From assembly GCF_020515625.1 (NCBI RefSeq), contig NZ_JAIWPJ010000002.1, forward strand, positions 868,001 through 932,000: a stretch of DNA of 64,000 nucleotides, read 5' to 3'. The notes under the pieces were generated by a model, which made no database searches, was not told the origin of the DNA, and saw only the letters and a list, made by a program, of their open reading frames with translations. Shown in pieces: positions 1-64,000 of the stretch (its first letter is position 1; each line of letters opens with the position of its first letter). Both the position numbers and the translations under genes were made by a program. This stretch comes from Natrinema amylolyticum (GTDB lineage: Archaea; Halobacteriota; Halobacteria; Halobacteriales; Natrialbaceae).

Positions 1-3000
1 TTCGAATCGGCATCGTCGTTCGAGTCGGCGTCGTCGAACAGTGACCCGTCATCGTCGACCGTCTCCCCGTCATCGTCGGTGAAGATCGACTCCGACTCGC
101 CACCGAATATCGAGTCGTCCGTCGCGGACTCGTCCGGCTCCGCGTTCGGTTCGGCGGTCGTCGGTTCGCTCCCATCGATCGGCCCGTCATCGGAGGTGAC
201 ATCGGCCGACGAGTCCCCACCTCCGTCGTCGATATCGATAGTCGGCGGCTCACCGTCGGTGGCTTCCGTCGTTGACTGGTCGTCGCTCCCCGTACCGGTG
301 TCATCGCCACCCTCGTCGCGATTGGTCTCGTCCGACTTCGTTGCTCCGCTGTCGATGTCGATCGTCGGTGGCTCCGGTTCGTCGCTTGAGGCCGAGTCCA
401 TCCCGGCAGCGAGTTGCTCACTGAGATCGTCTGCCGGCGTACCGTCGCTCGAGTCCGGATCGAAGATCGAATCGAGATCGTCTTCCGGGAACATCGAGTC
501 GAATCCGGAGGTGTCCGGTCGACCGTGTGTCGGCGACTCGTGGTCGCCAGTCGTCTGTCCCGACTCGGGATCGTCGATCGTCTCGCCCATATCGTCGAAC
601 AGTCCGCCCAGATCGCTATCATCGGGATCGTCGGAGGGGAACACCGTCGAATCGTTCGCTGTCGATCCCGCGGCGTCACTCGCCTCGGTACCGCCCGATT
701 CGGTCGTGCTGTCGGCTGGGCCGCGCTCGTCCGCGTCCGACTCGGCCGGTCGCCCAGCGTCCCCGCCGCCAGCGGTCGACGTTTCGGCTTGGGTAGTTGG
801 GGTCTCTTCCGGTGTGTCACTCGCTGCAGGAGAATCGATGGCACTGCCGGAATCGCCGGATATCGCGGTTTCATCGGCCGTTCCCGATACCGGGCCGGAA
901 TCGGCATCGGTAGCCGTTTCGTCGGTGGCCGCGCCATCGGAGACGGTGTTCCCGGTGACCGCGGGCGCTCCGGTGTCGCTATCTGCATCGGCCCCGTCCC
1001 CGTCGCTCAGCCACGCCGGCTCGTCGCCGCCGTCCTCGCCTTCGATGGCGAATTCGGTCGAACTGTCGCCCAGTTCCCACTCCTCTTCGTCGACAGTCCC
1101 GTCGACGTCGCCGCCGAACTCGAACTCGTCGCTGTCGGCGCGGTCGACCTCGATCGTGCTCTCTGCTTCGATGTCGCCCAGCGAATTCGCGAGTCCGCTG
1201 GGGACTTCCCCGCGGAACTCCTCGAATAGTGACTCCTCGGCCCGTTCCAAGATGTCCATCGAGAGGTTGTACGTCTCGCTGGTCGCCTCGGGCCGCGGAA
1301 CGAGCTCCTCCTTTTCGGGATCAACGTCGATCAGGACGCTCTCCATCTCGCGGAGGTCCTCGAGGCTGTCCTCGAGTTGCCCGTTCGCGATGAGCGTGAG
1401 GATGGTCTCGGGATCGTTGATGAACGCCTGCACGGTCGCCGCGACCTGTGCGTACGTGTTCAGTTCGTTCTTGATGAGGTACGCGAGGATGACCTCGCGC
1501 TTGAACAGTTCCTCCTCGAGTTTCTCCTTGCTCCACCCGCGATCGAACTGGATCTCCTGTAAAGTGTTCGAGTCCCCCATCTTGAGGTACTCGTCGGTCT
1601 CCGCCTGCCACTGGTAGACGTCTTGAACGTTGATCTCGTCGTGTTCGGCCTCGTAGTGGTTGATCTCGGTCAGCGACTTGTTCCGGCGGACCTTCCGGCC
1701 TTGGACGCGGGTCTGCGTCTGAATCGAGACGAGGTCCAGCGCGGTGAACATCGTCTTCGAGACGTTGATCGGATCAGTCGTGAACCGCTTGAGCACCTCG
1801 TCGACGGAGTCGGCGTGGAAGGTGGTGTAAGTGGTGTGACCCGTCGACATGACCTGGAAGAGCGTCCGCCCCTCCTCGCCACGGATCTCACCCATGACGA
1901 TGTAGTCGGGCCGCTGGCGCAGTGCGGCCTCGAGCAGGTCGAACTCGTCGACGTCGCCCTGTTCGTCGTCGGAGAACGAGGGACGAGTGACGCTGGCGAT
2001 CCAGTTTCGCTGCGGGAGTTCGACCTCGCGGGTGTCCTCGATGGAGACGATCTTGGCGCTCGAGGGGATAAAGAGCGAGACGGCGTTCAGCGAGGTAGTC
2101 TTCCCGGACGCAGTACCGCCGGCGAAGATCAGGCTCTTGTGGTTCTCGATGGCGAGCCAGAGGAAGGCCATCTCGTCTAGGCTGAAGGTGTTCCAGTTGA
2201 TGAGGTCGATCGGGGTGAACGGAACGTCCTTGAACTGACGGATGGTGTAGTTAGTCCCGTGGTCGGAGACTTCCTTTCCGAGGGTGAGCTGGGCACGCGA
2301 GCCGTCGGGGAGCGTCGCGTCGACCTGTGGTAGTCGTTTACTGATCCCTTTGCCCGACCGCTGGGCGAGTTTGACGACGAAATCGTCGAGTTCCTCCTCA
2401 CCGTGGTAGATGTTCGAGATGATCTGTTCGTACTCGGAGTGATAGACGAAGACGGGCGAGTTGTAGCCGTCGACGGAGATGTCCTCGACGTTGATGTCGT
2501 GTTTGATCCCGTCGATACGCTCGTAGCCGATGAAGTCCCGCGTGAGCTCATAGAGGAGCTTCTCGACCTGATACTCGCTCAGCGTGTCCGGGTCGTCCGC
2601 GAGAATGGCCGGTTCGGGTCGGACCTCGATCCCGCCGAGTTGGCTCGGGCCGGTGTCCTCGGCCTCGGCCACGGCCTCCTCGTCGCCGTCGAGCAGTCCT
2701 CGAAGCACCTGAACCATCCCTTCGGACGTGCTGCCCGAGGTCGCCTCGAAGAGGTCGTACCGTTTCAGCAACCGTCGGGTTTCGTCCTCGATCACCGTTC
2801 GGCGGCCGCCCTCGGTCGCCTTCTCCTTGATGCCGTCCTCGGAGTACTTGATCGCCTTCCTGAGTTTGCCCGAGAGGAACTCTTTGAGTTCCATCTCGAT
2901 CTCGTTCTGGTAGGGCTCGATCATGTAGTACTTCTTCTCGTTTTCCTTCTCCGAATGGAAGATGACGACGTAGGCGTAGGGTTTGTTCACCCAGTAGCGC

Positions 3001-3719
3001 TCGACCTCCCGAAAGTGGGTCTTCTTCTCGAAGGGAACCGCTTTCTCGAGATCGTAGCGATTGGAGACGGTGGTGTTCCCCGCGGGCGTCGTGAAGAACT
3101 CGTCCTCGTCGAGATCCTCTTCGACGTTGACGGTGCGTTCCTCGACGACGTCGTCGAGGTCCAAGGCGGCGTCGTTGGCAGCGGCCAGACGTCCCTCTAT
3201 CGTATCGGGATCGAAGCCGAGCGCGTCCGATTTGTCGAGCGGTGACGATTCGTCGTGATCGTACGCCAGCTTGTAGTGTTCCCAGGTCCAGATGTCCTTG
3301 ATGACCGGTGTCGTCTCCGGGTCGGTGTACTTCTGGACGATCGGCTGGAGCGTGGCAGCGTTGTCGCCGGCGATCGGCAGGATCTGTTCCTCGAGGTCGT
3401 CGGGGTGGTAGCCGAGGTAGGACGTCGGATCGAACTCGACTCGGTCCCAGTCGTCCCCGCTCGGGATCGGCCCGACGTTCGCGCCGGTATCGAGTCCGAG
3501 CTGGTCTGTCTCGGCACCGTCGTCGGGATACAGGTCAGCCACTTCGTCGCCGTACCCGTACTCCTTCATGAATTCTTCCCACGTGTACTCGCCGACGCTG
3601 ATCGCCGAATTCGACGTCAGATCAGCGGTTTGAGACCGCTCGCCTTCCGACGCAGAGTCGGATGCCTCCCCCTCAGAATAGTCCCCGGCATCCGATTGGT
3701 CGGCCTCGTCAATAGCCAT
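1..3719 (-). CDS. Type II/IV secretion system (archaeal pilus/GspE-type) ATPase, C-terminus cut by window edge
   Basis: Cytoplasmic hexameric ATPase that would power assembly of a type IV pilus or related filament. Reading from ATG at 3719 the frame stays open to base 1, so at least 1239 residues are visible and the stop lies outside the window. Walker A (FAGGTASGKTT) is near residue 530, the Walker B region with its acidic cluster (YIVMGEIRGEEG) near 605, and the conserved GHTTYTTFHADS segment follows. The N-terminal 100 residues are acidic and poorly ordered. From about residue 800 onward the protein is a low-complexity tail dominated by Asp, Glu, Ser, Thr and Gly, far beyond the catalytic core. 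The pilin and membrane-platform partner genes, if adjacent, are off the left edge. The family call is secure; which filament it serves is unknown. Confidence 0.9.
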   Translation of the reverse strand, partial: MAIDEADQSDAGDYSEGEASDSASEGERSQTADLTSNSAISVGEYTWEEFMKEYGYGDEVADLYPDDGAETDQLGLDTGANVGPIPSGDDWDRVEFDPTSYLGYHPDDLEEQILPIAGDNAATLQPIVQKYTDPETTPVIKDIWTWEHYKLAYDHDESSPLDKSDALGFDPDTIEGRLAAANDAALDLDDVVEERTVNVEEDLDEDEFFTTPAGNTTVSNRYDLEKAVPFEKKTHFREVERYWVNKPYAYVVIFHSEKENEKKYYMIEPYQNEIEMELKEFLSGKLRKAIKYSEDGIKEKATEGGRRTVIEDETRRLLKRYDLFEATSGSTSEGMVQVLRGLLDGDEEAVAEAEDTGPSQLGGIEVRPEPAILADDPDTLSEYQVEKLLYELTRDFIGYERIDGIKHDINVEDISVDGYNSPVFVYHSEYEQIISNIYHGEEELDDFVVKLAQRSGKGISKRLPQVDATLPDGSRAQLTLGKEVSDHGTNYTIRQFKDVPFTPIDLINWNTFSLDEMAFLWLAIENHKSLIFAGGTASGKTTSLNAVSLFIPSSAKIVSIEDTREVELPQRNWIASVTRPSFSDDEQGDVDEFDLLEAALRQRPDYIVMGEIRGEEGRTLFQVMSTGHTTYTTFHADSVDEVLKRFTTDPINVSKTMFTALDLVSIQTQTRVQGRKVRRNKSLTEINHYEAEHDEINVQDVYQWQAETDEYLKMGDSNTLQEIQFDRGWSKEKLEEELFKREVILAYLIKNELNTYAQVAATVQAFINDPETILTLIANGQLEDSLEDLREMESVLIDVDPEKEELVPRPEATSETYNLSMDILERAEESLFEEFRGEVPSGLANSLGDIEAESTIEVDRADSDEFEFGGDVDGTVDEEEWELGDSSTEFAIEGEDGGDEPAWLSDGDGADADSDTGAPAVTGNTVSDGAATDETATDADSGPVSGTADETAISGDSGSAIDSPAASDTPEETPTTQAETSTAGGGDAGRPAESDADERGPADSTTESGGTEASDAAGSTANDSTVFPSDDPDDSDLGGLFDDMGETIDDPESGQTTGDHESPTHGRPDTSGFDSMFPEDDLDSIFDPDSSDGTPADDLSEQLAAGMDSASSDEPEPPTIDIDSGATKSDETNRDEGGDDTGTGSDDQSTTEATDGEPPTIDIDDGGGDSSADVTSDDGPIDGSEPTTAEPNAEPDESATDDSIFGGESESIFTDDDGETVDDDGSLFDDADSNDDADS

Positions 3720-3910
3720 TGCATCCACGCTGACGTTCACCCCTCAAAAAATTCATCCGCCCATTACCATTTCTGATAATCCAAAATCCACCCGTGTTCG
3801 ATCGATTCACCGCGGTCACTGAGGATATAAGACATATAAATGATAGTAATACGCTGGTATTTGACCGAGTAATCGATGGCAATACGGCCGTAGTGTAATT
3901 AGAAATATGA

Positions 3911-3994
3911 TAACTCAGACACTTCTATAATAACCGCAAAATCGGGGATGGCAGTATGATACCTGGCACCAATTTGGGTAACTCAGAACACCTC
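3911..3994. repeat. Imperfect direct repeat in AT-rich intergenic region
   Basis: The 330-bp gap between the secretion ATPase and the liv operon is markedly AT-rich compared with its neighbours and contains no convincing gene. Within it TAACTCAGACACTTC (3911-3925) and TAACTCAGAACACCTC (3979-3994) are near-identical direct repeats about 68 bp apart. Their position upstream of the liv TATA box makes them candidate regulator half-sites; no factor can be named. Confidence 0.4.
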
Positions 3995-4016
3995 ATGTTT
4001 GAATCTATACATCATG

Positions 4017-4026
4017 TTTATATATA
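4017..4026 (+). promoter_or_regulatory. TATA box of the liv/acyl-CoA operon
   Basis: TTTATATATA lies about 26-30 nt before the expected transcript start near 4047 and so 25-40 nt before the candidate TTG (4051) and GTG (4057) start codons. This fits the short-leader promoters usual in haloarchaea. Confidence 0.6.
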
Positions 4027-4056
4027 CTCATTGCCCACGTCAGGACGTGGTTGACA

Positions 4057-5364
4057 GTGGGAGATAATAACGTAGCGCAAGGGTCACGAAGTATTGCGTC
4101 ACCAAGTAGCAGCGCTGGATACGATCGTCGGACGTTTCTGAAGACGGCGACGGCCGGCGCGGGGCTCGCATCGATCGCCGGCTGTCTCGGCGGTGGGGGT
4201 GGCAGCGGCGTCACGCTGGGTGCGCTGAACATCATGTCCGGCTTCGCCTCGCTGTACGGCGAGGAAGCCGAGCGAGGATACGATCTCGCGGTCCAAGAGA
4301 TCAATGACGACGGCGGTATCGACGGTGACGACGTCGAGGTGATCCTCCGCGACACGGAGGCCGACTCCAACACGGCAACCCAGCAGATGACCAGCCTGAT
4401 CGAGGAAGAGGGCGTCGACGGCTTGATGGGACTCGACAGCAGCGGTGTCGCACAGAACATCGCTCCCCAAATCAAGCAAAACCAGATGCCGCTCATGATC
4501 ACGCACGCGGCGACGCCGTACGTCACTTCACCCGAGGGCGAAACGGAAGATTCGGTCGGTAACGACTACGTCTTTCGGTGTTCTAACACCGTCGCCCACG
4601 ACATGTTCGGTGCCGCACAGGTCGCCTCGGAGCTCGACGCGACCGAGTGGGCGACGATCGGTCCCGACTACGCGTTCGGGTACGACACGTGGGCCTATTT
4701 CCAGGCCTTCGCGGAGGGGATCGGCGTCGACGCCGAGTTCACGGCCGAGCAGTTCCCCGCTCTCGAGACGAACGACTACTCGCCGTTCATCAGTTCGATC
4801 CTCGACGCGGACCCGGACGCCGTTATCACGCCGCTGTGGGGTTCCGACCTGACGACGTTCCTCGGTCAAGCGGAAGACTCCGGCTGGTTCGATCAGATCG
4901 ATCACACGTTGATCAGCGTCGGGATGGGGACGGACCTGCCGTCCGACGGAAACCCAATCCCGGAGGGAACGTGGGCGTCCACCCGGTACGACCCCTTCGT
5001 TCCCGACAGCGAGGAGAACAACACCTTCCGAGAGACGTACGTCGAGGAGTACGACACGCTGCCGACGTACAACGCCGAAGGTGCCTACCGAGCGGTATAC
5101 CTGTATAAGATGGCGATCGAAGAGGGCGGCGGCACGAGCGCTGACGATCTGATCGGTCAGTTCTCCGGGATGCAACACACCGGTCCGGTCGGTGAGTACG
5201 AGTTCACCGAGACGAACCAGGCTTCGGTCGCCTCTATCTGGGGCCAAGTCAGTTACGACGAGGAGTGGGAAAGCAACGTGCTGGACCCGGTCGAACGGTA
5301 CGACGCCGCACCGGCAGACGTTCGGGGCGCGCTCGAGGGCTCGGACCTGCCCGCGGGCCTGTAG
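4057..5364 (+). CDS. Liv-type ABC transporter substrate-binding lipoprotein
   Basis: Extracytoplasmic receptor of the branched-chain amino acid/amide (periplasmic-binding type I, Peripla_BP_6) family. The N-terminus is a Tat lipoprotein signal: twin Arg in DRRTFLK, a short hydrophobic stretch, then a lipobox ending in AGC. The mature part begins with an MSGFASLYGEEAERGYDLAV segment typical of LivK-like receptors. About 435 residues from GTG 4057; a TTG at 4051 in the same frame is the alternative. It heads an operon of two permeases, two ATPases, an acyl-CoA synthetase and an SDR. Because those enzymes activate and oxidise carboxylic acids, the ligand may be an organic acid rather than an amino acid (inference). 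Family assignment is firm, substrate is open. Confidence 0.9.
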   Translation: MGDNNVAQGSRSIASPSSSAGYDRRTFLKTATAGAGLASIAGCLGGGGGSGVTLGALNIMSGFASLYGEEAERGYDLAVQEINDDGGIDGDDVEVILRDTEADSNTATQQMTSLIEEEGVDGLMGLDSSGVAQNIAPQIKQNQMPLMITHAATPYVTSPEGETEDSVGNDYVFRCSNTVAHDMFGAAQVASELDATEWATIGPDYAFGYDTWAYFQAFAEGIGVDAEFTAEQFPALETNDYSPFISSILDADPDAVITPLWGSDLTTFLGQAEDSGWFDQIDHTLISVGMGTDLPSDGNPIPEGTWASTRYDPFVPDSEENNTFRETYVEEYDTLPTYNAEGAYRAVYLYKMAIEEGGGTSADDLIGQFSGMQHTGPVGEYEFTETNQASVASIWGQVSYDEEWESNVLDPVERYDAAPADVRGALEGSDLPAGL

Positions 5365-5387
5365 GATCAACCATCACGATTACTGCC

Positions 5388-6281
5388 ATGAATCCGATAA
5401 ACATATTTCCACTCGTCGGGCTCGGTGACGTCGTTATCGGGCTAAGCCTCGGAAGTCGGTTGTTCCTGATCGCCGTCGGGTTGAGCCTGATCTTCGGCGT
5501 GCTCGGCGTGCTCAATTTCGCACACGGAGCGTTCTACATGCTCGGCGCGTACTTCGCCCTGACCGTCACGACGAACCTGGTCGGAAACTTCTGGCTGGGG
5601 ATGGTCGTCGGCGCGATCGCGGTCGGTCTCGTCGGCGCGCTCATCGAAGTGGTGACGATTCGGCCGTTGTACGACCGCGCCGACAGCGACCTCGATCAGT
5701 TGATCGTCACGTTCGGGTTCGTCCTCATCATTCACGAGGCGGTTCGCTTCGTCTGGGGGTCGCAACCGTATCCGACGCCGGTCCCGGGACTGCTCGACTT
5801 TTCCGTGTCGATCGGGGGCAGTCGGTTCACCGCCTACCGGCTGTTCGTCATCGTCGCGGCGCTCGCTGTGATGGTCGGCCTCTGGCTGTTCATCAAGAAG
5901 ACCTACTTCGGATCGCTCGTCCGGGGGACCTCCTCGGACCGGGAGATGGCGTCGATGCTCGGCGTCGACGTGCCACGGCTGTACACCGCGGTGTTCTTCG
6001 CGGGGAGTCTCCTCGCGGGCCTCGGCGGTGCCCTCGCGGCTCCGATGCAATCGATCGGCCCGAGCCTGGGCGAGTCGGTGATCATCGACGCGTTCATCAT
6101 CGTCGTCATCGGCGGTCTCGGTTCGCTGTCTGGCGCGTTCGTCGGCGCGATGTTCGTCGGCATGATGCAGAGCATCGTCCCCCAGTTCTTCGCCGCCGGC
6201 AGCATCGCAGTCCCGTTCCTCGCTATGGTCATCGTATTACTGTTCAAACCGGAAGGACTGTTCGGAGGGATCGGTGAATGA
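5388..6281 (+). CDS. livH: Liv-type ABC transporter permease (LivH family)
   Basis: Integral membrane permease of 297 residues with about eight hydrophobic segments. It carries the LivH signature NFAHGAFYMLGAYFA near the N-terminus and GGLGSLSGAFVGA near the C-terminus. ATG 5388 was chosen because the protein then begins directly with the first membrane segment; the frame is open further upstream but there overlaps the receptor gene. It starts 23 nt after the receptor stop, and its own stop overlaps the next ATG by 4 nt, so translation is probably coupled. It should form the channel with the LivM-type partner. Confidence 0.9.
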   Translation: MNPINIFPLVGLGDVVIGLSLGSRLFLIAVGLSLIFGVLGVLNFAHGAFYMLGAYFALTVTTNLVGNFWLGMVVGAIAVGLVGALIEVVTIRPLYDRADSDLDQLIVTFGFVLIIHEAVRFVWGSQPYPTPVPGLLDFSVSIGGSRFTAYRLFVIVAALAVMVGLWLFIKKTYFGSLVRGTSSDREMASMLGVDVPRLYTAVFFAGSLLAGLGGALAAPMQSIGPSLGESVIIDAFIIVVIGGLGSLSGAFVGAMFVGMMQSIVPQFFAAGSIAVPFLAMVIVLLFKPEGLFGGIGE

Positions 6282-7465
6282 GCACGCAAGAGGACGGACT
6301 CATCGGTCGGATCGGTGCGTTCGGATACCGAGCGGTCGGTAACGGCTGGACCAGCGAGCGGTTCGTGCTGCTCGGTCTGCTCGCTCTGGTACTCGTCTCC
6401 TTCGGTCCCCGGTTTCAGGTGTACCTGTTCACCGAGTTCCTGATCATCGCGCTGTTCGCCGTCGCCTTCAACCTGCTGTACGGCTACACCGGGTTACTCT
6501 CGTTCGGGCACGCGATGTTCTTCGGTGCGGGCGCGTACGGGCTCGCGATCGTGATACGCGATTACCAGTCGCCGATCGCCGACGTCGTCGGTACCGGCCT
6601 CGCGCCGCTTGCTACGTTCGTCGTCGGCGGGCTCGTCGGCGTCCTGCTGGCGCTCGTGCTCGCGATTCCCGTCGGCTACCTCAGCGTCCGCCTCGAGGAG
6701 ATCTACTTCGCGCTGATCACCCTCGCCTTCGGGATGCTGTTCTACTCGCTGTTGCTCCAGGATCCCTACGGGCTCACCAACGGGACCGACGGCATCTTCG
6801 TCCTGCTCGGGACCGTCGAACTCGGTGGGACGGAGTTCAGACTCGGCGAACGGCGGACGTACTACTACCTCACGGCGACGATCGTCGTGGCGTCGATCTA
6901 CGCCATCTGGCGGATCGTCAACTCGCCGTTCGGCACGATCTGCAAGGCGCTCCGCGAGAGCCCCGATCGGGCCGCAGCGCTCGGGGTCAACGTCACCGTC
7001 CATCGTTGGATGACTTTCATCGTCTCGGCGCTGTTCGTCGGCATCGCCGGCGTCCTGATCGCCGGCTTCGCGAGCGTCGCCACGCCCAACGAAGCCCACT
7101 GGACGATGAGCGCGACGCCAGTCGTCGCGACCGTCATCGGCGGTGCCGGATACTTCGGCGGGCCGATCGTCGGCGCGTTCCTCTACCACTACGTCCGGTG
7201 GGGGATCAGCCGCTTCCCGGCGCTCGAGGCCTACTGGGAGCTGTTCTTCGGAATCATGCTCATCGTCGTCGTCCTCTACTTCAAGCAGGGGGCCGCCGGC
7301 GGATTGGCCATGATCGGTGCGTGGCTCCAGGACGTCCAGGCAGCTTACGACCGCGGCGGCGCGGGCGAAGCGGCGTCGTTCGTCGGCGAGTCGATCAGCG
7401 AGAAGTTCGCGAACGCGACGTCACAGCTCACTGGGCGATCCGACGACGGGGGTGTCGACCGATGA
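6278..7465 (+). CDS. livM: Liv-type ABC transporter permease (LivM family)
   Basis: Second membrane subunit, 395 residues, with the LivM hallmark YGYTGLLSFGHAMFFGAG after two N-terminal membrane helices and a GGAGYFGGPIVGA segment near residue 290. It is longer than a minimal LivM by a roughly 50-residue soluble C-terminal tail. ATG overlaps the livH stop by 4 nt and its stop overlaps the livG ATG by 4 nt. Pairs with LivH to form the translocation pore. Confidence 0.9.
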   Translation: MSTQEDGLIGRIGAFGYRAVGNGWTSERFVLLGLLALVLVSFGPRFQVYLFTEFLIIALFAVAFNLLYGYTGLLSFGHAMFFGAGAYGLAIVIRDYQSPIADVVGTGLAPLATFVVGGLVGVLLALVLAIPVGYLSVRLEEIYFALITLAFGMLFYSLLLQDPYGLTNGTDGIFVLLGTVELGGTEFRLGERRTYYYLTATIVVASIYAIWRIVNSPFGTICKALRESPDRAAALGVNVTVHRWMTFIVSALFVGIAGVLIAGFASVATPNEAHWTMSATPVVATVIGGAGYFGGPIVGAFLYHYVRWGISRFPALEAYWELFFGIMLIVVVLYFKQGAAGGLAMIGAWLQDVQAAYDRGGAGEAASFVGESISEKFANATSQLTGRSDDGGVDR

Positions 7466-8229
7466 CGACCGTCCTCCGCACCGAGGAACTGCGCAAGCAG
7501 TTCGGCGATCTGATCGCCACCGATGACGTCAGCCTCGCGTTCGACGACGAGGAGGTCACCAGTATCATCGGTCCCAACGGGGCCGGGAAGACCACGTTCT
7601 ACAACCTGCTGACGGGCGTCTTGCAGCCGACCAGCGGCGAGATCTGGCTCCGCAAGGACGGCGACATGCGCGAGATCACCGACGCGGAACCCCACGAGGT
7701 CGCGCGCAACGGCCTCTCGCGGTCCTACCAGATCACGAACATCTTCGAGGGGCTGACGGTCCGCGAGAACCTACAGGTCGCGCGGATCACCCACGAGGGG
7801 CGGACATTCGACATGCGCTCGCGTCCAGAGGTCGACGAGGAACTCAACCGGGAAATCGACGAGCTCATGGAGCTCACCAACCTGACGAGCATCGCCGAGA
7901 CCCAGTGTGATACGCTGAGCCACGGCGAGAAGCGCAACGTCGAGATCGCGCTGGCGCTGGCGATCGAGCCGACGGTGTTCCTCTTGGACGAGCCGACCGC
8001 GGGGATGAACCCGACCGAGACGGAGGAGATCGTCTCGCTCATTCAGGAGCTGAATCGGGACATCGAGGCGACGTTCATCGTCACCGAACACGACATGGAC
8101 GTCGTCACCGACATCTCCGATCGGATCGTCGTCCTCGCCGACGGTGCGGTGCTCGCCGACGGCGAACCGCAGGCGGTACTGAACGACGAACGAGTGACCG
8201 AAGCCTACCTCGGAAGTGAGACCGTATGA
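7462..8229 (+). CDS. livG: Liv-type ABC transporter ATP-binding protein (LivG family)
   Basis: ATPase of 255 residues. Walker A GPNGAGKTT is at residues 37-45, the ABC signature is the variant LSHGEKRNVEIALAL, and Walker B is VFLLDEPTAGM, followed by the H-loop in TEHDMD. The GxxRSYQ Q-loop and NLQVAR segment are LivG-like. ATG 7462 overlaps livM by 4 nt; the frame extends upstream but only inside livM. Forms the heterodimeric motor with the downstream ATPase. Confidence 0.92.
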   Translation: MTTVLRTEELRKQFGDLIATDDVSLAFDDEEVTSIIGPNGAGKTTFYNLLTGVLQPTSGEIWLRKDGDMREITDAEPHEVARNGLSRSYQITNIFEGLTVRENLQVARITHEGRTFDMRSRPEVDEELNREIDELMELTNLTSIAETQCDTLSHGEKRNVEIALALAIEPTVFLLDEPTAGMNPTETEEIVSLIQELNRDIEATFIVTEHDMDVVTDISDRIVVLADGAVLADGEPQAVLNDERVTEAYLGSETV

Positions 8230-8942
8230 CCGTTCTGGACATCGACGAGATCGACACCTACTACGGAAACAGCCACATCCTCCACGACGTTTCGCTGGAT
8301 CTGGCGGAAGGCGAAGTCGTCGCACTGCTCGGTCGCAACGGGGCCGGAAAGACGACGACGATGCGCTCGATCATGGGCGTGACTCCGCCCCGACGCGGGC
8401 GTATCAGATACCGCGGCGAGGACATCGTGGGGAAATCGCCCGACGAGATCAACGAACTCGGGATCAATCTGGTCCCCGAGGACCGCCGGGTGTTCCCGAC
8501 GCTGACCGTCCACGAGAACATCGTCCTCGCGCACAAGCTCGCGGCGGATCCGCGCCCCGTCGAGGAGATGTACGAGCTGTTCCCGATCCTCGACGACCTG
8601 CGGACGAACAACGGCCAGAACCTGAGCGGCGGCGAACAGCAGATGCTCGCCGTCGCTCGCGCGCTCGTCCAGCAGCCGTCGACGCTATTGCTCGACGAGC
8701 CGACCGAGGGACTGGCACCCGTCATCGTCGACGACCTCCGGGAGATGCTCCAGGACGTCGTCGACCGGGACGTGACCGTCCTGCTCTCCGAGCAGAACGT
8801 CAACTTCGCGTTCGAACTCGCGACGCGGGGCTACGTCATCGATACCGGCTCGATCGTGTTCGAGGGCTCCATCGAGGAGATCCGCGAGCGCGACGACCTG
8901 CTCGAGAAGTACCTCGCCGTCTCCCCGGAGGAGGTGGCCTGA
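8226..8942 (+). CDS. livF: Liv-type ABC transporter ATP-binding protein (LivF family)
   Basis: Second motor subunit, 238 residues. It opens with LDIDEIDTYYGNSHILHDVS, as in LivF, then Walker A GRNGAGKTTT, signature LSGGEQQMLAVARAL and Walker B LLLDEPTEGLAP. Overlaps livG by 4 nt and is followed one base after its stop by the acyl-CoA synthetase ATG, which ties transport and CoA activation into one transcript. Confidence 0.92.
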   Translation: MTVLDIDEIDTYYGNSHILHDVSLDLAEGEVVALLGRNGAGKTTTMRSIMGVTPPRRGRIRYRGEDIVGKSPDEINELGINLVPEDRRVFPTLTVHENIVLAHKLAADPRPVEEMYELFPILDDLRTNNGQNLSGGEQQMLAVARALVQQPSTLLLDEPTEGLAPVIVDDLREMLQDVVDRDVTVLLSEQNVNFAFELATRGYVIDTGSIVFEGSIEEIRERDDLLEKYLAVSPEEVA

Positions 8943-8943
8943 G

Positions 8944-10614
8944 ATGTCCGACCTGACGATCCGGCCGTTCTTCTGGCGGCCGACGAACCTCTTCCCGGAG
9001 ACGCGACTCGTCTCCCGGACCCATGACGGCATCGTCGACACCTCCTACGGCGAGTTCGGCGAGCGCGTCAGGGCGCTGCTGGCCGCGCTCTCCGACCGCG
9101 GCTTCGGCCACGGTGACCGGATCGGCACGTTCGGGTGGAACCATCACCGCCACCTCGAGACGTACTACGCCGCGCCCCTCTCGGGCGCGCAGTTGCACAC
9201 GATCAACGTTCAGCTCGGTGACGACGACGTCGTCTACATCGTCGAGGACGCCGACGACGATATCCTGTTCGTCGATCCGGGCGAGCCGTTCGAGACCATC
9301 GAGCGACTGTGGTCGGAGCTCTCCGTCGAGCAGGTCGTCGTGATGGATGAGACTGTTCCCGAGACCTCCATCGATGCCGTCGCCTACGAGGACCTCGTCG
9401 CGGAGTACGACCCGATTCCGGAGAGCGAGATGCCCGACCTGGAAGAGGAGTACCCCGCGGGGATGTGCTATACCTCCGGCACGACGGGCCGGCCGAAGGG
9501 CGTGGAGTACACCCACAAGATGATCTACGCCCACGCGATGATGGTGATGACCCCCGCCGGCCTCGGTATCGAGGAGCGCGACGTGGTCATGCCAGTCGTG
9601 CCGATGTTCCACGTCAACTCCTGGGAGTTCCCCTACGCCGCGACGATGGCCGGCGCGACGCAGGTCTATCCCGGCCCCTCGCCGAGCGCGGCCGATCTGC
9701 TCGAGCTGATCGAACGCGAGGGCGTCACCATGACCGCCGGGGTGCCGACGGTCTGGATCAACTTGCTCGAGCACGTCGACGAGCACGGCGGCGACCTCTC
9801 CTCTCTCGAGCGAATCGTCGTCGGCGGCAGCGCCGCGCCCGAGGAGATGATGCGCCGGTACGACGAGGAGTTCGACGTCACCGTCGAACACGCCTGGGGG
9901 ATGACCGAGACGATGAGCATCGGCTCGGTCTCCCGACCGAAGTCCCGCATGGCCGACTGGGATCCGAGCCGGAAGTACGAGAAGCGCCGGAAACAGGGTC
10001 TTCTCTCGCCCGGACTCGAGATGCGCGTCGTAAACGACGACGGCGAGGAGGTTCCCTGGGACGGCGAGTCCGCTGGCGAACTGTGGGTCCGCGGGCCGAC
10101 GGTGATCACGGAGTACTACAACCGCCCCGAGGCCAACGAGGAGGATTTCGAGGGGGGTCCCGCGAGCGATGCGAGCGGGACGTCGGAGGACGTTTCGTCC
10201 TCCGGAAAGTGGCTGAAGACGGGCGACATCGTCTCGGTCGACGAGGACGGCTACATCGAGGTCGTCGATCGCGCGAAGGACGTCATCAAGAGCGGCGGCG
10301 AGTGGATCTCCTCAATCGCGCTCGAGAACGCCCTGATGGCCAATCCGGACGTCGTCGAGTCGGCGGTCGTCGGCGTTCCACACGAGAAGTGGCAGGAACG
10401 GCCGCTCGCGACCGTCGTCACGGCCGAGGACGCCGACCCCGACGAGGACGAGTTGTACGAGCACCTGCAGGAGACGCTCGAGCAGCCCGACTGGTGGCTC
10501 CCCGACGAGATCCGCGTCGTTGAGCGGATCCCCAAGACCGCGACCGGAAAGTTCGACAAGCAGGGGCTACGCGAAAAGCTTGACGTAGGCGACGCCGAAA
10601 CGGAGGATCAATGA
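8944..10614 (+). CDS. AMP-forming acyl-CoA synthetase (medium/long-chain fatty acid-CoA ligase family)
   Basis: Activates a carboxylic acid to its CoA thioester through an acyl-adenylate in the cytoplasm. 556 residues. The AMP-binding P-loop YTSGTTGRPKGVEYTH is near residues 177-192, WGMTETMS near 318, the KTGDI motif near 425, the hinge and DRAKDVIKSGGEW segment near 440, and the catalytic Lys motif PKTATGKFDK near 530. Between FEGG and KWLKTGDI there are about 16 extra residues (406-421, Pro/Ala/Ser/Asp-rich) encoded by two abutting DNA hairpins (10157-10203), which looks like an in-frame insertion of a palindromic element. Follows livF by one base and overlaps the SDR ATG by 4 nt. The acid activated is probably the transporter's cargo (inference). 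Confidence 0.92.
   Translation: MSDLTIRPFFWRPTNLFPETRLVSRTHDGIVDTSYGEFGERVRALLAALSDRGFGHGDRIGTFGWNHHRHLETYYAAPLSGAQLHTINVQLGDDDVVYIVEDADDDILFVDPGEPFETIERLWSELSVEQVVVMDETVPETSIDAVAYEDLVAEYDPIPESEMPDLEEEYPAGMCYTSGTTGRPKGVEYTHKMIYAHAMMVMTPAGLGIEERDVVMPVVPMFHVNSWEFPYAATMAGATQVYPGPSPSAADLLELIEREGVTMTAGVPTVWINLLEHVDEHGGDLSSLERIVVGGSAAPEEMMRRYDEEFDVTVEHAWGMTETMSIGSVSRPKSRMADWDPSRKYEKRRKQGLLSPGLEMRVVNDDGEEVPWDGESAGELWVRGPTVITEYYNRPEANEEDFEGGPASDASGTSEDVSSSGKWLKTGDIVSVDEDGYIEVVDRAKDVIKSGGEWISSIALENALMANPDVVESAVVGVPHEKWQERPLATVVTAEDADPDEDELYEHLQETLEQPDWWLPDEIRVVERIPKTATGKFDKQGLREKLDVGDAETEDQ
10157..10203. repeat. Double hairpin inserted in frame in the acyl-CoA synthetase gene
   Basis: Hairpin 1 (10157-10181) has a 7-bp stem GTCCCGC/GCGGGAC, then GA opposite GA, then GC/GC, then the triloop GAT. 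Hairpin 2 (10185-10203) has an 8-bp perfect stem GGAGGACG/CGTCCTCC around TTT. Both sit exactly where the protein carries a stretch not expected in the family. The first has the same architecture as non-coding hairpins at 32.3 and 51.3 kb. Confidence 0.75.
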
Positions 10615-11378
10615 GCGAGTTATTCGATCTCGACGGACGAGTCGCAGTGGTAACGGGCGGCGGTCGCGGCATCGGCCGCGCGATCGCCGTCGAACTGGCG
10701 AACGCGGGGGCCGCGGTCGTTCCGAGCGCCCGATCGACGGACGAAATCGAGGCCGTCGCCGCAGACATCGAGGACGCGGGCGGTGACGCACTCGCCGTTC
10801 CCGCGGACGTGACGGACGGCGACGCCGTCACCGAGGTCATCGACCGCGCCGCCGACGAGTTCGGCGGCGTCGACATCGTCGTCAACAACGCCGGCTTCAA
10901 CCCCGACGACGCGCTCGGCCGGCCGGAAGACGTCGAGACCGAGAGCCTCGACCGCGTGCTGGACGTCAACCTGAACGGTGCCTACGAGGTCACGCGCGCC
11001 GCGGCGGACCACCTCCTCGAGAGCGACGGGGGGTCGGTCATCAACGTCGCCAGCGTCGGCGGCCTGGTCGGCCTGCCGCGCCAGCACCCCTACGTCGCCT
11101 CGAAGCACGGGCTGGTCGGACTGACGAAGAGCATGTCGCTGGACTGGGCTCCGGAGGTTCGGGTCAACGCCGTCGCGCCGGGCTACGTCTCGACGGAACT
11201 GACGGAGGACCTCGAGAGCAACGAACAGCTTCGCCAGTCGATTATCGACCGCACGCCGTTGGAGCGCTTCGCCGACCCCGAGGAGATCGCCGGCCCCGTC
11301 GTCTTCCTCGCGAGCGACGCCGCGAACTACGTGACCGGCTCCGTGCTCGCGGCCGACGGCGGTTGGACGGCGCGGTAG
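10611..11378 (+). CDS. Short-chain dehydrogenase/reductase (FabG-like 3-oxoacyl reductase)
   Basis: NAD(P)-dependent oxidoreductase of the classical SDR family, 255 residues, the family's normal length. Cofactor motif TGGGRGIGRAI is at residues 16-26, NNAGFNPDD marks the NNAG motif, and the catalytic Ser (NVASVGG) and YxxxK (YVASK) are present. The C-terminal GSVLAADGGW is typical. Overlaps the acyl-CoA synthetase by 4 nt, so it probably acts on the hydroxyacyl/oxoacyl product of the same pathway rather than in fatty-acid synthesis. Substrate is not determinable. Confidence 0.88.
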   Translation: MSELFDLDGRVAVVTGGGRGIGRAIAVELANAGAAVVPSARSTDEIEAVAADIEDAGGDALAVPADVTDGDAVTEVIDRAADEFGGVDIVVNNAGFNPDDALGRPEDVETESLDRVLDVNLNGAYEVTRAAADHLLESDGGSVINVASVGGLVGLPRQHPYVASKHGLVGLTKSMSLDWAPEVRVNAVAPGYVSTELTEDLESNEQLRQSIIDRTPLERFADPEEIAGPVVFLASDAANYVTGSVLAADGGWTAR

Positions 11379-11390
11379 TCCCGATTTCGA

Positions 11391-11396
11391 TTTTTT
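11391..11396 (+). terminator. T-tract terminator after the liv/acyl-CoA operon
   Basis: A run of six T lies 12 nt after the SDR stop in an otherwise GC-rich stretch. Archaeal RNA polymerase terminates at such U-tracts without needing a hairpin. Confidence 0.5.
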
Positions 11397-11545
11397 GCCG
11401 CCGCTCCCCGTTCCCTGACCGACGTGCGACCGATTCGCACCGATCACGTTCGGCACGATTCGTTCCTCATCAAAAATCACGGGGATAGTTGCGACCGCGT
11501 GGGGGTTCTCCGAACGCTTAGCCGTCGGTCGGGAGTACACCCGCT

Positions 11546-12787
11546 ATGCGCTACGATGACAGTGAACGGGCGCGCGAGGTTGCCGAGCGCGCCAACGCCT
11601 TGATGGAGGAAGTCGTCCTGCCGATCGAACGCGAGCGAGCCGGCGGGATGGCCGTCTCGAGCGGTACCATTACAGAGCTGCGGGAGGCGGCCCGGGAATA
11701 CGACGTCTACGCTCCGCAGATCCCCGAGGAGTACGGCGGGATGGGACTTTCCTTCCGCGATTCACTTCCCGCGTTCGAGGAGGCGGGCCGTAGCCTCCTC
11801 GGGCAGGTCGCGATGCGCGTCGACGCGCCCGACGAGGGGAACATGCACCTGCTCGAACTGGCCGGCGACGACCTGCAAAAGGAGACCTACCTCGAGCCGC
11901 TCGTTCAGGGAGAGATCAAGTCCGGTTTCTCGATGACCGAGCCGATGCAGGGGGCCGGCTCGGATCCGAAGATGATCCAGACCACGGCGGAACGGGACGG
12001 CGACGAGTGGGTCATCGACGGCCACAAGTGGTGGACGACGCAGGGCGTCGAGGCGGACGTGCTGATCGTCCTCGCCCGAACCGATCCGGAGGCCCATCCC
12101 TACGAGGGCTGTTCGCTCTTCCTCGTTCCCGCCGACGCCGACGGCGTCGAGGTCATCCGCGACGTCCCCCATATGGGCGGCGGAAATCGCGGTGCCTCTC
12201 ACGCCGAAATCCGGTACGAGAACGTCCGCGTCCCCGAGGAACACCTGCTCGGTGAACTGAACGAGGGCTTTACCCACGCCCAGGAGCGGCTCGGCCCCGC
12301 GCGCCTGACTCACTGCATGCGCTACTCCGGAATGGCCCAGCGCTCGCTCGACATCGCGAAGGCCTACATCAGCGAGCGCGAGGGGTTCGACTCCACCCTC
12401 TCGGACAAGCAGTCGCTCCGCCATCGGATCGCCGACGCCGAGACGAGACTCCACATGGCCCGCACCGGCATCCGCGACGCAGCAGACCGGATTGCCGCCG
12501 GCGACGAGGCCCGCGTCCCCGTCTCGATGTGCAAGGTGTTCACCGCCAACGTCACGCAGGACGCGATCGATCTGGCCGTCCAGTGTTGCGGTGCCAACGG
12601 CATCGGGAAGGACCTCCCGCTGTCGGACTTCTACGAGTCGGTCCGCCAGTTCCGCATCGTCGACGGTGCGGACGAAGTCCACCGCCGCGTCATTGCCCGC
12701 GCCGCCTTCGAGGACGTCCCCGAGGAAGAACTCGAGCCGCTGACCCGATTCGGGAACCCGAACCGGGAACGACGCGGCGGCCACTGA
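11546..12787 (+). CDS. Acyl-CoA dehydrogenase family protein
   Basis: FAD-dependent alpha,beta-desaturation of an acyl-CoA. 413 residues with an N-terminal helical domain, the FSMTEPMQGAGSDPKMI flavin-binding strand, DGHKWWTTQGVEADVLIVLA in the beta domain, and a C-terminal helical domain ending in VDGADEVHRRVIARAAF. The equivalent of the usual YEG(T/A) catalytic-base region reads VDGADEVH, so the base may be positioned as in the longer-chain or ACAD10/11-like subfamilies (inference). Independent start after a 167-nt gap and on the same strand as the liv operon, so likely part of the same catabolic locus. Confidence 0.85.
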   Translation: MRYDDSERAREVAERANALMEEVVLPIERERAGGMAVSSGTITELREAAREYDVYAPQIPEEYGGMGLSFRDSLPAFEEAGRSLLGQVAMRVDAPDEGNMHLLELAGDDLQKETYLEPLVQGEIKSGFSMTEPMQGAGSDPKMIQTTAERDGDEWVIDGHKWWTTQGVEADVLIVLARTDPEAHPYEGCSLFLVPADADGVEVIRDVPHMGGGNRGASHAEIRYENVRVPEEHLLGELNEGFTHAQERLGPARLTHCMRYSGMAQRSLDIAKAYISEREGFDSTLSDKQSLRHRIADAETRLHMARTGIRDAADRIAAGDEARVPVSMCKVFTANVTQDAIDLAVQCCGANGIGKDLPLSDFYESVRQFRIVDGADEVHRRVIARAAFEDVPEEELEPLTRFGNPNRERRGGH

Positions 12788-12954
12788 CGACACGCTCTCG
12801 GCACTCGTTTTCTCGCGTCCGTCGGCGTTCCCGATGCGTGTCTCTCGATCGCATGGAACGATCGTCTAGATCCCGACGGGTCGAAATCACTCGAGATGAA
12901 CCGCTGGTAGCTCCTCGAGCGCGCCGTCGCTTCGGCACCGGTGGGCTTCGAGAA

Positions 12955-12978
12955 AACGGGCGTGGCGGGATTCGAACC
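12955..12978 (-). repeat. tRNA-Arg 3'-end fragment (T-arm plus acceptor strand)
   Basis: The 24 bases here are identical to 13061-13084, the 3' end of the neighbouring tRNA-Arg gene (T loop, 3' T-stem, 3' acceptor strand, discriminator and two flanking bases). The rest of the tRNA is absent, and the 5' T-stem is changed. It lies about 85 bp downstream of the real tRNA in the same orientation. Confidence 0.85.
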
Positions 12979-12982
12979 GCCT

Positions 12983-13010
12983 GAACGTCGCTCACTTCGT
13001 TCGCTCGTTC
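12983..13010 (-). repeat. Tandem G-A hairpin between tRNA-Arg and its 3'-end copy
   Basis: On the minus strand a 5-bp stem GAACG/CGTTC is followed by a small asymmetric bulge, GC/GC, tandem GA/GA mismatches, AC/GT and the triloop GAA. It has the same plan as the hairpins downstream of tRNA-Lys. Confidence 0.6.
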
Positions 13011-13062
13011 CGTGCTTCGAATCTCCGTGCCCGTTCGCTCGTCGCGTCCGCTCCTCGCAGAA

Positions 13063-13135
13063 CGGGCGTGGCGGGATTCGAACCCACGATCAGAAGGTTA
13101 GGAACCTCCTGCCCTGTCCGCTAGGCCACACGCCC
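13063..13135 (-). tRNA. tRNA-Arg (anticodon CCU)
   Basis: Cloverleaf on the minus strand. The acceptor stem is GGGCGTG/CACGCCC with discriminator G, the anticodon stem GGAGG/CCTTC encloses loop TTCCTAA giving anticodon CCU (codon AGG), and the T arm contains GTTCGAATC. No intron and no encoded CCA. It is 73 nt long. Downstream is a partial copy of its own 3' end. Confidence 0.95.
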
Positions 13136-13150
13136 CGGCGCAAAAAGAAC

Positions 13151-13465
13151 TTAGTTGGTTTCCGTCTCGGTTCCGGTCTCGGTGCTCGTCTCCTCCTCGG
13201 TGGTGACGGGTTCCGTGTCGACGAACTCCTCGTCGTCCTCGAGGTCGCTCTCGCTGACGTTTCCGCTCCCGTCACGCATTTCTTCGAGTTCCGTTTCGAC
13301 TTTCTCGCGGCCCTTCTGGAACTCGCCCATCGCCTCACCGGTCGACCGTGCCAGTTTCGGAATCTTGTTGGCTCCGAAAAGCAGGATCGCGATGATGAGA
13401 ATGATCGCGAGTTCGGGCGGCCCCATGCCGCCGGGGATGAACAGCGGTGCGGTTTCGACTACCAT
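13151..13465 (-). CDS. tatA: Twin-arginine translocase subunit TatA
   Basis: Small pore-forming component of the Tat pathway that exports folded proteins, including the Tat-signal proteins elsewhere in this window. 104 residues: a short N-terminal region, the PELAIILIIAILLFGANKIP membrane helix and hinge, an amphipathic helix (LARSTGEAMGEFQKG), and an acidic Glu/Thr/Asp-rich tail typical of halophile TatA. ATG at 13465 places the helix at residues 15-35; an upstream in-frame start at 13492 would add nine unlikely residues. TATA-like TTATAA (minus strand, 13493-13498) is about 30 nt upstream of the start. Confidence 0.92.
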   Translation of the reverse strand: MVVETAPLFIPGGMGPPELAIILIIAILLFGANKIPKLARSTGEAMGEFQKGREKVETELEEMRDGSGNVSESDLEDDEEFVDTEPVTTEEETSTETGTETETN

Positions 13466-13492
13466 CTCTATACGTGGCTTATCCGCTGGCAA

Positions 13493-13498
13493 TTATAA
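13493..13498 (-). promoter_or_regulatory. TATA box of tatA
   Basis: TTATAA on the minus strand, about 28-33 nt before the tatA ATG, within an A/T-rich patch. Confidence 0.5.
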
Positions 13499-13750
13499 CC
13501 TTTTTGGACCACTAAGGTAAGCAAGCGGCCGCGACAGTCCGTTTGCGGACGAAATTCGCCCAAAGGGACAGTGTACTGTTTGCTATCCGATGACTACGGC
13601 TGATTTTAGTGATCCGACGGGCGTATATCTGACTGCGAACGCGGCCGCGCGGTCGTCGACCCTGACCGTCTCGAGGTGCCTGCGTACGCACGCCGCGCTT
13701 CGCTTCCGATAACGAAACTGTCTTTCGGGGTTACACGCAATGATGAGACG

Positions 13751-14230
13751 ATGGTAACAACTGGAGATGCCGCACCCGACTTCACCGCACCGCTCGCAAA
13801 CGGCGATATCGAGGAGTTCACGCTCTCCGAGCGCCTCGCGGACGAGGCACCGGTCGTCCTCGCGTTCTTCCCCGGTGCCTTCACCGGCGTCTGTACGACC
13901 GAAATGTGTACGTTCCAGGACCGCCTCGCCGCGTTCAACGACCTCGACGCCACCGTCTACGGCGTCAGCCGCGACTCGCCGTTTACCCTGAACGAGTTCC
14001 GCGAGCAGAACGGCCTCGAGTTCGGCCTCATCAGCGACTACAACAAGGAGATCATCGACGACTACGGGCTGTCGATGGACTTCGCCGACCTGGGCGTCCA
14101 CGGCGTCGCCAAGCGCTCGGTGTTCGTCATCGACGGCGACGGCGAGATCGCTTACTCGTGGGTCAGCGACGACCCCGGCGTCGAACCCGACTACGACGAG
14201 GTCGAGGCCGCGGTCGAAGACCTCTCCTAA
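13751..14230 (+). CDS. Peroxiredoxin (AhpC/TSA family, AhpE/Bcp-like)
   Basis: Thiol peroxidase that reduces hydrogen peroxide and organic peroxides. 159 residues, a thioredoxin fold. The peroxidatic Cys lies in FFPGAFTGVCTTEMC, the canonical PxxxTxxC environment, with a second Cys four residues later. RSVFVIDGDGEIAYSW is the conserved late strand. No obvious C-terminal resolving Cys, so 1-Cys or atypical 2-Cys chemistry. ATG 13751 gives the standard N-terminus (VTTGDAAPDF); the frame runs 25 codons further up without support. Confidence 0.92.
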   Translation: MVTTGDAAPDFTAPLANGDIEEFTLSERLADEAPVVLAFFPGAFTGVCTTEMCTFQDRLAAFNDLDATVYGVSRDSPFTLNEFREQNGLEFGLISDYNKEIIDDYGLSMDFADLGVHGVAKRSVFVIDGDGEIAYSWVSDDPGVEPDYDEVEAAVEDLS

Positions 14231-14268
14231 CTCGCACCGGGACCGCCGATACGCGACCGTCGCAGGGC

Positions 14269-14276
14269 TTTTTTAG
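14269..14276 (+). promoter_or_regulatory. TATA-like element / T-tract before the HD-domain gene
   Basis: TTTTTTAG sits 24 nt before ATG 14297, right for a leaderless promoter. The same T run may terminate the peroxiredoxin transcript. Confidence 0.45.
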
Positions 14277-14296
14277 TCCGCAACCGACGTTCAGGT

Positions 14297-15112
14297 ATGA
14301 GCGACTCCGCCGCCGACGAGGACTCCCGCCGCGTCTACTCTCCGGACGACGACCACAACTTTCCCGACGAGAAATTAAACGCCGTCCTCGAGTACGTCCA
14401 AAACGACGAGGAGATCACGACCTATCTCGAGGCACAGAACGTCAACGCGGTCGACCGGATGCGGTACAACGACCACGGGACGAAACACATCGAAATCGTC
14501 CGCAACCGGGCGCTGTGTCTGTACGACCTCCTCAAGGCCGGCGACGTCGACTTCAACGGCGCGCGCCAGCAGAACCTCGACGAGGAGGACGAGTCGGTCA
14601 TCATCGCGCTCGCGGCGACGCTGCACGACGTCGGCCACGTCGTCCACCGCGACAGCCACGCTTACTACTCGATCCCGCTGGCCGCCGACATCTTAGAGCG
14701 GATCCTCCCCGAGTTCTACGACGTCGCCGATACCGTCCGGATGAAAGGCGAGACTCTCCACGCGATCCTCTGTCATCACACCGCCGAAACGCCGCTGACC
14801 ACCGAAGCCGGCGTCATCCGCGTCGCCGACGCCCTCGACATGGAACGGGGCCGCTCCCGGATCCCCTACGAGTCCGGCGGCCGGGGCATCAACACCCTCT
14901 CGAGCCAGGCCATCAGCCGCGTCTCGCTCCAGCGGGGCGACACCACCCCCGTCATGGTCGAGATCGCGATGACCAACGCCGCCGGCGTCTACCAGGTCGA
15001 CAACCTGCTCAAGGCCAAACTCGAGGACTCCGGACTCGAAGACCAGATCCGGATCGTCGCACTCAACACGAACGAGAACCGCGAGCAGTTAGTGGAACGA
15101 ATCGAGCTCTAA
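14297..15112 (+). CDS. HD-domain metal-dependent phosphohydrolase
   Basis: 271 residues. The metal-binding His/Asp set is visible: NDHGTKHIEIV (first His), LHDVGHVVHR (HD doublet near residue 116-120), CHHTAETPL and the late Asp in RVADALDME. This arrangement belongs to the HD superfamily of nucleotide phosphohydrolases; haloarchaeal orthologues are conserved but, to my knowledge, uncharacterised. Monocistronic. The stop codon overlaps a dispersed 27-nt element. Confidence 0.8.
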   Translation: MSDSAADEDSRRVYSPDDDHNFPDEKLNAVLEYVQNDEEITTYLEAQNVNAVDRMRYNDHGTKHIEIVRNRALCLYDLLKAGDVDFNGARQQNLDEEDESVIIALAATLHDVGHVVHRDSHAYYSIPLAADILERILPEFYDVADTVRMKGETLHAILCHHTAETPLTTEAGVIRVADALDMERGRSRIPYESGGRGINTLSSQAISRVSLQRGDTTPVMVEIAMTNAAGVYQVDNLLKAKLEDSGLEDQIRIVALNTNENREQLVERIEL

Positions 15113-15138
15113 GAACCGAACTTCTGCTCTGCGGGCCG
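15112..15138 (+). repeat. Dispersed 27-nt gene-end element, copy 1
   Basis: Begins with the last A of the HD gene's TAA stop. 26 of 27 bases match the complement of 32549-32575, which overlaps the stop codon of an acyl-CoA dehydrogenase gene in the same way. Core: AGAACCGAAC, TTCTGCTCTG, CGGGCCG. Confidence 0.75.
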
Positions 15139-15192
15139 ACTTCGCCGTTTCGTGATGCCACAACTATGCGATTTGTGAGCACGCCGACTGCT

Positions 15193-15213
15193 CGAGGGAC
15201 CAGCGGTCCCTCG
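15193..15213. repeat. Perfect 9-bp hairpin with triloop
   Basis: CGAGGGACC and GGTCCCTCG flank AGC. It lies in the 190-bp gap between the convergent HD and winged-helix genes, so it may act as a bidirectional transcript end. No gene is visible in this gap. Confidence 0.6.
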
Positions 15214-15304
15214 CCGCTCGGAAGCGCTTGTTCTTCCCTCGAGTCGCGAGTTCCTCGCAGCGCTCGGACCTCGCTCCCGGCCGTTCGAGTCAGCCGATCG
15301 CTCC

Positions 15305-15529
15305 TTAGGCGAGTTCGTACCGTCCGTCCCGCTGCTCGAGGTGACCACGGTCCCGAAGCGTTCCGGTAATCGAGAGGACGGTCCCCTTCGTGACCGCGAG
15401 ATCGTCACAGAGGTCGTCGGCGGTCGCACCGTCGCTGGCGGCCAGATACAGATACACCAGTTTCGCGCGAGCGGAGTCGAGATCGGTCGGAATCGAGACA
15501 TCGAGGCCCGTCGCCGCTGTCTGAGTCAT
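15305..15529 (-). CDS. Small winged helix-turn-helix DNA-binding protein
   Basis: 74 residues from ATG at 15529. A single helix-turn-helix/wing unit: LVYLYLAASDGATADDLCDDL (helices 1-2), VTKGTVLSITGTLRDRGHL (recognition helix), and EQRDGRYELA (wing). The fold resembles MarR/TrmB-type wHTH proteins common in haloarchaea. No sensor domain, so it is a minimal repressor or nucleoid factor. Target unknown. Divergent from the XapX gene. Confidence 0.75.
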   Translation of the reverse strand: MTQTAATGLDVSIPTDLDSARAKLVYLYLAASDGATADDLCDDLAVTKGTVLSITGTLRDRGHLEQRDGRYELA

Positions 15530-15797
15530 ACTCGATAGCCTGTATTTCGACGATAATAAATGTCATCTACAACGATCGTCGAAATCATGGAGTCGTCTCG
15601 ACTCCCTGTCCCGTCGATGTGTGATACGTCGTTCGTTGAATGGCGTTGAAACCGCGTTCTAGGCGCTCGAGAACCCGATTTGACATATAGTCGATCGTCG
15701 TATCAGTGTTCCGTGATAGCTGTTGACGGGGGTCCTGCGGCCCGTGAATTCGGACGGACCGCTTTTGTGGGCTCACTCCCGAGTGTTAGGGGACGCA

Positions 15798-15992
15798 ATG
15801 TCGACGCAAATCACTATCCTCGCACTGCTGACCGGGTTGCTGACGGGTGCCCTGTTCCGATTTCTCAACGTTCCGATCCCCGCACCGCCGGAACTCCCCG
15901 GAATCATGGGCATCGTCGGAATTTACGTCGGCTACAAGGTGATCGAGTATCTCGATATCGGCGTCGATCTCCTCGAGGTACTCGGCGTCTAG
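15798..15992 (+). CDS. XapX domain membrane protein
   Basis: 64 residues, two hydrophobic helices linked by FRFLNVPIPAPPELPGIMGI, which is the signature stretch of XapX proteins. Function of the family is unknown. ATG 15798 fits the family length; an upstream in-frame GTG (15723) would add an unrelated polar segment. Stand-alone gene between the winged-helix gene and the sdh operon. Confidence 0.75.
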   Translation: MSTQITILALLTGLLTGALFRFLNVPIPAPPELPGIMGIVGIYVGYKVIEYLDIGVDLLEVLGV

Positions 15993-16101
15993 CGGCGCGA
16001 GCGAACGCGGCGTCGCTTCGAGGGTGAAAATATGAAATGCTTCGACAGCGATCGAACCGGACGGGACGGAGAACGGCGGTCAGAGAAACGCCGGTGTGGC
16101 G

Positions 16102-17940
16102 TCAGTAACTGCGCTCTTTCGGCTCATAGGTCTTGTTCTCGCCCTCGAGAATGACCGGTCGGTAGAAGATCGAGGGCTCGCCCTCGTCCCAGGAGATGAG
16201 GGTGTGCTTGAGCCAGTTCTCGTCGTCGCGGATCTGGTTCTCCTGTCGCCAGTGAGCGCCGCGGAACTCGTTGCGCACGAGCGCACCGAGCGCGATCGTT
16301 TCGGCGACGTCGATCAGGTTCCGCGTCTCGATGGTCTGCTGGAGGTCAGTGTTGAACGTCCGCGAGGGGTCGTCGACGTAGACGTCCTGGTACTCCTGGC
16401 GGCACTCGCGGATGAGCCGCAGCGCCTTCTTGACGCCCTCCTCGGTCCGGAAGACGTTGACGTAGTCGGTCATCGCCTTCTGGAGCTTCGCGCGGATCTC
16501 GGCGTGCTGGACGCCGTCCTCTTTGTCCATCAGGCGGTCGACGCGCTGGCGGGCCGTCTCGACGGTCCGCTCGAGGATCCCCTCGGCGTCCGCCGTGACG
16601 CCGCCGTCCGCGGCGACGCCGCCGGCCGTGTCGAGTCCCGCTTCGCCGGGCTGGACCGGGAGGTCGGCGTCGGTCTCGTCCTCGACGTCGTCGCCGTAGC
16701 CGGTCCGGATCTCGGGCTCGCCCAGATCCTCGCCAGCGGCGTGGCGGCCGGCGCGCTTGCCGAAGACGATCAGTTCCGGCAGGGCGTTCCCGCCGAGTCG
16801 GTTGCCGCCGTGGACCGAGACGCAGGCACACTCGCCGGCGGCGTAGAGGCCGTTGACGCAGGTCTGTCCGTTCTCGTCGACCTCGATACCGCCCATGGCG
16901 TAGTGCTGGCCGGGCTTGACCGGCATCGGCTCGACGAGCCCGTCGACGCCCTCGAAGTCCTCCGCCAGGTGCAGAATGTTCTCGAGGCGGTCCATGATGC
17001 GCTCCTCGCCGAGGTGGCGCATATCGAGGTGGACGTACTCGTCCTCGACGCCGCGGCCTTCCTGGACCTCGGTCAGTTCGGCGCGGGCGACGACGTCACG
17101 CGAGGCGAGTTCGCCGGAGTTGTTCGCGTAGCCGTGCTCGAACATGAACCGTTCGCCTTCGCTGTTGTAGAGGATGCCACCTTCTCCGCGGACACCCTCG
17201 GAAATGAGGACGCCCGTCGACGGCAGCGACGTGGGGTGGAACTGGATGAACTCCATGTCCTCGAGGGGTGCGCCCGCGCGGTAGGCCATCGCGTGGCCGT
17301 CGCCGGTACAGGAGACGGCGTTGGTGGTGTGGTCGAAGGCCTGGCCGGGGCCGCCGGTCGCGAGGACGACGCCCTGATTGGCCTTGAAGCCTTCAATGTT
17401 GCCGGACTGGACGTCGTATGCGACGACGCCGTGACACTCGCGGTCGTTAGGGTCGGCCTCGTCGGTCGTCGCGAGGTTCATCACGTACCACTCGTCGTAG
17501 ACCTGGATGCCCCGTTTGACGACCTGCTCGTACATCGTGTGCAGCAGGTGGTGGCCGGTCTCCGCGCCGGCGTAGGTGGTCCGCGGGTACGAGAGGCCAC
17601 CGAACGGTCGCTGGGAGACGCGGCCGTCCTCCTCGCGGGAGAAGGGCATTCCCCAGTGTTCCAGATTGATGGTCTCCTCGGGTGAGTTCTTGGCGAGGGT
17701 CTCGACCGCCGGCGCGTCGCCGAGGTAGTCCGACCCCTTCATCGTGTCGTAGGCGTGGAGCTCCCAGTCGTCGCCCTCCTGAAGGGCGGCGTTGATGCCA
17801 CCTTCGGCCGCACCGGTGTGGCTGCGGACCGGGTGGAGCTTCGAGACCATCGCTACGTCCGCCCCTGCTTCGTGCGCTGCGATCGCGGCCCGGAGGCCGG
17901 CGCCGCCGGCGCCGACCACGATAACGTCGTGTTCGTACAT
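16102..17940 (-). CDS. sdhA: Succinate dehydrogenase flavoprotein subunit
   Basis: Catalytic FAD subunit of respiratory complex II, oxidising succinate to fumarate at the cytoplasmic membrane face. 612 residues. GAGGAGLRAA is the dinucleotide-binding loop, SHTGAAEGG holds the His expected to bind FAD covalently, HPTSLPSTG and the RGEGG segment line the active site, and HGGNRLGGNALPE is the C-terminal FAD contact. Last gene of the sdhC-D-B-A operon, starting 2 nt after sdhB. Ends with the usual C-terminal helical domain. ATG 17940 starts directly at MYEHDVIVVGAG. Confidence 0.96.
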   Translation of the reverse strand: MYEHDVIVVGAGGAGLRAAIAAHEAGADVAMVSKLHPVRSHTGAAEGGINAALQEGDDWELHAYDTMKGSDYLGDAPAVETLAKNSPEETINLEHWGMPFSREEDGRVSQRPFGGLSYPRTTYAGAETGHHLLHTMYEQVVKRGIQVYDEWYVMNLATTDEADPNDRECHGVVAYDVQSGNIEGFKANQGVVLATGGPGQAFDHTTNAVSCTGDGHAMAYRAGAPLEDMEFIQFHPTSLPSTGVLISEGVRGEGGILYNSEGERFMFEHGYANNSGELASRDVVARAELTEVQEGRGVEDEYVHLDMRHLGEERIMDRLENILHLAEDFEGVDGLVEPMPVKPGQHYAMGGIEVDENGQTCVNGLYAAGECACVSVHGGNRLGGNALPELIVFGKRAGRHAAGEDLGEPEIRTGYGDDVEDETDADLPVQPGEAGLDTAGGVAADGGVTADAEGILERTVETARQRVDRLMDKEDGVQHAEIRAKLQKAMTDYVNVFRTEEGVKKALRLIRECRQEYQDVYVDDPSRTFNTDLQQTIETRNLIDVAETIALGALVRNEFRGAHWRQENQIRDDENWLKHTLISWDEGEPSIFYRPVILEGENKTYEPKERSY

Positions 17941-17942
17941 GT

Positions 17943-18815
17943 TTACCAGAATTTCAGGTTCTTCTTGACTGCTTCCCGCTTGAGCTCCTGAATGTGCTCG
18001 GTGAGCGGAATGTCCTTCGGACACACCTCGGTACAGGAGAACTGGGTCTGGCACCGCCAGACGCCGTGTTCCTGCTCGAGAATGCGGAGTCGGTGCTCCT
18101 TGATCTGCTCGTCCTCGCGGTCGTCCATCGCGAACTTGTAGGCCTTGTTGATCGCTGCGGGGCCCAGATACTCGTTGTCGCCGGCCGCGATGTTACACGA
18201 GGACATACACGCGCCACACCAGATACACCGCGATGACATCTTGATCTTCTCGCGGTTTTCCGGGCTCTGGCGCTGCTCTTCCAAGTCGTCGGTCGCGGGC
18301 GTGTCCTCGTCCTGGAAGTACGGCTCGACCGTATGCATCTGGTCGTAGAAGTGATCCATGTCGACGACCAGGTCCTTGACGACCTCCTGATGGGGCAGCG
18401 GCTCGATGCGAACCGGCTGCTCTAAGTCGGAGATCTGGGTCTTACAGCCGAGTCGCTGCTTGCCGTTGACGAAGAACGCGTCGGAGCCACAGACGGCCTG
18501 CCGACAGGAGTGTCGGAAGGTCAGCGACGAATCGTACTCGTCGCGGGCGTACATGACCGAGTCGAGGACGGTCATCCCCTTCTCGAAGGGGACGTGGAAG
18601 TCGTCGAATCGCGGTTCCTGTTTCCCCTCGACCTCGGGGTCGTACCGGAACACCTTGATGTGAACGGTCTCCCCCTCGAGTTCCGCTCGTTTCTCGGCGT
18701 GTTCGTCGACCATGCCGCCGCCTTTCTGCTCTTCGGCCGCCGGCGACTCCGCGCCTTTCATCTCCGGGTCTTCCGGTGCTTCCTGACTCTCGGGTTCGGC
18801 TTGTTGCGTGCTCAT
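17943..18815 (-). CDS. sdhB: Succinate dehydrogenase iron-sulfur subunit
   Basis: Electron-transfer subunit of complex II, 290 residues. A roughly 45-residue acidic N-terminal extension precedes the plant-type ferredoxin domain with SCRQAVCGSDAFFVNG and a fourth Cys for the 2Fe-2S cluster. The C-terminal domain has CIWCGACMSSCN and CQTQFSCTEVCPKDIP for the 4Fe-4S and 3Fe-4S clusters. The first motif has Cys at SC, then VC, standard spacing. One base separates it from sdhD. Confidence 0.96.
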   Translation of the reverse strand: MSTQQAEPESQEAPEDPEMKGAESPAAEEQKGGGMVDEHAEKRAELEGETVHIKVFRYDPEVEGKQEPRFDDFHVPFEKGMTVLDSVMYARDEYDSSLTFRHSCRQAVCGSDAFFVNGKQRLGCKTQISDLEQPVRIEPLPHQEVVKDLVVDMDHFYDQMHTVEPYFQDEDTPATDDLEEQRQSPENREKIKMSSRCIWCGACMSSCNIAAGDNEYLGPAAINKAYKFAMDDREDEQIKEHRLRILEQEHGVWRCQTQFSCTEVCPKDIPLTEHIQELKREAVKKNLKFW

Positions 18816-18816
18816 A

Positions 18817-19182
18817 TTAGATCATTCCTCGCATCGCGAGTGCGACGTAGGTGCCCTGTGCGACGAGTCCGACGCTGGCGAGGACCAGCACTGCCAGCAC
18901 GACCTTCTTCTGGGTCCCCTCGAGGCCCTGGTTGATCAGCGCGTTGTAGACGCCGTTGACGCCGTGGAACGTGGCGGTGACCAGGAACAGGACCATCGTG
19001 AGGAAGTAACCGATGTTCTGCATTCGGGCCTGAGTGCCCATGAAGGTTACCTCGTACGCGTGGTTGACGAAGTGTAAGAGGAAGAAGTGGAAGGCGAGAA
19101 CGACGACGAGAAACGCCGCCGTGATCCGCTGGAGGAACCAGCCGGTGCCGCCGGGGGTAAAGGAAGAGTACCGTTCGGCCAT
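18817..19182 (-). CDS. sdhD: Succinate dehydrogenase membrane anchor subunit (SdhD-type)
   Basis: 121 residues, three predicted membrane helices (FLQRITAAFLVVVLAFHFF; IGYFLTMVLFLVTATFHGVN; VVLAVLVLASVGLVAQGTY) with His residues in helices 1 and 2 suited to haem b ligation. Its start shares one base with the sdhC stop (TGATG), and sdhB follows after one base. The naming of C versus D follows gene order only. Confidence 0.88.
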   Translation of the reverse strand: MAERYSSFTPGGTGWFLQRITAAFLVVVLAFHFFLLHFVNHAYEVTFMGTQARMQNIGYFLTMVLFLVTATFHGVNGVYNALINQGLEGTQKKVVLAVLVLASVGLVAQGTYVALAMRGMI

Positions 19183-19613
19183 CAGATGGTCACCTCCGTC
19201 AGGAAGGTCGGGACGCTCGCGACGGTGATTGCACCCGTCAACACCAGCGAGGCGTAGAAACTCTTGTCCTGTGCCTCGAGCCCGACGCCGAGGTCGACCA
19301 TCAGCAGGCGGAGGCCGTTCAGGATGTGGAAGACGGCCACCGCGAGCAGGCCGACCTCGAGTAGCCGGATGAGAAACAGGCCCTCGAGCCCCTGCAGCGT
19401 CGCCGTGTAGACGTTGACCGCTTCTCCGTCGACCATCGTCGTTTCGCCCTGTGCGCCACCGATAGAGGTACTCAGCACGGCGATGTGGGTGAACAGGTAG
19501 CCGATCAAGACCCACCCGGTGAACTTGTGGAAAATCCACGCCCACATGCCGGCCGAGAACTCCTTCCAGCGACCGAAGTCCTCGATGAGACCGCGATTGT
19601 AAGACTGACTCAT
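19182..19613 (-). CDS. sdhC: Succinate dehydrogenase cytochrome b556 subunit (SdhC-type)
   Basis: First gene of the operon, 143 residues. Begins [20 protein letters not shown], then a [20 protein letters not shown] helix with paired His, and a second His helix ([17 protein letters not shown]). This is the haem-binding quinone-site anchor. ATG at 19613; a GATAAAAG element about 40-50 nt upstream on the minus strand is a plausible promoter, and the frame further upstream lacks support. Confidence 0.9.
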
Positions 19614-19775
19614 GCGCTCATGTGGACCGTTTGACCGCGGGGGTATAGAAGTTACTTTTATCTCTCCTTTCTCGTTTTCTATCCGATCCAATAAATACAG
19701 AAATAAATCAGTTCCGTCGACGGATCCCCGAATTCGTTCGGGAGTCGGCTCCCGAACGTTCGACTACCGAATCGA

Positions 19776-20870
19776 TCAGTCGTTCTGTCGGAGTTCGGAC
19801 CGCGAACTCTCCGTCGTTCGCTCGCGCTCGAGGGCGGTGAGCGTGTCCGGCGAGAGCCCGACGAGGTGACAGAGCGGGTTCCCCGGGTAGACCACGGGGT
19901 TCTCGAGGACGCCGACGATGAGGCCGGTGAAGGGGGCCTCGACGGTGACGATGTCCTCCTCTTCCTTGAACGGGTTCGTGATTGTACAGATGACCTCGCC
20001 CTCCTCGACGAGCGCGCCGCGACCGCGTTTCATGTCGACGATACCGCCCGCGTCGGCGCGGAGCCAGGTCTTCTCGTTGTCGTCGTCGATGATAGTTCGC
20101 CACCCGGGCCAGTGGACCGACGACTCCTGATGGAGGCCGAACTCGGCGAGGACGCTCGCGACGCCGGTGAGCGCGCGGTCGATCAGTCGCCGCTGGAACC
20201 GGTGGGCCTCGCCCATTTCGACGGTGATCGTCGGAATCCCGGCTTCGGTCGCCTCGCGACGGAGCGTGCCCGAGGGCCCCTCGCCGGCGATGATGACGTT
20301 GGAGCTGAACGCCTTGGCGAGTCGAGAGACGCCCGACTGCTCCATGTTCGCGCGAACGTGAAGCATGTTCGTTCGCCCGCGCGTCGACGTGTGGAAGTCG
20401 ACCCCGAGGTCGCAGGGCTCGATAAAATTCGTATAGATCTGGTGGGCCATCCGCCTGGCGCTGGTCGATCCCTCGCGACCGGGGAACGAGCGGTTCAGGT
20501 CCCGATCGTAGATCGGGAGATACCGCTCCTGTGCGAGGAAGCCGGGGACGTTCATGACCGGCAGACAGACCAGCGTCCCGTGGAGCACGGAGTGATCCCA
20601 GTCGTGGGCCACCTCCCGGACGACCTCGATCCCGTTGAGTTCGTCGCCGTGGGCCGCCGCGGAGAGAAAGACCGTCGGCCCCGGCTGCTCGCCGTTGATC
20701 ACCGTGACCGGGATCCTGACCGGATCCCCGAGATACGTTTCGCTGATACCGTAGCGAATGTTCGCCGATTCGCCCGGATCGACTCGGCCGCCGTTGTACG
20801 TGAACGCCTCGGTCATCGGTTCGGATCCCGCTGACTGGTCGGGCGGTTCGGTCGCTGCGTCGTCGCTCAT
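19776..20870 (-). CDS. Succinylglutamate desuccinylase/aspartoacylase family zinc hydrolase
   Basis: M14-like zinc-dependent deacylase of 364 residues. AAAHGDELNGIEVV provides the HxxE zinc motif, YDRDLNRSFPG the substrate-binding NRxFPG motif, and DFHTSTRGR the third zinc His. A C-terminal barrel-like segment (LVEEGEVICTITNPF, VEAPFTGLIVG) resembles the second domain of this family. The natural substrate of haloarchaeal members is unknown. ATG 20870 is preceded in frame by unsupported sequence. Stand-alone gene, 160 nt upstream of sdhC on the same strand. Confidence 0.85.
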   Translation of the reverse strand: MSDDAATEPPDQSAGSEPMTEAFTYNGGRVDPGESANIRYGISETYLGDPVRIPVTVINGEQPGPTVFLSAAAHGDELNGIEVVREVAHDWDHSVLHGTLVCLPVMNVPGFLAQERYLPIYDRDLNRSFPGREGSTSARRMAHQIYTNFIEPCDLGVDFHTSTRGRTNMLHVRANMEQSGVSRLAKAFSSNVIIAGEGPSGTLRREATEAGIPTITVEMGEAHRFQRRLIDRALTGVASVLAEFGLHQESSVHWPGWRTIIDDDNEKTWLRADAGGIVDMKRGRGALVEEGEVICTITNPFKEEEDIVTVEAPFTGLIVGVLENPVVYPGNPLCHLVGLSPDTLTALERERTTESSRSELRQND

Positions 20871-21052
20871 ATGACGTTCTCCGGCGGCACCACCGTGAAT
20901 CTTCTCCCTTCGACGTCCCGGCGACCACTCATTGCGCGTGCTCGAGCAGTTCCTGTCCCTTTTCCGGAGAAACGCGGTTTCCCTCGAACAACGGCGATCA
21001 GAATCTGGGACCGTGGGCATACGTTTTGTATCTGGCCATGGTATGGGTACAC

Positions 21053-21805
21053 ATGGAGATTCGTGACGCTACCCGATCGGACGCCGACGCGATTCGCTCG
21101 ATCGCCCGCGACTCGCTCGACTCCACGTACACGTCCTTCCTCGAGGCGGAGACGATCGACAATGCGATCGAGCAGTGGTACGGCGACTCGCTTACCGACG
21201 AACTCTCGGACGACCGTGCGCTCTTCCTGGTCGTCGAACGCAACGGCGAGATCGTCGGTTTCTCCCAGAGCGAACTGGTCGGCCAGCAGTCGAAGACGGG
21301 ACGGCTCCTCTGGCTACATGTCCACCCGAACCACCGCGGCGACGCCACGGGCGTGCGACTGCTCGTCCGCACTCGCGAGGAACTCCTCGAGATGGGTGCA
21401 GACCAGATCCGCTGTTTCGTCCTCGCGGACAACGAGGGCGGCAACGAGTTCTACCGGAGCCACGGCTTCGAGCAGGCCGGCCAGCGCGAGGTCGAAATCG
21501 GCGACGAGACGTTCACCGAGAACGTCTACGTCGAGTGCGATCTCGAGGACGACGGCGAGTGGGGTGCGATCGACGAAGTCGAGGCCGACGGCGAGACGAT
21601 CTACGTGAGCTACGGCGAGGCCGCCCGCGGGACGCGGTCGCCGTTTTACACGGCCTACAAGAGTCCGGACCGACGCGATCAGTACGCCTGGTTCTGTGGC
21701 GCGTGCGATTCGGTCGACAACGCGATGGACGCGATGGGACGGATCGAGTGCAACAGATGCGGTAACCGGCGGAAAGCGACGCGGTGGGACGCCTCGTACC
21801 TCTAG
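21053..21805 (+). CDS. GNAT acetyltransferase fused to a C-terminal zinc-binding domain
   Basis: 250 residues. Residues 1-155 are a GNAT fold: MEIRDATRSDADAIRSIARD start, the LLWLHVHPNHRGDATGVRLL acetyl-CoA-binding stretch, and NEGGNEFYRSHGFEQ. Residues 175-250 form a separate module with WFCGACDSVDNAMDAMGRIE and CNRCGNRRKATRWD, two CxxC knuckles expected to bind zinc. That module also exists alone as a small haloarchaeal protein family (I recall it as DUF5816, unverified). Acyl acceptor unknown. Start ATG 21053 gives the canonical GNAT N-terminus; two in-frame ATGs lie just upstream (21026, 21038). Confidence 0.85.
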   Translation: MEIRDATRSDADAIRSIARDSLDSTYTSFLEAETIDNAIEQWYGDSLTDELSDDRALFLVVERNGEIVGFSQSELVGQQSKTGRLLWLHVHPNHRGDATGVRLLVRTREELLEMGADQIRCFVLADNEGGNEFYRSHGFEQAGQREVEIGDETFTENVYVECDLEDDGEWGAIDEVEADGETIYVSYGEAARGTRSPFYTAYKSPDRRDQYAWFCGACDSVDNAMDAMGRIECNRCGNRRKATRWDASYL

Positions 21806-21880
21806 GGAACGTCTCCACCGATCCGTTCGACTATCCTATCTGTCCGCGAGACTGAGTACCAGTCTCAGTTATCTGTACGG

Positions 21881-22030
21881 GTGTATTTCGGCCGTTTGAG
21901 TGGCATTACAGGTGCGGTACTGCCGGGTGGCATCGGAATCCCGCCCGCCTCGGAACCGTGTGCCGGGAGTTTCGGTGTCGTCGGCGCTGTCATCGTCGCT
22001 TTCGGGCTGTTGTCTCCCCATTACAATTGA
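21881..22030 (+). CDS. Possible small membrane protein (weak)
   Basis: The 309-bp gap between the GNAT gene and the flippase contains a GTG-initiated 49-codon frame. Its translation is Gly/Pro-rich then hydrophobic (GSFGVVGAVIVAFGLLSP), like a one- or two-helix membrane peptide. There is no ATG, no clear promoter and no recognised family. It could equally be chance. Confidence 0.22.
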   Translation: MYFGRLSGITGAVLPGGIGIPPASEPCAGSFGVVGAVIVAFGLLSPHYN

Positions 22031-22114
22031 CTGATCCCTCGAGCCATCGAGTACGTTGGTCGCTCTCGACTTCCGCGTCGGTCGGTCACGAGTGTCTCAT
22101 CGCCCGTCTCTACT

Positions 22115-23584
22115 ATGAACAGGGAAGACCACATCGTCCACGGCTTCAAGGCAACGCTCGTCGCGCGTGCGATCTACATGCTTTCGAGTGCGCTGTTAAT
22201 GTTCGTGCTGGCGCGGTACCTGCTCGACCCTGACGGGTACGGCGCGCTGTACTGGGCGATCGGTATCCTGACCATCGTCCAGCTGTTCGCGGATCTCGGG
22301 CTCAGCAAGTCCGTCGCACGGTATATTTCGGAGTACCGCGAAACGGATCCGGGCCAGATTCCGCACCTCCTCAGATCGGTGATCACGGCCAAGATCGTCC
22401 TGCTGACGGTCGTCGGCTACGTCCTGTTGCTCTTTCACGAGCGGATCGCGACTACACTCGGCGATCCCGGAGCGGCCCCGTTTCTCGCCGCGGGCGTGCT
22501 CTATCTCGTCGTCTTCTCCGGGAGCACCTTCGCACAGGTGGCGCTGCAGGGGTTCAATCACCTCGGCTACAGCGCGATCGTCCAGGCGATCAGCGGGGCC
22601 GGTCGGTTCGTTTTCTCTGTCGCGTTCGTGCTCGCGGGACTCGGTGCGCTCGGCGCGTTCTTCGGCTACATCGTCGGCTACGCGATCGCCGCCGCCGTCG
22701 GAATGGGCATTCTCTACTACGGCTTCTACAGGCGATACGAGACCGCTGAGGAGTACGAAGAGGGGCTCTCGCGCCGACTGTTGGAGTACAGCGTCCCGCT
22801 GACGGCGACCCGGAGCGCGAACGTCATCGATAAACAGATCGACATCGTGCTGGTCGGCTTCTTCCTCAACCCCGCCGCGGTCGCGTTCTATACCCTCGCC
22901 AAGCAGATCACTGACTTCGTGCTCGCGCCCGCGGAGTCGCTCGGCTTTACCATCTCGCCGAACTTCGGCGAACAGAAGGCGGCCGGCGAACTCGAGGAGG
23001 CCAGACGAATCTACCAGACCTCGCTGACCAACATTCTATTGCTCTACATCCCGGCCGCGGTCGGCCTCGCGATCGTCGCGGAGCCGTTCCTGACGATGGT
23101 GATCGGGAACGAGTACGCGGACGCGGTCCCCATTCTGCAGGTCCTCGCCGGCTTCGTCGTGTTGCAAGCGATCACGAACCTGACCAGCGACAGCCTGGAT
23201 TACCTCGGACGTGCTCGAGCGCGCGCCGTCGCGAAGGGCGGGACCGCCGTCGCCAACTTCGGTCTGAACGTCCTGCTGATTCCGACGATCGGGGTCGTCG
23301 GTGCCGCGATCGCGACGGTGGCGACCCACTCGGTGTACGTCGCCGTGAACCTCTACATCGTCCACACCGAACTCGGCCTGCACGTCGGACGGCTCGCGCG
23401 GACGACGGGACTGATCTGTGCGATCACGGGCGTGATGGCGGTCTCCGTGTTGCTGGTGACGCCGATGGTCTCGAGCCTGGTCATGCTGTTCGGAGCGATC
23501 GCGGTGGGTGCGATCACGTGGGGCGCGCTGGCAGTGCTGAGCGGGCTGGTCGATCCGGGGCAGGTGCGGTCGGTCATCGGATGA
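22115..23584 (+). CDS. Polysaccharide/oligosaccharide flippase (MATE/Wzx-like)
   Basis: 489 residues and about 14 hydrophobic segments, the size and pattern of MOP-superfamily lipid-linked oligosaccharide flippases. The N-terminus (HIVHGFKATLVARAIYMLSS) and LADLGLSKSVARYISEYRE are typical. It would move a lipid-linked glycan across the membrane for surface-glycoprotein or polysaccharide assembly. No glycosyltransferases are adjacent, which is unusual because such genes normally cluster. Family is clear, substrate unknown. Confidence 0.85.
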   Translation: MNREDHIVHGFKATLVARAIYMLSSALLMFVLARYLLDPDGYGALYWAIGILTIVQLFADLGLSKSVARYISEYRETDPGQIPHLLRSVITAKIVLLTVVGYVLLLFHERIATTLGDPGAAPFLAAGVLYLVVFSGSTFAQVALQGFNHLGYSAIVQAISGAGRFVFSVAFVLAGLGALGAFFGYIVGYAIAAAVGMGILYYGFYRRYETAEEYEEGLSRRLLEYSVPLTATRSANVIDKQIDIVLVGFFLNPAAVAFYTLAKQITDFVLAPAESLGFTISPNFGEQKAAGELEEARRIYQTSLTNILLLYIPAAVGLAIVAEPFLTMVIGNEYADAVPILQVLAGFVVLQAITNLTSDSLDYLGRARARAVAKGGTAVANFGLNVLLIPTIGVVGAAIATVATHSVYVAVNLYIVHTELGLHVGRLARTTGLICAITGVMAVSVLLVTPMVSSLVMLFGAIAVGAITWGALAVLSGLVDPGQVRSVIG

Positions 23585-23674
23585 GCGGTCCGTTCCGGCC
23601 GTAGTCCTATCGTTCGTTCAACTGAAACTGAACGAACTGCCAATACTTATCCGACGGCTCAGCGTCTAGGCCGT

Positions 23675-25018
23675 ATGGTCGGTGCCGATCCCGTGACTGT
23701 CGGGGTATTGAGTCTTCATACGAGCAAGGAAACCAAGGCGATTCTCAACGCCGTCGAGGATCTCGGACACGATTCCGAGTGGTTGCGAACGGAGAACACG
23801 TCTATCAGCGTCGTGGACGGCAGCCCCGTCCTCGAGCCCGATGTCGACGTGATCGCGAACCGAATGCTGCTGTCGAACACCGAACAGCCCGCGGAGGAAC
23901 TCGGGCTGGTGAACGCGTTTTCGCAGCTGGTTCCGACGCTCAACGGGCCGAGCGCGGTGATGACGGCGATTCACAAGCTCTCGACGGCGACCGCGCTCGC
24001 GTCGAACGACGTTCGGACGCCGGACGTGACGCTCGCGCTCAGCGGCGATACGCTCAACGCCGCGCGGGAACGGTACGGCGACGAGGCGGTGTACAAGACG
24101 GCGATCGGCACGCACGGCGGCGGGACGTGGAAGGTCGGCCCCGACGATCCGATCAACGCGAAGGTCGGCAACCGCTACGCCTTCCTGCAGGAACTCGTCG
24201 ATCAGGAGGACGTCCGCCACCGCGACCTGCGCGTCTACGTCGTCGGCGGCGAGGTCATCGCCGCGATGTACCGCTACGCGCCGGACAACGACTGGCGAAC
24301 CAACGTCGCCCTCGGAGGCTCCGTCGAGGACGCGACCGAGGACCTCCCCGCGGAGGCCAGCGAGATGGCCCAACGCGCGGCCGACGTCGTCGGCCTCGAC
24401 TACGCCGGCGTCGACCTCGTCGAGGGCGACGAGGGCTGGTTCGTCCTCGAGGTCAACCCGACGGCGGGGTTCAAGGGGCTCTACGAAGCGACGCAGGTGA
24501 GCCCAGCGCCTTACATCGCGAAACTGGCGATCGAACGCGCGGGCGGCGAGGTCGATGACGATCGGGTGCGCGACATCTCGAACGTCCTCGACGACTCGCG
24601 ACCGGCGGCCCAGCCCCCGGAATCGATCACGGCGGACACGGAGCCCGCTATCATCGGCTACACCGAGGAGGTCGTCCTCTCCGGAACGAGCGGGTCGAAG
24701 TCGGTCCTCGCGAAGTCCGACACGGGCGCGACGCGGACGAGCATCGATACCGGTCTCGCGGCCGATATCGGTGCCGGCCCGATCAAGTCCATCACCCGCA
24801 TTCGGTCGGGCAGCAGCAAACAGTCCAAGAGCCGCCCCGTCGTCGACGTCGTCGTCGGCGTCGGCGGCAACCAGCACACCGTCACGGCCAGCGTCGAGGA
24901 CCGCAGTCACATGGATTACCCCGTCCTGCTCGGCCGGGACATCCTCGAGAACTATCAGGTCGACGTGAGCCGACGGATCGACAGCGAGGCGGCCGATACG
25001 CCGGAAGAGGAAGAGTAA
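23675..25018 (+). CDS. RimK-like ATP-grasp ligase fused to a RimB-like aspartic protease domain
   Basis: 447 residues, two domains. Residues 1-310 are an ATP-grasp of the RimK/LysX type: NRMLLSNTEQ, a GPSAVMTAIHKLSTATAL nucleotide segment, YKTAIGTHGGGTWKV, the DLRVYVVGGEVIAAMYR strand and LEVNPTAGFKG, carrying the metal-binding Glu/Asn. Residues 325-430 (VLAKSDTGATRTSI, YPVLLGRDIL) match the small retropepsin-like family once called ATP-dependent zinc proteases (RimB). RimK adds glutamates to ribosomal protein S6 in bacteria and RimB removes them; here ligase and hydrolase are one chain. Archaeal target unknown. A TATA-like ATACTTATCC lies about 27 nt upstream, consistent with a leaderless ATG. 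Confidence 0.82.
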   Translation: MVGADPVTVGVLSLHTSKETKAILNAVEDLGHDSEWLRTENTSISVVDGSPVLEPDVDVIANRMLLSNTEQPAEELGLVNAFSQLVPTLNGPSAVMTAIHKLSTATALASNDVRTPDVTLALSGDTLNAARERYGDEAVYKTAIGTHGGGTWKVGPDDPINAKVGNRYAFLQELVDQEDVRHRDLRVYVVGGEVIAAMYRYAPDNDWRTNVALGGSVEDATEDLPAEASEMAQRAADVVGLDYAGVDLVEGDEGWFVLEVNPTAGFKGLYEATQVSPAPYIAKLAIERAGGEVDDDRVRDISNVLDDSRPAAQPPESITADTEPAIIGYTEEVVLSGTSGSKSVLAKSDTGATRTSIDTGLAADIGAGPIKSITRIRSGSSKQSKSRPVVDVVVGVGGNQHTVTASVEDRSHMDYPVLLGRDILENYQVDVSRRIDSEAADTPEEEE

Positions 25019-25125
25019 TCGAATAGGGAAGGAGGACCCTGTGGCGGCTCTCGGAGTCGCGATCCGTCGTCCGGCGTCTCCGCTTCCGGTTACTTTATTG
25101 ATTTGTTTCGCGAATAGTGACTCGC

Positions 25126-25371
25126 ATGACAACGGTCCTCGCTTCCACGCTCTCCGACACGCCGGTGATGGGCTCCGACGGGACGGAGATCGGCACGGTT
25201 CACAACATCACGATGAACGTCGAGACCGGCGAGCTCCGACGATTGCTCGTCACCCCGACGATCAACGATCTTCGCGGGTTCGAGACGAACGACGACGGAA
25301 AGATCGTCATCTCGGCCGGCCGCATGAGCGACATCGACGACTACCTGATCGTCGATCTGCCGAGCCGCTGA
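25126..25371 (+). CDS. PRC-barrel domain protein
   Basis: 81 residues, a single PRC barrel: LSDTPVMGSDGTEIGTVHNI then MNVETGELRRLLVTPT, the typical two-hairpin repeat. Small haloarchaeal PRC-barrel proteins include the cell-division factors CdpB1 and CdpB2, so a scaffold role is possible (inference; orthology unchecked). TACTTTATTG about 30 nt upstream is the promoter. ATG 25126 preferred over GTG 25117. Confidence 0.8.
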   Translation: MTTVLASTLSDTPVMGSDGTEIGTVHNITMNVETGELRRLLVTPTINDLRGFETNDDGKIVISAGRMSDIDDYLIVDLPSR

Positions 25372-25514
25372 TCGGGCACGTAGTCGACCATTACGGCCGG
25401 TTGCCCTCCGTCTCCGTCCGATATCGACCGAGTACGCCGATGCTCGAGATCGATAGCCGTCTCGATTGAACTGGTTTGGCGGATGGGAGCGTATCGCTCG
25501 CCGCTCTCAGACGA

Positions 25515-25534
25515 CCGATACCGCACGGTATCGG
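25515..25534. repeat. Inverted repeat in the katG upstream region
   Basis: CCGATACC-GCAC-GGTATCGG, a perfect 8-bp hairpin or operator, about 100 bp before the katG TATA box. The 304-bp gap between the PRC-barrel gene and katG has no gene that I can support. Confidence 0.5.
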
Positions 25535-25624
25535 CTCCCTGCCGTCGTCGAACCTCTCGCGACCCACCATTCTGTTTTCCGCTATCGAAAATATAGTGTC
25601 CGAAACCTGAAGCTGAAGTTGTGA

Positions 25625-27814
<2,190 letters not shown>

Positions 27815-27916
27815 TCGCTCTCGAGGCGCACGACGGACCGTTCGAATCGCGATAGCGACCGATTTCGCTGGGACACCCCTCCCCGATCGGTGATTTTCGC
27901 CGACCGGATTCTCTCG

Positions 27917-29200
27917 TTACTCGCTGCGGATGACGACTTCGTCGTCCGTGATCTCGGTGATCTGTGCCGAATCGACCGGGTAGTCGTCGTCACCGTGGCC
28001 ACCCCAATCCAGCCGCGCTTTGAGCCGATCCGTCAGCCCGGGTTCGGGGTCGACGTAGGCGGTCTGGCCCTCGACTTCGGCGACCATGCCGATCTGCTGG
28101 CCCGACTCGTCGACGACGTCTTTCCCCTGATCGTCCGGCGAAAGTTCGACCGCCGCCGCGTCCATCGGCTCCTCGGTCCTGTCCGTGCCGGCTTCGGTAC
28201 TCGTCGTCGCTTCGCCGCCGCCAACACCGACGGACTCGCTTTCCATCTCGCCGACTTCCATGGACTCGTACTCCTCGACGTCGATGATATCGCCTTCGAG
28301 CACGTCGCTGCGAACCACTTCGGACTCGATCAGTTCGGACTCCTCGAGGACGTAGGTCAACAGCAGTTGCTCGTCCAGCTCTTCCTCGATCAGCCGCCGC
28401 TCGATGAGTTCGCTCTGGACGGTAGCGCCCTCGGTGCGCTGGCTCTGGATGACCTCTCGCTCGATCACCTCGTCGGTCGTCACGCTCGAGCGGACGACGT
28501 CGCTATCGAGGATCGATCGCTGGACGCTCTCGAGTTCGATGTTCGTCTCGACGACGTCGCTTTCCATCTCCTGATCTTGCTCGATATCGATGTCGACGAC
28601 CTCGCTCTCGACGACGTAACGTTCGACTTCTTCGATGGTGTCGAGGCGGGTCTGGTCGACGGTCACCTCGATCATGTCGTCGGAGATGAACTCGGTCTCG
28701 ACGATCGTCCGATCGATCAGTTCGGAGTCGACGATCTCGCGTTCGACCAGGTCCGTGTCGACGACCTCGCTCTCGATGGTGTCCGTCTCGACGACCTCCG
28801 TCTCGACGACCTGCGTCTCGACGATCTCCGTCGTCACCGTTTCGCCTTCCTTGAGCGACTCCTCGAGTTCGTCCCGGCCGAGGTCGGCTCGTTCGAAGGC
28901 ATGTTCGCGCTTGACGATCTCGAAGAAGCCCATCCCCTCGCCGGCCGGTTCCTCCTCGTGATAGACGAACACGAGGTCATCGTCTTCGAACCGCTCCTCG
29001 AACTCGTCCCAGGTGTACTCCTCGTGATGCTCGCCCATCTCGTCGCGGCGGGCGAAGGAGTGACCGTGATCCTCGCTGTCCTGGACCCGGACCGGAACGG
29101 CGTCGCGGGCCTCGGCCCACTCCCTGATACGCTCGGGATCGGTCGTCATCCGGCGCTGGTCGGGCTCGTTCGTGTCGCTCGGGGATGTATCGTTTGCCAT
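27917..29200 (-). CDS. Repeat protein with an N-terminal small domain and a PRC-barrel-like C-terminus
   Basis: 427 residues, not assigned to a characterised family. Residues 1-95 (TTDPERIREWAEARDAVPVR; YTWDEFEERFEDDDLVFVYH) resemble a small bacterial domain with an IRRWAEERGG and ISWDEFFEKFD pattern. Residues 105-335 are a chain of short near-repeats, alternating Val/Ile with Glu/Asp/Ser/Thr (for example VVETEVVETDTIESEVV), with a period of about 6-8 residues. Residues 355-427 (DVVDESGQQIGMVAEVEGQT, ITEITDDEVVIRSE) look like a PRC barrel. The repeat pattern suggests a beta-solenoid or coiled stack. No signal peptide. Start ATG 29200. Neighbours give no functional clue. Confidence 0.75.
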   Translation of the reverse strand: MANDTSPSDTNEPDQRRMTTDPERIREWAEARDAVPVRVQDSEDHGHSFARRDEMGEHHEEYTWDEFEERFEDDDLVFVYHEEEPAGEGMGFFEIVKREHAFERADLGRDELEESLKEGETVTTEIVETQVVETEVVETDTIESEVVDTDLVEREIVDSELIDRTIVETEFISDDMIEVTVDQTRLDTIEEVERYVVESEVVDIDIEQDQEMESDVVETNIELESVQRSILDSDVVRSSVTTDEVIEREVIQSQRTEGATVQSELIERRLIEEELDEQLLLTYVLEESELIESEVVRSDVLEGDIIDVEEYESMEVGEMESESVGVGGGEATTSTEAGTDRTEEPMDAAAVELSPDDQGKDVVDESGQQIGMVAEVEGQTAYVDPEPGLTDRLKARLDWGGHGDDDYPVDSAQITEITDDEVVIRSE

Positions 29201-29431
29201 CTCGCCAAGCATTGGGACCGATCTGTACTTCAGTCACCGGGACCATCCCGTCGGGACAGTGTCTCGTTTCTCGAGACCCCTACTCCGGCCGGCATGGGCC
29301 GGGGCGTAATCCATCGTTATCGCGTCCGACGGCGACCGTTTCGCGGCCCGGACAGCGTGTAGCACGTGCTTACCGCTCGAGAGAATCGGTTCGTGACCCC
29401 GCGCAGTGAGCGAGACGCGTTCCCGACCCCT

Positions 29432-30022
29432 TCAATCGGACTCGTATTCGGCCCAGATGTACCGCGTCGCGACGCTCCGATACGGTCGCCACGGCTCGGC
29501 GATCTCGCGCATCTCCGCGCGGGTCAGATCCTCGCCGTCGGCGTACAGCTCCTCGATTCCGCGGCGAACGGCGAGATCGCCGAGGGGGAGTACGTCCGGT
29601 CGCTCGAGGACGAACAGGAGGTACATGCGCGCGGTCCACGCACCGATCCCCGTGATCTCGGTCAACAGGTCGATGACCTCGTCGTCGGAGTACGAGGCCA
29701 GTCCCGCTCGCGTGTAGTCGTTTTCCTGAAACGCTCGCGCGGCGTTCCGAACGTACTCGACCTTGCTTCGGGAGAGCCCCGCCTCTCGGAGCGCTGCCTC
29801 GTCCGCGGCCAGGACGGTCGCGGGCGTCACGTCTCCCTCGAGGAGATCGAAGACGCGCTCCCGGACGGCCGCCGCGCTCGCCGTCGAGAGCTGTTGGTTG
29901 ATGATCGAGATACAGAGCCGCTCGTACTCGTTCCAGTCCGGTTCGACGTAGGGATCGTGTCGATCGACGAGCGCCGCCATCACGGGATCGTCGCGGAGGA
30001 CGGCGTGTGCCTCTTCGTTCAT
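29432..30022 (-). CDS. DNA-3-methyladenine glycosylase family protein (AlkA-like, HhH-GPD)
   Basis: Base-excision repair glycosylase of 196 residues. CISIINQQLSTASAAAV is the conserved second helix, ITGIGAWTARMYLLF the helix-hairpin-helix, and PLGDLAVRRG carries the catalytic Asp. It lacks the N-terminal TATA-binding-like domain of E. coli AlkA, as is usual in archaea. Probably removes alkylated purines. No iron-sulfur loop is present, so it is not an EndoIII. The 230-bp gap upstream of the previous gene holds nothing recognisable. Confidence 0.88.
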   Translation of the reverse strand: MNEEAHAVLRDDPVMAALVDRHDPYVEPDWNEYERLCISIINQQLSTASAAAVRERVFDLLEGDVTPATVLAADEAALREAGLSRSKVEYVRNAARAFQENDYTRAGLASYSDDEVIDLLTEITGIGAWTARMYLLFVLERPDVLPLGDLAVRRGIEELYADGEDLTRAEMREIAEPWRPYRSVATRYIWAEYESD

Positions 30023-30088
30023 ACGGTAGTGTGGATGCGAGAGTAGGGGGCCGAGAACGCATATGCGTCCCGGTCGGAACGGTGTCGC

Positions 30089-31969
30089 TCACTCGAGGTG
30101 ATGGTAGTCGAGTTCGTACCCCTCCGCGAGCGCCTCCCGAACCGGCGGACTGGGTTCACCGACGCCGCGGCGGTTGATCGAGAGCCCGTTCTCGTCGGCA
30201 GCGTGGACGAGGTTGACCCGCCAATCGGACTCCGTCTCGGGGTAGTCCGTTCGGTAGTGGGCACCGCGGGACTCGGTCCGCTCGAGGGCCGCCCGGAGCA
30301 TCGCCTCGGCGACGGTGAGGCTCGCCGAGAGGTCCACGGCGTACTCAAAGGATTTCGAGGTGAGTCCGCCGTCGACGCGGAGATCGGCGGTTCGGGCCCG
30401 GAGATCCTCGAGTTTCGCGAGCCCCTCCCGGATTCCCGCCTCGTCGCGGAGGATGCCGGCGTGGTCCCACAGCAGATCGCCGAGTTCCTCGAGGAATTCC
30501 GTCGGTGTGACGGTTCCATCAGACGCGGCGAGTTCGGTGAGGGCCCGGAACTCCCGTTCGGCCAGCGCTCGCTGGCCGTCGGTGACGGTGGGGTCGTCGT
30601 CGCCGTCGGTTACGGCACCCGCGACGTGGTCGCCGACGAGTTTCCCGATCGCGACGGTCTCGGCCAGCGAGTTTCCGCCGAGGCGGTTCGCGCCGTGGAC
30701 GCCGGCGACCGTTTCGCCGACGGCGTAGAGGCCGTCGACGCCGGTCTCGCCCGTGTGAAAGTCGATGTCGACGCCGCCCATCGTGTAATGGGCCGTCGGC
30801 GCGACCACCATCGGTTCCTCGGTGATGTCGACTCCAAGCGACTCGAAGCGTTCGACCATCGACGGCAACCGCTCGCGGACGTATTCGTCATCCCGGTGCG
30901 AGATGTCCAAGTAGACGCCGCCGTCGTCGGTACCGCGCCCCTCGCGGACCTCCTGTGCGATGGCTCGCGCGACGACGTCGCGGGCGTCGAGTTCCATCTG
31001 GTCGGGCGAGTAGCGCTCCATGAACCGCTCTCCCTCCGCGTTATAGAGCCGGCCGCCTTCGCCACGAACCGCTTCGGTAACGAGGCGGCCGTCCCACTCT
31101 TCGCCGTAGCGGTCACCGACCATTCCGGTTGGGTGGAACTGGACGAACTCGAGATCCATGAGTCGGGCCCCCGCCTCGAGCGCCAGCGCCTGTCCATCGC
31201 CGTTGTTCTCGTCGTCCCGCGAGGAGTGGCGGTGGTAGAACGCCGAGAACCCGCCCGCCGCGAGCACGACGTGATTCGTTCGGAAGAGCAGCCCCTCCCC
31301 GGTCTCCATGTCGAAACCGACTGCACCGTCGACGCGCTCGCCGTCCGAGAGCAAGCGCGTGATCATCACGTTCTCGCGGTAGGGAATCTCGAGGTCGCGA
31401 GCGCGACCGATCAGCGTCTCGAGCATGGCCTCGCCGGTCCGGTCGCCGACGAAGCAGGTGCGGCGATAGGACTGCGCGCCGAAGTACCGCTGGTTGATCT
31501 CGCCGTCGTCGGTTCGGTCGAAGGGCATTCCCCACTCGGCGAGTTCGCGGATGCGGTCGGGCATCTCCCGCGCCGTCAGTTCGACGGCCTCGGGATCGTT
31601 CAGGTGGTGGCCCTCGTTGAACGTGTCCGCCGCGTGGATCGTCCAGTCGTCCTCGGGGTCGAGCGAGCCGAGCGCGGCGTTGACGCCGCCGGCCGCCCAC
31701 GTCGTGTGAGCGTCGCCGTGGTCGCGTTTGCCGATCACGAGCGGGTCGACGCCCGACTCGGCGAGTTCGATGGCGACGCGAGCGCCCGCCGCGCCCGCCC
31801 CGACGACGAGCACCGGTGTCGTCACTACCTCGTACTCGAACCCGCCGCTCGCCTCGGGGTCGCCCTCGGTCTCGATACGGTTCTCGACGCCGGCCGCAGC
31901 CCCCGCTCGGCCCGCTCCTCGGTGGTCATCGGCCCGTCGTTCGTGACTATCGTCGGCTGTTTCTGTCAT
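30089..31969 (-). CDS. Orphan SdhA/FrdA/NadB-family flavoprotein
   Basis: 626 residues of the fumarate reductase/succinate dehydrogenase/L-aspartate oxidase flavoprotein family. GAGAAGARVAIEL is the FAD loop, AHTTWAAGGVNAALG has a His at the covalent-flavin position, FHPTGMVGDRYGEEW and VRGEGG form the active site, HGANRLGGNSLAE the C-terminal contact. It has an extra N-terminal 45-residue polar segment but no Tat or Sec signal. No iron-sulfur or anchor subunit is adjacent. The His favours an SdhA/FrdA-type flavin linkage; NadB normally lacks it. Could be a soluble fumarate reductase or aspartate oxidase; undecided. Start ATG 31969. Confidence 0.8.
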   Translation of the reverse strand: MTETADDSHERRADDHRGAGRAGAAAGVENRIETEGDPEASGGFEYEVVTTPVLVVGAGAAGARVAIELAESGVDPLVIGKRDHGDAHTTWAAGGVNAALGSLDPEDDWTIHAADTFNEGHHLNDPEAVELTAREMPDRIRELAEWGMPFDRTDDGEINQRYFGAQSYRRTCFVGDRTGEAMLETLIGRARDLEIPYRENVMITRLLSDGERVDGAVGFDMETGEGLLFRTNHVVLAAGGFSAFYHRHSSRDDENNGDGQALALEAGARLMDLEFVQFHPTGMVGDRYGEEWDGRLVTEAVRGEGGRLYNAEGERFMERYSPDQMELDARDVVARAIAQEVREGRGTDDGGVYLDISHRDDEYVRERLPSMVERFESLGVDITEEPMVVAPTAHYTMGGVDIDFHTGETGVDGLYAVGETVAGVHGANRLGGNSLAETVAIGKLVGDHVAGAVTDGDDDPTVTDGQRALAEREFRALTELAASDGTVTPTEFLEELGDLLWDHAGILRDEAGIREGLAKLEDLRARTADLRVDGGLTSKSFEYAVDLSASLTVAEAMLRAALERTESRGAHYRTDYPETESDWRVNLVHAADENGLSINRRGVGEPSPPVREALAEGYELDYHHLE

Positions 31970-32110
31970 CACTGTAATAGTAGTGCCGACCGGGTTTAGG
32001 TCCCACCCCGAACGATGCAGAACTGGCGGTAGAAACGTTCCTAGTGCCATATTGTGACTTTGAATGTCCCCGAGACGGTTCCGACCTCTTCCCGTGGTCG
32101 CGGTCCTCGT

Positions 32111-32254
32111 GCAGTCCTCGATATCTGGGCCGCCGGCAACGCGATCGATGGCCTCGTCTTCTGGTAGCTGTTCTGGCGACAGAGTCTCGAGGCCGTATAC
32201 ATTTCAGCGCACGTGGCCTTCGTCGCGCTGTCGCTGGCGCTCGCGGTCGTTTGA
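32111..32254 (+). pseudogene. Probable remnant of a small membrane protein gene
   Basis: A coherent translation, LDIWAAGNAIDGLVFW, runs into a TAG (32165-32167) and continues in the same frame as LFWRQSLEAVYISAHVAFVA and more hydrophobic residues to TGA at 32252-32254. No start codon is evident and the upstream part is not readable. It looks like a decayed two-helix membrane protein; chance cannot be excluded. Confidence 0.35.
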
Positions 32255-32282
32255 CCCGACGGATCAGGGGAAGCTGATGGCC

Positions 32283-32320
32283 GAGAGCGCGGCTCGAGCG
32301 ACTGCGAGAGCCGCGCTCTC
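32283..32320. repeat. 13-bp hairpin with tandem G-A internal pairs
   Basis: GAGAGCGCGGCTC and GAGCCGCGCTCTC are perfectly complementary. The 12-nt apex reads GA-GC-GACT-GC-GA, so the helix can continue through tandem G-A mismatches into a 2-bp stem with a 4-nt loop. Confidence 0.75.
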
Positions 32321-32369
32321 CAGGGGAGGGCAGGCCGCTGTCTGATTACGACCGCGAGCGAACGGGTGT

Positions 32370-32554
32370 GCGGCGCGAAGCGCCGCGGACAGGCGAACGG
32401 CGTAGCCGTGAGCCAGTGAGCGAGCGGGCCGACAACCGACCCGTAGGGGAGGGAGGAGTGCTTTTCATCGAAGCTAAGCGGGAGCGAAGCTCCCGCGAGG
32501 TCCGAGAGAGCAAAGCTCTCTCGAGATTTTGCCGAGGGCCGGCTTCGCCGGCCC
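32370..32554. repeat. Cluster of five short-loop hairpins
   Basis: In 185 bp: 32370-32386 (7 bp, GAA loop); 32392-32414 (GGC, tandem GA/GA, ACGGC/GCCGT, loop GTA, GCC); 32478-32496 (8 bp, GAA loop); 32503-32523 (9 bp, AAA loop); 32536-32554 (8 bp, TTC loop). Two have the GCGAAGC cap known to form an extraordinarily stable DNA mini-hairpin. The 600-bp gap 31970-32573 otherwise contains only the gene remnant at 32111-32254. Confidence 0.8.
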
Positions 32555-32575
32555 GCAGAGCAAAAGTTCGGTTCT
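32549..32575 (-). repeat. Dispersed 27-nt gene-end element, copy 2
   Basis: Complement matches 15112-15138 at 26 of 27 positions. It starts inside the TAG stop of the acyl-CoA dehydrogenase gene on the minus strand and runs into the GGCCGGCGAAGCCGGCC hairpin. Confidence 0.75.
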
Positions 32576-33719
32576 AGTCCTCGAGCAGTTCCCGCGCGAT
32601 CACGTTCTTCTGGATCTCGGTGGTGCCCTCGTAGATCTGGGTGATCTTCGAGTCGCGGTAGAACCGTTCGACGGGGAAGTCGTTGACGTAGCCGGCACCG
32701 CCGTGGATCTGGACGGCTTCGTTGGAGACCTCGACGGCGACGCGGGAGGCGTACTCCTTGGCCATCGAGGCGAGTTTGGTGATGTCGTTGCCCTGGTCGA
32801 CGTTCCAGGCGGCCTTGTAGGTCAGGTTGCGCGCGGCCTCGGTCTCGGTGGCCATCTCCGAGAGCTTGTGCTGGATGGCCTGGAACTCCGAGATGGACTG
32901 GCCGAACTGCTCGCGGTCCTGTGCGTAGTCCAGCGCGGCCTCAAGCGCGCCCTTGGCGATCCCGAGTCCCTGCGCGGCGACGCCGGTTCGGGTGGCGTCG
33001 AAGAACTGCATCTGCTGGAGGAAGGCGGCGTCTCGGTCGCCGACGAGGTTCTCCTCGGGGACGCGAACGTCGTCGAGGATGAGTTCGGCGGTGTCGGAGG
33101 CGCGGATGCCGAGCTTCCCGGTGATCTTGTCGGAACTGAAGCCGTCGCGGTCGGACTCGACGATGATCTGGCTGAAGCCGCCGTAGCGGCTGTCGGCGTC
33201 GGGGTCGGTCTTACAGAGGACGACGAAGAAGTCGCCGACGGTCCCGTTGGTGATCCACATCTTGTTGCCGTTGATCACCCACTCGTCGCCGTCCTTCTCG
33301 GCGCGGGTCGACACCGAGGAGACGTCCGAGCCGGTGTCCGGCTCCGAAATCGCAGCGCCGGAGATCTTCTCGCCCAGCGCGACGGGCTCCAAGTAGCGCT
33401 CCTTCTGGTCTTCGGTCCCGAACTCGCGGATGGCCTCGGTCCCGAACGAACAGGCCATGATCGAGAGCGCGATGCCGGGGTCGTGCGAGAACAGTTCCTC
33501 GGCGATGATGGCCGACTCGAGCGTCGAGTAGCCGGCACCGCCGTACTCGATGGGAATCGAGGAGCCGACCAGGCCCATCTCGGCGGCCTCGTCGACGATA
33601 TCGTGGGGGAACTTCTCTTCGGTGTCGTACTCCTCGGCGTTGGGGACGATCTCGTTTTCAGCGAACCGGCGGACCTCGTCGCGGATCTGCTCTTGTTCGT
33701 CACTGAGTCCGAATTCCAT
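32574..33719 (-). CDS. Acyl-CoA dehydrogenase
   Basis: FAD enzyme of beta-oxidation, 381 residues, the classic length. AISEPDTGSDVSS is the flavin strand, INGNKMWITNGTVGDFFVVL the beta-domain loop, QIHGGAGYVNDFPVERFYRD the C-terminal signature, and IYEGTTEIQKNVIAREL holds the catalytic Glu. Closest in pattern to short/branched-chain acyl-CoA dehydrogenases. Divergent from the hydroxyacyl-CoA dehydrogenase fusion across a 115-bp AT-rich promoter gap, so the two are likely co-regulated. Its stop codon overlaps a dispersed element. Confidence 0.93.
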   Translation of the reverse strand: MEFGLSDEQEQIRDEVRRFAENEIVPNAEEYDTEEKFPHDIVDEAAEMGLVGSSIPIEYGGAGYSTLESAIIAEELFSHDPGIALSIMACSFGTEAIREFGTEDQKERYLEPVALGEKISGAAISEPDTGSDVSSVSTRAEKDGDEWVINGNKMWITNGTVGDFFVVLCKTDPDADSRYGGFSQIIVESDRDGFSSDKITGKLGIRASDTAELILDDVRVPEENLVGDRDAAFLQQMQFFDATRTGVAAQGLGIAKGALEAALDYAQDREQFGQSISEFQAIQHKLSEMATETEAARNLTYKAAWNVDQGNDITKLASMAKEYASRVAVEVSNEAVQIHGGAGYVNDFPVERFYRDSKITQIYEGTTEIQKNVIARELLED

Positions 33720-33834
33720 GGACGATCGTTACTATCCGAGTGATAAAGAGCTTTGTAACCGGGAGTAAACAGAAATATAGTTTCTACTAAAGGAGAGGGA
33801 AACGTTGAAACGGGTCCGAATGGGATTCTGGACC

Positions 33835-35814
33835 ATGGAACTCGAGGATATCAACACCATCACAGTTCTGGGTGCGGGCAACATGGGCCACGGTATCGCG
33901 GAGGTCGCCGCGATGGCGGGCTACGACGTGAACATGCGCGATATCAAAGAGGAGTTCGTCCAGAACGGCTACGAGCAGATCGAGTGGTCGCTGGGCAAGC
34001 TCGCCGAGAACGATCAGCTCACCGAAGAAGAGGCCGACGCCGCCCTCGATCGGGTGACGCCGCTGGTCGATATGGGGGAGGCCGTCGCCGACACCGATTT
34101 CGTCATCGAAGCGGTCCCCGAACAGATGGAGATCAAGAAGGACGTCTACACCGAACTCGAGGAGGCCGCGCCCGATCGCGCGATCTTCGCGACGAACACC
34201 TCGAGCCTCTCGATCACGGATCTCGCCGAGTTCACCGACCGGCCCGAGCAGTTCTGTGGGATGCACTTCTTCAATCCGCCGGTGCGGATGCAGCTCGTTG
34301 AAGTGATTTCGGGCGCCGAGAGCGCCGAGGAGACCCTCGAGGTGACGGCAGAACTCGCCGAGGACCTCGGCAAGACGCCGGTGAGAGTACACAAGGACTC
34401 GCCCGGCTTCATCGTCAACCGCATCCTCGTGCCCCTGATGAACGAGGCCGCGTGGCTCGTCAGCAACGACGAGGCGACCATCGCCGAGGTCGACTCGACG
34501 ACGAAGTACGACATGGGACTCCCGATGGGCAGCTTCGAACTCGGCGATCAGGTCGGCAACGACGTCAGCTATCACGTCCTCGAGTACATGCACGAGGTGC
34601 TGGGCGAGGCCTACGAGCCGGCTCCGCTTCTGGCGGAGAAGGTCGAAAACGAGGAGTTCGGCAAGAAGACGGGCAAGGGGTTCTACGACTACGAAGACGG
34701 CGAGGGCGTCCAGATTCCGACCGACCAGCAGTCGGAATTCGTCAAGGAACGGCTCCTCGCGACGATGGCCAACGAGGCCGCGAAGCTGATCGGCGGCGAC
34801 GTCGCCCCGCCGGAGTCGATCGACGAGGCCGTCAAGCTCGGGGCCGGCTTCCCCGACGGTCCCGTCAAGCTGGTCGACGACTACGGCCTCGAGGCGCTCC
34901 GCGAGACGCTCGCGGCGGCCTACGAGGAGACCGGTCACGAGCGGTACGCGCCCGCGGAGTACCTCACGGAACGGGCCGAAGCGGGCGGCTTCTACGAGGC
35001 CGAGGCGGACGCGGATGCGGAGGCGACGGACTTCGAGACGATCCGCATCGAGCACCCCGGCGACATGGTCGGCCACATCGTTCTCGACCGACCCCACCGG
35101 ATGAACACCATCAGTGACGACCTCCTCGAGGAGCTGTCGACGGCGATCGAACACTTGGAGGCCGACGACGAGGTTCGGACGCTCCTCGTCACCGGCGAGG
35201 GCGAGAAGGCCTTTTCGGCGGGGGCGGACGTCCAGAGCATGGCCGGCGACGGTGCCGACCCGATCGAGGGCCAGGAGCTCTCGCGGCTGGGACAGTCCAC
35301 GTTCGGCGAACTCGAGGCCTGCGACATGCCCGTCGTCGCGGGGATCGACGGCTTCTGCCTCGGTGGTGGGATGGAACTCGCTACCTGCGCCGACCTGCGC
35401 GTCGCGAGCGAGCGCTCCGAGTTCGGCCAGCCCGAACTCGATCTCGGACTCATTCCCGGCTGGGGCGGTACCCAGCGGCTCAAGCACGTCCTCGGCGAGG
35501 GCCGCGCGAAGGAGATCATCCTCACTGCCGAGCGTTACGACGCCGAGACGATGGCCGACTACGGCTTCGTCAACGAACTCGTCGATAACGACGAGCTCGA
35601 GGACCGCGCCCTTGAGTTGGCGACCGACCTCGCCGGGGGCCCGCCGATCGCCCAGAAGTTCACCAAGCGCGCGATGCTCGCCGGCCGCGACGACACGGAG
35701 GCCGGCCTCGAGTACGAGGCCTCCGCGTTCGGCCACCTAATGGCGACCGACGATCTGATGGAGGGTATTATGGCCTTCATGGGTGACGAAGAACCGGAGT
35801 TCGAAGGGAAGTGA
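33835..35814 (+). CDS. Bifunctional 3-hydroxyacyl-CoA dehydrogenase / enoyl-CoA hydratase
   Basis: Beta-oxidation fusion of about 659 residues. N-terminal half: Rossmann loop LGAGNMGHGIAEVA, IEAVPEQMEIKKDVY, the catalytic GMHFFNPPVRM His, and the NRILVPLMNEA dimer helix. Residues from about 400: crotonase fold with LDRPHRMNTISDDLL, GEKAFSAGADVQSM (oxyanion hole) and GGGMELATCADLRVASE with the catalytic Glu. The order HAD then ECH is reversed relative to bacterial FadB but usual in archaea. ATG 33835 matches the family N-terminus. A TTG at 33805 in frame has a good ribosome-binding site (AGGAGAGG, 6 nt away), and ATG 33820 is also possible. Confidence 0.92.
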   Translation: MELEDINTITVLGAGNMGHGIAEVAAMAGYDVNMRDIKEEFVQNGYEQIEWSLGKLAENDQLTEEEADAALDRVTPLVDMGEAVADTDFVIEAVPEQMEIKKDVYTELEEAAPDRAIFATNTSSLSITDLAEFTDRPEQFCGMHFFNPPVRMQLVEVISGAESAEETLEVTAELAEDLGKTPVRVHKDSPGFIVNRILVPLMNEAAWLVSNDEATIAEVDSTTKYDMGLPMGSFELGDQVGNDVSYHVLEYMHEVLGEAYEPAPLLAEKVENEEFGKKTGKGFYDYEDGEGVQIPTDQQSEFVKERLLATMANEAAKLIGGDVAPPESIDEAVKLGAGFPDGPVKLVDDYGLEALRETLAAAYEETGHERYAPAEYLTERAEAGGFYEAEADADAEATDFETIRIEHPGDMVGHIVLDRPHRMNTISDDLLEELSTAIEHLEADDEVRTLLVTGEGEKAFSAGADVQSMAGDGADPIEGQELSRLGQSTFGELEACDMPVVAGIDGFCLGGGMELATCADLRVASERSEFGQPELDLGLIPGWGGTQRLKHVLGEGRAKEIILTAERYDAETMADYGFVNELVDNDELEDRALELATDLAGGPPIAQKFTKRAMLAGRDDTEAGLEYEASAFGHLMATDDLMEGIMAFMGDEEPEFEGK

Positions 35815-36115
35815 GGCGACCGTCGACCGACGAGCGGTGCGAGATCCGACCGAGGGGTGGATCTCGACGCGAACGGCGACCGTGAGGGAGCCGTGACGTA
35901 GCGAGTCTTTCTCGATCGTCGCGTCCACCGGTTCGAGGACTCTCGGCTGCGATATCAAGTCGACGAAATGATATCCTTTGCGCTCAAATGCGATACGTAC
36001 CCGAACTACTGACCGTATTTGAACGATGTATGTTTACGAAATATGATGTTTGGTCGCGAGATTTATCACCCAGAGGTACCATTGGTGACGCGTGGCTGTA
36101 ATCGATGAAGAGAAC

Positions 36116-36122
36116 GGAGGGG
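36116..36122 (+). promoter_or_regulatory. Ribosome binding site of the HalX regulator gene
   Basis: GGAGGGG, 7 nt before ATG 36130, marks this start. A GATTTATC element further upstream is a possible TATA box. The 315-bp gap 35815-36129 has no supported gene; a 10-codon frame starting at 36105 overlaps the start and is probably meaningless. Confidence 0.6.
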
Positions 36123-36129
36123 TTACCCG

Positions 36130-36702
36130 ATGAGTGACGGGCCCGAGGTGCTCGTCGTCGACGACGAAGCTCGACTCGCGGACCTGTTCGCCGCGTGGTT
36201 ACAGGACGAGTGGGCCGTCGAGACAGCGTACGACGGGGAGGAAGCGCTCGAGAGCATGGCCGACTCCGTCGAGGTCGTCCTGTTAGACCGGCGGATGCCG
36301 GGACTCTCCGGGGACGAAGTACTCGAGCGGATCCGCGAGCACGGATACGATTCGCGGGTCGTCATGGTGACGGCCGTCGATCCCGATTTCGATATCATCG
36401 AGATGGGCTTCGACGACTATCTCGTCAAACCGGTCTCGAAGGACGAACTCGTCGAGATGGTCGCGGACGTCACCGATCGTTCGGACTACGAATCCGAGAT
36501 TCAGGAGTACTACGCCCTCGTCTCGAAGAAGGCGTTACTGGAGTCCGAGAAAGCCGACCGCGAACTCGCGGACAACGAGGAGTACCGGGAACTCTGTGAC
36601 CGGGTCGAAACGCTCGCGAAGCGGGTCGACGAGACGGTCTCCGGCATGTCCTCTCACGACGACTTCGTCGGCGCGTTTCAGGACCTTCAATCGGAGAACT
36701 GA
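36130..36702 (+). CDS. HalX-domain response regulator
   Basis: 190 residues. Residues 1-115 are a receiver: VLVVDDEARLADLFAAWL (acidic pair), VVLLDRRMPGLSGDEVL (phospho-Asp), MVTAVDPDF (switch Thr) and LVKPVSKDEL (conserved Lys). Residues 120-185 form the HalX domain (YYALVSKKALLESEKADREL, VETLAKRVDETVSGM), a helical module restricted to haloarchaeal regulators, without a recognised DNA-binding fold. Its 3' end overlaps the convergent kinase gene by 16 nt, which suggests a cognate pair. Confidence 0.93.
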   Translation: MSDGPEVLVVDDEARLADLFAAWLQDEWAVETAYDGEEALESMADSVEVVLLDRRMPGLSGDEVLERIREHGYDSRVVMVTAVDPDFDIIEMGFDDYLVKPVSKDELVEMVADVTDRSDYESEIQEYYALVSKKALLESEKADRELADNEEYRELCDRVETLAKRVDETVSGMSSHDDFVGAFQDLQSEN

Positions 36703-38660
36703 GCGTCGATTTCGAACTCGAAGCGTGCCCCTCCGGTATCGCTCTCCGTCGCGACGACCGACCATCCGTGTCCGGTAGCGACCTCTCTGACGATCCAGAG
36801 GCCGATTCCTAACCCTTCCGTCGACGTGGACGCTGACGGATCGAAGATTTCGTCCCGGATTTCCGCGGGGAGCCCCTCGCCGTCGTCCTCGACGAAGAAC
36901 CCTCGCGTCGCCTCCGCACGTTCGTCACCTTTCAGGGGACCGATGCGAACGGTCTCGGTCGTCTCGCCGTGTTCGATACTATTCCGGAAACAGTTCTCGA
37001 GGAGCCGCAGGAGTCGCGAGCGGTCGGCTGCGATCGTCATCGTCTCCGCGACCGACAGCGTCGCCTCCGCCGTCGAGACGTGATCCCACGCCTCGCGAGC
37101 GATCGACTCGAGGTCGACGGGGTCGGTGTCGGCCGCCCATTCGCCCTCGCGGGCGATGGCCAAGACGTCCTCGATGATCGACTCCATCCGCTCGAGCCCG
37201 TTGCGAGTCTTCTCGGCGTATTTGGCGTCGCCGGTCTCCTCGAGCAGGTCCAGATAGCCCTGTGCGACGCCGAGCGGATTCCGGAGGTCGTGGCTGACGA
37301 TCCGGGCGAAGGCGTCGAGTCGTTCGTTGCGTTCGCGGAGTTTCCGCTGCTGCCGTTTCCGTTCGGTGACGTCCCGAAGCACCCCGACCGAGCCGAGGAA
37401 CTCCCCGTCGGGAACCAGGACGGCGATCTGGGCCTCGAACGGGATCGTCTCTCCGGCTTTCGTCTCGACGGTCATTTCGAGGGTGTCGGTACGCTCGCCG
37501 CTCTCGAGGAGCGACCGGATGATCACCTCGCCGGCCTCGATGTCCTCGCGATTGAACAGGATCGACGCGTGCTCGCCGAGCAGCCCCTCGCGGCTGTAGC
37601 CGGTCATCTCGACGAGGGCGTCGTTGACGGTCATGATGTGACCCGCGTCGTCGAGCACGTACATCCCGTCACCGGCCGTCTCGACGAGGCGCTCGTACCG
37701 ATGGAGCGTCCGTTCCCGCTGCTCGAGTCGGCCTCGGACGGCGATCGTCTCGAGGACGTGGGACGCGGCTTCGGCGACCGCCCGGACCGCCTCTCGTTCG
37801 TGCTCGGAGAGCGGGTCCCTCGCGTAGATGACGGCGACGCCGTACAGGTCGCCGTTCGCGGCGAGCGGGACGACGGCGATCGACCGGACGCCCTGTTCGA
37901 TCGCGCGCTCGCCGAACGGGACGGCAGCGCCGTCGCCCTCGTCACACTGACGGACCTGGAGCGTTCGGGTCCGGATCGCTCGCTCGAGCAGCGGGTGGTC
38001 GCCGGTGCCGATACCGAACGGTCGCTGGAGCGGCCACTCCGTGGCCTCGGGATCGGACAGCCACGGAATGACCGCCCGTTCGCCGCGGTCGTACTCGCCG
38101 ATCCAGGCGACCGCGAACCGATCGCCGCCAGTCAGTTCCTCGCGGAGCACCCGCTCGACGGTCAGCGGCGACGTGGCGTCGATCAGCCGGCTCCGAACCC
38201 GACTCACGAGTCGCTCGAGGTCGTCGGGAAGCTCTCGATCGGCCGCGACGGTCCCGTCGCCGGCGGCGGTCCCGTCGGCGTCGTCCTCGATCGGGGTCGG
38301 CATTTCGGCGCCCGTTCCCGCCGCGATGCCCTCGGTGATCGTGGTCGCCAGTTCCGTCTCGGAATCGCTGTCGGCTGCTCGAGTGTTGACGCGCGTCAGC
38401 ACGGCACCGGTCTCGCCGTCGGTTTCCTGGTAGACGAACGTCGGCGTCGCTGCGTCGACGGTGTCGACGAGCGCCGCGACGTTCGCGATCGTTCGCGCGT
38501 CGATGACGACCGCGTCGATCGGCTCGTGATTGAGTCGGTCGACCGCATCGACGAATCGGTGTGCGATGATGACGTTAACAGGAGCGTCCGTCAGCGACAG
38601 CGTGATCGACGCTCGCGTCGAGCGATCGCTGCTCACACAGAGCACGCGCGGCCGGCTCAT
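36687..38660 (-). CDS. GAF/PAS sensor histidine kinase with N-terminal receiver-like domain
   Basis: 657 residues, cytoplasmic. Residues 1-110 resemble a receiver (VLCVSSDRSTRASITL, DAVVIDARTI) but the acidic pair is weak, so phosphorylation is doubtful. A GAF domain follows (FAVAWIGEYDRGE to SHVLETIA), then PAS (LVETAGDGMYVLDDAGHIMT with PAC region VLRDVTERK), HisKA with the phospho-His in FARIVSHDLRNPLGVAQGYL, and HATPase_c (LLENCFRNSIEHGE; GLGIGLWIVREVATGHGW). The GAF plus PAS arrangement is the bat-like sensor type frequent in haloarchaea; the signal is unknown. Converges on the HalX gene. Confidence 0.9.
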   Translation of the reverse strand: MSRPRVLCVSSDRSTRASITLSLTDAPVNVIIAHRFVDAVDRLNHEPIDAVVIDARTIANVAALVDTVDAATPTFVYQETDGETGAVLTRVNTRAADSDSETELATTITEGIAAGTGAEMPTPIEDDADGTAAGDGTVAADRELPDDLERLVSRVRSRLIDATSPLTVERVLREELTGGDRFAVAWIGEYDRGERAVIPWLSDPEATEWPLQRPFGIGTGDHPLLERAIRTRTLQVRQCDEGDGAAVPFGERAIEQGVRSIAVVPLAANGDLYGVAVIYARDPLSEHEREAVRAVAEAASHVLETIAVRGRLEQRERTLHRYERLVETAGDGMYVLDDAGHIMTVNDALVEMTGYSREGLLGEHASILFNREDIEAGEVIIRSLLESGERTDTLEMTVETKAGETIPFEAQIAVLVPDGEFLGSVGVLRDVTERKRQQRKLRERNERLDAFARIVSHDLRNPLGVAQGYLDLLEETGDAKYAEKTRNGLERMESIIEDVLAIAREGEWAADTDPVDLESIAREAWDHVSTAEATLSVAETMTIAADRSRLLRLLENCFRNSIEHGETTETVRIGPLKGDERAEATRGFFVEDDGEGLPAEIRDEIFDPSASTSTEGLGIGLWIVREVATGHGWSVVATESDTGGARFEFEIDAQFSD

Positions 38661-38809
38661 ATCGGTGGAACGCTGACTGGAAACATTGCTGGCACGACGG
38701 TACCCGGTTTGCCGGATACATGATCCCGAACGGGATTGTTCTTTCGACTGATCAGTTTGGGCGGGTCCCTCGGAGAAACTGACGGGAGCTCGAGCCGGGG
38801 GATGTCCGC

Positions 38810-39961
38810 TCAGGGCGCCTGGCCGTAAATCAGGTTGCGCTGGATTTCGTTCGCGCCCTCGTAGATAACCGGAATCCGGGCGTCACGGTAGACGCGGGCG
38901 ATCCGGCGCTCGTCGAGAATCGAGCGGCCGCCGTGGAACTGCATGCCCTGTTCGGCGACGTCGACGGCCGTTTCGGTCGCCTTCGTCTTCGCCATCGCGG
39001 CCCAGTACCCGGCGTTGTCCTCGGTCGCGACCTTCTCGCGGGCGCGCCAGACGAGCGTCCGGGCGCTCTCGAACTCCACCAGCATGTCCGCGAGGCCGTG
39101 TTGGACGGACTGGAAATCGCTGATCGTCCGCCCGAACTCCTCGCGGTCGTGGGTGAACTCCCAGGCCTCCTCGATGGCGGCGGCGGCGATGCCGAGGCCG
39201 TGGCCGGCGACGGCGACGCGACCGTGATTGAAGAAGTCCGCGAGCAGCATGAAGCCGTCACCCTCCGAGCCGATCAGGTTCTCCTCGGGGATCCGGCAGT
39301 CGTCGAACTCGATGTGGGCCTGCTTCGAGGCGCGCATCGCCATCTTCTCGGGGATGTGTTCGGCGTCGTAGCCGTCGGTATCCGTCGGGACGATGAACAT
39401 CGAGTGGTTGCCGTAGCGGTTGTCCTCGTCGTCGCCGGTGCGCGCGTAGAGGGTGATCCAGTCCGCCTCGACGCCGTTGCCGATCCAGTACTTCTCGCCG
39501 TTGATGACGTACTCGTCGCCGTCCTTTTCGGCCGTGGTCTGCATCCCCGCGAGGTCGCTGCCCGTCTCCGGCTCCGACACCGCGAGTCCCGAGCGCTGCT
39601 CGCCCTCGGCGACCGGCCGAACGTACTCCTCGCACTGCTCGTCCGTCCCGTGCTCGTAGGTGATCTCGCAGCCGAAACTCGCCAACTGCAGCGTCAGCGC
39701 GATCCCCGCATCGGCCCGGTAGAACTCCTCCGTGAGCGCGAGCAACTGCGCCAGATCGAGTCCCCGACCGCCCCACTCCTCCGGGATGTCCTGTGCCACG
39801 AGGTTCGCTTCCCGACCCGCCTCGAGGATCTCCTCGGGATACTCGCCCGACTGGAAGTATTCTTGAGCGTTGGGTCGAATGTGTTCCCGTGCGAACTCGC
39901 GAGCCTCGGCCTTGACGTCGCGTGCGTGCTCCGGGACGATGCTGTCATCGAGTAGTTCCAT
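38810..39961 (-). CDS. Acyl-CoA dehydrogenase
   Basis: 383 residues. LAVSEPETGSDLAGM flavin strand, INGEKYWIGNGVEADWITLY loop, QFHGGRSILDERRIARVYRD signature and VIYEGANEIQRNLIYGQ with the catalytic Glu. It differs from the 32.6-kb paralogue in the YEGANE motif, as seen in some medium-chain or glutaryl-type enzymes, so its chain-length preference probably differs (inference). Preceded on the minus strand by its own intergenic gap; no operon partner. Confidence 0.92.
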   Translation of the reverse strand: MELLDDSIVPEHARDVKAEAREFAREHIRPNAQEYFQSGEYPEEILEAGREANLVAQDIPEEWGGRGLDLAQLLALTEEFYRADAGIALTLQLASFGCEITYEHGTDEQCEEYVRPVAEGEQRSGLAVSEPETGSDLAGMQTTAEKDGDEYVINGEKYWIGNGVEADWITLYARTGDDEDNRYGNHSMFIVPTDTDGYDAEHIPEKMAMRASKQAHIEFDDCRIPEENLIGSEGDGFMLLADFFNHGRVAVAGHGLGIAAAAIEEAWEFTHDREEFGRTISDFQSVQHGLADMLVEFESARTLVWRAREKVATEDNAGYWAAMAKTKATETAVDVAEQGMQFHGGRSILDERRIARVYRDARIPVIYEGANEIQRNLIYGQAP

Positions 39962-40041
39962 ACCCGCAAGACGGACGCGCGGTGGAAATAACCGGGGGCA
40001 AATAGTGCAACCCGGAACGGGGATATCGCGGCGATCATCCG

Positions 40042-40512
40042 CTACCGGACCATCCGGACGAGTTCGTCGATCGAGACGGCCGCGTCCGCATGTCGCTCGA
40101 GCAGATAGATGTCCCAGACGAGATCGGCCAGCAGGTGGGCATAGAGGACGACGCCGGTCACGATAGCGAGGGGGACGCTGAGGGCGGCGATCGCCGGAAC
40201 GACGACGCCGCCGATCACCACGTGGCTCAACAGCCGCGAGAGGACGCCGACGTCGCCGGGCTCGAAGATCTCCGACTGATCAGCGACCGCTGCACGCGGA
40301 TTCGACAGACAGAATCGGACGGCGTCCCAGCGCCCGGTCTTGAACCGGGCGATGAGGAAGTGATCGAGATCGATGAAGACGCCGACGGCGGTGCCGTACG
40401 CCACGACGGCCGCGGTCGGAACAGTGTCGCCGAACAGGGAAATCGGTGGCAGTAGATAGGTCAGGACCCCGGCGACGACGAGCGATACGACCGCGTGGTG
40501 TTTCGAGTAAAT
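40042..40512 (-). CDS. DUF457-like membrane-bound metal-dependent hydrolase family protein, start codon uncertain
   Basis: A multi-spanning protein with SKHHAVVSLVVAGVLTYLLP at its N-terminus, VFIDLDHFLIARFKTGRWDA, LLSHVVIGGVVVPAI and VVLYAHLLADLVWDIYLLE. The paired N-terminal His, the DLDH motif and the later His/Asp residues match the pattern of YdjM/DUF457 membrane hydrolases. The first canonical start is GTG at 40404, which would remove the HH segment and the first helix. The reading frame is open with good coding character up to an ATT at 40512 and a stop 9 nt further up. I give the longer form (156 residues) as the biologically sensible one; the shorter form is 120 residues. Confidence 0.65.
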   Translation of the reverse strand: MYSKHHAVVSLVVAGVLTYLLPPISLFGDTVPTAAVVAYGTAVGVFIDLDHFLIARFKTGRWDAVRFCLSNPRAAVADQSEIFEPGDVGVLSRLLSHVVIGGVVVPAIAALSVPLAIVTGVVLYAHLLADLVWDIYLLERHADAAVSIDELVRMVR

Positions 40513-40609
40513 GGAGAGTCACCCACCGCCGACGACCACGCGGGGCCACTAAACCGTCCCGCCGACCGGCGGTCTGGTGGTCTGCGACCAGCCCGATGGC
40601 GACTCGAGA

Positions 40610-40984
40610 CTAGCCCGCGAACCCGGAGAGCGACCACTCGTCGCCGCCGTCCTCGTCCGCGATACTCGGCGCGCTCACGAGGACGAACGCGCTCTCGCGG
40701 TCGCCGTTGCGGATCTGGCGCGTCGATTCGGGCGAGATCCACAGCGCGTCACCGGTTTCCATCGCGACCGGTTCGTCGTCGACGACGACCGTCGCCGTCC
40801 CCTCGATGAGGACGTACACCTCCTCGTGGTCGTTGTCCGTGTGGTCGTGCGGCTTGCTGTTCCAGCCCGGATCGCAACGGGCCACCGTGACCCCCACCTG
40901 CTCGGTCTCGAGCGGGTCGCTGAGAACGTGCATCGCGCTCGAGACCTGCTCGACCTCCTCGTAGTTGACCTTCCGGTATGTCAT
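40610..40984 (-). CDS. Cupin-domain protein
   Basis: 124 residues, one double-stranded beta-helix. Cupin motif 1 is PHDHTDNDHEEVYVLIEG, with His/His/Glu metal ligands, and motif 2 is the shorter DALWISPESTRQIRNG, where the second-motif His is missing, so metal binding may be three-coordinate or lost. VVVDDEPVAMETGDALWI links the two. Small stand-alone cupins may be isomerases, dioxygenases or sugar binders; no basis to choose. Confidence 0.85.
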   Translation of the reverse strand: MTYRKVNYEEVEQVSSAMHVLSDPLETEQVGVTVARCDPGWNSKPHDHTDNDHEEVYVLIEGTATVVVDDEPVAMETGDALWISPESTRQIRNGDRESAFVLVSAPSIADEDGGDEWSLSGFAG

Positions 40985-41125
40985 ATGGCCTCATTCACGA
41001 GGGCGACAGTAAAACTATACTATCGGCTCCGATTACTCGGAGAGTCGCCGAGGCTGGCGGTGGATCTCGCTGACACGCACGCTCGAGTCGAGACATCTTA
41101 GTGAGTCGCCGTTCGACCGAATACC

Positions 41126-41548
41126 GTGTCCCAACCAGTCCGGGCCGCTCGACGTCGAATTCAGGCCGAACACGTCTCGATCGTCGACGGGATCGACGCC
41201 TGTGCCGACGCCATCGCCGACCCCTGGGATACCTCCCGAACGACCGACGGCGACGCGGTCGCCGACGGACTCCGCCGGGCTCTCGAGGAGGCTGGCATTC
41301 TCCGACTTTTGCCCGACGTACTCGCCGACGTAGTCGAGGCGACCGGCTACGACCTTCAGGCCCGTCCCGTCCCCGGACCGCCCTACGTCGTCGTGACGAG
41401 TCGCGGTCCCGTACTCCGAGCGACGATCGATCCGGGGCGGCTCGTCGTCCGGTTCGACGCGTTCGACGTCGTTCGCGACGCCGAGCCCGGGCGGAAACCG
41501 GCGTATCGCCGACTCGACGGGATCGAACTCGTGGTGTCCCTCGAGTAG
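41126..41548 (+). CDS. Conserved haloarchaeal hypothetical protein
   Basis: 140 residues from a GTG start. No recognised domain. The N-terminal half is helical (ADGLRRALEEAGILRLLPDV, LADVVEATGYDL), the second half beta-rich (PGPPYVVVTSRGPVLRATI, GRLVVRFDAFDVV). No signal or membrane segment. The typical codon bias and acidic composition support it as real. Lies between the divergent cupin gene and the YbaK gene. Confidence 0.65.
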   Translation: MSQPVRAARRRIQAEHVSIVDGIDACADAIADPWDTSRTTDGDAVADGLRRALEEAGILRLLPDVLADVVEATGYDLQARPVPGPPYVVVTSRGPVLRATIDPGRLVVRFDAFDVVRDAEPGRKPAYRRLDGIELVVSLE

Positions 41549-41619
41549 TCGGCGCGGAACTCTCACGACCGTGTCGCTGAAGCGACTGGTTTTTCTCAGC
41601 CGGGTTCGGAAACCGGTCC

Positions 41620-42096
41620 ATGCACCCGCGCGCAACTGCGTTCGCAGAGCGAGCTCGCGAGCGGTACGGCTTCGATCCCGACGTCGAAGAGTTCCCCGAG
41701 GGAACGAAGACCGCCGCGGACGCCGCCGCAGCGGTCGGCTGTGACGTCGCCCAGATCGCGAGCTCACTGGTCTTCGACGTCGACGGGTCGCTCGCCGTCT
41801 CCGTCACCAGCGGCGCGAACCGCGTGAGCGAGGCGGCGCTCGGCGAGCACTTCGACGCGCCGGCGACGGCCGTTTCGATGGCGGATCCCGATCGAATCAG
41901 GACGACGCTCGGCTGGTCGATCGGTGGCGTCCCACCGTTCTGTCACGACCGGTCGGTTCCGGTCGTCGTCGACGAAACGCTCCTCGAGTTCGAGACCGTC
42001 TGGGCGGCCGCCGGAACGCCGGACGCCGTCTTTCCCATCGATCCGCGGGAGCTGCAGACCTATGCCGACGCGACGCCGGCCTCGGTCATCGAATGA
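41620..42096 (+). CDS. YbaK/EbsC family aminoacyl-tRNA deacylase
   Basis: 158 residues. Editing-type domain that hydrolyses mischarged aminoacyl-tRNA. FPEGTKTAADAAAAVGCDVA, then QIASSLVFDVDG with the family Lys position replaced by Ser-Leu-Val, SGANRVSEAAL, GWSIGGVPPFCH (the GG..P signature loop) and a C-terminal DAVFPIDPRELQ. Full family length. tRNA specificity unknown. Confidence 0.88.
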   Translation: MHPRATAFAERARERYGFDPDVEEFPEGTKTAADAAAAVGCDVAQIASSLVFDVDGSLAVSVTSGANRVSEAALGEHFDAPATAVSMADPDRIRTTLGWSIGGVPPFCHDRSVPVVVDETLLEFETVWAAAGTPDAVFPIDPRELQTYADATPASVIE

Positions 42097-42179
42097 GGGC
42101 AATGGGAGCGCGTCGCCGCGATCGCATCGCCGCGGTCGCGCTCGACGCCGGTAATAACTCGGACCGATATATGGCCAGT

Positions 42180-42222
42180 AGTTGTTAACAGACGGCGTCT
42201 CCAGTCGCCTCTATTAACAACA
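42180..42222. promoter_or_regulatory. Candidate metal-regulator operator upstream of znuA
   Basis: AGTTGTTAACAG (42180-42191) and CTATTAACAACA (42211-42222) form an inverted repeat matching at 10 of 12 positions, with centres about 31 bp apart, roughly three helical turns. It lies 22-64 bp upstream of the TATA box. Which regulator binds is unknown. Confidence 0.5.
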
Positions 42223-42243
42223 TTCTGGACTAGGATAATAACT

Positions 42244-42250
42244 CTTATAC
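42244..42250 (+). promoter_or_regulatory. TATA box of the znu operon
   Basis: CTTATAC centred about 26 nt before ATG 42273, predicting a leaderless mRNA and favouring that start over GTG 42255. Confidence 0.55.
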
Positions 42251-42272
42251 TCCGGTGAGACTAGCCTCGATT

Positions 42273-43349
42273 ATGAACCTGACACGACGCGCGCTGGTGA
42301 GAGCGGGTGCCGGCGCGGTCACCGCCGGCACCATCGCCGGCTGTCTCGACGACGTCGGTAGCGCGACCGCGGAGTTCGACACCGGCCACGCCGCGTTCTT
42401 TACCCTGTGGGACTGGACCGAGCAGATCAGCGGCGACGCGATCGACTTCGAGAACCCCGTGGGAACCGGCGAGGCCGGACACGGCTGGTCGCCCAGCGGC
42501 GACCTCACCCGAGAGATCGCCGACGGCGGTGCGTTCGTCTACCTCGACACGCCCGAGTTCTCCTGGGCACAGGACATCGCGACGACGCTCGAGGACGACT
42601 ACGACACCGTCACGGTGATCGACGGGCTCGCGGGGCTCGACGACCGACTCCTCGGCTGGGATCACGAGGTCGACGCCGGCGGTCACGAAGCGGACCATGA
42701 CGATCACGACGAGCACAATGACTCCCACGACGGCGGTCACGATGACGATCACGACGACCACGACGAGTCTCACGATGGCCACGACCACGACGACTCATCG
42801 GTCGATCCCCACGCCTGGCTCGACCCCGTACTCGCACAGGACATGGTCGATACCATCACGACGGGCCTCGCCGACGCCGATCCGGACAACGCCGAGACCT
42901 ACGAGGACAACGCCGCAGCGTACACCGACGAGCTCGAGTCACTCGACGAGACGTTCGAGGAGCTGATCGCGTCGGCCGACAGAGGGACTGCCGTCCTCGC
43001 CGGCCACGACTCCTTTACGTATCTTCAGGAGCGGTACGGGTTCGAAATCCATACCCCCGTCGGGGTCTCACCGCAGGAGAGTCCCTCCTCCGAGGCGATC
43101 TCCGAGACGATCGCGCTCATTGACGAGGAGGGGATCGACACCGTCCTCTACGACCCCTTCGAAGCGCCCGAAGGACAGTACCCTCAACTCGTCGACACGA
43201 TCCTCGAGGGCAGCGACGCAACCGACGCGATGCCGTTGACCCACCTCTCGGGCACCCTCGCGAAGTGGGACGAGCAGGGCTGGGGCTACCGGGAACAAAT
43301 GGAAGAAATAAACGTCCCCGCGTTCAGAGAAGCACTAGGCGCACAGTGA
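42273..43349 (+). CDS. znuA: Zinc (or manganese) ABC transporter substrate-binding lipoprotein
   Basis: 358 residues, cluster A-I metal receptor. N-terminal Tat lipoprotein signal (LTRRALVRAG, lipobox IAGC). Between residues about 135 and 180 is a His/Asp-rich loop of some 45 residues with repeated HDDH and SHDGH groups, which typically captures zinc; VDPHAWLDPVLAQDMV supplies a ligand His, LAGHDSFTYLQERYGFE another, and VLYDPFEAPEG is a late motif. The loop argues for zinc over manganese. Stop overlaps the znuC GTG. Confidence 0.9.
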   Translation: MNLTRRALVRAGAGAVTAGTIAGCLDDVGSATAEFDTGHAAFFTLWDWTEQISGDAIDFENPVGTGEAGHGWSPSGDLTREIADGGAFVYLDTPEFSWAQDIATTLEDDYDTVTVIDGLAGLDDRLLGWDHEVDAGGHEADHDDHDEHNDSHDGGHDDDHDDHDESHDGHDHDDSSVDPHAWLDPVLAQDMVDTITTGLADADPDNAETYEDNAAAYTDELESLDETFEELIASADRGTAVLAGHDSFTYLQERYGFEIHTPVGVSPQESPSSEAISETIALIDEEGIDTVLYDPFEAPEGQYPQLVDTILEGSDATDAMPLTHLSGTLAKWDEQGWGYREQMEEINVPAFREALGAQ

Positions 43350-44083
43350 CCGTCGTAACTCTCGAAAACGTGACGTTCGCATACGGCGAGCAGCCGGCCG
43401 TCAAAGACGTCTCGCTGACGGTCGAGGAGGGGGACTTTCTGGGCCTGGTCGGCCCCAACGGGTCGGGGAAGACGACCCTCCTACAGCTCATGCTCGGCCT
43501 GTACAGCCCCGACAGCGGCTCGATCGAACTCTTTGGCGAACCGGTCTCCGCCTTCGAGGACGGCGAGCGGATCGGTTACGTCTCGCAGCAGGCGACCAGC
43601 CGCGGCGGCTCGATGCCGGTCACCGTCCGCGAGGCCGTCACCATGGGTCGGTTCGCCCACGCGGGCCACGGCCGGCTGACCGATGCGGACCACGCGAGCG
43701 TCGACGACGCCCTCGAGACGGTCGGCATTTCCGAACTGGCCGACCGCCGGGTCAATCAGCTCTCGGGCGGCCAGCGCCAGCGGGCCTACATCGCACGCGC
43801 GCTGGCCTCCGAGGCCGACCTACTGGCGTTAGACGAGCCGACCGTCGGCGTTGACGCCGAATCGCGCGACGCGTTCTACCAGTTGCTCGAGTCGCTCAAC
43901 GCGTCGGGGATCACGATCATCCTGATCGAACACGACATCGGCGTCGTCACGGACCGTGCGAACCGGATCGCCTGCATCAACACGGAGCTCTACCACCACG
44001 GAGACACCGAATCGTTCGTCGAAAGCGACGCCCTGACCGAGGCCTACGGCGCGACGGGTCAGGTCCTCCACCATCACCACTGA
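43346..44083 (+). CDS. znuC: Zinc ABC transporter ATP-binding protein
   Basis: 245 residues, from GTG 43346 which overlaps the znuA TGA by 4 nt. Walker A GPNGSGKTTL, signature LSGGQRQRAYIARAL, Walker B LLALDEPTVGVD, H-loop IEHDIGVV. A C-terminal His run (VLHHHH) may bind metal. Forms the transporter with ZnuA and ZnuB. Confidence 0.93.
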   Translation: MTVVTLENVTFAYGEQPAVKDVSLTVEEGDFLGLVGPNGSGKTTLLQLMLGLYSPDSGSIELFGEPVSAFEDGERIGYVSQQATSRGGSMPVTVREAVTMGRFAHAGHGRLTDADHASVDDALETVGISELADRRVNQLSGGQRQRAYIARALASEADLLALDEPTVGVDAESRDAFYQLLESLNASGITIILIEHDIGVVTDRANRIACINTELYHHGDTESFVESDALTEAYGATGQVLHHHH

Positions 44084-45099
44084 TGAGTCGGACCGGCTCC
44101 GTTCGGCGACGGCTCGAGCAGATCGGTATCGGACTGACCGCGGTCCTCGCGGTCGCGATGATCGGCCTGCTGACCGTCGACGCGCTGCGAGCGTACCCCG
44201 TCGCGGGCGGCATTTACGATCAGGCCCGGATCGCGGGCCGGTTGCTGGACTCCCTCCTCGGGACGAACGTCTTCTCCCATCCGTTCATGTGGCGATCGAT
44301 CGCGACTGGGGTCCTGATCGGGGTCGTCGCGCCGCTGGTCGGTACCTATCTCGTCCACCGCGAGATGGCCCTGATCGGCGAGACGCTGGCTCACACGGCC
44401 TTCGCGGGGGTCGCGGTCGGCCTCCTCGTCAATTCGGTAACGGGCTGGGACGGCTCGTTGATGGTCGTCGCGCTGATCGTGGGGATTCTCGGCGCGCTCG
44501 GCGTGCAGTGGCTGATCGAGCGGACCGACACCTACGGCGACGTGCCGATCGCGATCATGCTGACCGGCAGCTTCGCCGTCGGCACGCTCCTTATCAGTCA
44601 TGGCCGAACAACCGGAATTAACATCCGAGACTACCTCTTCGGGAGCATCTCCGTGGTCACGCCGTCCGGAGCGCGGCTGATGGCGGTCATCAGCGTGCTC
44701 GTCGTCGTCGTCATCGTGGCGACGTACAAGCAACTGCTCTTCATCACCTTCGACGAACAGGCCGCCCGCGTCGCGCGGCTCAACGTGACTTGGTACAACA
44801 CCCTGCTGATCGTGATGACGGCGGTCGTCGTCGTCGGCGCGATGCAGATCCTCGGCGTCATCCTCGTCGCCGCGATGCTCGTCGTTCCCGTCGCGGCCGC
44901 CACCCAGATCGCCAACAGCTTCCGGGAGACGCTCTCGCTCTCGATTCTCTTCGGACAGGTGTCGGTCATCGGTGGCTTCGCGTTCTCGATCTCCCAGGGG
45001 CTGCCCACCGGCGGCTCGATCGTCGTTGTCGCCATCGCCTGTTACCTGCTCGCGATCCTCGCCTCGAGCCGGTCGACGGCGGCGATCTCGACGCACTGA
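44083..45099 (+). CDS. znuB: Zinc ABC transporter permease
   Basis: 338 residues with about eight membrane helices and the ABC-3 family core: THREMALIGETLAHTAFAGV-like YLVHREMALIGETLAHTAFA, SFAVGTLLISHG, YLFGSI, and GAMQILGVILVAAMLVVPVA. An N-terminal helix of about 90 residues precedes the core. Start shares one base with the znuC stop (TGATG). Confidence 0.92.
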   Translation: MSRTGSVRRRLEQIGIGLTAVLAVAMIGLLTVDALRAYPVAGGIYDQARIAGRLLDSLLGTNVFSHPFMWRSIATGVLIGVVAPLVGTYLVHREMALIGETLAHTAFAGVAVGLLVNSVTGWDGSLMVVALIVGILGALGVQWLIERTDTYGDVPIAIMLTGSFAVGTLLISHGRTTGINIRDYLFGSISVVTPSGARLMAVISVLVVVVIVATYKQLLFITFDEQAARVARLNVTWYNTLLIVMTAVVVVGAMQILGVILVAAMLVVPVAAATQIANSFRETLSLSILFGQVSVIGGFAFSISQGLPTGGSIVVVAIACYLLAILASSRSTAAISTH

Positions 45100-45103
45100 C
45101 TCG

Positions 45104-45583
45104 TCACGCGCGAGCGTCGGTCCGCACCGCGTCGACGAGCTGGATGATCGCACCGAGTCCGGAACAGACGATACCGATCGGGACGAGCAGGAGTCCGAGA
45201 CCGGTTCCGTACGCGACGGGACTGGGAACGAACACCTCGAACACCCGCGCGACCAGCATGGGGACGACCAGGAGGAGAACCGAGAGACCACCGGCGACGG
45301 CCCCTGCGGTGAGTAACCGTCGCGGCCGTTCCGCCGGGTCCCAGCGACGAGTGACGAGGAACAGTAGCCCCGCTTCCACGAGTGCGAGGACGCCCACGAT
45401 CAGACACAGGATCACGAAGAGGCCGACGAGACCGGCCGCGAACCCGTCTCCGGGCGGGTCTTCCGGGATCGTTACGAAGTACAGCACCGCAGTTACCAGA
45501 CTGAGGACACCGAGTAGTGCGGTCGCGCCAGCGATGGGGCGGGGACGAGGGCGATCCATAGGGGACACCGGTTCGATTGACAT
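45104..45583 (-). CDS. Four-helix membrane protein of unknown function
   Basis: 159 residues from ATG at 45583. Four hydrophobic segments: IAGATALLGVLSLVTAVLYF, GLVGLFVILCLIVGVLALVE, LLTAGAVAGGLSVLLLVVPM and GTGLGLLLVPIGIVCSGLGA. No recognised domain. Convergent with znuB, 4 nt between stops, so it is not part of that operon. A Met 8 codons later (45559) is an alternative start. Confidence 0.65.
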   Translation of the reverse strand: MSIEPVSPMDRPRPRPIAGATALLGVLSLVTAVLYFVTIPEDPPGDGFAAGLVGLFVILCLIVGVLALVEAGLLFLVTRRWDPAERPRRLLTAGAVAGGLSVLLLVVPMLVARVFEVFVPSPVAYGTGLGLLLVPIGIVCSGLGAIIQLVDAVRTDARA

Positions 45584-45662
45584 GATAGCCAGATAACGGT
45601 ATCGACCGCGGCGACCGATCGGGACTCGAGCGCGGCGCTCTCGACCGGTCAGCGGTCGCCAA

Positions 45663-45725
45663 CGAACCGCTGTCATCGCGTGACGTCGTCGGGTGGCCGC
45701 CGGCGAACCGCTGCCATCGCGTGAC
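45663..45725. repeat. 22-bp direct repeat upstream of the ADP-forming acyl-CoA synthetase
   Basis: Copies at 45663-45684 and 45704-45725 differ at one position (CGAACCGCTG, T or C, CATCGCGTGAC). Spacing is 41 bp, close to four helical turns. They lie 70-130 bp upstream of the synthetase ATG. Confidence 0.6.
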
Positions 45726-45795
45726 CACCGACTCGGTTCCCCGACGGCGGGAACATGCCACATCCTTAACGGCCTACTCGGCCAACTCCGGAGCG

Positions 45796-47907
45796 ATGGG
45801 ACGGTTATCCGCACTCTTCGATCCCGAGACCGTCGCCGTGGTCGGCGCGACCGACCGCGAGGGCGCGGTCGGCCGGGCGATCCTCGAGAACCTTCGGGAC
45901 GGGTTCGCCGGCGAGGTCGTGCCGATCAACCCCTCGCGCGACGAGGTGCTCGGGCTCGAGTGTTACGAGGACGCGCAGCGCGCGCCGCCGATCGATCTGG
46001 CGGTGGTCGTCGTACCGCCCGATATCGTGCTCGAGTCGATCCGAGAACTCGCCGACGCGGGCACCGAGAACGTCGTCGTCATCACGGCCGGTTTCGCCGA
46101 GACGGGCGGCGAGGGCGCCGAGCGCGAGCGACGACTGCGCGAGATCGCCGCCGAGAACGACCTCAACGTCGTCGGCCCGAACAGCCTCGGGATCATGTCG
46201 ACGCCGAACGGAATGAACGCCACGTTCGGCCCCGAAGACGCTCTCGAGGGCTCGATCTCCTTCATGAGCCAGTCGGGCGCGTTCATCACCGCCGTGCTGG
46301 ACTGGGCCAACGAACAGGGGATCGGCTTTCAAGACATCGTCTCGCTGGGCAACAAGACCGTCCTCGACGAGACGGACTTCGTCCGCGAGTGGGGCGACGA
46401 CCCCGATACCGACGTCATCATCGGCTACTTAGAGGACATCGACGACGGGCAGGGGTTCATCGAGGCGGCCCGCGAGGTGACTGCCGACACTCCGATCGTA
46501 CTCGTCAAGTCCGGTCGAACGGACGCCGGCGCGCAGGCCGCGTCGTCCCACACCGGCGCGATCGCCGGCAGCGAACGGGCCTACGAGGCGGGCCTCGAGC
46601 AGGCCGGCGTGCTCCGCGCTCGCTCCGTTCAGGAACTGTTCGACTACGCGCGAGCGTTGGCGGGACTGCCCGAGCCTGAATCGGACGGCGTCGCCGTCGT
46701 CACGAACGCGGGCGGCCCCGGGGTCCTGACGACGGACGCCGTCGGCGACTCGAGCCTCGAGATGGCCGGCTTCACCGACGAGACGATCGACCGGCTCGCC
46801 GAGGCGATGCCCGACGAAGCCAACGTCTACAACCCGATCGACGCGATCGGCGACGCCGACGTCGAACGCTTCGGCGAGGCCCTCGAGATCGCGCTCGAGG
46901 ACCCGAACGTCGGCAGCGCGGTCGTCGTCGCCGCGCCGACCGCGGTGCTGTCCTACGACGACCTCGCCGAGACGGTGATCGAGAAGCTCGAGGCCCACGA
47001 CACGCCGGTCGTCACCTGCCTGATGGGCGGCGAGCGGGCCCGCGACGCCGAGGAGACGATGCGGGAATCCGGCATCCCGAACTACTTCGATCCCTCGCGG
47101 GCCGTATCGGGGCTGGACGCGCTCGCCCGCTACCGGGATATCAGCGAGCGGACGGTCGAAGAACCCGAGGCGTTCGACGTCGACCGCGAACGCGCTCGCG
47201 AGGTGCTCGAGCGCGCCCGGCGACGGAGCGACAACCGGCTCGGCGTCGAGTCGATGAAACTGCTCGAGGCCTACGGCATCCCGACCCCGCAGGGAGAGAT
47301 CGTCGACGATCCCGACCGCGCTCGCGAGGTCGCCGAGGAGATCGAGGGCGACGTCGTCCTGAAGATCGTCAGCCCCGACATCTCCCACAAGTCCGACATC
47401 GGCGGCGTCAAGGTCGGCGTGGCCGACGAGGACGTCTACGACGCCTACGAGGACGTCGTCGCTCGAGCGCGCAACTACCAGCCCGACGCGACGATCATCG
47501 GCGTGCAGGTCCAGGAACTGCTCGACCTCGAGGCCTCCACCGAGACCATCGTCGGCATGAACCGCGACCCGCAGTTCGGCCCGCTGCTGTTGTTCGGGCT
47601 CGGCGGCATCTTCGTCGAGATCTTAGAGGACACGTCAGTTCGCGTGGCCCCGATCGGCGAGGGCGAGGCCCGCGAGATGGTCGACGAGATTCAGGCGGCA
47701 CCGCTGTTACGCGGGGCCCGCGGCCGCGAGCCAGCGGACGTCGACCGCGTCGTCGAGACGATTCAGCGGCTCTCGCAGCTCGTGACCGACTTCCCGTCGA
47801 TTCTCGAACTCGACATCAACCCGCTCGTGGCGGGCCCCGACGGCGTCCGGGCGATCGACCTGCGACTCACCGTCGACACGGACGAACTCGACACGGAGGA
47901 ACCATGA
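45796..47907 (+). CDS. Acetate/acyl-CoA ligase (ADP-forming), single-chain
   Basis: Converts acyl-CoA plus ADP and phosphate to the acid plus ATP, giving substrate-level phosphorylation, or runs in reverse. 703 residues, alpha and beta parts fused. The alpha part has the CoA-binding Rossmann VAVVGATDREGAVGRAI and the phospho-His in ASSHTGAIAGS. The C-terminal beta part is an ATP-grasp (LKIVSPDISHKSDIGGVKVG, LLFGLGGIFVEIL, ELDINPLVAG). ATG 45796 begins at MGRLSALFDPE as in the family. Overlaps the next gene by 4 nt, so the two are co-translated. Confidence 0.93.
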   Translation: MGRLSALFDPETVAVVGATDREGAVGRAILENLRDGFAGEVVPINPSRDEVLGLECYEDAQRAPPIDLAVVVVPPDIVLESIRELADAGTENVVVITAGFAETGGEGAERERRLREIAAENDLNVVGPNSLGIMSTPNGMNATFGPEDALEGSISFMSQSGAFITAVLDWANEQGIGFQDIVSLGNKTVLDETDFVREWGDDPDTDVIIGYLEDIDDGQGFIEAAREVTADTPIVLVKSGRTDAGAQAASSHTGAIAGSERAYEAGLEQAGVLRARSVQELFDYARALAGLPEPESDGVAVVTNAGGPGVLTTDAVGDSSLEMAGFTDETIDRLAEAMPDEANVYNPIDAIGDADVERFGEALEIALEDPNVGSAVVVAAPTAVLSYDDLAETVIEKLEAHDTPVVTCLMGGERARDAEETMRESGIPNYFDPSRAVSGLDALARYRDISERTVEEPEAFDVDRERAREVLERARRRSDNRLGVESMKLLEAYGIPTPQGEIVDDPDRAREVAEEIEGDVVLKIVSPDISHKSDIGGVKVGVADEDVYDAYEDVVARARNYQPDATIIGVQVQELLDLEASTETIVGMNRDPQFGPLLLFGLGGIFVEILEDTSVRVAPIGEGEAREMVDEIQAAPLLRGARGREPADVDRVVETIQRLSQLVTDFPSILELDINPLVAGPDGVRAIDLRLTVDTDELDTEEP

Positions 47908-49046
47908 CCGACACCGATTCAGACCACGACCCGACGGACACCGAACCCGAGACCGACACCCACACCGGATCCACCGCTTCCGGCGGCGATACCGACGCGC
48001 TGCTCGTCAGCTCGCTCGAGGAGAGCACCGGCAAGACGGCGATCACGCTGGCGCTCGCCCGACTCGCGGCGGCCGAGGGCGACAGCGTCGGCTACATGAA
48101 ACCGAAGGGGACCAGACTGCAGAGCAACGTGGGGAAGACCGTAGACGAGGACCCGCTGCTCGCCCGCGAGCTGCTCGACCTCGAGGCCGAGATGCACGAC
48201 CTCGAGCCGATCGTCTACTCGCCGACGTTCGTCGAGCAGGCGATCCGCGGCCGCGAGGATCCCGCCGAACTGCGCGAGCGCGTCGCGGAGGCGTTCGACA
48301 CGCTCGCGGCCGACCGCGACCGGCTGTTCGTCGAGGGCGGCGGCCGGTACGACGTCGGCGGAATCGTGGAACTCGCGGACGCCGATATCGCGGCCCTGCT
48401 CGACGCGCGCGTCCTCCTGATCGCACCGTACGAGATTCCGGCGGACGTCGACGACGTCATCGCCGCCGCCGAGACCTTCGGCGATCGGCTCGCCGGCGTC
48501 GTCTTCAACGACGTCCCCGACGCGGCCTACGACCAGCTCGAGACGGACGTGGTCCCGTTCCTCGAGGGCCGCGGAATTCCGGTCCACGGGATTCTGCCGA
48601 GCGAGCGGGAGCTGTCGGGCGTGACGGTCGCCGAACTCGCCGACGAGCTCGGGGCCTCGACGCTCGTCGACGAGGGGCGGGACAACTACGTCGAACGGTT
48701 CAGCGTCGGCGCGATGGGACCCGACAGCGCGCTGCGCCACTTCCGGCGGACGAAAGACGCCGCCGTCATCACCGGCGGCGACCGAGCCGAGATTCACACC
48801 GCTGCGCTCGAGGCACCCGGCGTCCGGTGTCTCATCCTCACCGGCGGCCACCGTCCCTCGGGGGCGATCCTCGGCCAGGCCAGCGAGAAGGGCGTCCCGA
48901 TCCTGTCGGTCCAGACGGACACCCTCACGACCGTCGAGCGCGCCGAGGACATCGTCCGGAGCGGGCGAACTCGAGACGAAGAGACCGTCGACCGGATGGA
49001 GCGGCTGTTATCCGATCACGCGGCCGTCGACTCGATTCTCGGGTAG
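47904..49046 (+). CDS. Phosphotransacetylase-like protein lacking the catalytic domain (BioD-like P-loop + DRTGG)
   Basis: 380 residues. After a 30-residue acidic leader comes a dethiobiotin-synthetase-like P-loop (SLEESTGKTAITLALARLAA) and GGGRYDVGGIVELADADIAA. From about 240 a DRTGG domain follows (NYVERFSVGAMGPDSALRHF, ITGGDRAEIHTAAL, CLILTGGHRPSGAIL). This equals the N-terminal regulatory half of long bacterial Pta; the PTA_PTB catalytic half is absent. Coupled to the ADP-forming synthetase, so a regulatory or sensing role for acyl-CoA/acetate metabolism is likely (inference). Confidence 0.85.
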   Translation: MTDTDSDHDPTDTEPETDTHTGSTASGGDTDALLVSSLEESTGKTAITLALARLAAAEGDSVGYMKPKGTRLQSNVGKTVDEDPLLARELLDLEAEMHDLEPIVYSPTFVEQAIRGREDPAELRERVAEAFDTLAADRDRLFVEGGGRYDVGGIVELADADIAALLDARVLLIAPYEIPADVDDVIAAAETFGDRLAGVVFNDVPDAAYDQLETDVVPFLEGRGIPVHGILPSERELSGVTVAELADELGASTLVDEGRDNYVERFSVGAMGPDSALRHFRRTKDAAVITGGDRAEIHTAALEAPGVRCLILTGGHRPSGAILGQASEKGVPILSVQTDTLTTVERAEDIVRSGRTRDEETVDRMERLLSDHAAVDSILG

Positions 49047-49179
49047 GGCTCGAGTACCGACCGGGTCGGGACCCGCCCCGGTTCAGCCCGGCACTCGAGC
49101 GAATCGGACGCGTCGTATTCGGTCCGGTGACTGTCGCGTCTGACCAAAAGTTAAGAGTCCGCCACGCATGAGGCCAGTT

Positions 49180-49473
49180 ATGGACGACACACCCCAAGAA
49201 ATCACGTCCCTCGTCGGCCGCGAGGTGTACTCGAACAACGGCGTCTTCGTCGGCGAAGTCGAGGATCTCCGACTGAACGTCGACGGCCAATCAGTCACCG
49301 GACTGGCACTGGCGAACTTGAACGCCGAGCTGTTCGCGGAGGAAGCCCGCAGCGGGAAGGGCCTCATCGTTCCCTACCGCTGGGTTCGCGCCGTCGGCGA
49401 CGTCATCCTCATCAACGACGTCGTCGAGCGCGTTCGCGATCCCGACGAAGAAGAAGACGAACTGCTCGCGTAG
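49180..49473 (+). CDS. PRC-barrel domain protein
   Basis: 97 residues from ATG 49180 (ATG 49168 would add four). EITSLVGREVYSNNGVFVGE then LRLNVDGQSVTGLALANLN form the barrel, with LIVPYRWVRAVGDVILIND as the second half and an acidic tail. Small soluble PRC barrels of this kind in haloarchaea include the cell-division proteins CdpB1/CdpB2; whether this is one of them is not established here. Ends 6 nt from the convergent DHH gene. Confidence 0.85.
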   Translation: MDDTPQEITSLVGREVYSNNGVFVGEVEDLRLNVDGQSVTGLALANLNAELFAEEARSGKGLIVPYRWVRAVGDVILINDVVERVRDPDEEEDELLA

Positions 49474-49479
49474 GCCGCG

Positions 49480-50940
49480 CTAGCTCCCGTTCGACCCGTC
49501 GCTGCCGCCGCCTTCGACGCCCATCGCATCGAACAGCGTCCGCTTGACCGCTTCTTCGGTCAGCTCGAGCAGCGTATCTCGCGTGTCCTCCGAGATCTCG
49601 ATCCCGGTGAAGATGCCGAGCGGGATCTCCGCGCTGGCCTGCGTCGAGTGGCCGGCGGTCTCGCCCATCTCGCCGTAGGCGTCGGCGAGGACCTTGCCGA
49701 TATTGATGCGGATGTCCTTCGAGCGCCCGGCGAGGAAGATCGTCTCGTCGGCGATCCCGAAGACGGCGGTCGTGGTGACGCCCTCGAGGTTCAGGAGGTG
49801 GCTGGCGGCTTGGGTCAGCGCCTCGCGGTCGCGGACGAAGCCGGCGTTGGAGACGAGGTGGCTGCCCTGTACGTCGCGGTTCGTGATCGCCTCCGCGAGC
49901 ACGTCCAGGGTCTCGGGGGACATCGACGGCGACTCCACTTGCTCTAGGGTATCGTGGTTCGCGAACGGGTAGAGGTAGGCCGCGGCGGTCAGGTCTGCGG
50001 GAGTCGTGTCGCGTTTGAAATCCAGGGTCTCCGCGCGGATGCCGTAGAGCAGGGCGGTGGCGACCTCCTCGGAGACGTTCATATCGAACTCCTGGATGTA
50101 CTTCGTCATGATCGTCGACGTCGAGGACATGTTCGGTCGGATGTCGACGAACTCGGGTTCGACGCCGTCCTCGGTCTCCGCCTCGTGATGATCGATGACG
50201 ATGTCGACCGGGAGCTCCATCTCGCCCGAGGTCGTGTGATCGACGAGGGCAACGGTGTCGTAGATGGAGTGATCCTCGATCTCGTCCCACTGGACGAGGT
50301 CGATGCCGAGCAGGTTGACGAACGCGCGGTTCTCCTGATGCCCGACGTCGCCGAGATAGATGATGTCGGAGTCGATGCCGAGGTGGGTCGCGATCGCCTG
50401 CAACGCCGCCGCGCTGGCGATCGAGTCCGGATCCGGACTGTCCTGAGTGATGATCGCCAGCCGCGTCGTCGTCTCCTCGACCAGTTCGGCGAGTTTGCCT
50501 GCATTGTACTCGAGTTCGCCGGACTCGAGGGCCCGCAGGGCGGATTCGGCGATGACTGAGGAGGGGTTGATGACGATGTCGGCCCCGAGTTCCGAGAGTT
50601 CGTCACCGGAGACGGGATCGCTCGCGCGGGCGACGATGAACTGGTCGTCACCGGCGTTGCGGATGTGCTCGACGGCGCGTTTGTTCGATTCGACGTCCGA
50701 GGCGAGGATGAGGACGACGTCGCGGTCGACGACTAGGTCGGCGATCTCGGACTCGCGGATGTCGGCCGTCTGGGCGTCCAGATCCTGATCTCGGAGCGAT
50801 TCGACGCGGCTCTCGTCGCGGTCGATGATGGAGACGTCTTTCCCCTGTTCGACGAGCTCCTCCGCGACCGCGTACCCCACGCTCCCACAGCCCAAGATAG
50901 CGTAGTCAGAAATGGACGAAATCGTAACCCCCGTGCTCAT
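49480..50940 (-). CDS. DHH-family phosphoesterase with N-terminal TrkA-N domain
   Basis: 486 residues. Residues 1-140 are a Rossmann RCK/TrkA-N unit (YAILGCGSVGYAVAEELVEQ). Then a DHH/DHHA1 phosphoesterase: TQDSPDPDSIASAAALQAIA, VALVDHTTSG, IVIDHHEAE (DHH motif), NRDVQGSHLVSNAGFV, and the GRSKDIRINIGKVL and GHSTQASAEI DHHA1 region. Similar proteins hydrolyse linear or cyclic dinucleotides or nanoRNA; the ligand-sensing RCK part suggests nucleotide regulation (inference). Start ATG 50940 follows the family. Confidence 0.9.
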   Translation of the reverse strand: MSTGVTISSISDYAILGCGSVGYAVAEELVEQGKDVSIIDRDESRVESLRDQDLDAQTADIRESEIADLVVDRDVVLILASDVESNKRAVEHIRNAGDDQFIVARASDPVSGDELSELGADIVINPSSVIAESALRALESGELEYNAGKLAELVEETTTRLAIITQDSPDPDSIASAAALQAIATHLGIDSDIIYLGDVGHQENRAFVNLLGIDLVQWDEIEDHSIYDTVALVDHTTSGEMELPVDIVIDHHEAETEDGVEPEFVDIRPNMSSTSTIMTKYIQEFDMNVSEEVATALLYGIRAETLDFKRDTTPADLTAAAYLYPFANHDTLEQVESPSMSPETLDVLAEAITNRDVQGSHLVSNAGFVRDREALTQAASHLLNLEGVTTTAVFGIADETIFLAGRSKDIRINIGKVLADAYGEMGETAGHSTQASAEIPLGIFTGIEISEDTRDTLLELTEEAVKRTLFDAMGVEGGGSDGSNGS

Positions 50941-51105
50941 ATGCCCGAGTGGTCGGACCGGTCGCACTTAACGGTCCCGAAGCCTACTACGCTGTGAGAG
51001 TCCCGATCGGACGACTCGAGGGCGATGACTGTCCCGCGTGGATCACTGCCACGCTGCCTGCCAAGGGAAACGTATTTGAACGACCGAGGGAAAGTCGGAG
51101 GTACA

Positions 51106-51179
51106 GGGCCGGTAGCTCAGTCCGGCAGAGCGTCTGACTCTTAATCAGACGGTCGCGTGTTCAAATCGCGCCCGGCCCG
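51106..51179 (+). tRNA. tRNA-Lys (anticodon CUU)
   Basis: Acceptor stem GGGCCGG/CCGGCCC with discriminator G, D arm with AGCTCAG, anticodon stem TCTGA/TCAGA around CTCTTAA giving anticodon CUU (codon AAG), and T arm with GTTCAAATC. 74 nt, no intron, no encoded CCA. Two partial copies of its 3' end follow within 260 bp. Confidence 0.96.
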
Positions 51180-51180
51180 C

Positions 51181-51212
51181 TTTTGCCACGAGCAAATTCG
51201 CGAGTGGCAAAA
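51181..51212 (+). repeat. 9-bp hairpin with tandem G-A apex directly after tRNA-Lys
   Basis: TTTTGCCAC and GTGGCAAAA are perfectly complementary. The 14-nt apex is GA-GC-AAATTC-GC-GA. Starts 2 nt after the tRNA, so it may define the 3' trailer or terminator. Confidence 0.75.
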
Positions 51213-51277
51213 CGGTCATCGCGATTTGAATCGCAGGGAACACGCAGCGCGAGCGAAGTGAGCGACCGTGTGACCAT

Positions 51278-51300
51278 GTGTTCAAATCGCGCCCGGCCCG
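51278..51300 (+). repeat. tRNA-Lys 3'-end fragment, copy 1
   Basis: 23 bases identical to 51157-51179 (T loop, 3' T-stem, 3' acceptor, discriminator). The T-loop part is preceded at 51220-51230 by its perfect 11-nt complement CGCGATTTGAA, so the fragment is the right arm of a larger hairpin. Confidence 0.85.
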
Positions 51301-51304
51301 ATTT

Positions 51305-51334
51305 CCTGCTGCGAACAATATCGTGAGCAGCAGG
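51305..51334 (+). repeat. 8-bp hairpin with tandem G-A apex after tRNA-Lys fragment 1
   Basis: CCTGCTGC and GCAGCAGG with apex GA-AC-AATATC-GT-GA. Same layout as the 51181 hairpin although the stem sequence is unrelated, and the inner pair has changed from GC/GC to AC/GT with pairing preserved. Confidence 0.75.
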
Positions 51335-51375
51335 TCACGGATCCGAAGGGATTTGAAATAGACGAGTCGAAGCCC

Positions 51376-51398
51376 GCGAGCGAGTGTAACGAGCGAGC
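51376..51398 (+). repeat. Hairpin alternating 2-bp stems and tandem G-A pairs
   Basis: From outside inwards: GC/GC, GA/GA, GC/GC, GA/GA, GT/AC, loop GTA. All 23 bases obey the pattern. Confidence 0.7.
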
Positions 51399-51415
51399 AG
51401 GAACGTCTCGGCGTA

Positions 51416-51436
51416 GTTCAAATCACACCCGGCCCG
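51416..51436 (+). repeat. tRNA-Lys 3'-end fragment, copy 2 (diverged)
   Basis: GTTCAAATCACACCCGGCCCG differs from the tRNA at two positions in the T-stem. Its T-loop TTCAAATC pairs with GATTTGAA at 51350-51357. The region 51180-51478 has no protein gene. Confidence 0.8.
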
Positions 51437-51478
51437 CCTCTATGAGGGACACCGTAACGAGCGAAGCGACCAGCGCAG

Positions 51479-52972
51479 TTACCGATCGTCGCGCACACCG
51501 TCCGGGAACTCGTTGTTCGCGAGCGACACGGACCCCGAGTCGCTCGTGATGCGGAGGGAGTTGCCGGCCTCGAGCGACCGGCCAGAACAGTTCTCGATCC
51601 GGACCCCGCTCCCGCCGTTAACGACGATCGGCGTGTGGGTCGTCTCGAACTCGCTGTCGGCGACGAGATAGTCCTCGCCCCGAAGTTCGAGTCCGCGCCG
51701 CTTGTCGTCCCCCGGCTGGTTGACCGAGAGGTTCACGAACCGACAGTCGTCGCGCTCGCAGTAGATCGCGTGGCGGTTTCTGGTCCCCGGTGCGTCGCCG
51801 GTGATGCGAACGTCCTCGATATCGGCACCGGGGCCGTCCCCGCCAAGTAGCCGGACCGCGTTGGCGCTGCCGTGAATCTCGATGTCGGTGTTCTCGACGG
51901 TCAGCGGTCCGGCAGCGGGATCGAGCCGGATACCGGTGTTCGGTCGGTGCCCGACCGTGATCTCCGAGTCCGAAATCGTCGCTTCCTCGACGTCGTTCAT
52001 GACTCGTATCGCGTCGCCGTTCGGCCGCGGGACGTCGACGGTGACGCCCTTGAGTTCGAATCGCGCTCCGCCGTCGAGCCGGATCGCGTGCTGCCCGTTC
52101 GCACCGTGCGGGTTCTCGGTGACGGCGGCGACCGCGTCCCTGATCACACCGACCGAACCGGCGAGGCGGATCGACGCGGTGGCGCTGTTCTCGAACCAGC
52201 CGCCGTCGACGTCGATTCGTCCGGTCTCGTTCGACGCGTACAGCCCGTTGTCCGGGAAGCCGCCGAGGCTACAGTTCTCGAAGACGAGCGTTCCGCGATG
52301 GGTTCCGTTGACCATGATGCCGGTCGGGCCGCGCCACATGTTCTCCTCGTTGGGGGTCTCGTCGACGTGGACGCCGCCGTCCGACGCGCGGAAAGAGTAG
52401 ACGTGCCCCTCGCCGTCGGAGTCGAGGACGTTGAACAGGCCCGGCCCCCACGTCCCGCTGTCGTGGACGCCGCGGATCGTGACCCGCCGCACGGAGAGCC
52501 CGTCCTCGACCTCGGCGCTGATGACTCGAATCCCCGTGTCGTCGGCGGTCTGATCGACGTCGAAGTTCTCGAACCGGAGGTCGCGGCCGGGCCTATCGCT
52601 CGTCCCCAGCCGGAACAGTCGATACTGCGGCCCGTCGAACTCGTGGTAGCTCGCCGGGACCAGCGTCGCGTCCTCGCCGACGAACCCGACGTTCTCGAAG
52701 TCGGTGAACCGCAGTTGTTCGTCCATGTAGTACCGCCCCGCCGGGAACTCGAGGAGCGTGTCGTCGTCCACGAGGTCCCGCAGGACGGGCGTGACGGACT
52801 CGTTCCCCTCGTTGTCCGCCCCTTCCTCGACCACGTCGACGACGGTCCGGTAATGCTCCTCGAGCGGGTGTGCGGACGCCACGCCCGCGATCGAAAGTAC
52901 CCCGAGTCCGGCGAGACCGCTCAGATACGATCTGCGCCCGATCTGCCGACTGCGTGAATCGTCTGAAGTCAC
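51479..52972 (-). CDS. Tat-exported right-handed parallel beta-helix protein
   Basis: 497 residues. N-terminal Tat signal (IGRRSYLSGLAGLGVLSIAG, cleavage after ASA), then a long chain of short beta-helix coils rich in Asn, Asp and Gly (LVFENCSLGGFPDNGLYASN, TVENTDIEIHGSANAVRLLG, RIENCSGRSLEAGNSLRIT). Such folds are pectate-lyase-like, used in polysaccharide lyases, hydrolases and adhesins. No catalytic signature is recognised. Expected at the cell surface or outside. Its 3' end abuts a GTAAC/GTTAC inverted repeat downstream of the tRNA-Lys repeats. Confidence 0.85.
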   Translation of the reverse strand: MTSDDSRSRQIGRRSYLSGLAGLGVLSIAGVASAHPLEEHYRTVVDVVEEGADNEGNESVTPVLRDLVDDDTLLEFPAGRYYMDEQLRFTDFENVGFVGEDATLVPASYHEFDGPQYRLFRLGTSDRPGRDLRFENFDVDQTADDTGIRVISAEVEDGLSVRRVTIRGVHDSGTWGPGLFNVLDSDGEGHVYSFRASDGGVHVDETPNEENMWRGPTGIMVNGTHRGTLVFENCSLGGFPDNGLYASNETGRIDVDGGWFENSATASIRLAGSVGVIRDAVAAVTENPHGANGQHAIRLDGGARFELKGVTVDVPRPNGDAIRVMNDVEEATISDSEITVGHRPNTGIRLDPAAGPLTVENTDIEIHGSANAVRLLGGDGPGADIEDVRITGDAPGTRNRHAIYCERDDCRFVNLSVNQPGDDKRRGLELRGEDYLVADSEFETTHTPIVVNGGSGVRIENCSGRSLEAGNSLRITSDSGSVSLANNEFPDGVRDDR

Positions 52973-53330
52973 GGCTCTCCGTCGCCGACGATCGGTCTTA
53001 CGTATACGCGGCGTAATTCCTCCCGAAACCGTCGCAGTATCCGGCCGATTCGTGCACCGATATCGGCGTGGAGCGCCCGCTCAGGGGTGGTCTGGCGCCG
53101 ATCGCTCGAGACTTAGCAGTGAATTAATCGAGCACCGCGGCGGCGGCGAGGCGTGCAACAGTTGCACTGACCCGAAGGGTACGACCGCAAGGCGACGAAC
53201 GTCCACTACTCGTCCGGAATCTCCGGCGGGACGCGCTCGCAGTCGCCGACTAAACGGACTCCTACTGCCGTCGCGGTCGGCGACGACGCCGAGCTATAAG
53301 AGCGATCTTCCCATAGAATCCGAGACGATC
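52973..53330. other. Intergenic region without a supported gene
   Basis: 358 bp between the divergent beta-helix and metallo-beta-lactamase-fold genes. The longest frames have no family resemblance. A short palindrome TGCAAC-A-GTTGCA is at 53154-53166, and GCTATAAGAG (53292-53301) is a probable TATA box for the downstream gene. Confidence 0.5.
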
Positions 53331-53975
53331 ATGTCTACCACCTACGAGGGAATCACGTTCGAGCGACCGGGCCACGCTAGCAAACGTCTCGAAACCCCCG
53401 ACGGGACCGTCATCTACGTCGATCCGTGGGGCGAGCAACTCGAGGACGAATCCGGCGACGGCGATATCGTCTTCGTCACGCACGACGATATGGACCACTA
53501 CGATCCGGCAGCGATCGAAGCCGTCGCGGGGCCGGACGCGACCGTCGCGATATACGAGGCCGTCGACACGAGCGACCTCGACCGCGACGTCGTGGACCTC
53601 CCGTACTCGGGCGAGACGACGGTCGACGGAATCAACGTCGAGACGGTTCCGGCGTACAACGACCCCGACGGGGACCATCTCGACGACGACGGCATGCCGT
53701 TCCACGCCGACGGCGAGGTGATCGGCCTCCTGCTGACGATCGACGGGACGACGGTCTTCCTCGAGCATCACGAGTCGATCACCGCGGACGTCTTCGTCCC
53801 GCCGATCGGCGGCCACTTCACGATGGATCGCAGCGAGGCTGCGGCGTTCGCCCGTAGCGTCGAGCCCGAACTGGTCCTGCCCGAGCACTACGACACGTTC
53901 GACCCGATCGAGACCGACGCCGAGGCGTTCGCCGACGACCTTGAGGCCGATGGGATTCGGGTCGAACTGTTCTGA
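53331..53975 (+). CDS. Metallo-beta-lactamase-fold hydrolase (UlaG-like)
   Basis: 214 residues. IVFVTHDDMDHYDPAAIEAV is the metal-binding motif 2 in the form HxxxDH, PYSGETTVDGINVETVPAYN precedes motif 3, DGTTVFLEHHESI replaces the usual THAGD segment, and VLPEHYDTF gives the last His. Resembles the UlaG/YtnP-like subfamily of small MBL hydrolases with unknown substrates. ATG 53331 starts at MSTTYEGITFERPGHAS, the conserved beginning. Gene precedes the molybdoenzyme operon but has its own TATA box. Confidence 0.82.
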   Translation: MSTTYEGITFERPGHASKRLETPDGTVIYVDPWGEQLEDESGDGDIVFVTHDDMDHYDPAAIEAVAGPDATVAIYEAVDTSDLDRDVVDLPYSGETTVDGINVETVPAYNDPDGDHLDDDGMPFHADGEVIGLLLTIDGTTVFLEHHESITADVFVPPIGGHFTMDRSEAAAFARSVEPELVLPEHYDTFDPIETDAEAFADDLEADGIRVELF

Positions 53976-54094
53976 ATGGGATCCTCGAGCAGCTGAGGTA
54001 CCACCGGGGCCGACGATACTCGTCCGCTCTTTCTCGAGACGGAGGCGTCTGATCGATCGCCGAGCGACTGCCGTCCGTCGTCGGGTTCGGTTCC

Positions 54095-54103
54095 CATATA
54101 AAG
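54095..54103 (+). promoter_or_regulatory. TATA box of the molybdoenzyme operon
   Basis: CATATAAAG, predicting transcription start near 54122-54126 and therefore an unusually long leader of about 105 nt before ATG 54233. Confidence 0.6.
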
Positions 54104-54126
54104 ACCCCCTATTAGCAGGATTTCAG

Positions 54127-54203
54127 CGGTAGCGTGCTCAACGCGTGGGAACGTGCGGGCTCGGTTAAAGAGTGTAGCGGCAAGGTCGTCCTGCATGCTA
54201 CCG
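54127..54203 (+). promoter_or_regulatory. Structured leader candidate of the molybdoenzyme operon
   Basis: CGGTAGCGTGC (54127-54137) pairs with GCATGCTACCG (54193-54203) over 11 bp with one G-U. A second pairing, GCAGGA (54115-54120) with TCCTGC (54189-54194), overlaps the first by 2 nt and is mutually exclusive at that edge. The first stem begins where the transcript is predicted to begin. Confidence 0.45.
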
Positions 54204-54232
54204 AAACGCTCCGCCACACGAGGTGGTCGGCG

Positions 54233-57200
54233 ATGAGTCTCTCGCGACGCGATTTCCTGGCGGCCGCCGGGACGGGGTCGGTCGGTGCCCTGCTCGGCTC
54301 CGCGTGGGGAGCGACGCAATCGGTCGACACCATCACGCAGGTCGACAACCCCCTCAAATCCTATCCCAACCGGGATTGGGAACAGGTCTATCACGACATC
54401 TACTCGTACGACAGGGTCGACTGGACGGTCTGTCACCCCAACTGTACGCAGTCGTGTGCGCTGAACTTCTACATGAAAAACGGGGTGCCGATCAGGGCCG
54501 AGCAGATCTACCACGAAGAGGAGGGAAGCCCCGGTCCGGGGAGTCCCGGCGGCTACGAGGAAGCGGGCGTCAGTCGCCACTGGAACCCGCGCGGGTGCAT
54601 GAAGGGGCTGACGCTCCACCGCCGGACGTTCGAACCGAGCCGGATCAAGTATCCCATGGTCCGTAAGGGCTGGGATCCCGACGACCCCAACCCGGAGGGG
54701 CGCGGCGAGGACGAGTTCGAACGCGTCTCCTGGGACGAGGCGATCGACCTGATCGCCGAGAAGATGGCGAGTCTCGAGGACGAGAAGCGGTTCCACATCT
54801 TCAACGCGATCAAGTCGGACGGACTGATCACGCGCCACGGTGCCGGGCGACGGCTGGCCTCGATCTTCGGCGGCTGCGAGTGGACGGAGTACGACTGGTA
54901 CGCCGACCTGCCGCCGGGCCACGTCATCACGACGGGCTATCAGACCAGCGACGCCGACGCGTCGGCCTGGCGGGCCGCTGACTACACCATCATTCAGGGG
55001 AAGAACCTGATCCACAACAAGCTCGCGGACAACCACTTCCTCCAGGAGACCCGCGAGCGCGGCGGGAAGATGGTCGGCGTCTACCCCGACTACTCGCCGA
55101 CGGTCCAGAAGTGCGACCGCTGGCTGCCCGTTCGGCCGGGCAGCGACCCCGCGTTCGCGCTGGGCGTGGCTCACGTCATCATCGACGAGGAGCTGTACGA
55201 CGCGGAGTTCATGCGGAAGTTCACGACCCTGCCGCTGTTGATCCGGCAGGACGACGGGAAGTACCTCCGCGCACACGAGGTCTTCCCGGACCACGAGCCG
55301 CCCGCCGAGGACAGCGAGGAACGCCACGAGGAGAACGACTGGGGCGACTTCGTCGCTCTCGATCAGAACGGCGACCCGGTCCCCGTCACCCGCGAAGAAG
55401 TGGGCGACGAGATGCCGGCGACGCCTCAGCTCGAGGTCGACACTGACCTCAGGCTGGCCGACGGGGAGTCGGTGGGCGTCCACACCGACTTCGTCCGCCA
55501 GAAGGCGAACATCCTGGAAAACTACGATCCGGAGACGGTCGAGGACATCACGACGATCCCGGCCGACGCGCTCCGGACGACCGCCCGGGAGTTCGCGGCT
55601 GCCGACAAGGGGCAGTGGTTCACCGGCGAGGGGATCAACCACTGGTTCCACTCGAACGACTCGCTCCAGCGGACGATCTTCTTCGTCCAGTCGATGCTCG
55701 GCAACATCGGCGAGCGAGGGGCCGGCTACTACAACTACTCCGGCCAGTACAAGATCGAACTGCTGGACGGCTACCCCTCCTACGTCAACCCCGACGGGAA
55801 CTCGGCCCACGGGATGTATCCCGGCTACGCGTTCGCCTTCTTCGGCGGCGAGAAGCTAGACGCCCACGAGATCCGCGGGGACTTCGACCGCGAACTCGAT
55901 CTCGTGCCACAGGGCGACGCCGAGGAGCCGGTGGTGCCGACGAACGCCGAGTCGTACACGATGTCGAAGCCGACGATCCTGTGGACGATGAACTGCAACC
56001 TCCTGAACCAGACCAAACATCAGGAGCACGTCATCGAGAACTTCGTCAAGCATCCCGACACGAGCAACGAGCTCTCGATCGTCTCGGACATGCACATGAC
56101 CTACTCCGCGCGCCACGCGGACATCGTGCTCCCGGTCCCCTCCTGGCTCGAGTGCGACTACCCCGACATCACCGTCGGGCCGGAGAACCCCTTCATCCAC
56201 ATGGACCACGGCGTCATGGACCCGATCTACGACACGAAACAGGACGGGGAAGCCATCGCGATGGTCGCGGAGAAACTCGACGAGAAGATCCCACCCGAGG
56301 AGCGCAACGTCGACTCCTACCGGGCGTACTTCGAGAAGTTCCTCGACGACGACGAGGACGTCCGCGACTACATCCAGCAGACGCTGGACGCGGGGATGAC
56401 GACCCGCGACATCGACGTGGAGGACATCGAGGACGGCCCGGAACGGCTCCAGCTGAAGACGTATCCGCGGATTCCCTTCTACTCCCAGATCAACGAAGAC
56501 CGGCCGTTCTACACCAAAACCGGCCGCATGGAGTTCCACAAGGAGGAAGACCGCTTCCTCGAGTTGGGCCGGGCCGATCTGGATCACATCGAGAGCCCCG
56601 AGGGGACGCCCTACGGGGTGAACAAGAAGTGGGACGAGGCGAAAGACGAGGAGAACCCGCTGTATCACGACGAGGAGTATCAGTTCTACTACAACACGCC
56701 CCATCCGAAGTACCGGACCCACTCCTCGTGGGGGATGACCGACTGGAACCTGATCTGGTCGTCGCGGGACTTCGGGTCGACCAACGCCGACCCTGAGGGG
56801 ACCGAGCGGCTGGTCGACGACTTCTCGTTCCCGCAGGGCGAGGGCGAGACGGAGGAGACGCCGCCGCTCGGCGAGGCGTTCGTCGAGATGCACCCCGAAG
56901 ACGCCGCGAATATCGACGTCGAGAACGGCGACTACGTTCGCATCAGCGGTAAACGGGGCGACCTCGTCGTCCGCGTGATGGTCAGCGAGCGCCAGCGGCC
57001 GCGCTCGGCCGGCGACATGGGCCAACTGACCCTCTGGCACGGCTGGTGGCCCCAGCAGTTCCCCGACGACGAGGAGAACGAGGACGGCGTGAAGGGGTAC
57101 AACGTCACGACGAACATCTGGCTCGATCCGGCCCAAGAGACCGACGACCTCGTTCACAAGGCCGTCTTCGGGGATCCGAACATTTCCGAACACGTCGAGG

Positions 57201-57394
57201 ACGACATCGCGTGGAAGGGGGCCGAACTCGAGCACGGGTACGAAGAGACCGTCTGGGCACCGACCGGCACGAACCGGGACGACCTCGTGGAAGTCGAGAA
57301 GTACGAGGAGGCGGACTGGTGGCCGGGCGACGCGCGGAAAGACGAGTTAGTGCAGGACTACATCGGCGGTTCGCTGCAGGGAGGTGACAGCTGA
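54233..57394 (+). CDS. Type II DMSO-reductase-family molybdoenzyme, catalytic subunit
   Basis: 1053 residues, exported by Tat (LSRRDFLAAAGTGSVGALLG). Binds bis-MGD molybdenum and one 4Fe-4S cluster: Cys67, Cys71, Cys75 and Cys122 in the order CHPNCTQSC and NPRGC. NarG has His at the first of these positions; here it is Cys, as in the selenate/chlorate/dimethylsulfide dehydrogenase group. EYDWYADLPP near residue 220 contains the Asp expected to ligate Mo, the type II hallmark. Reaction unknown: oxidation or reduction of an oxyanion, sulfide, or hydrocarbon are all possible. First gene of an eight-gene operon, sharing one base with the beta-subunit ATG. ATG 54233 gives the Tat signal; a GTG at 54134 is closer to the predicted transcript start but gives an implausible N-terminus. 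Confidence 0.93.
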   Translation: MSLSRRDFLAAAGTGSVGALLGSAWGATQSVDTITQVDNPLKSYPNRDWEQVYHDIYSYDRVDWTVCHPNCTQSCALNFYMKNGVPIRAEQIYHEEEGSPGPGSPGGYEEAGVSRHWNPRGCMKGLTLHRRTFEPSRIKYPMVRKGWDPDDPNPEGRGEDEFERVSWDEAIDLIAEKMASLEDEKRFHIFNAIKSDGLITRHGAGRRLASIFGGCEWTEYDWYADLPPGHVITTGYQTSDADASAWRAADYTIIQGKNLIHNKLADNHFLQETRERGGKMVGVYPDYSPTVQKCDRWLPVRPGSDPAFALGVAHVIIDEELYDAEFMRKFTTLPLLIRQDDGKYLRAHEVFPDHEPPAEDSEERHEENDWGDFVALDQNGDPVPVTREEVGDEMPATPQLEVDTDLRLADGESVGVHTDFVRQKANILENYDPETVEDITTIPADALRTTAREFAAADKGQWFTGEGINHWFHSNDSLQRTIFFVQSMLGNIGERGAGYYNYSGQYKIELLDGYPSYVNPDGNSAHGMYPGYAFAFFGGEKLDAHEIRGDFDRELDLVPQGDAEEPVVPTNAESYTMSKPTILWTMNCNLLNQTKHQEHVIENFVKHPDTSNELSIVSDMHMTYSARHADIVLPVPSWLECDYPDITVGPENPFIHMDHGVMDPIYDTKQDGEAIAMVAEKLDEKIPPEERNVDSYRAYFEKFLDDDEDVRDYIQQTLDAGMTTRDIDVEDIEDGPERLQLKTYPRIPFYSQINEDRPFYTKTGRMEFHKEEDRFLELGRADLDHIESPEGTPYGVNKKWDEAKDEENPLYHDEEYQFYYNTPHPKYRTHSSWGMTDWNLIWSSRDFGSTNADPEGTERLVDDFSFPQGEGETEETPPLGEAFVEMHPEDAANIDVENGDYVRISGKRGDLVVRVMVSERQRPRSAGDMGQLTLWHGWWPQQFPDDEENEDGVKGYNVTTNIWLDPAQETDDLVHKAVFGDPNISEHVEDDIAWKGAELEHGYEETVWAPTGTNRDDLVEVEKYEEADWWPGDARKDELVQDYIGGSLQGGDS

Positions 57395-58575
57395 TGCCGG
57401 AAACATACAATCCACAACTCGGGCGCGAGCACAGCTATCCGTACGAACACCGCGAGGAGGAGCGCGACTGGCACTGGGGGATGATCATCAACATCAACCG
57501 GTGTATCAACTGCAACACCTGCTCCTTTGCCTGTAAGTCCACGTGGACGAGCGGGGAGGGCGAGGAGTACATGTGGTGGATGAACGTCGAGACCGAGCCC
57601 TACGGCGGCTACCCGATGGGCTGGGACATGCGCCTGCTCGACGACTTGGGGAAAGACGAGACGATCTTCGAGGCCGCCGAGGACGGCGAGCGAGTCAAAG
57701 GGTACGTCGCGCAGAAAGAGGAGTGGGAGTACCCCGCGCTGGGCGACGATCAGGTCCACGGCGAGTACCCCACCGGCGACGTCGTCGAGAGCGACCTCGA
57801 GGAAGACGAGTACCACGACATGTGGCAGTTCTACCTGCCGCGGCTCTGTAACCACTGCAAGAACCCCGCCTGTCTGGCGGCGTGTCCGCGGAAGGCGATC
57901 TACAAGCGAGAGGAGGACGGCATCGTCCTGCTCGACCAGGAGCGGTGTCGGGGTTACCGCAAGTGCGTGAAGTCGTGTCCGTACCACAAGCCGATGTACA
58001 ACCCCGAGACGGGCGTCTCGGAGAAGCCGGTCGGCTGCTTCCCGCGCATCGAGGAGGGGAACGTTCCGCGGTGTGTCTCCTCCTGTATCGGGAAGACGCG
58101 CCTCCACGGGAACATCAATCGCGGTCCCGACGCCGGCCACCCCAACGGGAACACGTCCGCGGCGGCCGGTCGGAGCCCGGTCAACTACCTCGCCAAGAGC
58201 GACGAGAAGATCGCGCTCCCGCTGTACCCGCAGTTCGGGACCCGGCCGCAGGTGTTCTACATGCCGCCGTACCACGTGCCGCCGGAGTTCCTCACCCAGA
58301 TGTTCACGCCGAACACCGAGGAGAAGCGCAACGACTGGCCCGGCAGCACCTTCGAGGAGTCGATCAAGATCGTCCAGGACCGCGTCCGGAACCCGAGCCA
58401 CCACGTGCTCGGCATCCTCCAGTTGTTCGGCGCGACCACCCGCCTCATCGAGACCTACACCGTCAAAGAACACCGCGTGAAGGGGTGGGACCGCAAGGGG
58501 AACAAGGTCGTCGACATGCCCTTCGAGGAGGAGATGGAGGTCCGCGAGGGCGAGATGTGGACCAATCAGCCATAG
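57394..58575 (+). CDS. Four-cluster iron-sulfur subunit of the molybdoenzyme
   Basis: 393 residues, electron-transfer subunit (NarH/DdhB/SerB/EbdB type). Motifs: CINCNTCSFAC (Cys37, 40, 43, 47), CNHCKNPACLAACP, CRGYRKCVKSCPY and a late CVSSC. In the third motif Tyr stands where a Cys would complete the group, predicting three 4Fe-4S and one 3Fe-4S cluster as in the family. No signal peptide, so it should be exported bound to the Tat-tagged catalytic subunit. Confidence 0.93.
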   Translation: MPETYNPQLGREHSYPYEHREEERDWHWGMIININRCINCNTCSFACKSTWTSGEGEEYMWWMNVETEPYGGYPMGWDMRLLDDLGKDETIFEAAEDGERVKGYVAQKEEWEYPALGDDQVHGEYPTGDVVESDLEEDEYHDMWQFYLPRLCNHCKNPACLAACPRKAIYKREEDGIVLLDQERCRGYRKCVKSCPYHKPMYNPETGVSEKPVGCFPRIEEGNVPRCVSSCIGKTRLHGNINRGPDAGHPNGNTSAAAGRSPVNYLAKSDEKIALPLYPQFGTRPQVFYMPPYHVPPEFLTQMFTPNTEEKRNDWPGSTFEESIKIVQDRVRNPSHHVLGILQLFGATTRLIETYTVKEHRVKGWDRKGNKVVDMPFEEEMEVREGEMWTNQP

Positions 58576-58579
58576 GACA

Positions 58580-59281
58580 ATGACACCGAACACCACAACG
58601 GAGTCCGAGTACCACGCCGCGCGGGCCACGCTGTACTGCGCCGCCGCCGCGGTGTTCACCTACCCGACCAACGATACCGTTCGCGAACTGCTCGACCCCG
58701 AGGCCCGTGAGGGGATCGAACGCGCCGCCGAACGGCTCACCGTCGCCGACGAGGCGACCGCGCTGCTCGAGGCCTTCGAGGAGACGCCCGTCGCGGACCT
58801 CGAGTCGGCCTACAACGAGCTGTTCGGCCTCCCCAGCGACGACGGCACCTACGCGGTGATCCCCTACGAGGCCCACTACACGACCCGCGACGAGATCAGC
58901 AGCGAGCAGCGCCGGATCGCGACCGTCGTCGGGCTCATGGAGGAGTTCGGCCTCGAGCCCAGCGACGACTTCGCCGAGCGTCAGGATCACGTCGCCGCCG
59001 AACTCGAGCTGGCGCAGGTGCTCGCCGGCCAGCGGGCCGTCGCGCTCGAGTCGGGCGAGCCCGTCGCGGCCGAGCGCGTCGAGAAGGCCGAGGCGACGGT
59101 GCTGGCCGATCACCTCGTCGAGTTCGTGCCGGCGCTGGCCCACGACCTGCGACGGGCGACGGACGAAGACGCGTACGTCGCCGCGGCGAACCTCGTCGAA
59201 GCGCTGGTGAGCTACGATAACGGGAAGCATCCCGATCCGACCGTCTCGGCGGACGCAGCGAACGGAGGTGAGGCCCCGTGA
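58580..59281 (+). CDS. TorD/DmsD-family molybdoenzyme chaperone
   Basis: 233 residues, all-helical. AARATLYCAAAAVFTYPTND and LESAYNELFGLPSDDGTYAV are the family start and the conserved middle, with VIPYEAHYTT matching the E-x-x-Y region. It should hold the catalytic subunit for cofactor insertion and proofread its Tat signal. A fourth-position chaperone between B and C is the order of the ser/ddh/clr operons. Overlaps the next gene by 4 nt. Confidence 0.88.
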   Translation: MTPNTTTESEYHAARATLYCAAAAVFTYPTNDTVRELLDPEAREGIERAAERLTVADEATALLEAFEETPVADLESAYNELFGLPSDDGTYAVIPYEAHYTTRDEISSEQRRIATVVGLMEEFGLEPSDDFAERQDHVAAELELAQVLAGQRAVALESGEPVAAERVEKAEATVLADHLVEFVPALAHDLRRATDEDAYVAAANLVEALVSYDNGKHPDPTVSADAANGGEAP

Positions 59282-60318
59282 GCTCGCGGTCCGTCGAGAT
59301 CGGACCGGTCTCGATCGACCGCAACGCGGCGCGGCGCGCGACGCAGCTGGCCGCGATCGTGCTGTGCCTGATGATGATGCTCCAAGTCGCAGTGGTCACC
59401 GTCCTCACCGTCGGCCCGCAGCCGCTGAGCTCCGTCAACGAGGTGCCCTCGGAGCCGAACGCCGCCGCGTGGGAGGACGCGCCGACCGAAACGGTAGCGC
59501 TCGACAACCAACAGATGGTGCCCCCGTACGGCGGCGGGAGCGTCGACAACGTGACGGTGCAGGCGGTGACCAACGACACGCACGTCGCCTTCCGCATGGA
59601 GTGGGAGGACCCGACCGCGGACACGGAGATCAACGAGCCCAACGCCTACAGCGACGCCGCGGCGATCATGCTCCGGAGCGGGAGCGAGCCGCCGATCACC
59701 ATGGGCGCGAACGGGGATCCGGTCAACATCTGGTACTGGCGCTCGAGCTGGCAGCACTCGGAGTCCGATCCGGGCGGTGACATGTACTCGTACCCGCACC
59801 CGGACAATCAGACGAAGCCGGGACAGGCGGCCGGAAACCCGCTCTCGCAGTCGAGCTACAACCGGTACGGGCAGAACTACTACGCCACCGGCTACGGCTC
59901 GCTGACCAACGCGGAGACTCAGCCCGTCGCGGCGAACGGCGAGCGGACCGACGACGGCTGGGCGGTCGTGTTCCAGCGCGAGCACGAGGCCAGCGGCGAA
60001 CACGACGCCGCCTTCGAGGACGGCGAGCAGATGTATCTCACGTACGCCGTCTGGGACGGGAACGCAGACGAAGCCAACGGCGAGAAGTCGCTGTCGTACC
60101 AGTTCCTCACCCTCGACACCGACGACGGGACGCTCAGCGCGGCAGATGATGACGACGGCGGTGACGGCAACGAGACGAACGGTGACGACGGCGGTGCCGC
60201 GACCAGCGCGACCGACTCGGCGCTCTGGCTGGCCGGGGCCGCGACGAACTGGCCCGCCGCGCTCGTCATCGCGACGGTCGCGGCGTGGCTCGTCAGCTAC
60301 TGGAGGCTCAAAGAATGA
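59278..60318 (+). CDS. Membrane-anchored haem-b-type (ethylbenzene dehydrogenase-related) gamma subunit
   Basis: 346 residues from GTG 59278. An N-terminal helix (LAAIVLCLMMMLQVAVVTVL, about residues 22-44), an extracytoplasmic domain, and a C-terminal helix (PAALVIATVAAWLVSYWRL). The domain has VTNDTHVAFRMEWEDPT, and DGWAVVFQREHEASGEHDAA with QMYLTYAVWDGNADEANGEK, matching the EB_dh haem-b domain pattern with a Met available for haem. The relatives SerC, DdhC and ClrC are soluble; here both ends are membrane helices. A Glu/Asp-rich linker precedes the last helix. The haem ligands are inferred, not certain. Confidence 0.82.
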   Translation: MSSRSVEIGPVSIDRNAARRATQLAAIVLCLMMMLQVAVVTVLTVGPQPLSSVNEVPSEPNAAAWEDAPTETVALDNQQMVPPYGGGSVDNVTVQAVTNDTHVAFRMEWEDPTADTEINEPNAYSDAAAIMLRSGSEPPITMGANGDPVNIWYWRSSWQHSESDPGGDMYSYPHPDNQTKPGQAAGNPLSQSSYNRYGQNYYATGYGSLTNAETQPVAANGERTDDGWAVVFQREHEASGEHDAAFEDGEQMYLTYAVWDGNADEANGEKSLSYQFLTLDTDDGTLSAADDDDGGDGNETNGDDGGAATSATDSALWLAGAATNWPAALVIATVAAWLVSYWRLKE

Positions 60319-61220
60319 CCGACTACGCCAACCGAAGTGCCCGCGGCCGGGCACCCGACGACGACGAGGCAACGCTCCGATCGCGACTCGAGTCCGATCG
60401 CGAACGCGATCGCCGACGCGGCGCGCTCGGGCTGGTCGATCTGGCCGACGACGGCGGCCTGACACCGGCGACGATCGCGGGACTCGCCGAGGTGGTCCGC
60501 GAGGACGACTCGGCGGACGTGAGACAGTTCGCCGTCGAGGCGCTTGGGCTCGCCGCCAGCGCCGCCGACTCGAGCGGGGCGGACGCGGCCGCCGAGGCGA
60601 TCCGACCGGCGCTGGCCGACGATCACGAGTGGGTCCGCGCCGAGGCCGTCGTCGCGCAATCGCGGGCCGCGCCCGGGACCGAGGAGCCCCTCCGCGCGGC
60701 CCTCGAGGACGACAGCGGCTGGGTGCGGCGCAACGCCGTCATCGCCCTGTCGAAAACGGGCGCAGCGTCGCAGGAGCTACTGATCGAACGGATCAAGACA
60801 GACCCCCACTCCGGCGTTCGGGAGTACGCGGCCGACTACCTGCGCGAGTACGCCGACGACGTCGGCGAGACCGTTCGGATCCTCGCCGCGGTGCTGGCCC
60901 GCGATCCGGAGGCGTTCGTCCGGGCGAAGGCCGCGACCAGCCTCGGCGACCTCGGAACCGATCGGGCCGAGGAGGTCCTCGAGCGCCACGGCCTGAACGA
61001 CCGCAGCGACGACGTGCGACGGTCGGCGAAGCGGGCGCTCGCGACGGCCCGCGGCGTCGACCCCGAGCAGATCGACGCCGGACTGGACGGCGACGCCGCG
61101 CCCGGCGGCGGACCGGGATCGCGGCGGGAGCGAGAACGGCAGGGTCCCGGTCCGGGACGCCGGCAGGGGCCGGCCGGCTCGATCGACGGGCTGACCCAGG
61201 GACAGCGTGATCGACGATGA
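60315..61220 (+). CDS. HEAT-repeat protein of the molybdoenzyme operon
   Basis: 301 residues; ATG 60315 overlaps the previous gene by 4 nt. Five or so PBS-lyase-type HEAT repeats, visible as DSADVRQFAVEALGLAAS, DHEWVRAEAVVAQSRA, DSGWVRRNAVIALSKTGA, HSGVREYAADYLREYADD and DPEAFVRAKAATSLGDLG. The last 60 residues are Gly/Arg-rich and disordered. No signal peptide. HEAT proteins act as scaffolds; here an assembly role is plausible, by context only. Confidence 0.85.
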   Translation: MTDYANRSARGRAPDDDEATLRSRLESDRERDRRRGALGLVDLADDGGLTPATIAGLAEVVREDDSADVRQFAVEALGLAASAADSSGADAAAEAIRPALADDHEWVRAEAVVAQSRAAPGTEEPLRAALEDDSGWVRRNAVIALSKTGAASQELLIERIKTDPHSGVREYAADYLREYADDVGETVRILAAVLARDPEAFVRAKAATSLGDLGTDRAEEVLERHGLNDRSDDVRRSAKRALATARGVDPEQIDAGLDGDAAPGGGPGSRRERERQGPGPGRRQGPAGSIDGLTQGQRDRR

Positions 61221-61876
61221 CCTACGAACTCGACAGCACACCCGCGGACGAGCCACACGCGACGGACGAATCGCACGCGAACCACGACCGAGACCCGGAC
61301 GAGGGCTGTACGACCGAGAGCAGCGCCGCGGGATCGGGCCTCGAGGAGTCGCTCGGCGTCACGATTCCGGACGACCACGTCGGCGCGTTCGTCGCGCAGG
61401 CGTTCGAGGACGTCGAGCGCTCGACGGAGTGGACCGAAGCCGTCGACGCCGTCGTCCCCGACGACGCCCGCGACGCCTGGCGGTCGCTCTCGGCGCGGGA
61501 CCAGGTCGTCGAACTGCTGGAGATGGCCGACGAGTTCGATCGGCGGGCCACCGAGTCGCTCGAGGCGATTCCGCTCGACCGGGGCGGTCTCGACGACGAC
61601 CTGCGCGAGCGGTTCGACGAGGCGAAGCGGCTGCGTCGCAACGCCGACATCCTCCGCGACGGAATCGCGGCGGGGTACGCCGAGGGACGCGTGAGCGACG
61701 AGGAACTGGTCGCCGCCGTCGAGGCCTTCGAGTTCGACACCGCGGTGATCGCCGAACGCGAAGACGAATTGGACTCGGTCGCCAACGCGTACGACCTCGA
61801 CTTCCGCCCCTACGGCGGGACGCTGATGACCGAGCGCGAACCCGACGAAGACGCCGACGAATTCGAGGCCTGGTAA
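61217..61876 (+). CDS. Unknown protein of the molybdoenzyme operon
   Basis: 219 residues, no recognised family. A 45-residue His/Asp/Glu-rich disordered start precedes a mainly helical domain (GAFVAQAFEDVERSTEWTEA, LSARDQVVELLEMADEFDRR, RLRRNADILRDGIAAGYAEG). A single Cys (Cys35). No signal or membrane segment. Overlaps the HEAT gene by 4 nt and ends one base before the ATPase gene, so it is tightly locked into the operon. Possibly a chaperone or assembly partner. Confidence 0.75.
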   Translation: MTYELDSTPADEPHATDESHANHDRDPDEGCTTESSAAGSGLEESLGVTIPDDHVGAFVAQAFEDVERSTEWTEAVDAVVPDDARDAWRSLSARDQVVELLEMADEFDRRATESLEAIPLDRGGLDDDLRERFDEAKRLRRNADILRDGIAAGYAEGRVSDEELVAAVEAFEFDTAVIAEREDELDSVANAYDLDFRPYGGTLMTEREPDEDADEFEAW

Positions 61877-61877
61877 C

Positions 61878-63155
61878 ATGGCGAAACACGATATCGTTCC
61901 CGACGACGTCCCGACCGACGACCTCGGAGAGCGCGTTCGAGACGGCCTGCACGCCGTCGACGACCCCGATCTGGGGAGTAGCGTACTCGAGTCCGGGCTG
62001 GTGACCGACGTCTCGGTCGACGAGCGGGCCGTGCGGATCGGCGCGGATCTCACCGGGTTCGACGAGCCGACGGCGGAGGACGTCACCGAGGCGCTCCGCC
62101 GACGGGCGCTTTCGACCCCCGGCGTCGAACGGGCGACGGTCGAGAGCGAGACGCCCGAGACGGCCGCGGACGACGGCATCGACGGCCCGGCGGGCGTCGA
62201 CACCGTGATCGCCGTCGCCAGCGCCAAGGGCGGCGTCGGGAAGACGACGGTCTCGACGCAACTCGCCCGCGCGCTGGCCGCCGATTCCGACCGCGACGTC
62301 GGCATCTTCGACGCCGACCTCTACGGACCGAACGTGCCCGAACTGCTGGACCTCGAGGGACCGGTCTCGGCCAACGCGGAGGGCGACGCCGAGCCGATCG
62401 ATACTGGCGATCTCACCGCGATGAGCGTCGGGCTCATCGCGAACGACGAGCCGCTGGCCTGGCGGGGCGCGATGGCCCACGAGGCCGTCAGCGAACTGTT
62501 CGAGGACACCGCATGGGGCGACCTCGATACGCTCGTGATCGACCTGCCGCCGGGGACCGGCGACATCGTCCTGACGGCGCTGCAGTCGCTGCCGATCGAC
62601 GGCGCGGTGCTGGTCAGTACGCCCCACCCGACGAGCGTCGACGACACGGCCCGCAGCGCCACGCTGTTCGAGGAGAACGGCGTCCCGCTGCTGGGGACGG
62701 TCGTCAACATGCGCGGCTTCACCTGCGAGTGCGGCCGCGAACACGACCTCTTTCCGGACGCGGACGTCGAGGCCGAACTCGACCAACCGGTGCTGTGCGA
62801 ACTCCCCTTCGACGAGCGGGTCCGGGACTTCGGCGACGGCGTGCCGCCGGAAACGCTCGAGCTGGCAGCGGCCGTCCGCGAGCGGCTCGAGTCGATCGGC
62901 GACCGCTCGGTGCCCGACCACGCGCTCGACCTGCGCGGGCTGCCGAAGCCGATCCGCCACGAGCAGGCCACCGAGGAGTTCCGCGCGACCGAGCCCGGCG
63001 AGACGTTCTACCTGATCAACGACCACGACCCGTCGCCGCTCGCGAACGAAATTGTCTCGGCGGTCGATCGGGAGGGCGCGCCCGGCGACGCCTTCGAGGA
63101 ATACGAGGTCTACAGGCGGGCCCCCGACGAGTGGGTGATGGCCGTCGCGCGGTAG
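61878..63155 (+). CDS. Mrp/Nbp35-type Fe-S carrier ATPase with MIP18 and DUF2249-like domains
   Basis: 425 residues in three parts. Residues 1-95: MIP18/DUF59 domain (LGERVRDGLHAVDDPDLGSS, VLESGLVTDVSVDERAVRI). Residues 110-345: Mrp/Nbp35 P-loop ATPase with SAKGGVGKTTVSTQLARAL, FDADLYGPNVPELL, VIDLPPGTGDIVLTAL and a FTCECGREHDLF segment with CxC able to bridge a cluster. Residues 350-425: DUF2249-like (LDLRGLPKPIRHEQATEEFR, FYLINDHDPSPLANEI, YRRAPDEWVMAVAR). Likely supplies or inserts Fe-S clusters into the molybdoenzyme. Confidence 0.87.
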   Translation: MAKHDIVPDDVPTDDLGERVRDGLHAVDDPDLGSSVLESGLVTDVSVDERAVRIGADLTGFDEPTAEDVTEALRRRALSTPGVERATVESETPETAADDGIDGPAGVDTVIAVASAKGGVGKTTVSTQLARALAADSDRDVGIFDADLYGPNVPELLDLEGPVSANAEGDAEPIDTGDLTAMSVGLIANDEPLAWRGAMAHEAVSELFEDTAWGDLDTLVIDLPPGTGDIVLTALQSLPIDGAVLVSTPHPTSVDDTARSATLFEENGVPLLGTVVNMRGFTCECGREHDLFPDADVEAELDQPVLCELPFDERVRDFGDGVPPETLELAAAVRERLESIGDRSVPDHALDLRGLPKPIRHEQATEEFRATEPGETFYLINDHDPSPLANEIVSAVDREGAPGDAFEEYEVYRRAPDEWVMAVAR

Positions 63156-63267
63156 TGGCGGACCGTAATCGACCGGAATCGGCGACGCGGCGTGCCGCGA
63201 TCGGAACGCCGCGACATGCCATCCGAACGGGTCTTCCCCGCGAACCGACAACCGACGATGCACACGT

Positions 63268-63843
63268 ATGAGTCAGGACTCGAGGCTACGGGTCGTCTGT
63301 CTGGCGGGACCGAGCGACGCGGGCAAGACGTCGCTCGTCGAGGCGCTGGTCGACCGGCTGGCCGCGGACGGCCGCGTCGCGACCGTCAAGTCGATTCATC
63401 ACGACGTCGAGATCGATACGCCGGGGACCGACACTCACCGCCACCGGACCGCGGGTGCCGAGACGGTCGTCGGCGTGACGCCCGAACTCACATTCGACAT
63501 CACGACGCGCGGAAAGCGCGACCCGCCCGGGCCCGACGGCGACGAGTCGCTCCTCGAGTCCGACGACCCCGAGGTTCGGGCGCTCGCGAGCACCCTCGAG
63601 CGCCTCGCCCGACGCGGGTACGACACCGTCCTGGTCGAAGGGTTCGCCGAGTCGCCGCTGCCGACGATCCTCGTCGGAGATCGAGACTCCTCCGCGGTCA
63701 GCGGCCCCGTCATCGGACGCGGCGAGGACTCGATCGACGACCTCGTCGAAACGATCCGCTCGCTCGAGGGGCTCGAGCGACCGACCGATGACCGGTCGAC
63801 TGACGGACCGGATCCGGACTCGGACCCGGACCCTGACGCCTGA
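63268..63843 (+). CDS. mobB: Molybdopterin-guanine dinucleotide biosynthesis adaptor MobB
   Basis: 191 residues. P-loop VVCLAGPSDAGKTSLVEALV, then VKSIHHDVEIDTPGTDTHRH, GAETVVGVTPELTF, and VLVEGFAESPLPTILVG. MobB is a GTPase that assists MobA in converting molybdopterin to the guanine dinucleotide form, the cofactor of the operon's catalytic subunit. A Pro/Asp-rich tail of about 20 residues is an extra. Lies 112 nt after the ATPase; it may be co-transcribed or have its own promoter. Confidence 0.9.
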   Translation: MSQDSRLRVVCLAGPSDAGKTSLVEALVDRLAADGRVATVKSIHHDVEIDTPGTDTHRHRTAGAETVVGVTPELTFDITTRGKRDPPGPDGDESLLESDDPEVRALASTLERLARRGYDTVLVEGFAESPLPTILVGDRDSSAVSGPVIGRGEDSIDDLVETIRSLEGLERPTDDRSTDGPDPDSDPDPDA

Positions 63844-63956
63844 GTCGATTAAACGGCCGGTGGCGGCGATAGCTGAGCGTCGATTTCGTGCGACGACGAT
63901 CGGCGAGCGTAACCACTTTCGGTTGTTTTCCCACAATATAGGAACCGAAACCAGTT

Positions 63957-63964
63957 GTATTTAT
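63957..63964 (+). promoter_or_regulatory. TATA-like element before a gene beginning at the right edge
   Basis: GTATTTAT-type sequence lies about 24-28 nt upstream of ATG 63985, which opens MHSRD before the window ends. This suggests a leaderless gene starting here, but five codons cannot identify it. Confidence 0.35.
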
Positions 63965-64000
63965 GCCGGAGATCCAACGGGACGTATGCACAGTCGCGAC

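Follow-up and report, generated by a model that had tools for sequence, protein, structure and literature searches.

A family of small gene-less DNA units behind the tRNA genes of haloarchaea

Behind the tRNA-Lys(CUU) gene of Natrinema amylolyticum, the 3' end of the tRNA recurs twice, each time following a complement of its own T loop and a hairpin, raising the question of whether this array is an integration scar, a structured RNA or a product of DNA insertion. The window, by which we mean the whole 64,000-nucleotide stretch analysed (contig NZ_JAIWPJ010000002.1, positions 868,001 to 932,000), contains this array and a second one behind tRNA-Arg(CCU), with the following features (strand and supporting evidence given for each):

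51106-51179, + strand: tRNA-Lys(CUU), anticodon CTT (Rfam RF00005, 51106-51179; ARAGORN, 51106-51180)
51180-51219, + strand: unit 1, T-rich start and hairpin A (TTTTGCCAC..GTGGCAAAA, tandem GA inside) (sequence, DNA and RNA folds)
51220-51230, + strand: unit 1, inverted T arm CGCGATTTGAA (sequence, family statistics)
51231-51279, + strand: unit 1, hairpin B (TCGCAGGGA..GACCATG type) (sequence, foot consensus over 206 units)
51280-51300, + strand: copy 1 of tRNA-Lys nt 53-73, exact (sequence comparison, shuffle test)
51301-51349, + strand: unit 2, hairpin A (CCTGCTGC..GCAGCAGG) and spacer (sequence, folds)
51350-51357, + strand: unit 2, inverted T arm GATTTGAA (sequence)
51358-51415, + strand: unit 2, hairpin B (TAGACGAGTCG..CGTCTCGGCGTA type) (sequence, folds)
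51416-51436, + strand: copy 2 of tRNA-Lys nt 53-73, two mismatches, older (sequence, shuffle test)
13063-13135, - strand: tRNA-Arg(CCU), anticodon CCT (ARAGORN)
12957-13062, - strand: one unit behind tRNA-Arg, comprising hairpin A, inverted T arm (13023-13016), hairpin B and copy of nt 53-73 (12977-12957) (sequence)

The segment recurring at tRNA-Lys is nt 53-73 of the tRNA (51159-51179), and units follow a single order: tRNA 3' end, hairpin A, inverted T arm, hairpin B and again the tRNA 3' end. The original prediction had placed the recurring ends at 51278-51300 and 51416-51436, preceded by T-loop complements at 51220-51230 and 51350-51357, and all four were found at these positions, the identity of copy 1 with the tRNA running back to 51278. 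Shuffling the 260 nt downstream 2000 times with dinucleotides preserved never yielded such a copy or two GATTTGAA sites, and no other copies of the tRNA-Lys end were detected in the 64 kb (22-mer, up to three mismatches). The G-A hairpins predicted between these parts are present and, beyond what was claimed, a second conserved hairpin, hairpin A, lies directly 3' of the tRNA end (51181-51214 in unit 1, of a hairpin class found over 198 units, and 51304-51334 in unit 2). The tRNA-Arg locus shares this plan, as had been proposed. Past the last tRNA-Lys copy lies another GA-rich inverted repeat (51437-51480), which may be the remnant of a third unit.

Analysis of other loci revealed that the plan is widespread. 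Within the window's own genome, 46 tRNA loci were read and many carried one to four units, with copies specific to the tRNA concerned, whilst across three genomes units were located behind approximately one third to one half of the tRNA genes examined. When counted more strictly, arrays stood at 16 of 45 tRNAs in this genome and 14 of 41 in G055; G115, which belongs to another family, had them at 15 of 29. Arrays range overall from one to five units, five being found at tRNA-Ser(UGA) of G115, and the units, of around 100 bases (nearly all 40-180 bp), are gene-less. The motif GATTYGAA-N20-50-GTTCRAATC was detected in 58 of 61 relatives, compared with no matches to the reversed control pattern in those genomes. 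Consistent with the suggestion that such a scan would recover the plan at other haloarchaeal tRNAs, the motif was present in 52 of 53 haloarchaeal genomes versus 8 of 242 others from a sample of the whole phylum, and these eight had only one or two matches each, equivalent to chance level. A stricter motif run over 84,980 species identified at least 120 loci, nearly all haloarchaeal among the matches listed. Of the 128 matches listed in named genomes, 123 were directly behind a tRNA (117 where the tRNA's own end is the copy, six with a decayed copy), with four at the edge of a stretch and one attributable to chance. A Methanomassiliicoccales assembly (L261, 6500-7050) contained two units of the same plan behind one tRNA-Ser, which include a copy of the 5' acceptor strand.

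Across the family, the copy starts abruptly at nt 52/53, with an identity of 0.73 at nt 52 and 0.18 at nt 51. Every copy class, including the last, is followed by a T-rich profile like that after the real tRNA end (T at approximately 0.5 per position against a background of 0.18), as if each copy had once been the end of the gene. At five loci (L219, L232, L236, L049 and L063), the distal copies at tRNA-Lys, -Arg and -Thr were repeatedly GTTCATAATC, sharing one additional T in the T loop. The feet of hairpin B are conserved over 206 units (5' foot YAG, 3' foot CGT(R)), whilst the stem between them is variable. In the same 206 units, the inverted T arm pairs with nt 54-61 and nt 62-64 far above shuffled expectation and stops at around nt 65, matching the host tRNA at nt 62, 63 and 64 in 162, 139 and 123 units versus 102, 90 and 51 when shuffled. 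It tracks odd host T loops, such as that of the initiator tRNA (GTTCGATTC with GAATCGAA) and that of a tRNA-Lys (with GTTCAACTC). At positions that distinguish the tRNA from its distal copy, the inverted T sides with the tRNA in 26 cases and with the copy that it precedes in 8; compensatory change between inverted T and distal copy was looked for and not seen, agreement being with the tRNA instead. A gapped comparison showed that the inverted T also matches nt 71 and 73, and in G022 hairpin A of tRNA-Gln lies at the centre of a perfect palindrome formed by 21 bp of the tRNA end. For these two reasons, the inverted T is best read from its sequence as an inverted copy of the whole tRNA end, decayed outside the T arm.

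How such units arrive is illustrated by tRNA-Gln, the one case for which empty and filled sites were aligned in detail. In G018 and G008 the bare tRNA is followed by native sequence, whereas G021 holds an exact insertion of 102 extra bp, made up of an 81-bp unit and a 21-bp copy of nt 53-73, with 363 of 425 flanking positions identical between G021 and G018. The target duplication is uniform at the tRNA end (21 bp, nt 53-73). Within this genus, tRNA-Gln(UUG) also has an intron in some species (L465-L477) that is absent from others (L457-L464).

Comparison across species further demonstrated that hairpin modules are shuffled and common to different tRNAs, with the tRNA copies remaining host-specific. 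At tRNA-Lys in 29 congeners, hairpins occur in many combinations, with switches at the T or inverted T, and hairpin B of unit 2 of the window is also present in G014, G007 and G026. A 28-nt hairpin A (up to two mismatches) recurs in 15 of 61 genomes, always 3' of a tRNA end or its copy in the loci examined, with hosts including tRNA-Lys, -Ser, -Gln, -Asp, -Thr, -Arg, -Val, -Met and other tRNAs. A whole long hairpin common to different tRNAs within one genome was clear once, where an almost identical 72-nt hairpin A stands behind tRNA-Val and tRNA-Leu, each with host-specific tRNA copies. Together, the empty and filled sites and the sharing of modules indicate that the units are DNA insertions. 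Their presence and number vary freely between close species. At some tRNAs they are persistent rather than patchy, with a unit or remnant in nearly every one of the 29 congeners at tRNA-Lys, and a host function could be an alternative meaning. The tRNA-Met(i) locus of the window's own genome (C2:27533, L056) has a segment of about 950 bp between tRNA copies (approximately +225 to +1175), with one antisense gene that is metallo-beta-lactamase-like by eye, and ends in an inverted-T/hairpin-B unit; this segment looks like a rare gene-bearing cassette.

We therefore consider it probable that these are small gene-less DNA elements that insert at the tRNA 3' end, with folded single-stranded DNA as their working form. 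Insertion would leave the tRNA intact and place a duplicate of nt 53-73 on the far side. Based on the decay of distal copies and the terminator-like T-tract after each copy, newer units would enter beside the tRNA and displace older ones outward, with arrays growing as stacks. The sense strand between the copies, running from hairpin A through the inverted T to hairpin B, could adopt a dumbbell shape, upon which the replication machinery or a recombinase, the tyrosine type being the likeliest, might act, with the universal GTTCRAATC of the T arm as crossover point, as an integron integrase does with a folded attC site. A recombinase of this kind would account for the conserved, strand-specific hairpins.

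A rather less likely explanation dispenses with a dedicated enzyme. Host template switching or ectopic recombination would copy units from tRNA to tRNA using GTTCRAATC and the T-tract as microhomologies, and hairpin-templated repair would keep the inverted T in step with the host tRNA. Template switching at GTTCRAATC best accounts for both flanking copies always being host-specific even as the hairpins are common to different tRNAs. At tRNA-Gln of G022 the 21-bp palindrome is perfect and the distal copy has two mismatches, which indicates that the tRNA-side copy served as template for the inverted T. Further in its favour, the deletion and swap junctions among the tRNA-Lys congeners fall at the T or inverted T, repeat-mediated deletions have been described in Haloquadratum (PMC3119063), and no enzyme was found for the units. 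On its own, however, host copying leaves unexplained both the tandem G.A pairs confined to one strand of the hairpins and the conservation of the 28-nt hairpin A across families. Two mechanisms remain, a recombinase acting on the folded sense strand and host template switching at GTTCRAATC, and we favour a folded single-strand intermediate.

The composition of the hairpins bears directly on whether the folded molecule is DNA or RNA. Under a scoring scheme alike for both strands, hairpin mismatches comprised 551 G.A versus 42 C.T, and tandem 5'-GA/5'-GA was counted 175 times on the sense strand versus a single TC/TC. For hairpin B, the sense-strand fold was the better in 105 of 111 cases; in the units of the window itself the two strands give folds of similar quality, the strand bias being a property of the family. 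Given this bias in G.A and tandem GA, the sense strand is under structural constraint, yet it lacks the wobble tolerance expected of RNA: G.T pairs showed no excess over A.C in the hairpins (83 versus 118), where structured RNA should have G.U above A.C in its stems. The inverted-T pairing at nt 62-65 was similarly balanced (77 G.T versus 69 A.C), in contrast to 47 versus 1 in control tRNA T stems treated alike. Tandem sheared G.A pairs are stable in single-stranded DNA as well. The lack of G.T preference coupled with tandem G.A on the sense strand points to folded single-stranded DNA rather than RNA pairing, and suggests that this is the form in which the units work.

A functional RNA, in which the tRNA transcript would continue into the unit and its structure would control processing, termination or small-RNA release, is accordingly improbable. 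It would be in keeping with hairpins lying on the sense strand, with the annotation of the similarly arranged RtT repeats of Escherichia coli as a small RNA and with the retention of units across a genus. Against it stand the absent wobble preference and the free variation in unit presence and number between close species, as well as the terminator-like T-rich stretch directly 3' of the tRNA, which argues against much read-through. In addition, no Rfam family matched the units, the RtT model (RF00391) included. The same wobble evidence led us to reject base pairing at the RNA level between the anti-T segments and the tRNA's T arm as their mode of action. Of the initial interpretation, the organised, repeated plan distinct from integrase scars is upheld, whilst the RNA pairing with the T arm is not. 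A weak match of 27 nt was observed between hairpin B and the end of a Kitasatospora linear plasmid (L366, 201-227), about 140 bp from the terminus; this recalls fold-back telomeres and is only suggestive.

Very improbable is the view that the units are ordinary scars, left when elements that encode an integrase and target tRNA 3' ends (of SNJ2 type or otherwise) lost their interior. Such elements do occur at the same tRNAs, with copies at +1.8, +2.9, +6.2 and +34 kb, but two full elements of the window's own genome and element ends at other tRNAs were devoid of hairpin A, inverted T and hairpin B, and their repeats extend further into the tRNA than nt 53. An architecture this uniform, present at over 100 tRNA loci across many genera, would not be expected from random deletions either. 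The original prediction would have fallen had the fragments been ordinary scars next to integrase genes, and an att-site origin was rejected here, given that the ends of the integrase-bearing elements inspected differ from the units. Some of these elements sit between the tRNA and an older array (for example, L306). At tRNA-Ala of the window's own genome (C1:1453707), an integrase element has probably separated tRNA and array: 17 kb past the tRNA, units of tRNA-Ala type stand alone as an orphan array (L074, C1:1470953), probably displaced by a mobile element that inserted at the tRNA.

Least probable of all is a casposase/Cas1-like enzyme generating the duplication at the tRNA end, or an IS200/IS605-like (Y1) transposase performing single-strand transposition guided by base pairing. 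In its favour, tRNA 3' ends are also the target of casposases, whose duplications span 14-15 bp (PMC6977970) as against a uniform 21 bp for the units, and the stacked insertions resemble CRISPR arrays. The order guide, hairpin, site of the units recalls the ends of IS605 elements. Against it, the units lack terminal inverted repeats. Cas1 (PF01867) was not found in 20 of 29 genomes of the genus, including G021 with its filled site, G022 and G000, and Y1 transposase (PF01797) was not found in the unit-bearing G021, G001, G055 and G058; on these two results, either was rejected as a resident, required enzyme.

Searches for an autonomous element with the same ends, or for a recombinase gene tied to the units, returned none. 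In viral, plasmid and phage collections, the only haloarchaeal viral contig among the matches listed was L108 (IMG/VR, classed as viral), where tRNA-Glu is followed by a unit (13744-13930), possibly as host flank or as a virus-borne tRNA. Among the G+C-rich matches listed by the viral scan, most were bacterial tRNA-Ser variable arms.

No description of the unit plan was found in the open-access literature, and the units, which follow at least a third of the tRNA genes in the haloarchaeal genomes considered, seem so far undescribed as a family. They supply a concrete, testable example of essential genes taking up insertions unharmed. They may also be an archaeal instance of recombination through single-stranded DNA, and their arrays keep a record of one insertion after another. 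A further caution is that many 'partial tRNAs' lying close to complete ones in haloarchaea may have an origin other than viral scarring.

Partial tRNAs have previously been assigned to att sites of mobile elements or to CRISPR (PMC9897764). In Haloferax gibbonsii, 11 partial tRNAs were reported, several adjoining the full copy (PMC7921747); these probably represent the same phenomenon, with no unit, hairpins or inverted T described in the parts of that account considered here. The PATEs and SMRs of Haloquadratum are likewise transposase-free, hairpin-bearing small repeats of haloarchaea (PMC3119063), but they are dispersed and lack a target duplication, whereas the units are found only at tRNA ends and duplicate 21 bp.

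By analogy, the units are best read as working somewhat like integron attC cassettes. Their inverted outer boxes (GATTYGAA/TTCRAATC) parallel the AAC/GTT boxes of attC (attC features, PMC2727003), enclose a variable terminal hairpin and are accompanied by strand asymmetry, with one strand carrying a G that seems to lack a partner (AG opposite CGT); module shuffling and insertion in tandem are further points in common. Unlike integron cassettes, the units almost never hold a gene, such that a strict gene-cassette integron was rejected; their conserved boxes are tRNA-derived, and their target is any tRNA rather than an attI site beside an integrase.

The nearest known system sharing this common plan is the 178-bp RtT (rttR) repeat of E. 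coli tyrT/tyrV. There too, tandem units behind a tRNA each end in a copy of the tRNA 3' end, with GA-rich hairpins and a 10-nt inverted T arm (GGGGAAGGAT) inside, a complement of 10 nt being reached in 9 of 5000 shuffles, and copy number is variable (1-11 places per genome, median 3). The haloarchaeal units thus resemble RtT in their copy, inverted T and tandem GA hairpins and differ in lacking a match to RF00391. RtT, for its part, is bacterial and confined to one locus, has the longer, 178-bp unit, a close copy that starts near nt 59, an interrupted inverted T and an annotated short ORF (tpr) and sRNA. More speculatively, and less likely than not, the units would make up a new kind of cassette system, in which haloarchaeal tRNA genes serve as landing sites for minimal cassettes devoid of genes. 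These would travel as single-stranded DNA folded into a dumbbell and recombine at the universal T-loop sequence, guided by a self-made inverted copy of the tRNA end, and E. coli RtT would be a bacterial outlier. The family also offers a way of interpreting the RtT repeats behind E. coli tRNA-Tyr, which have long lacked an explanation.
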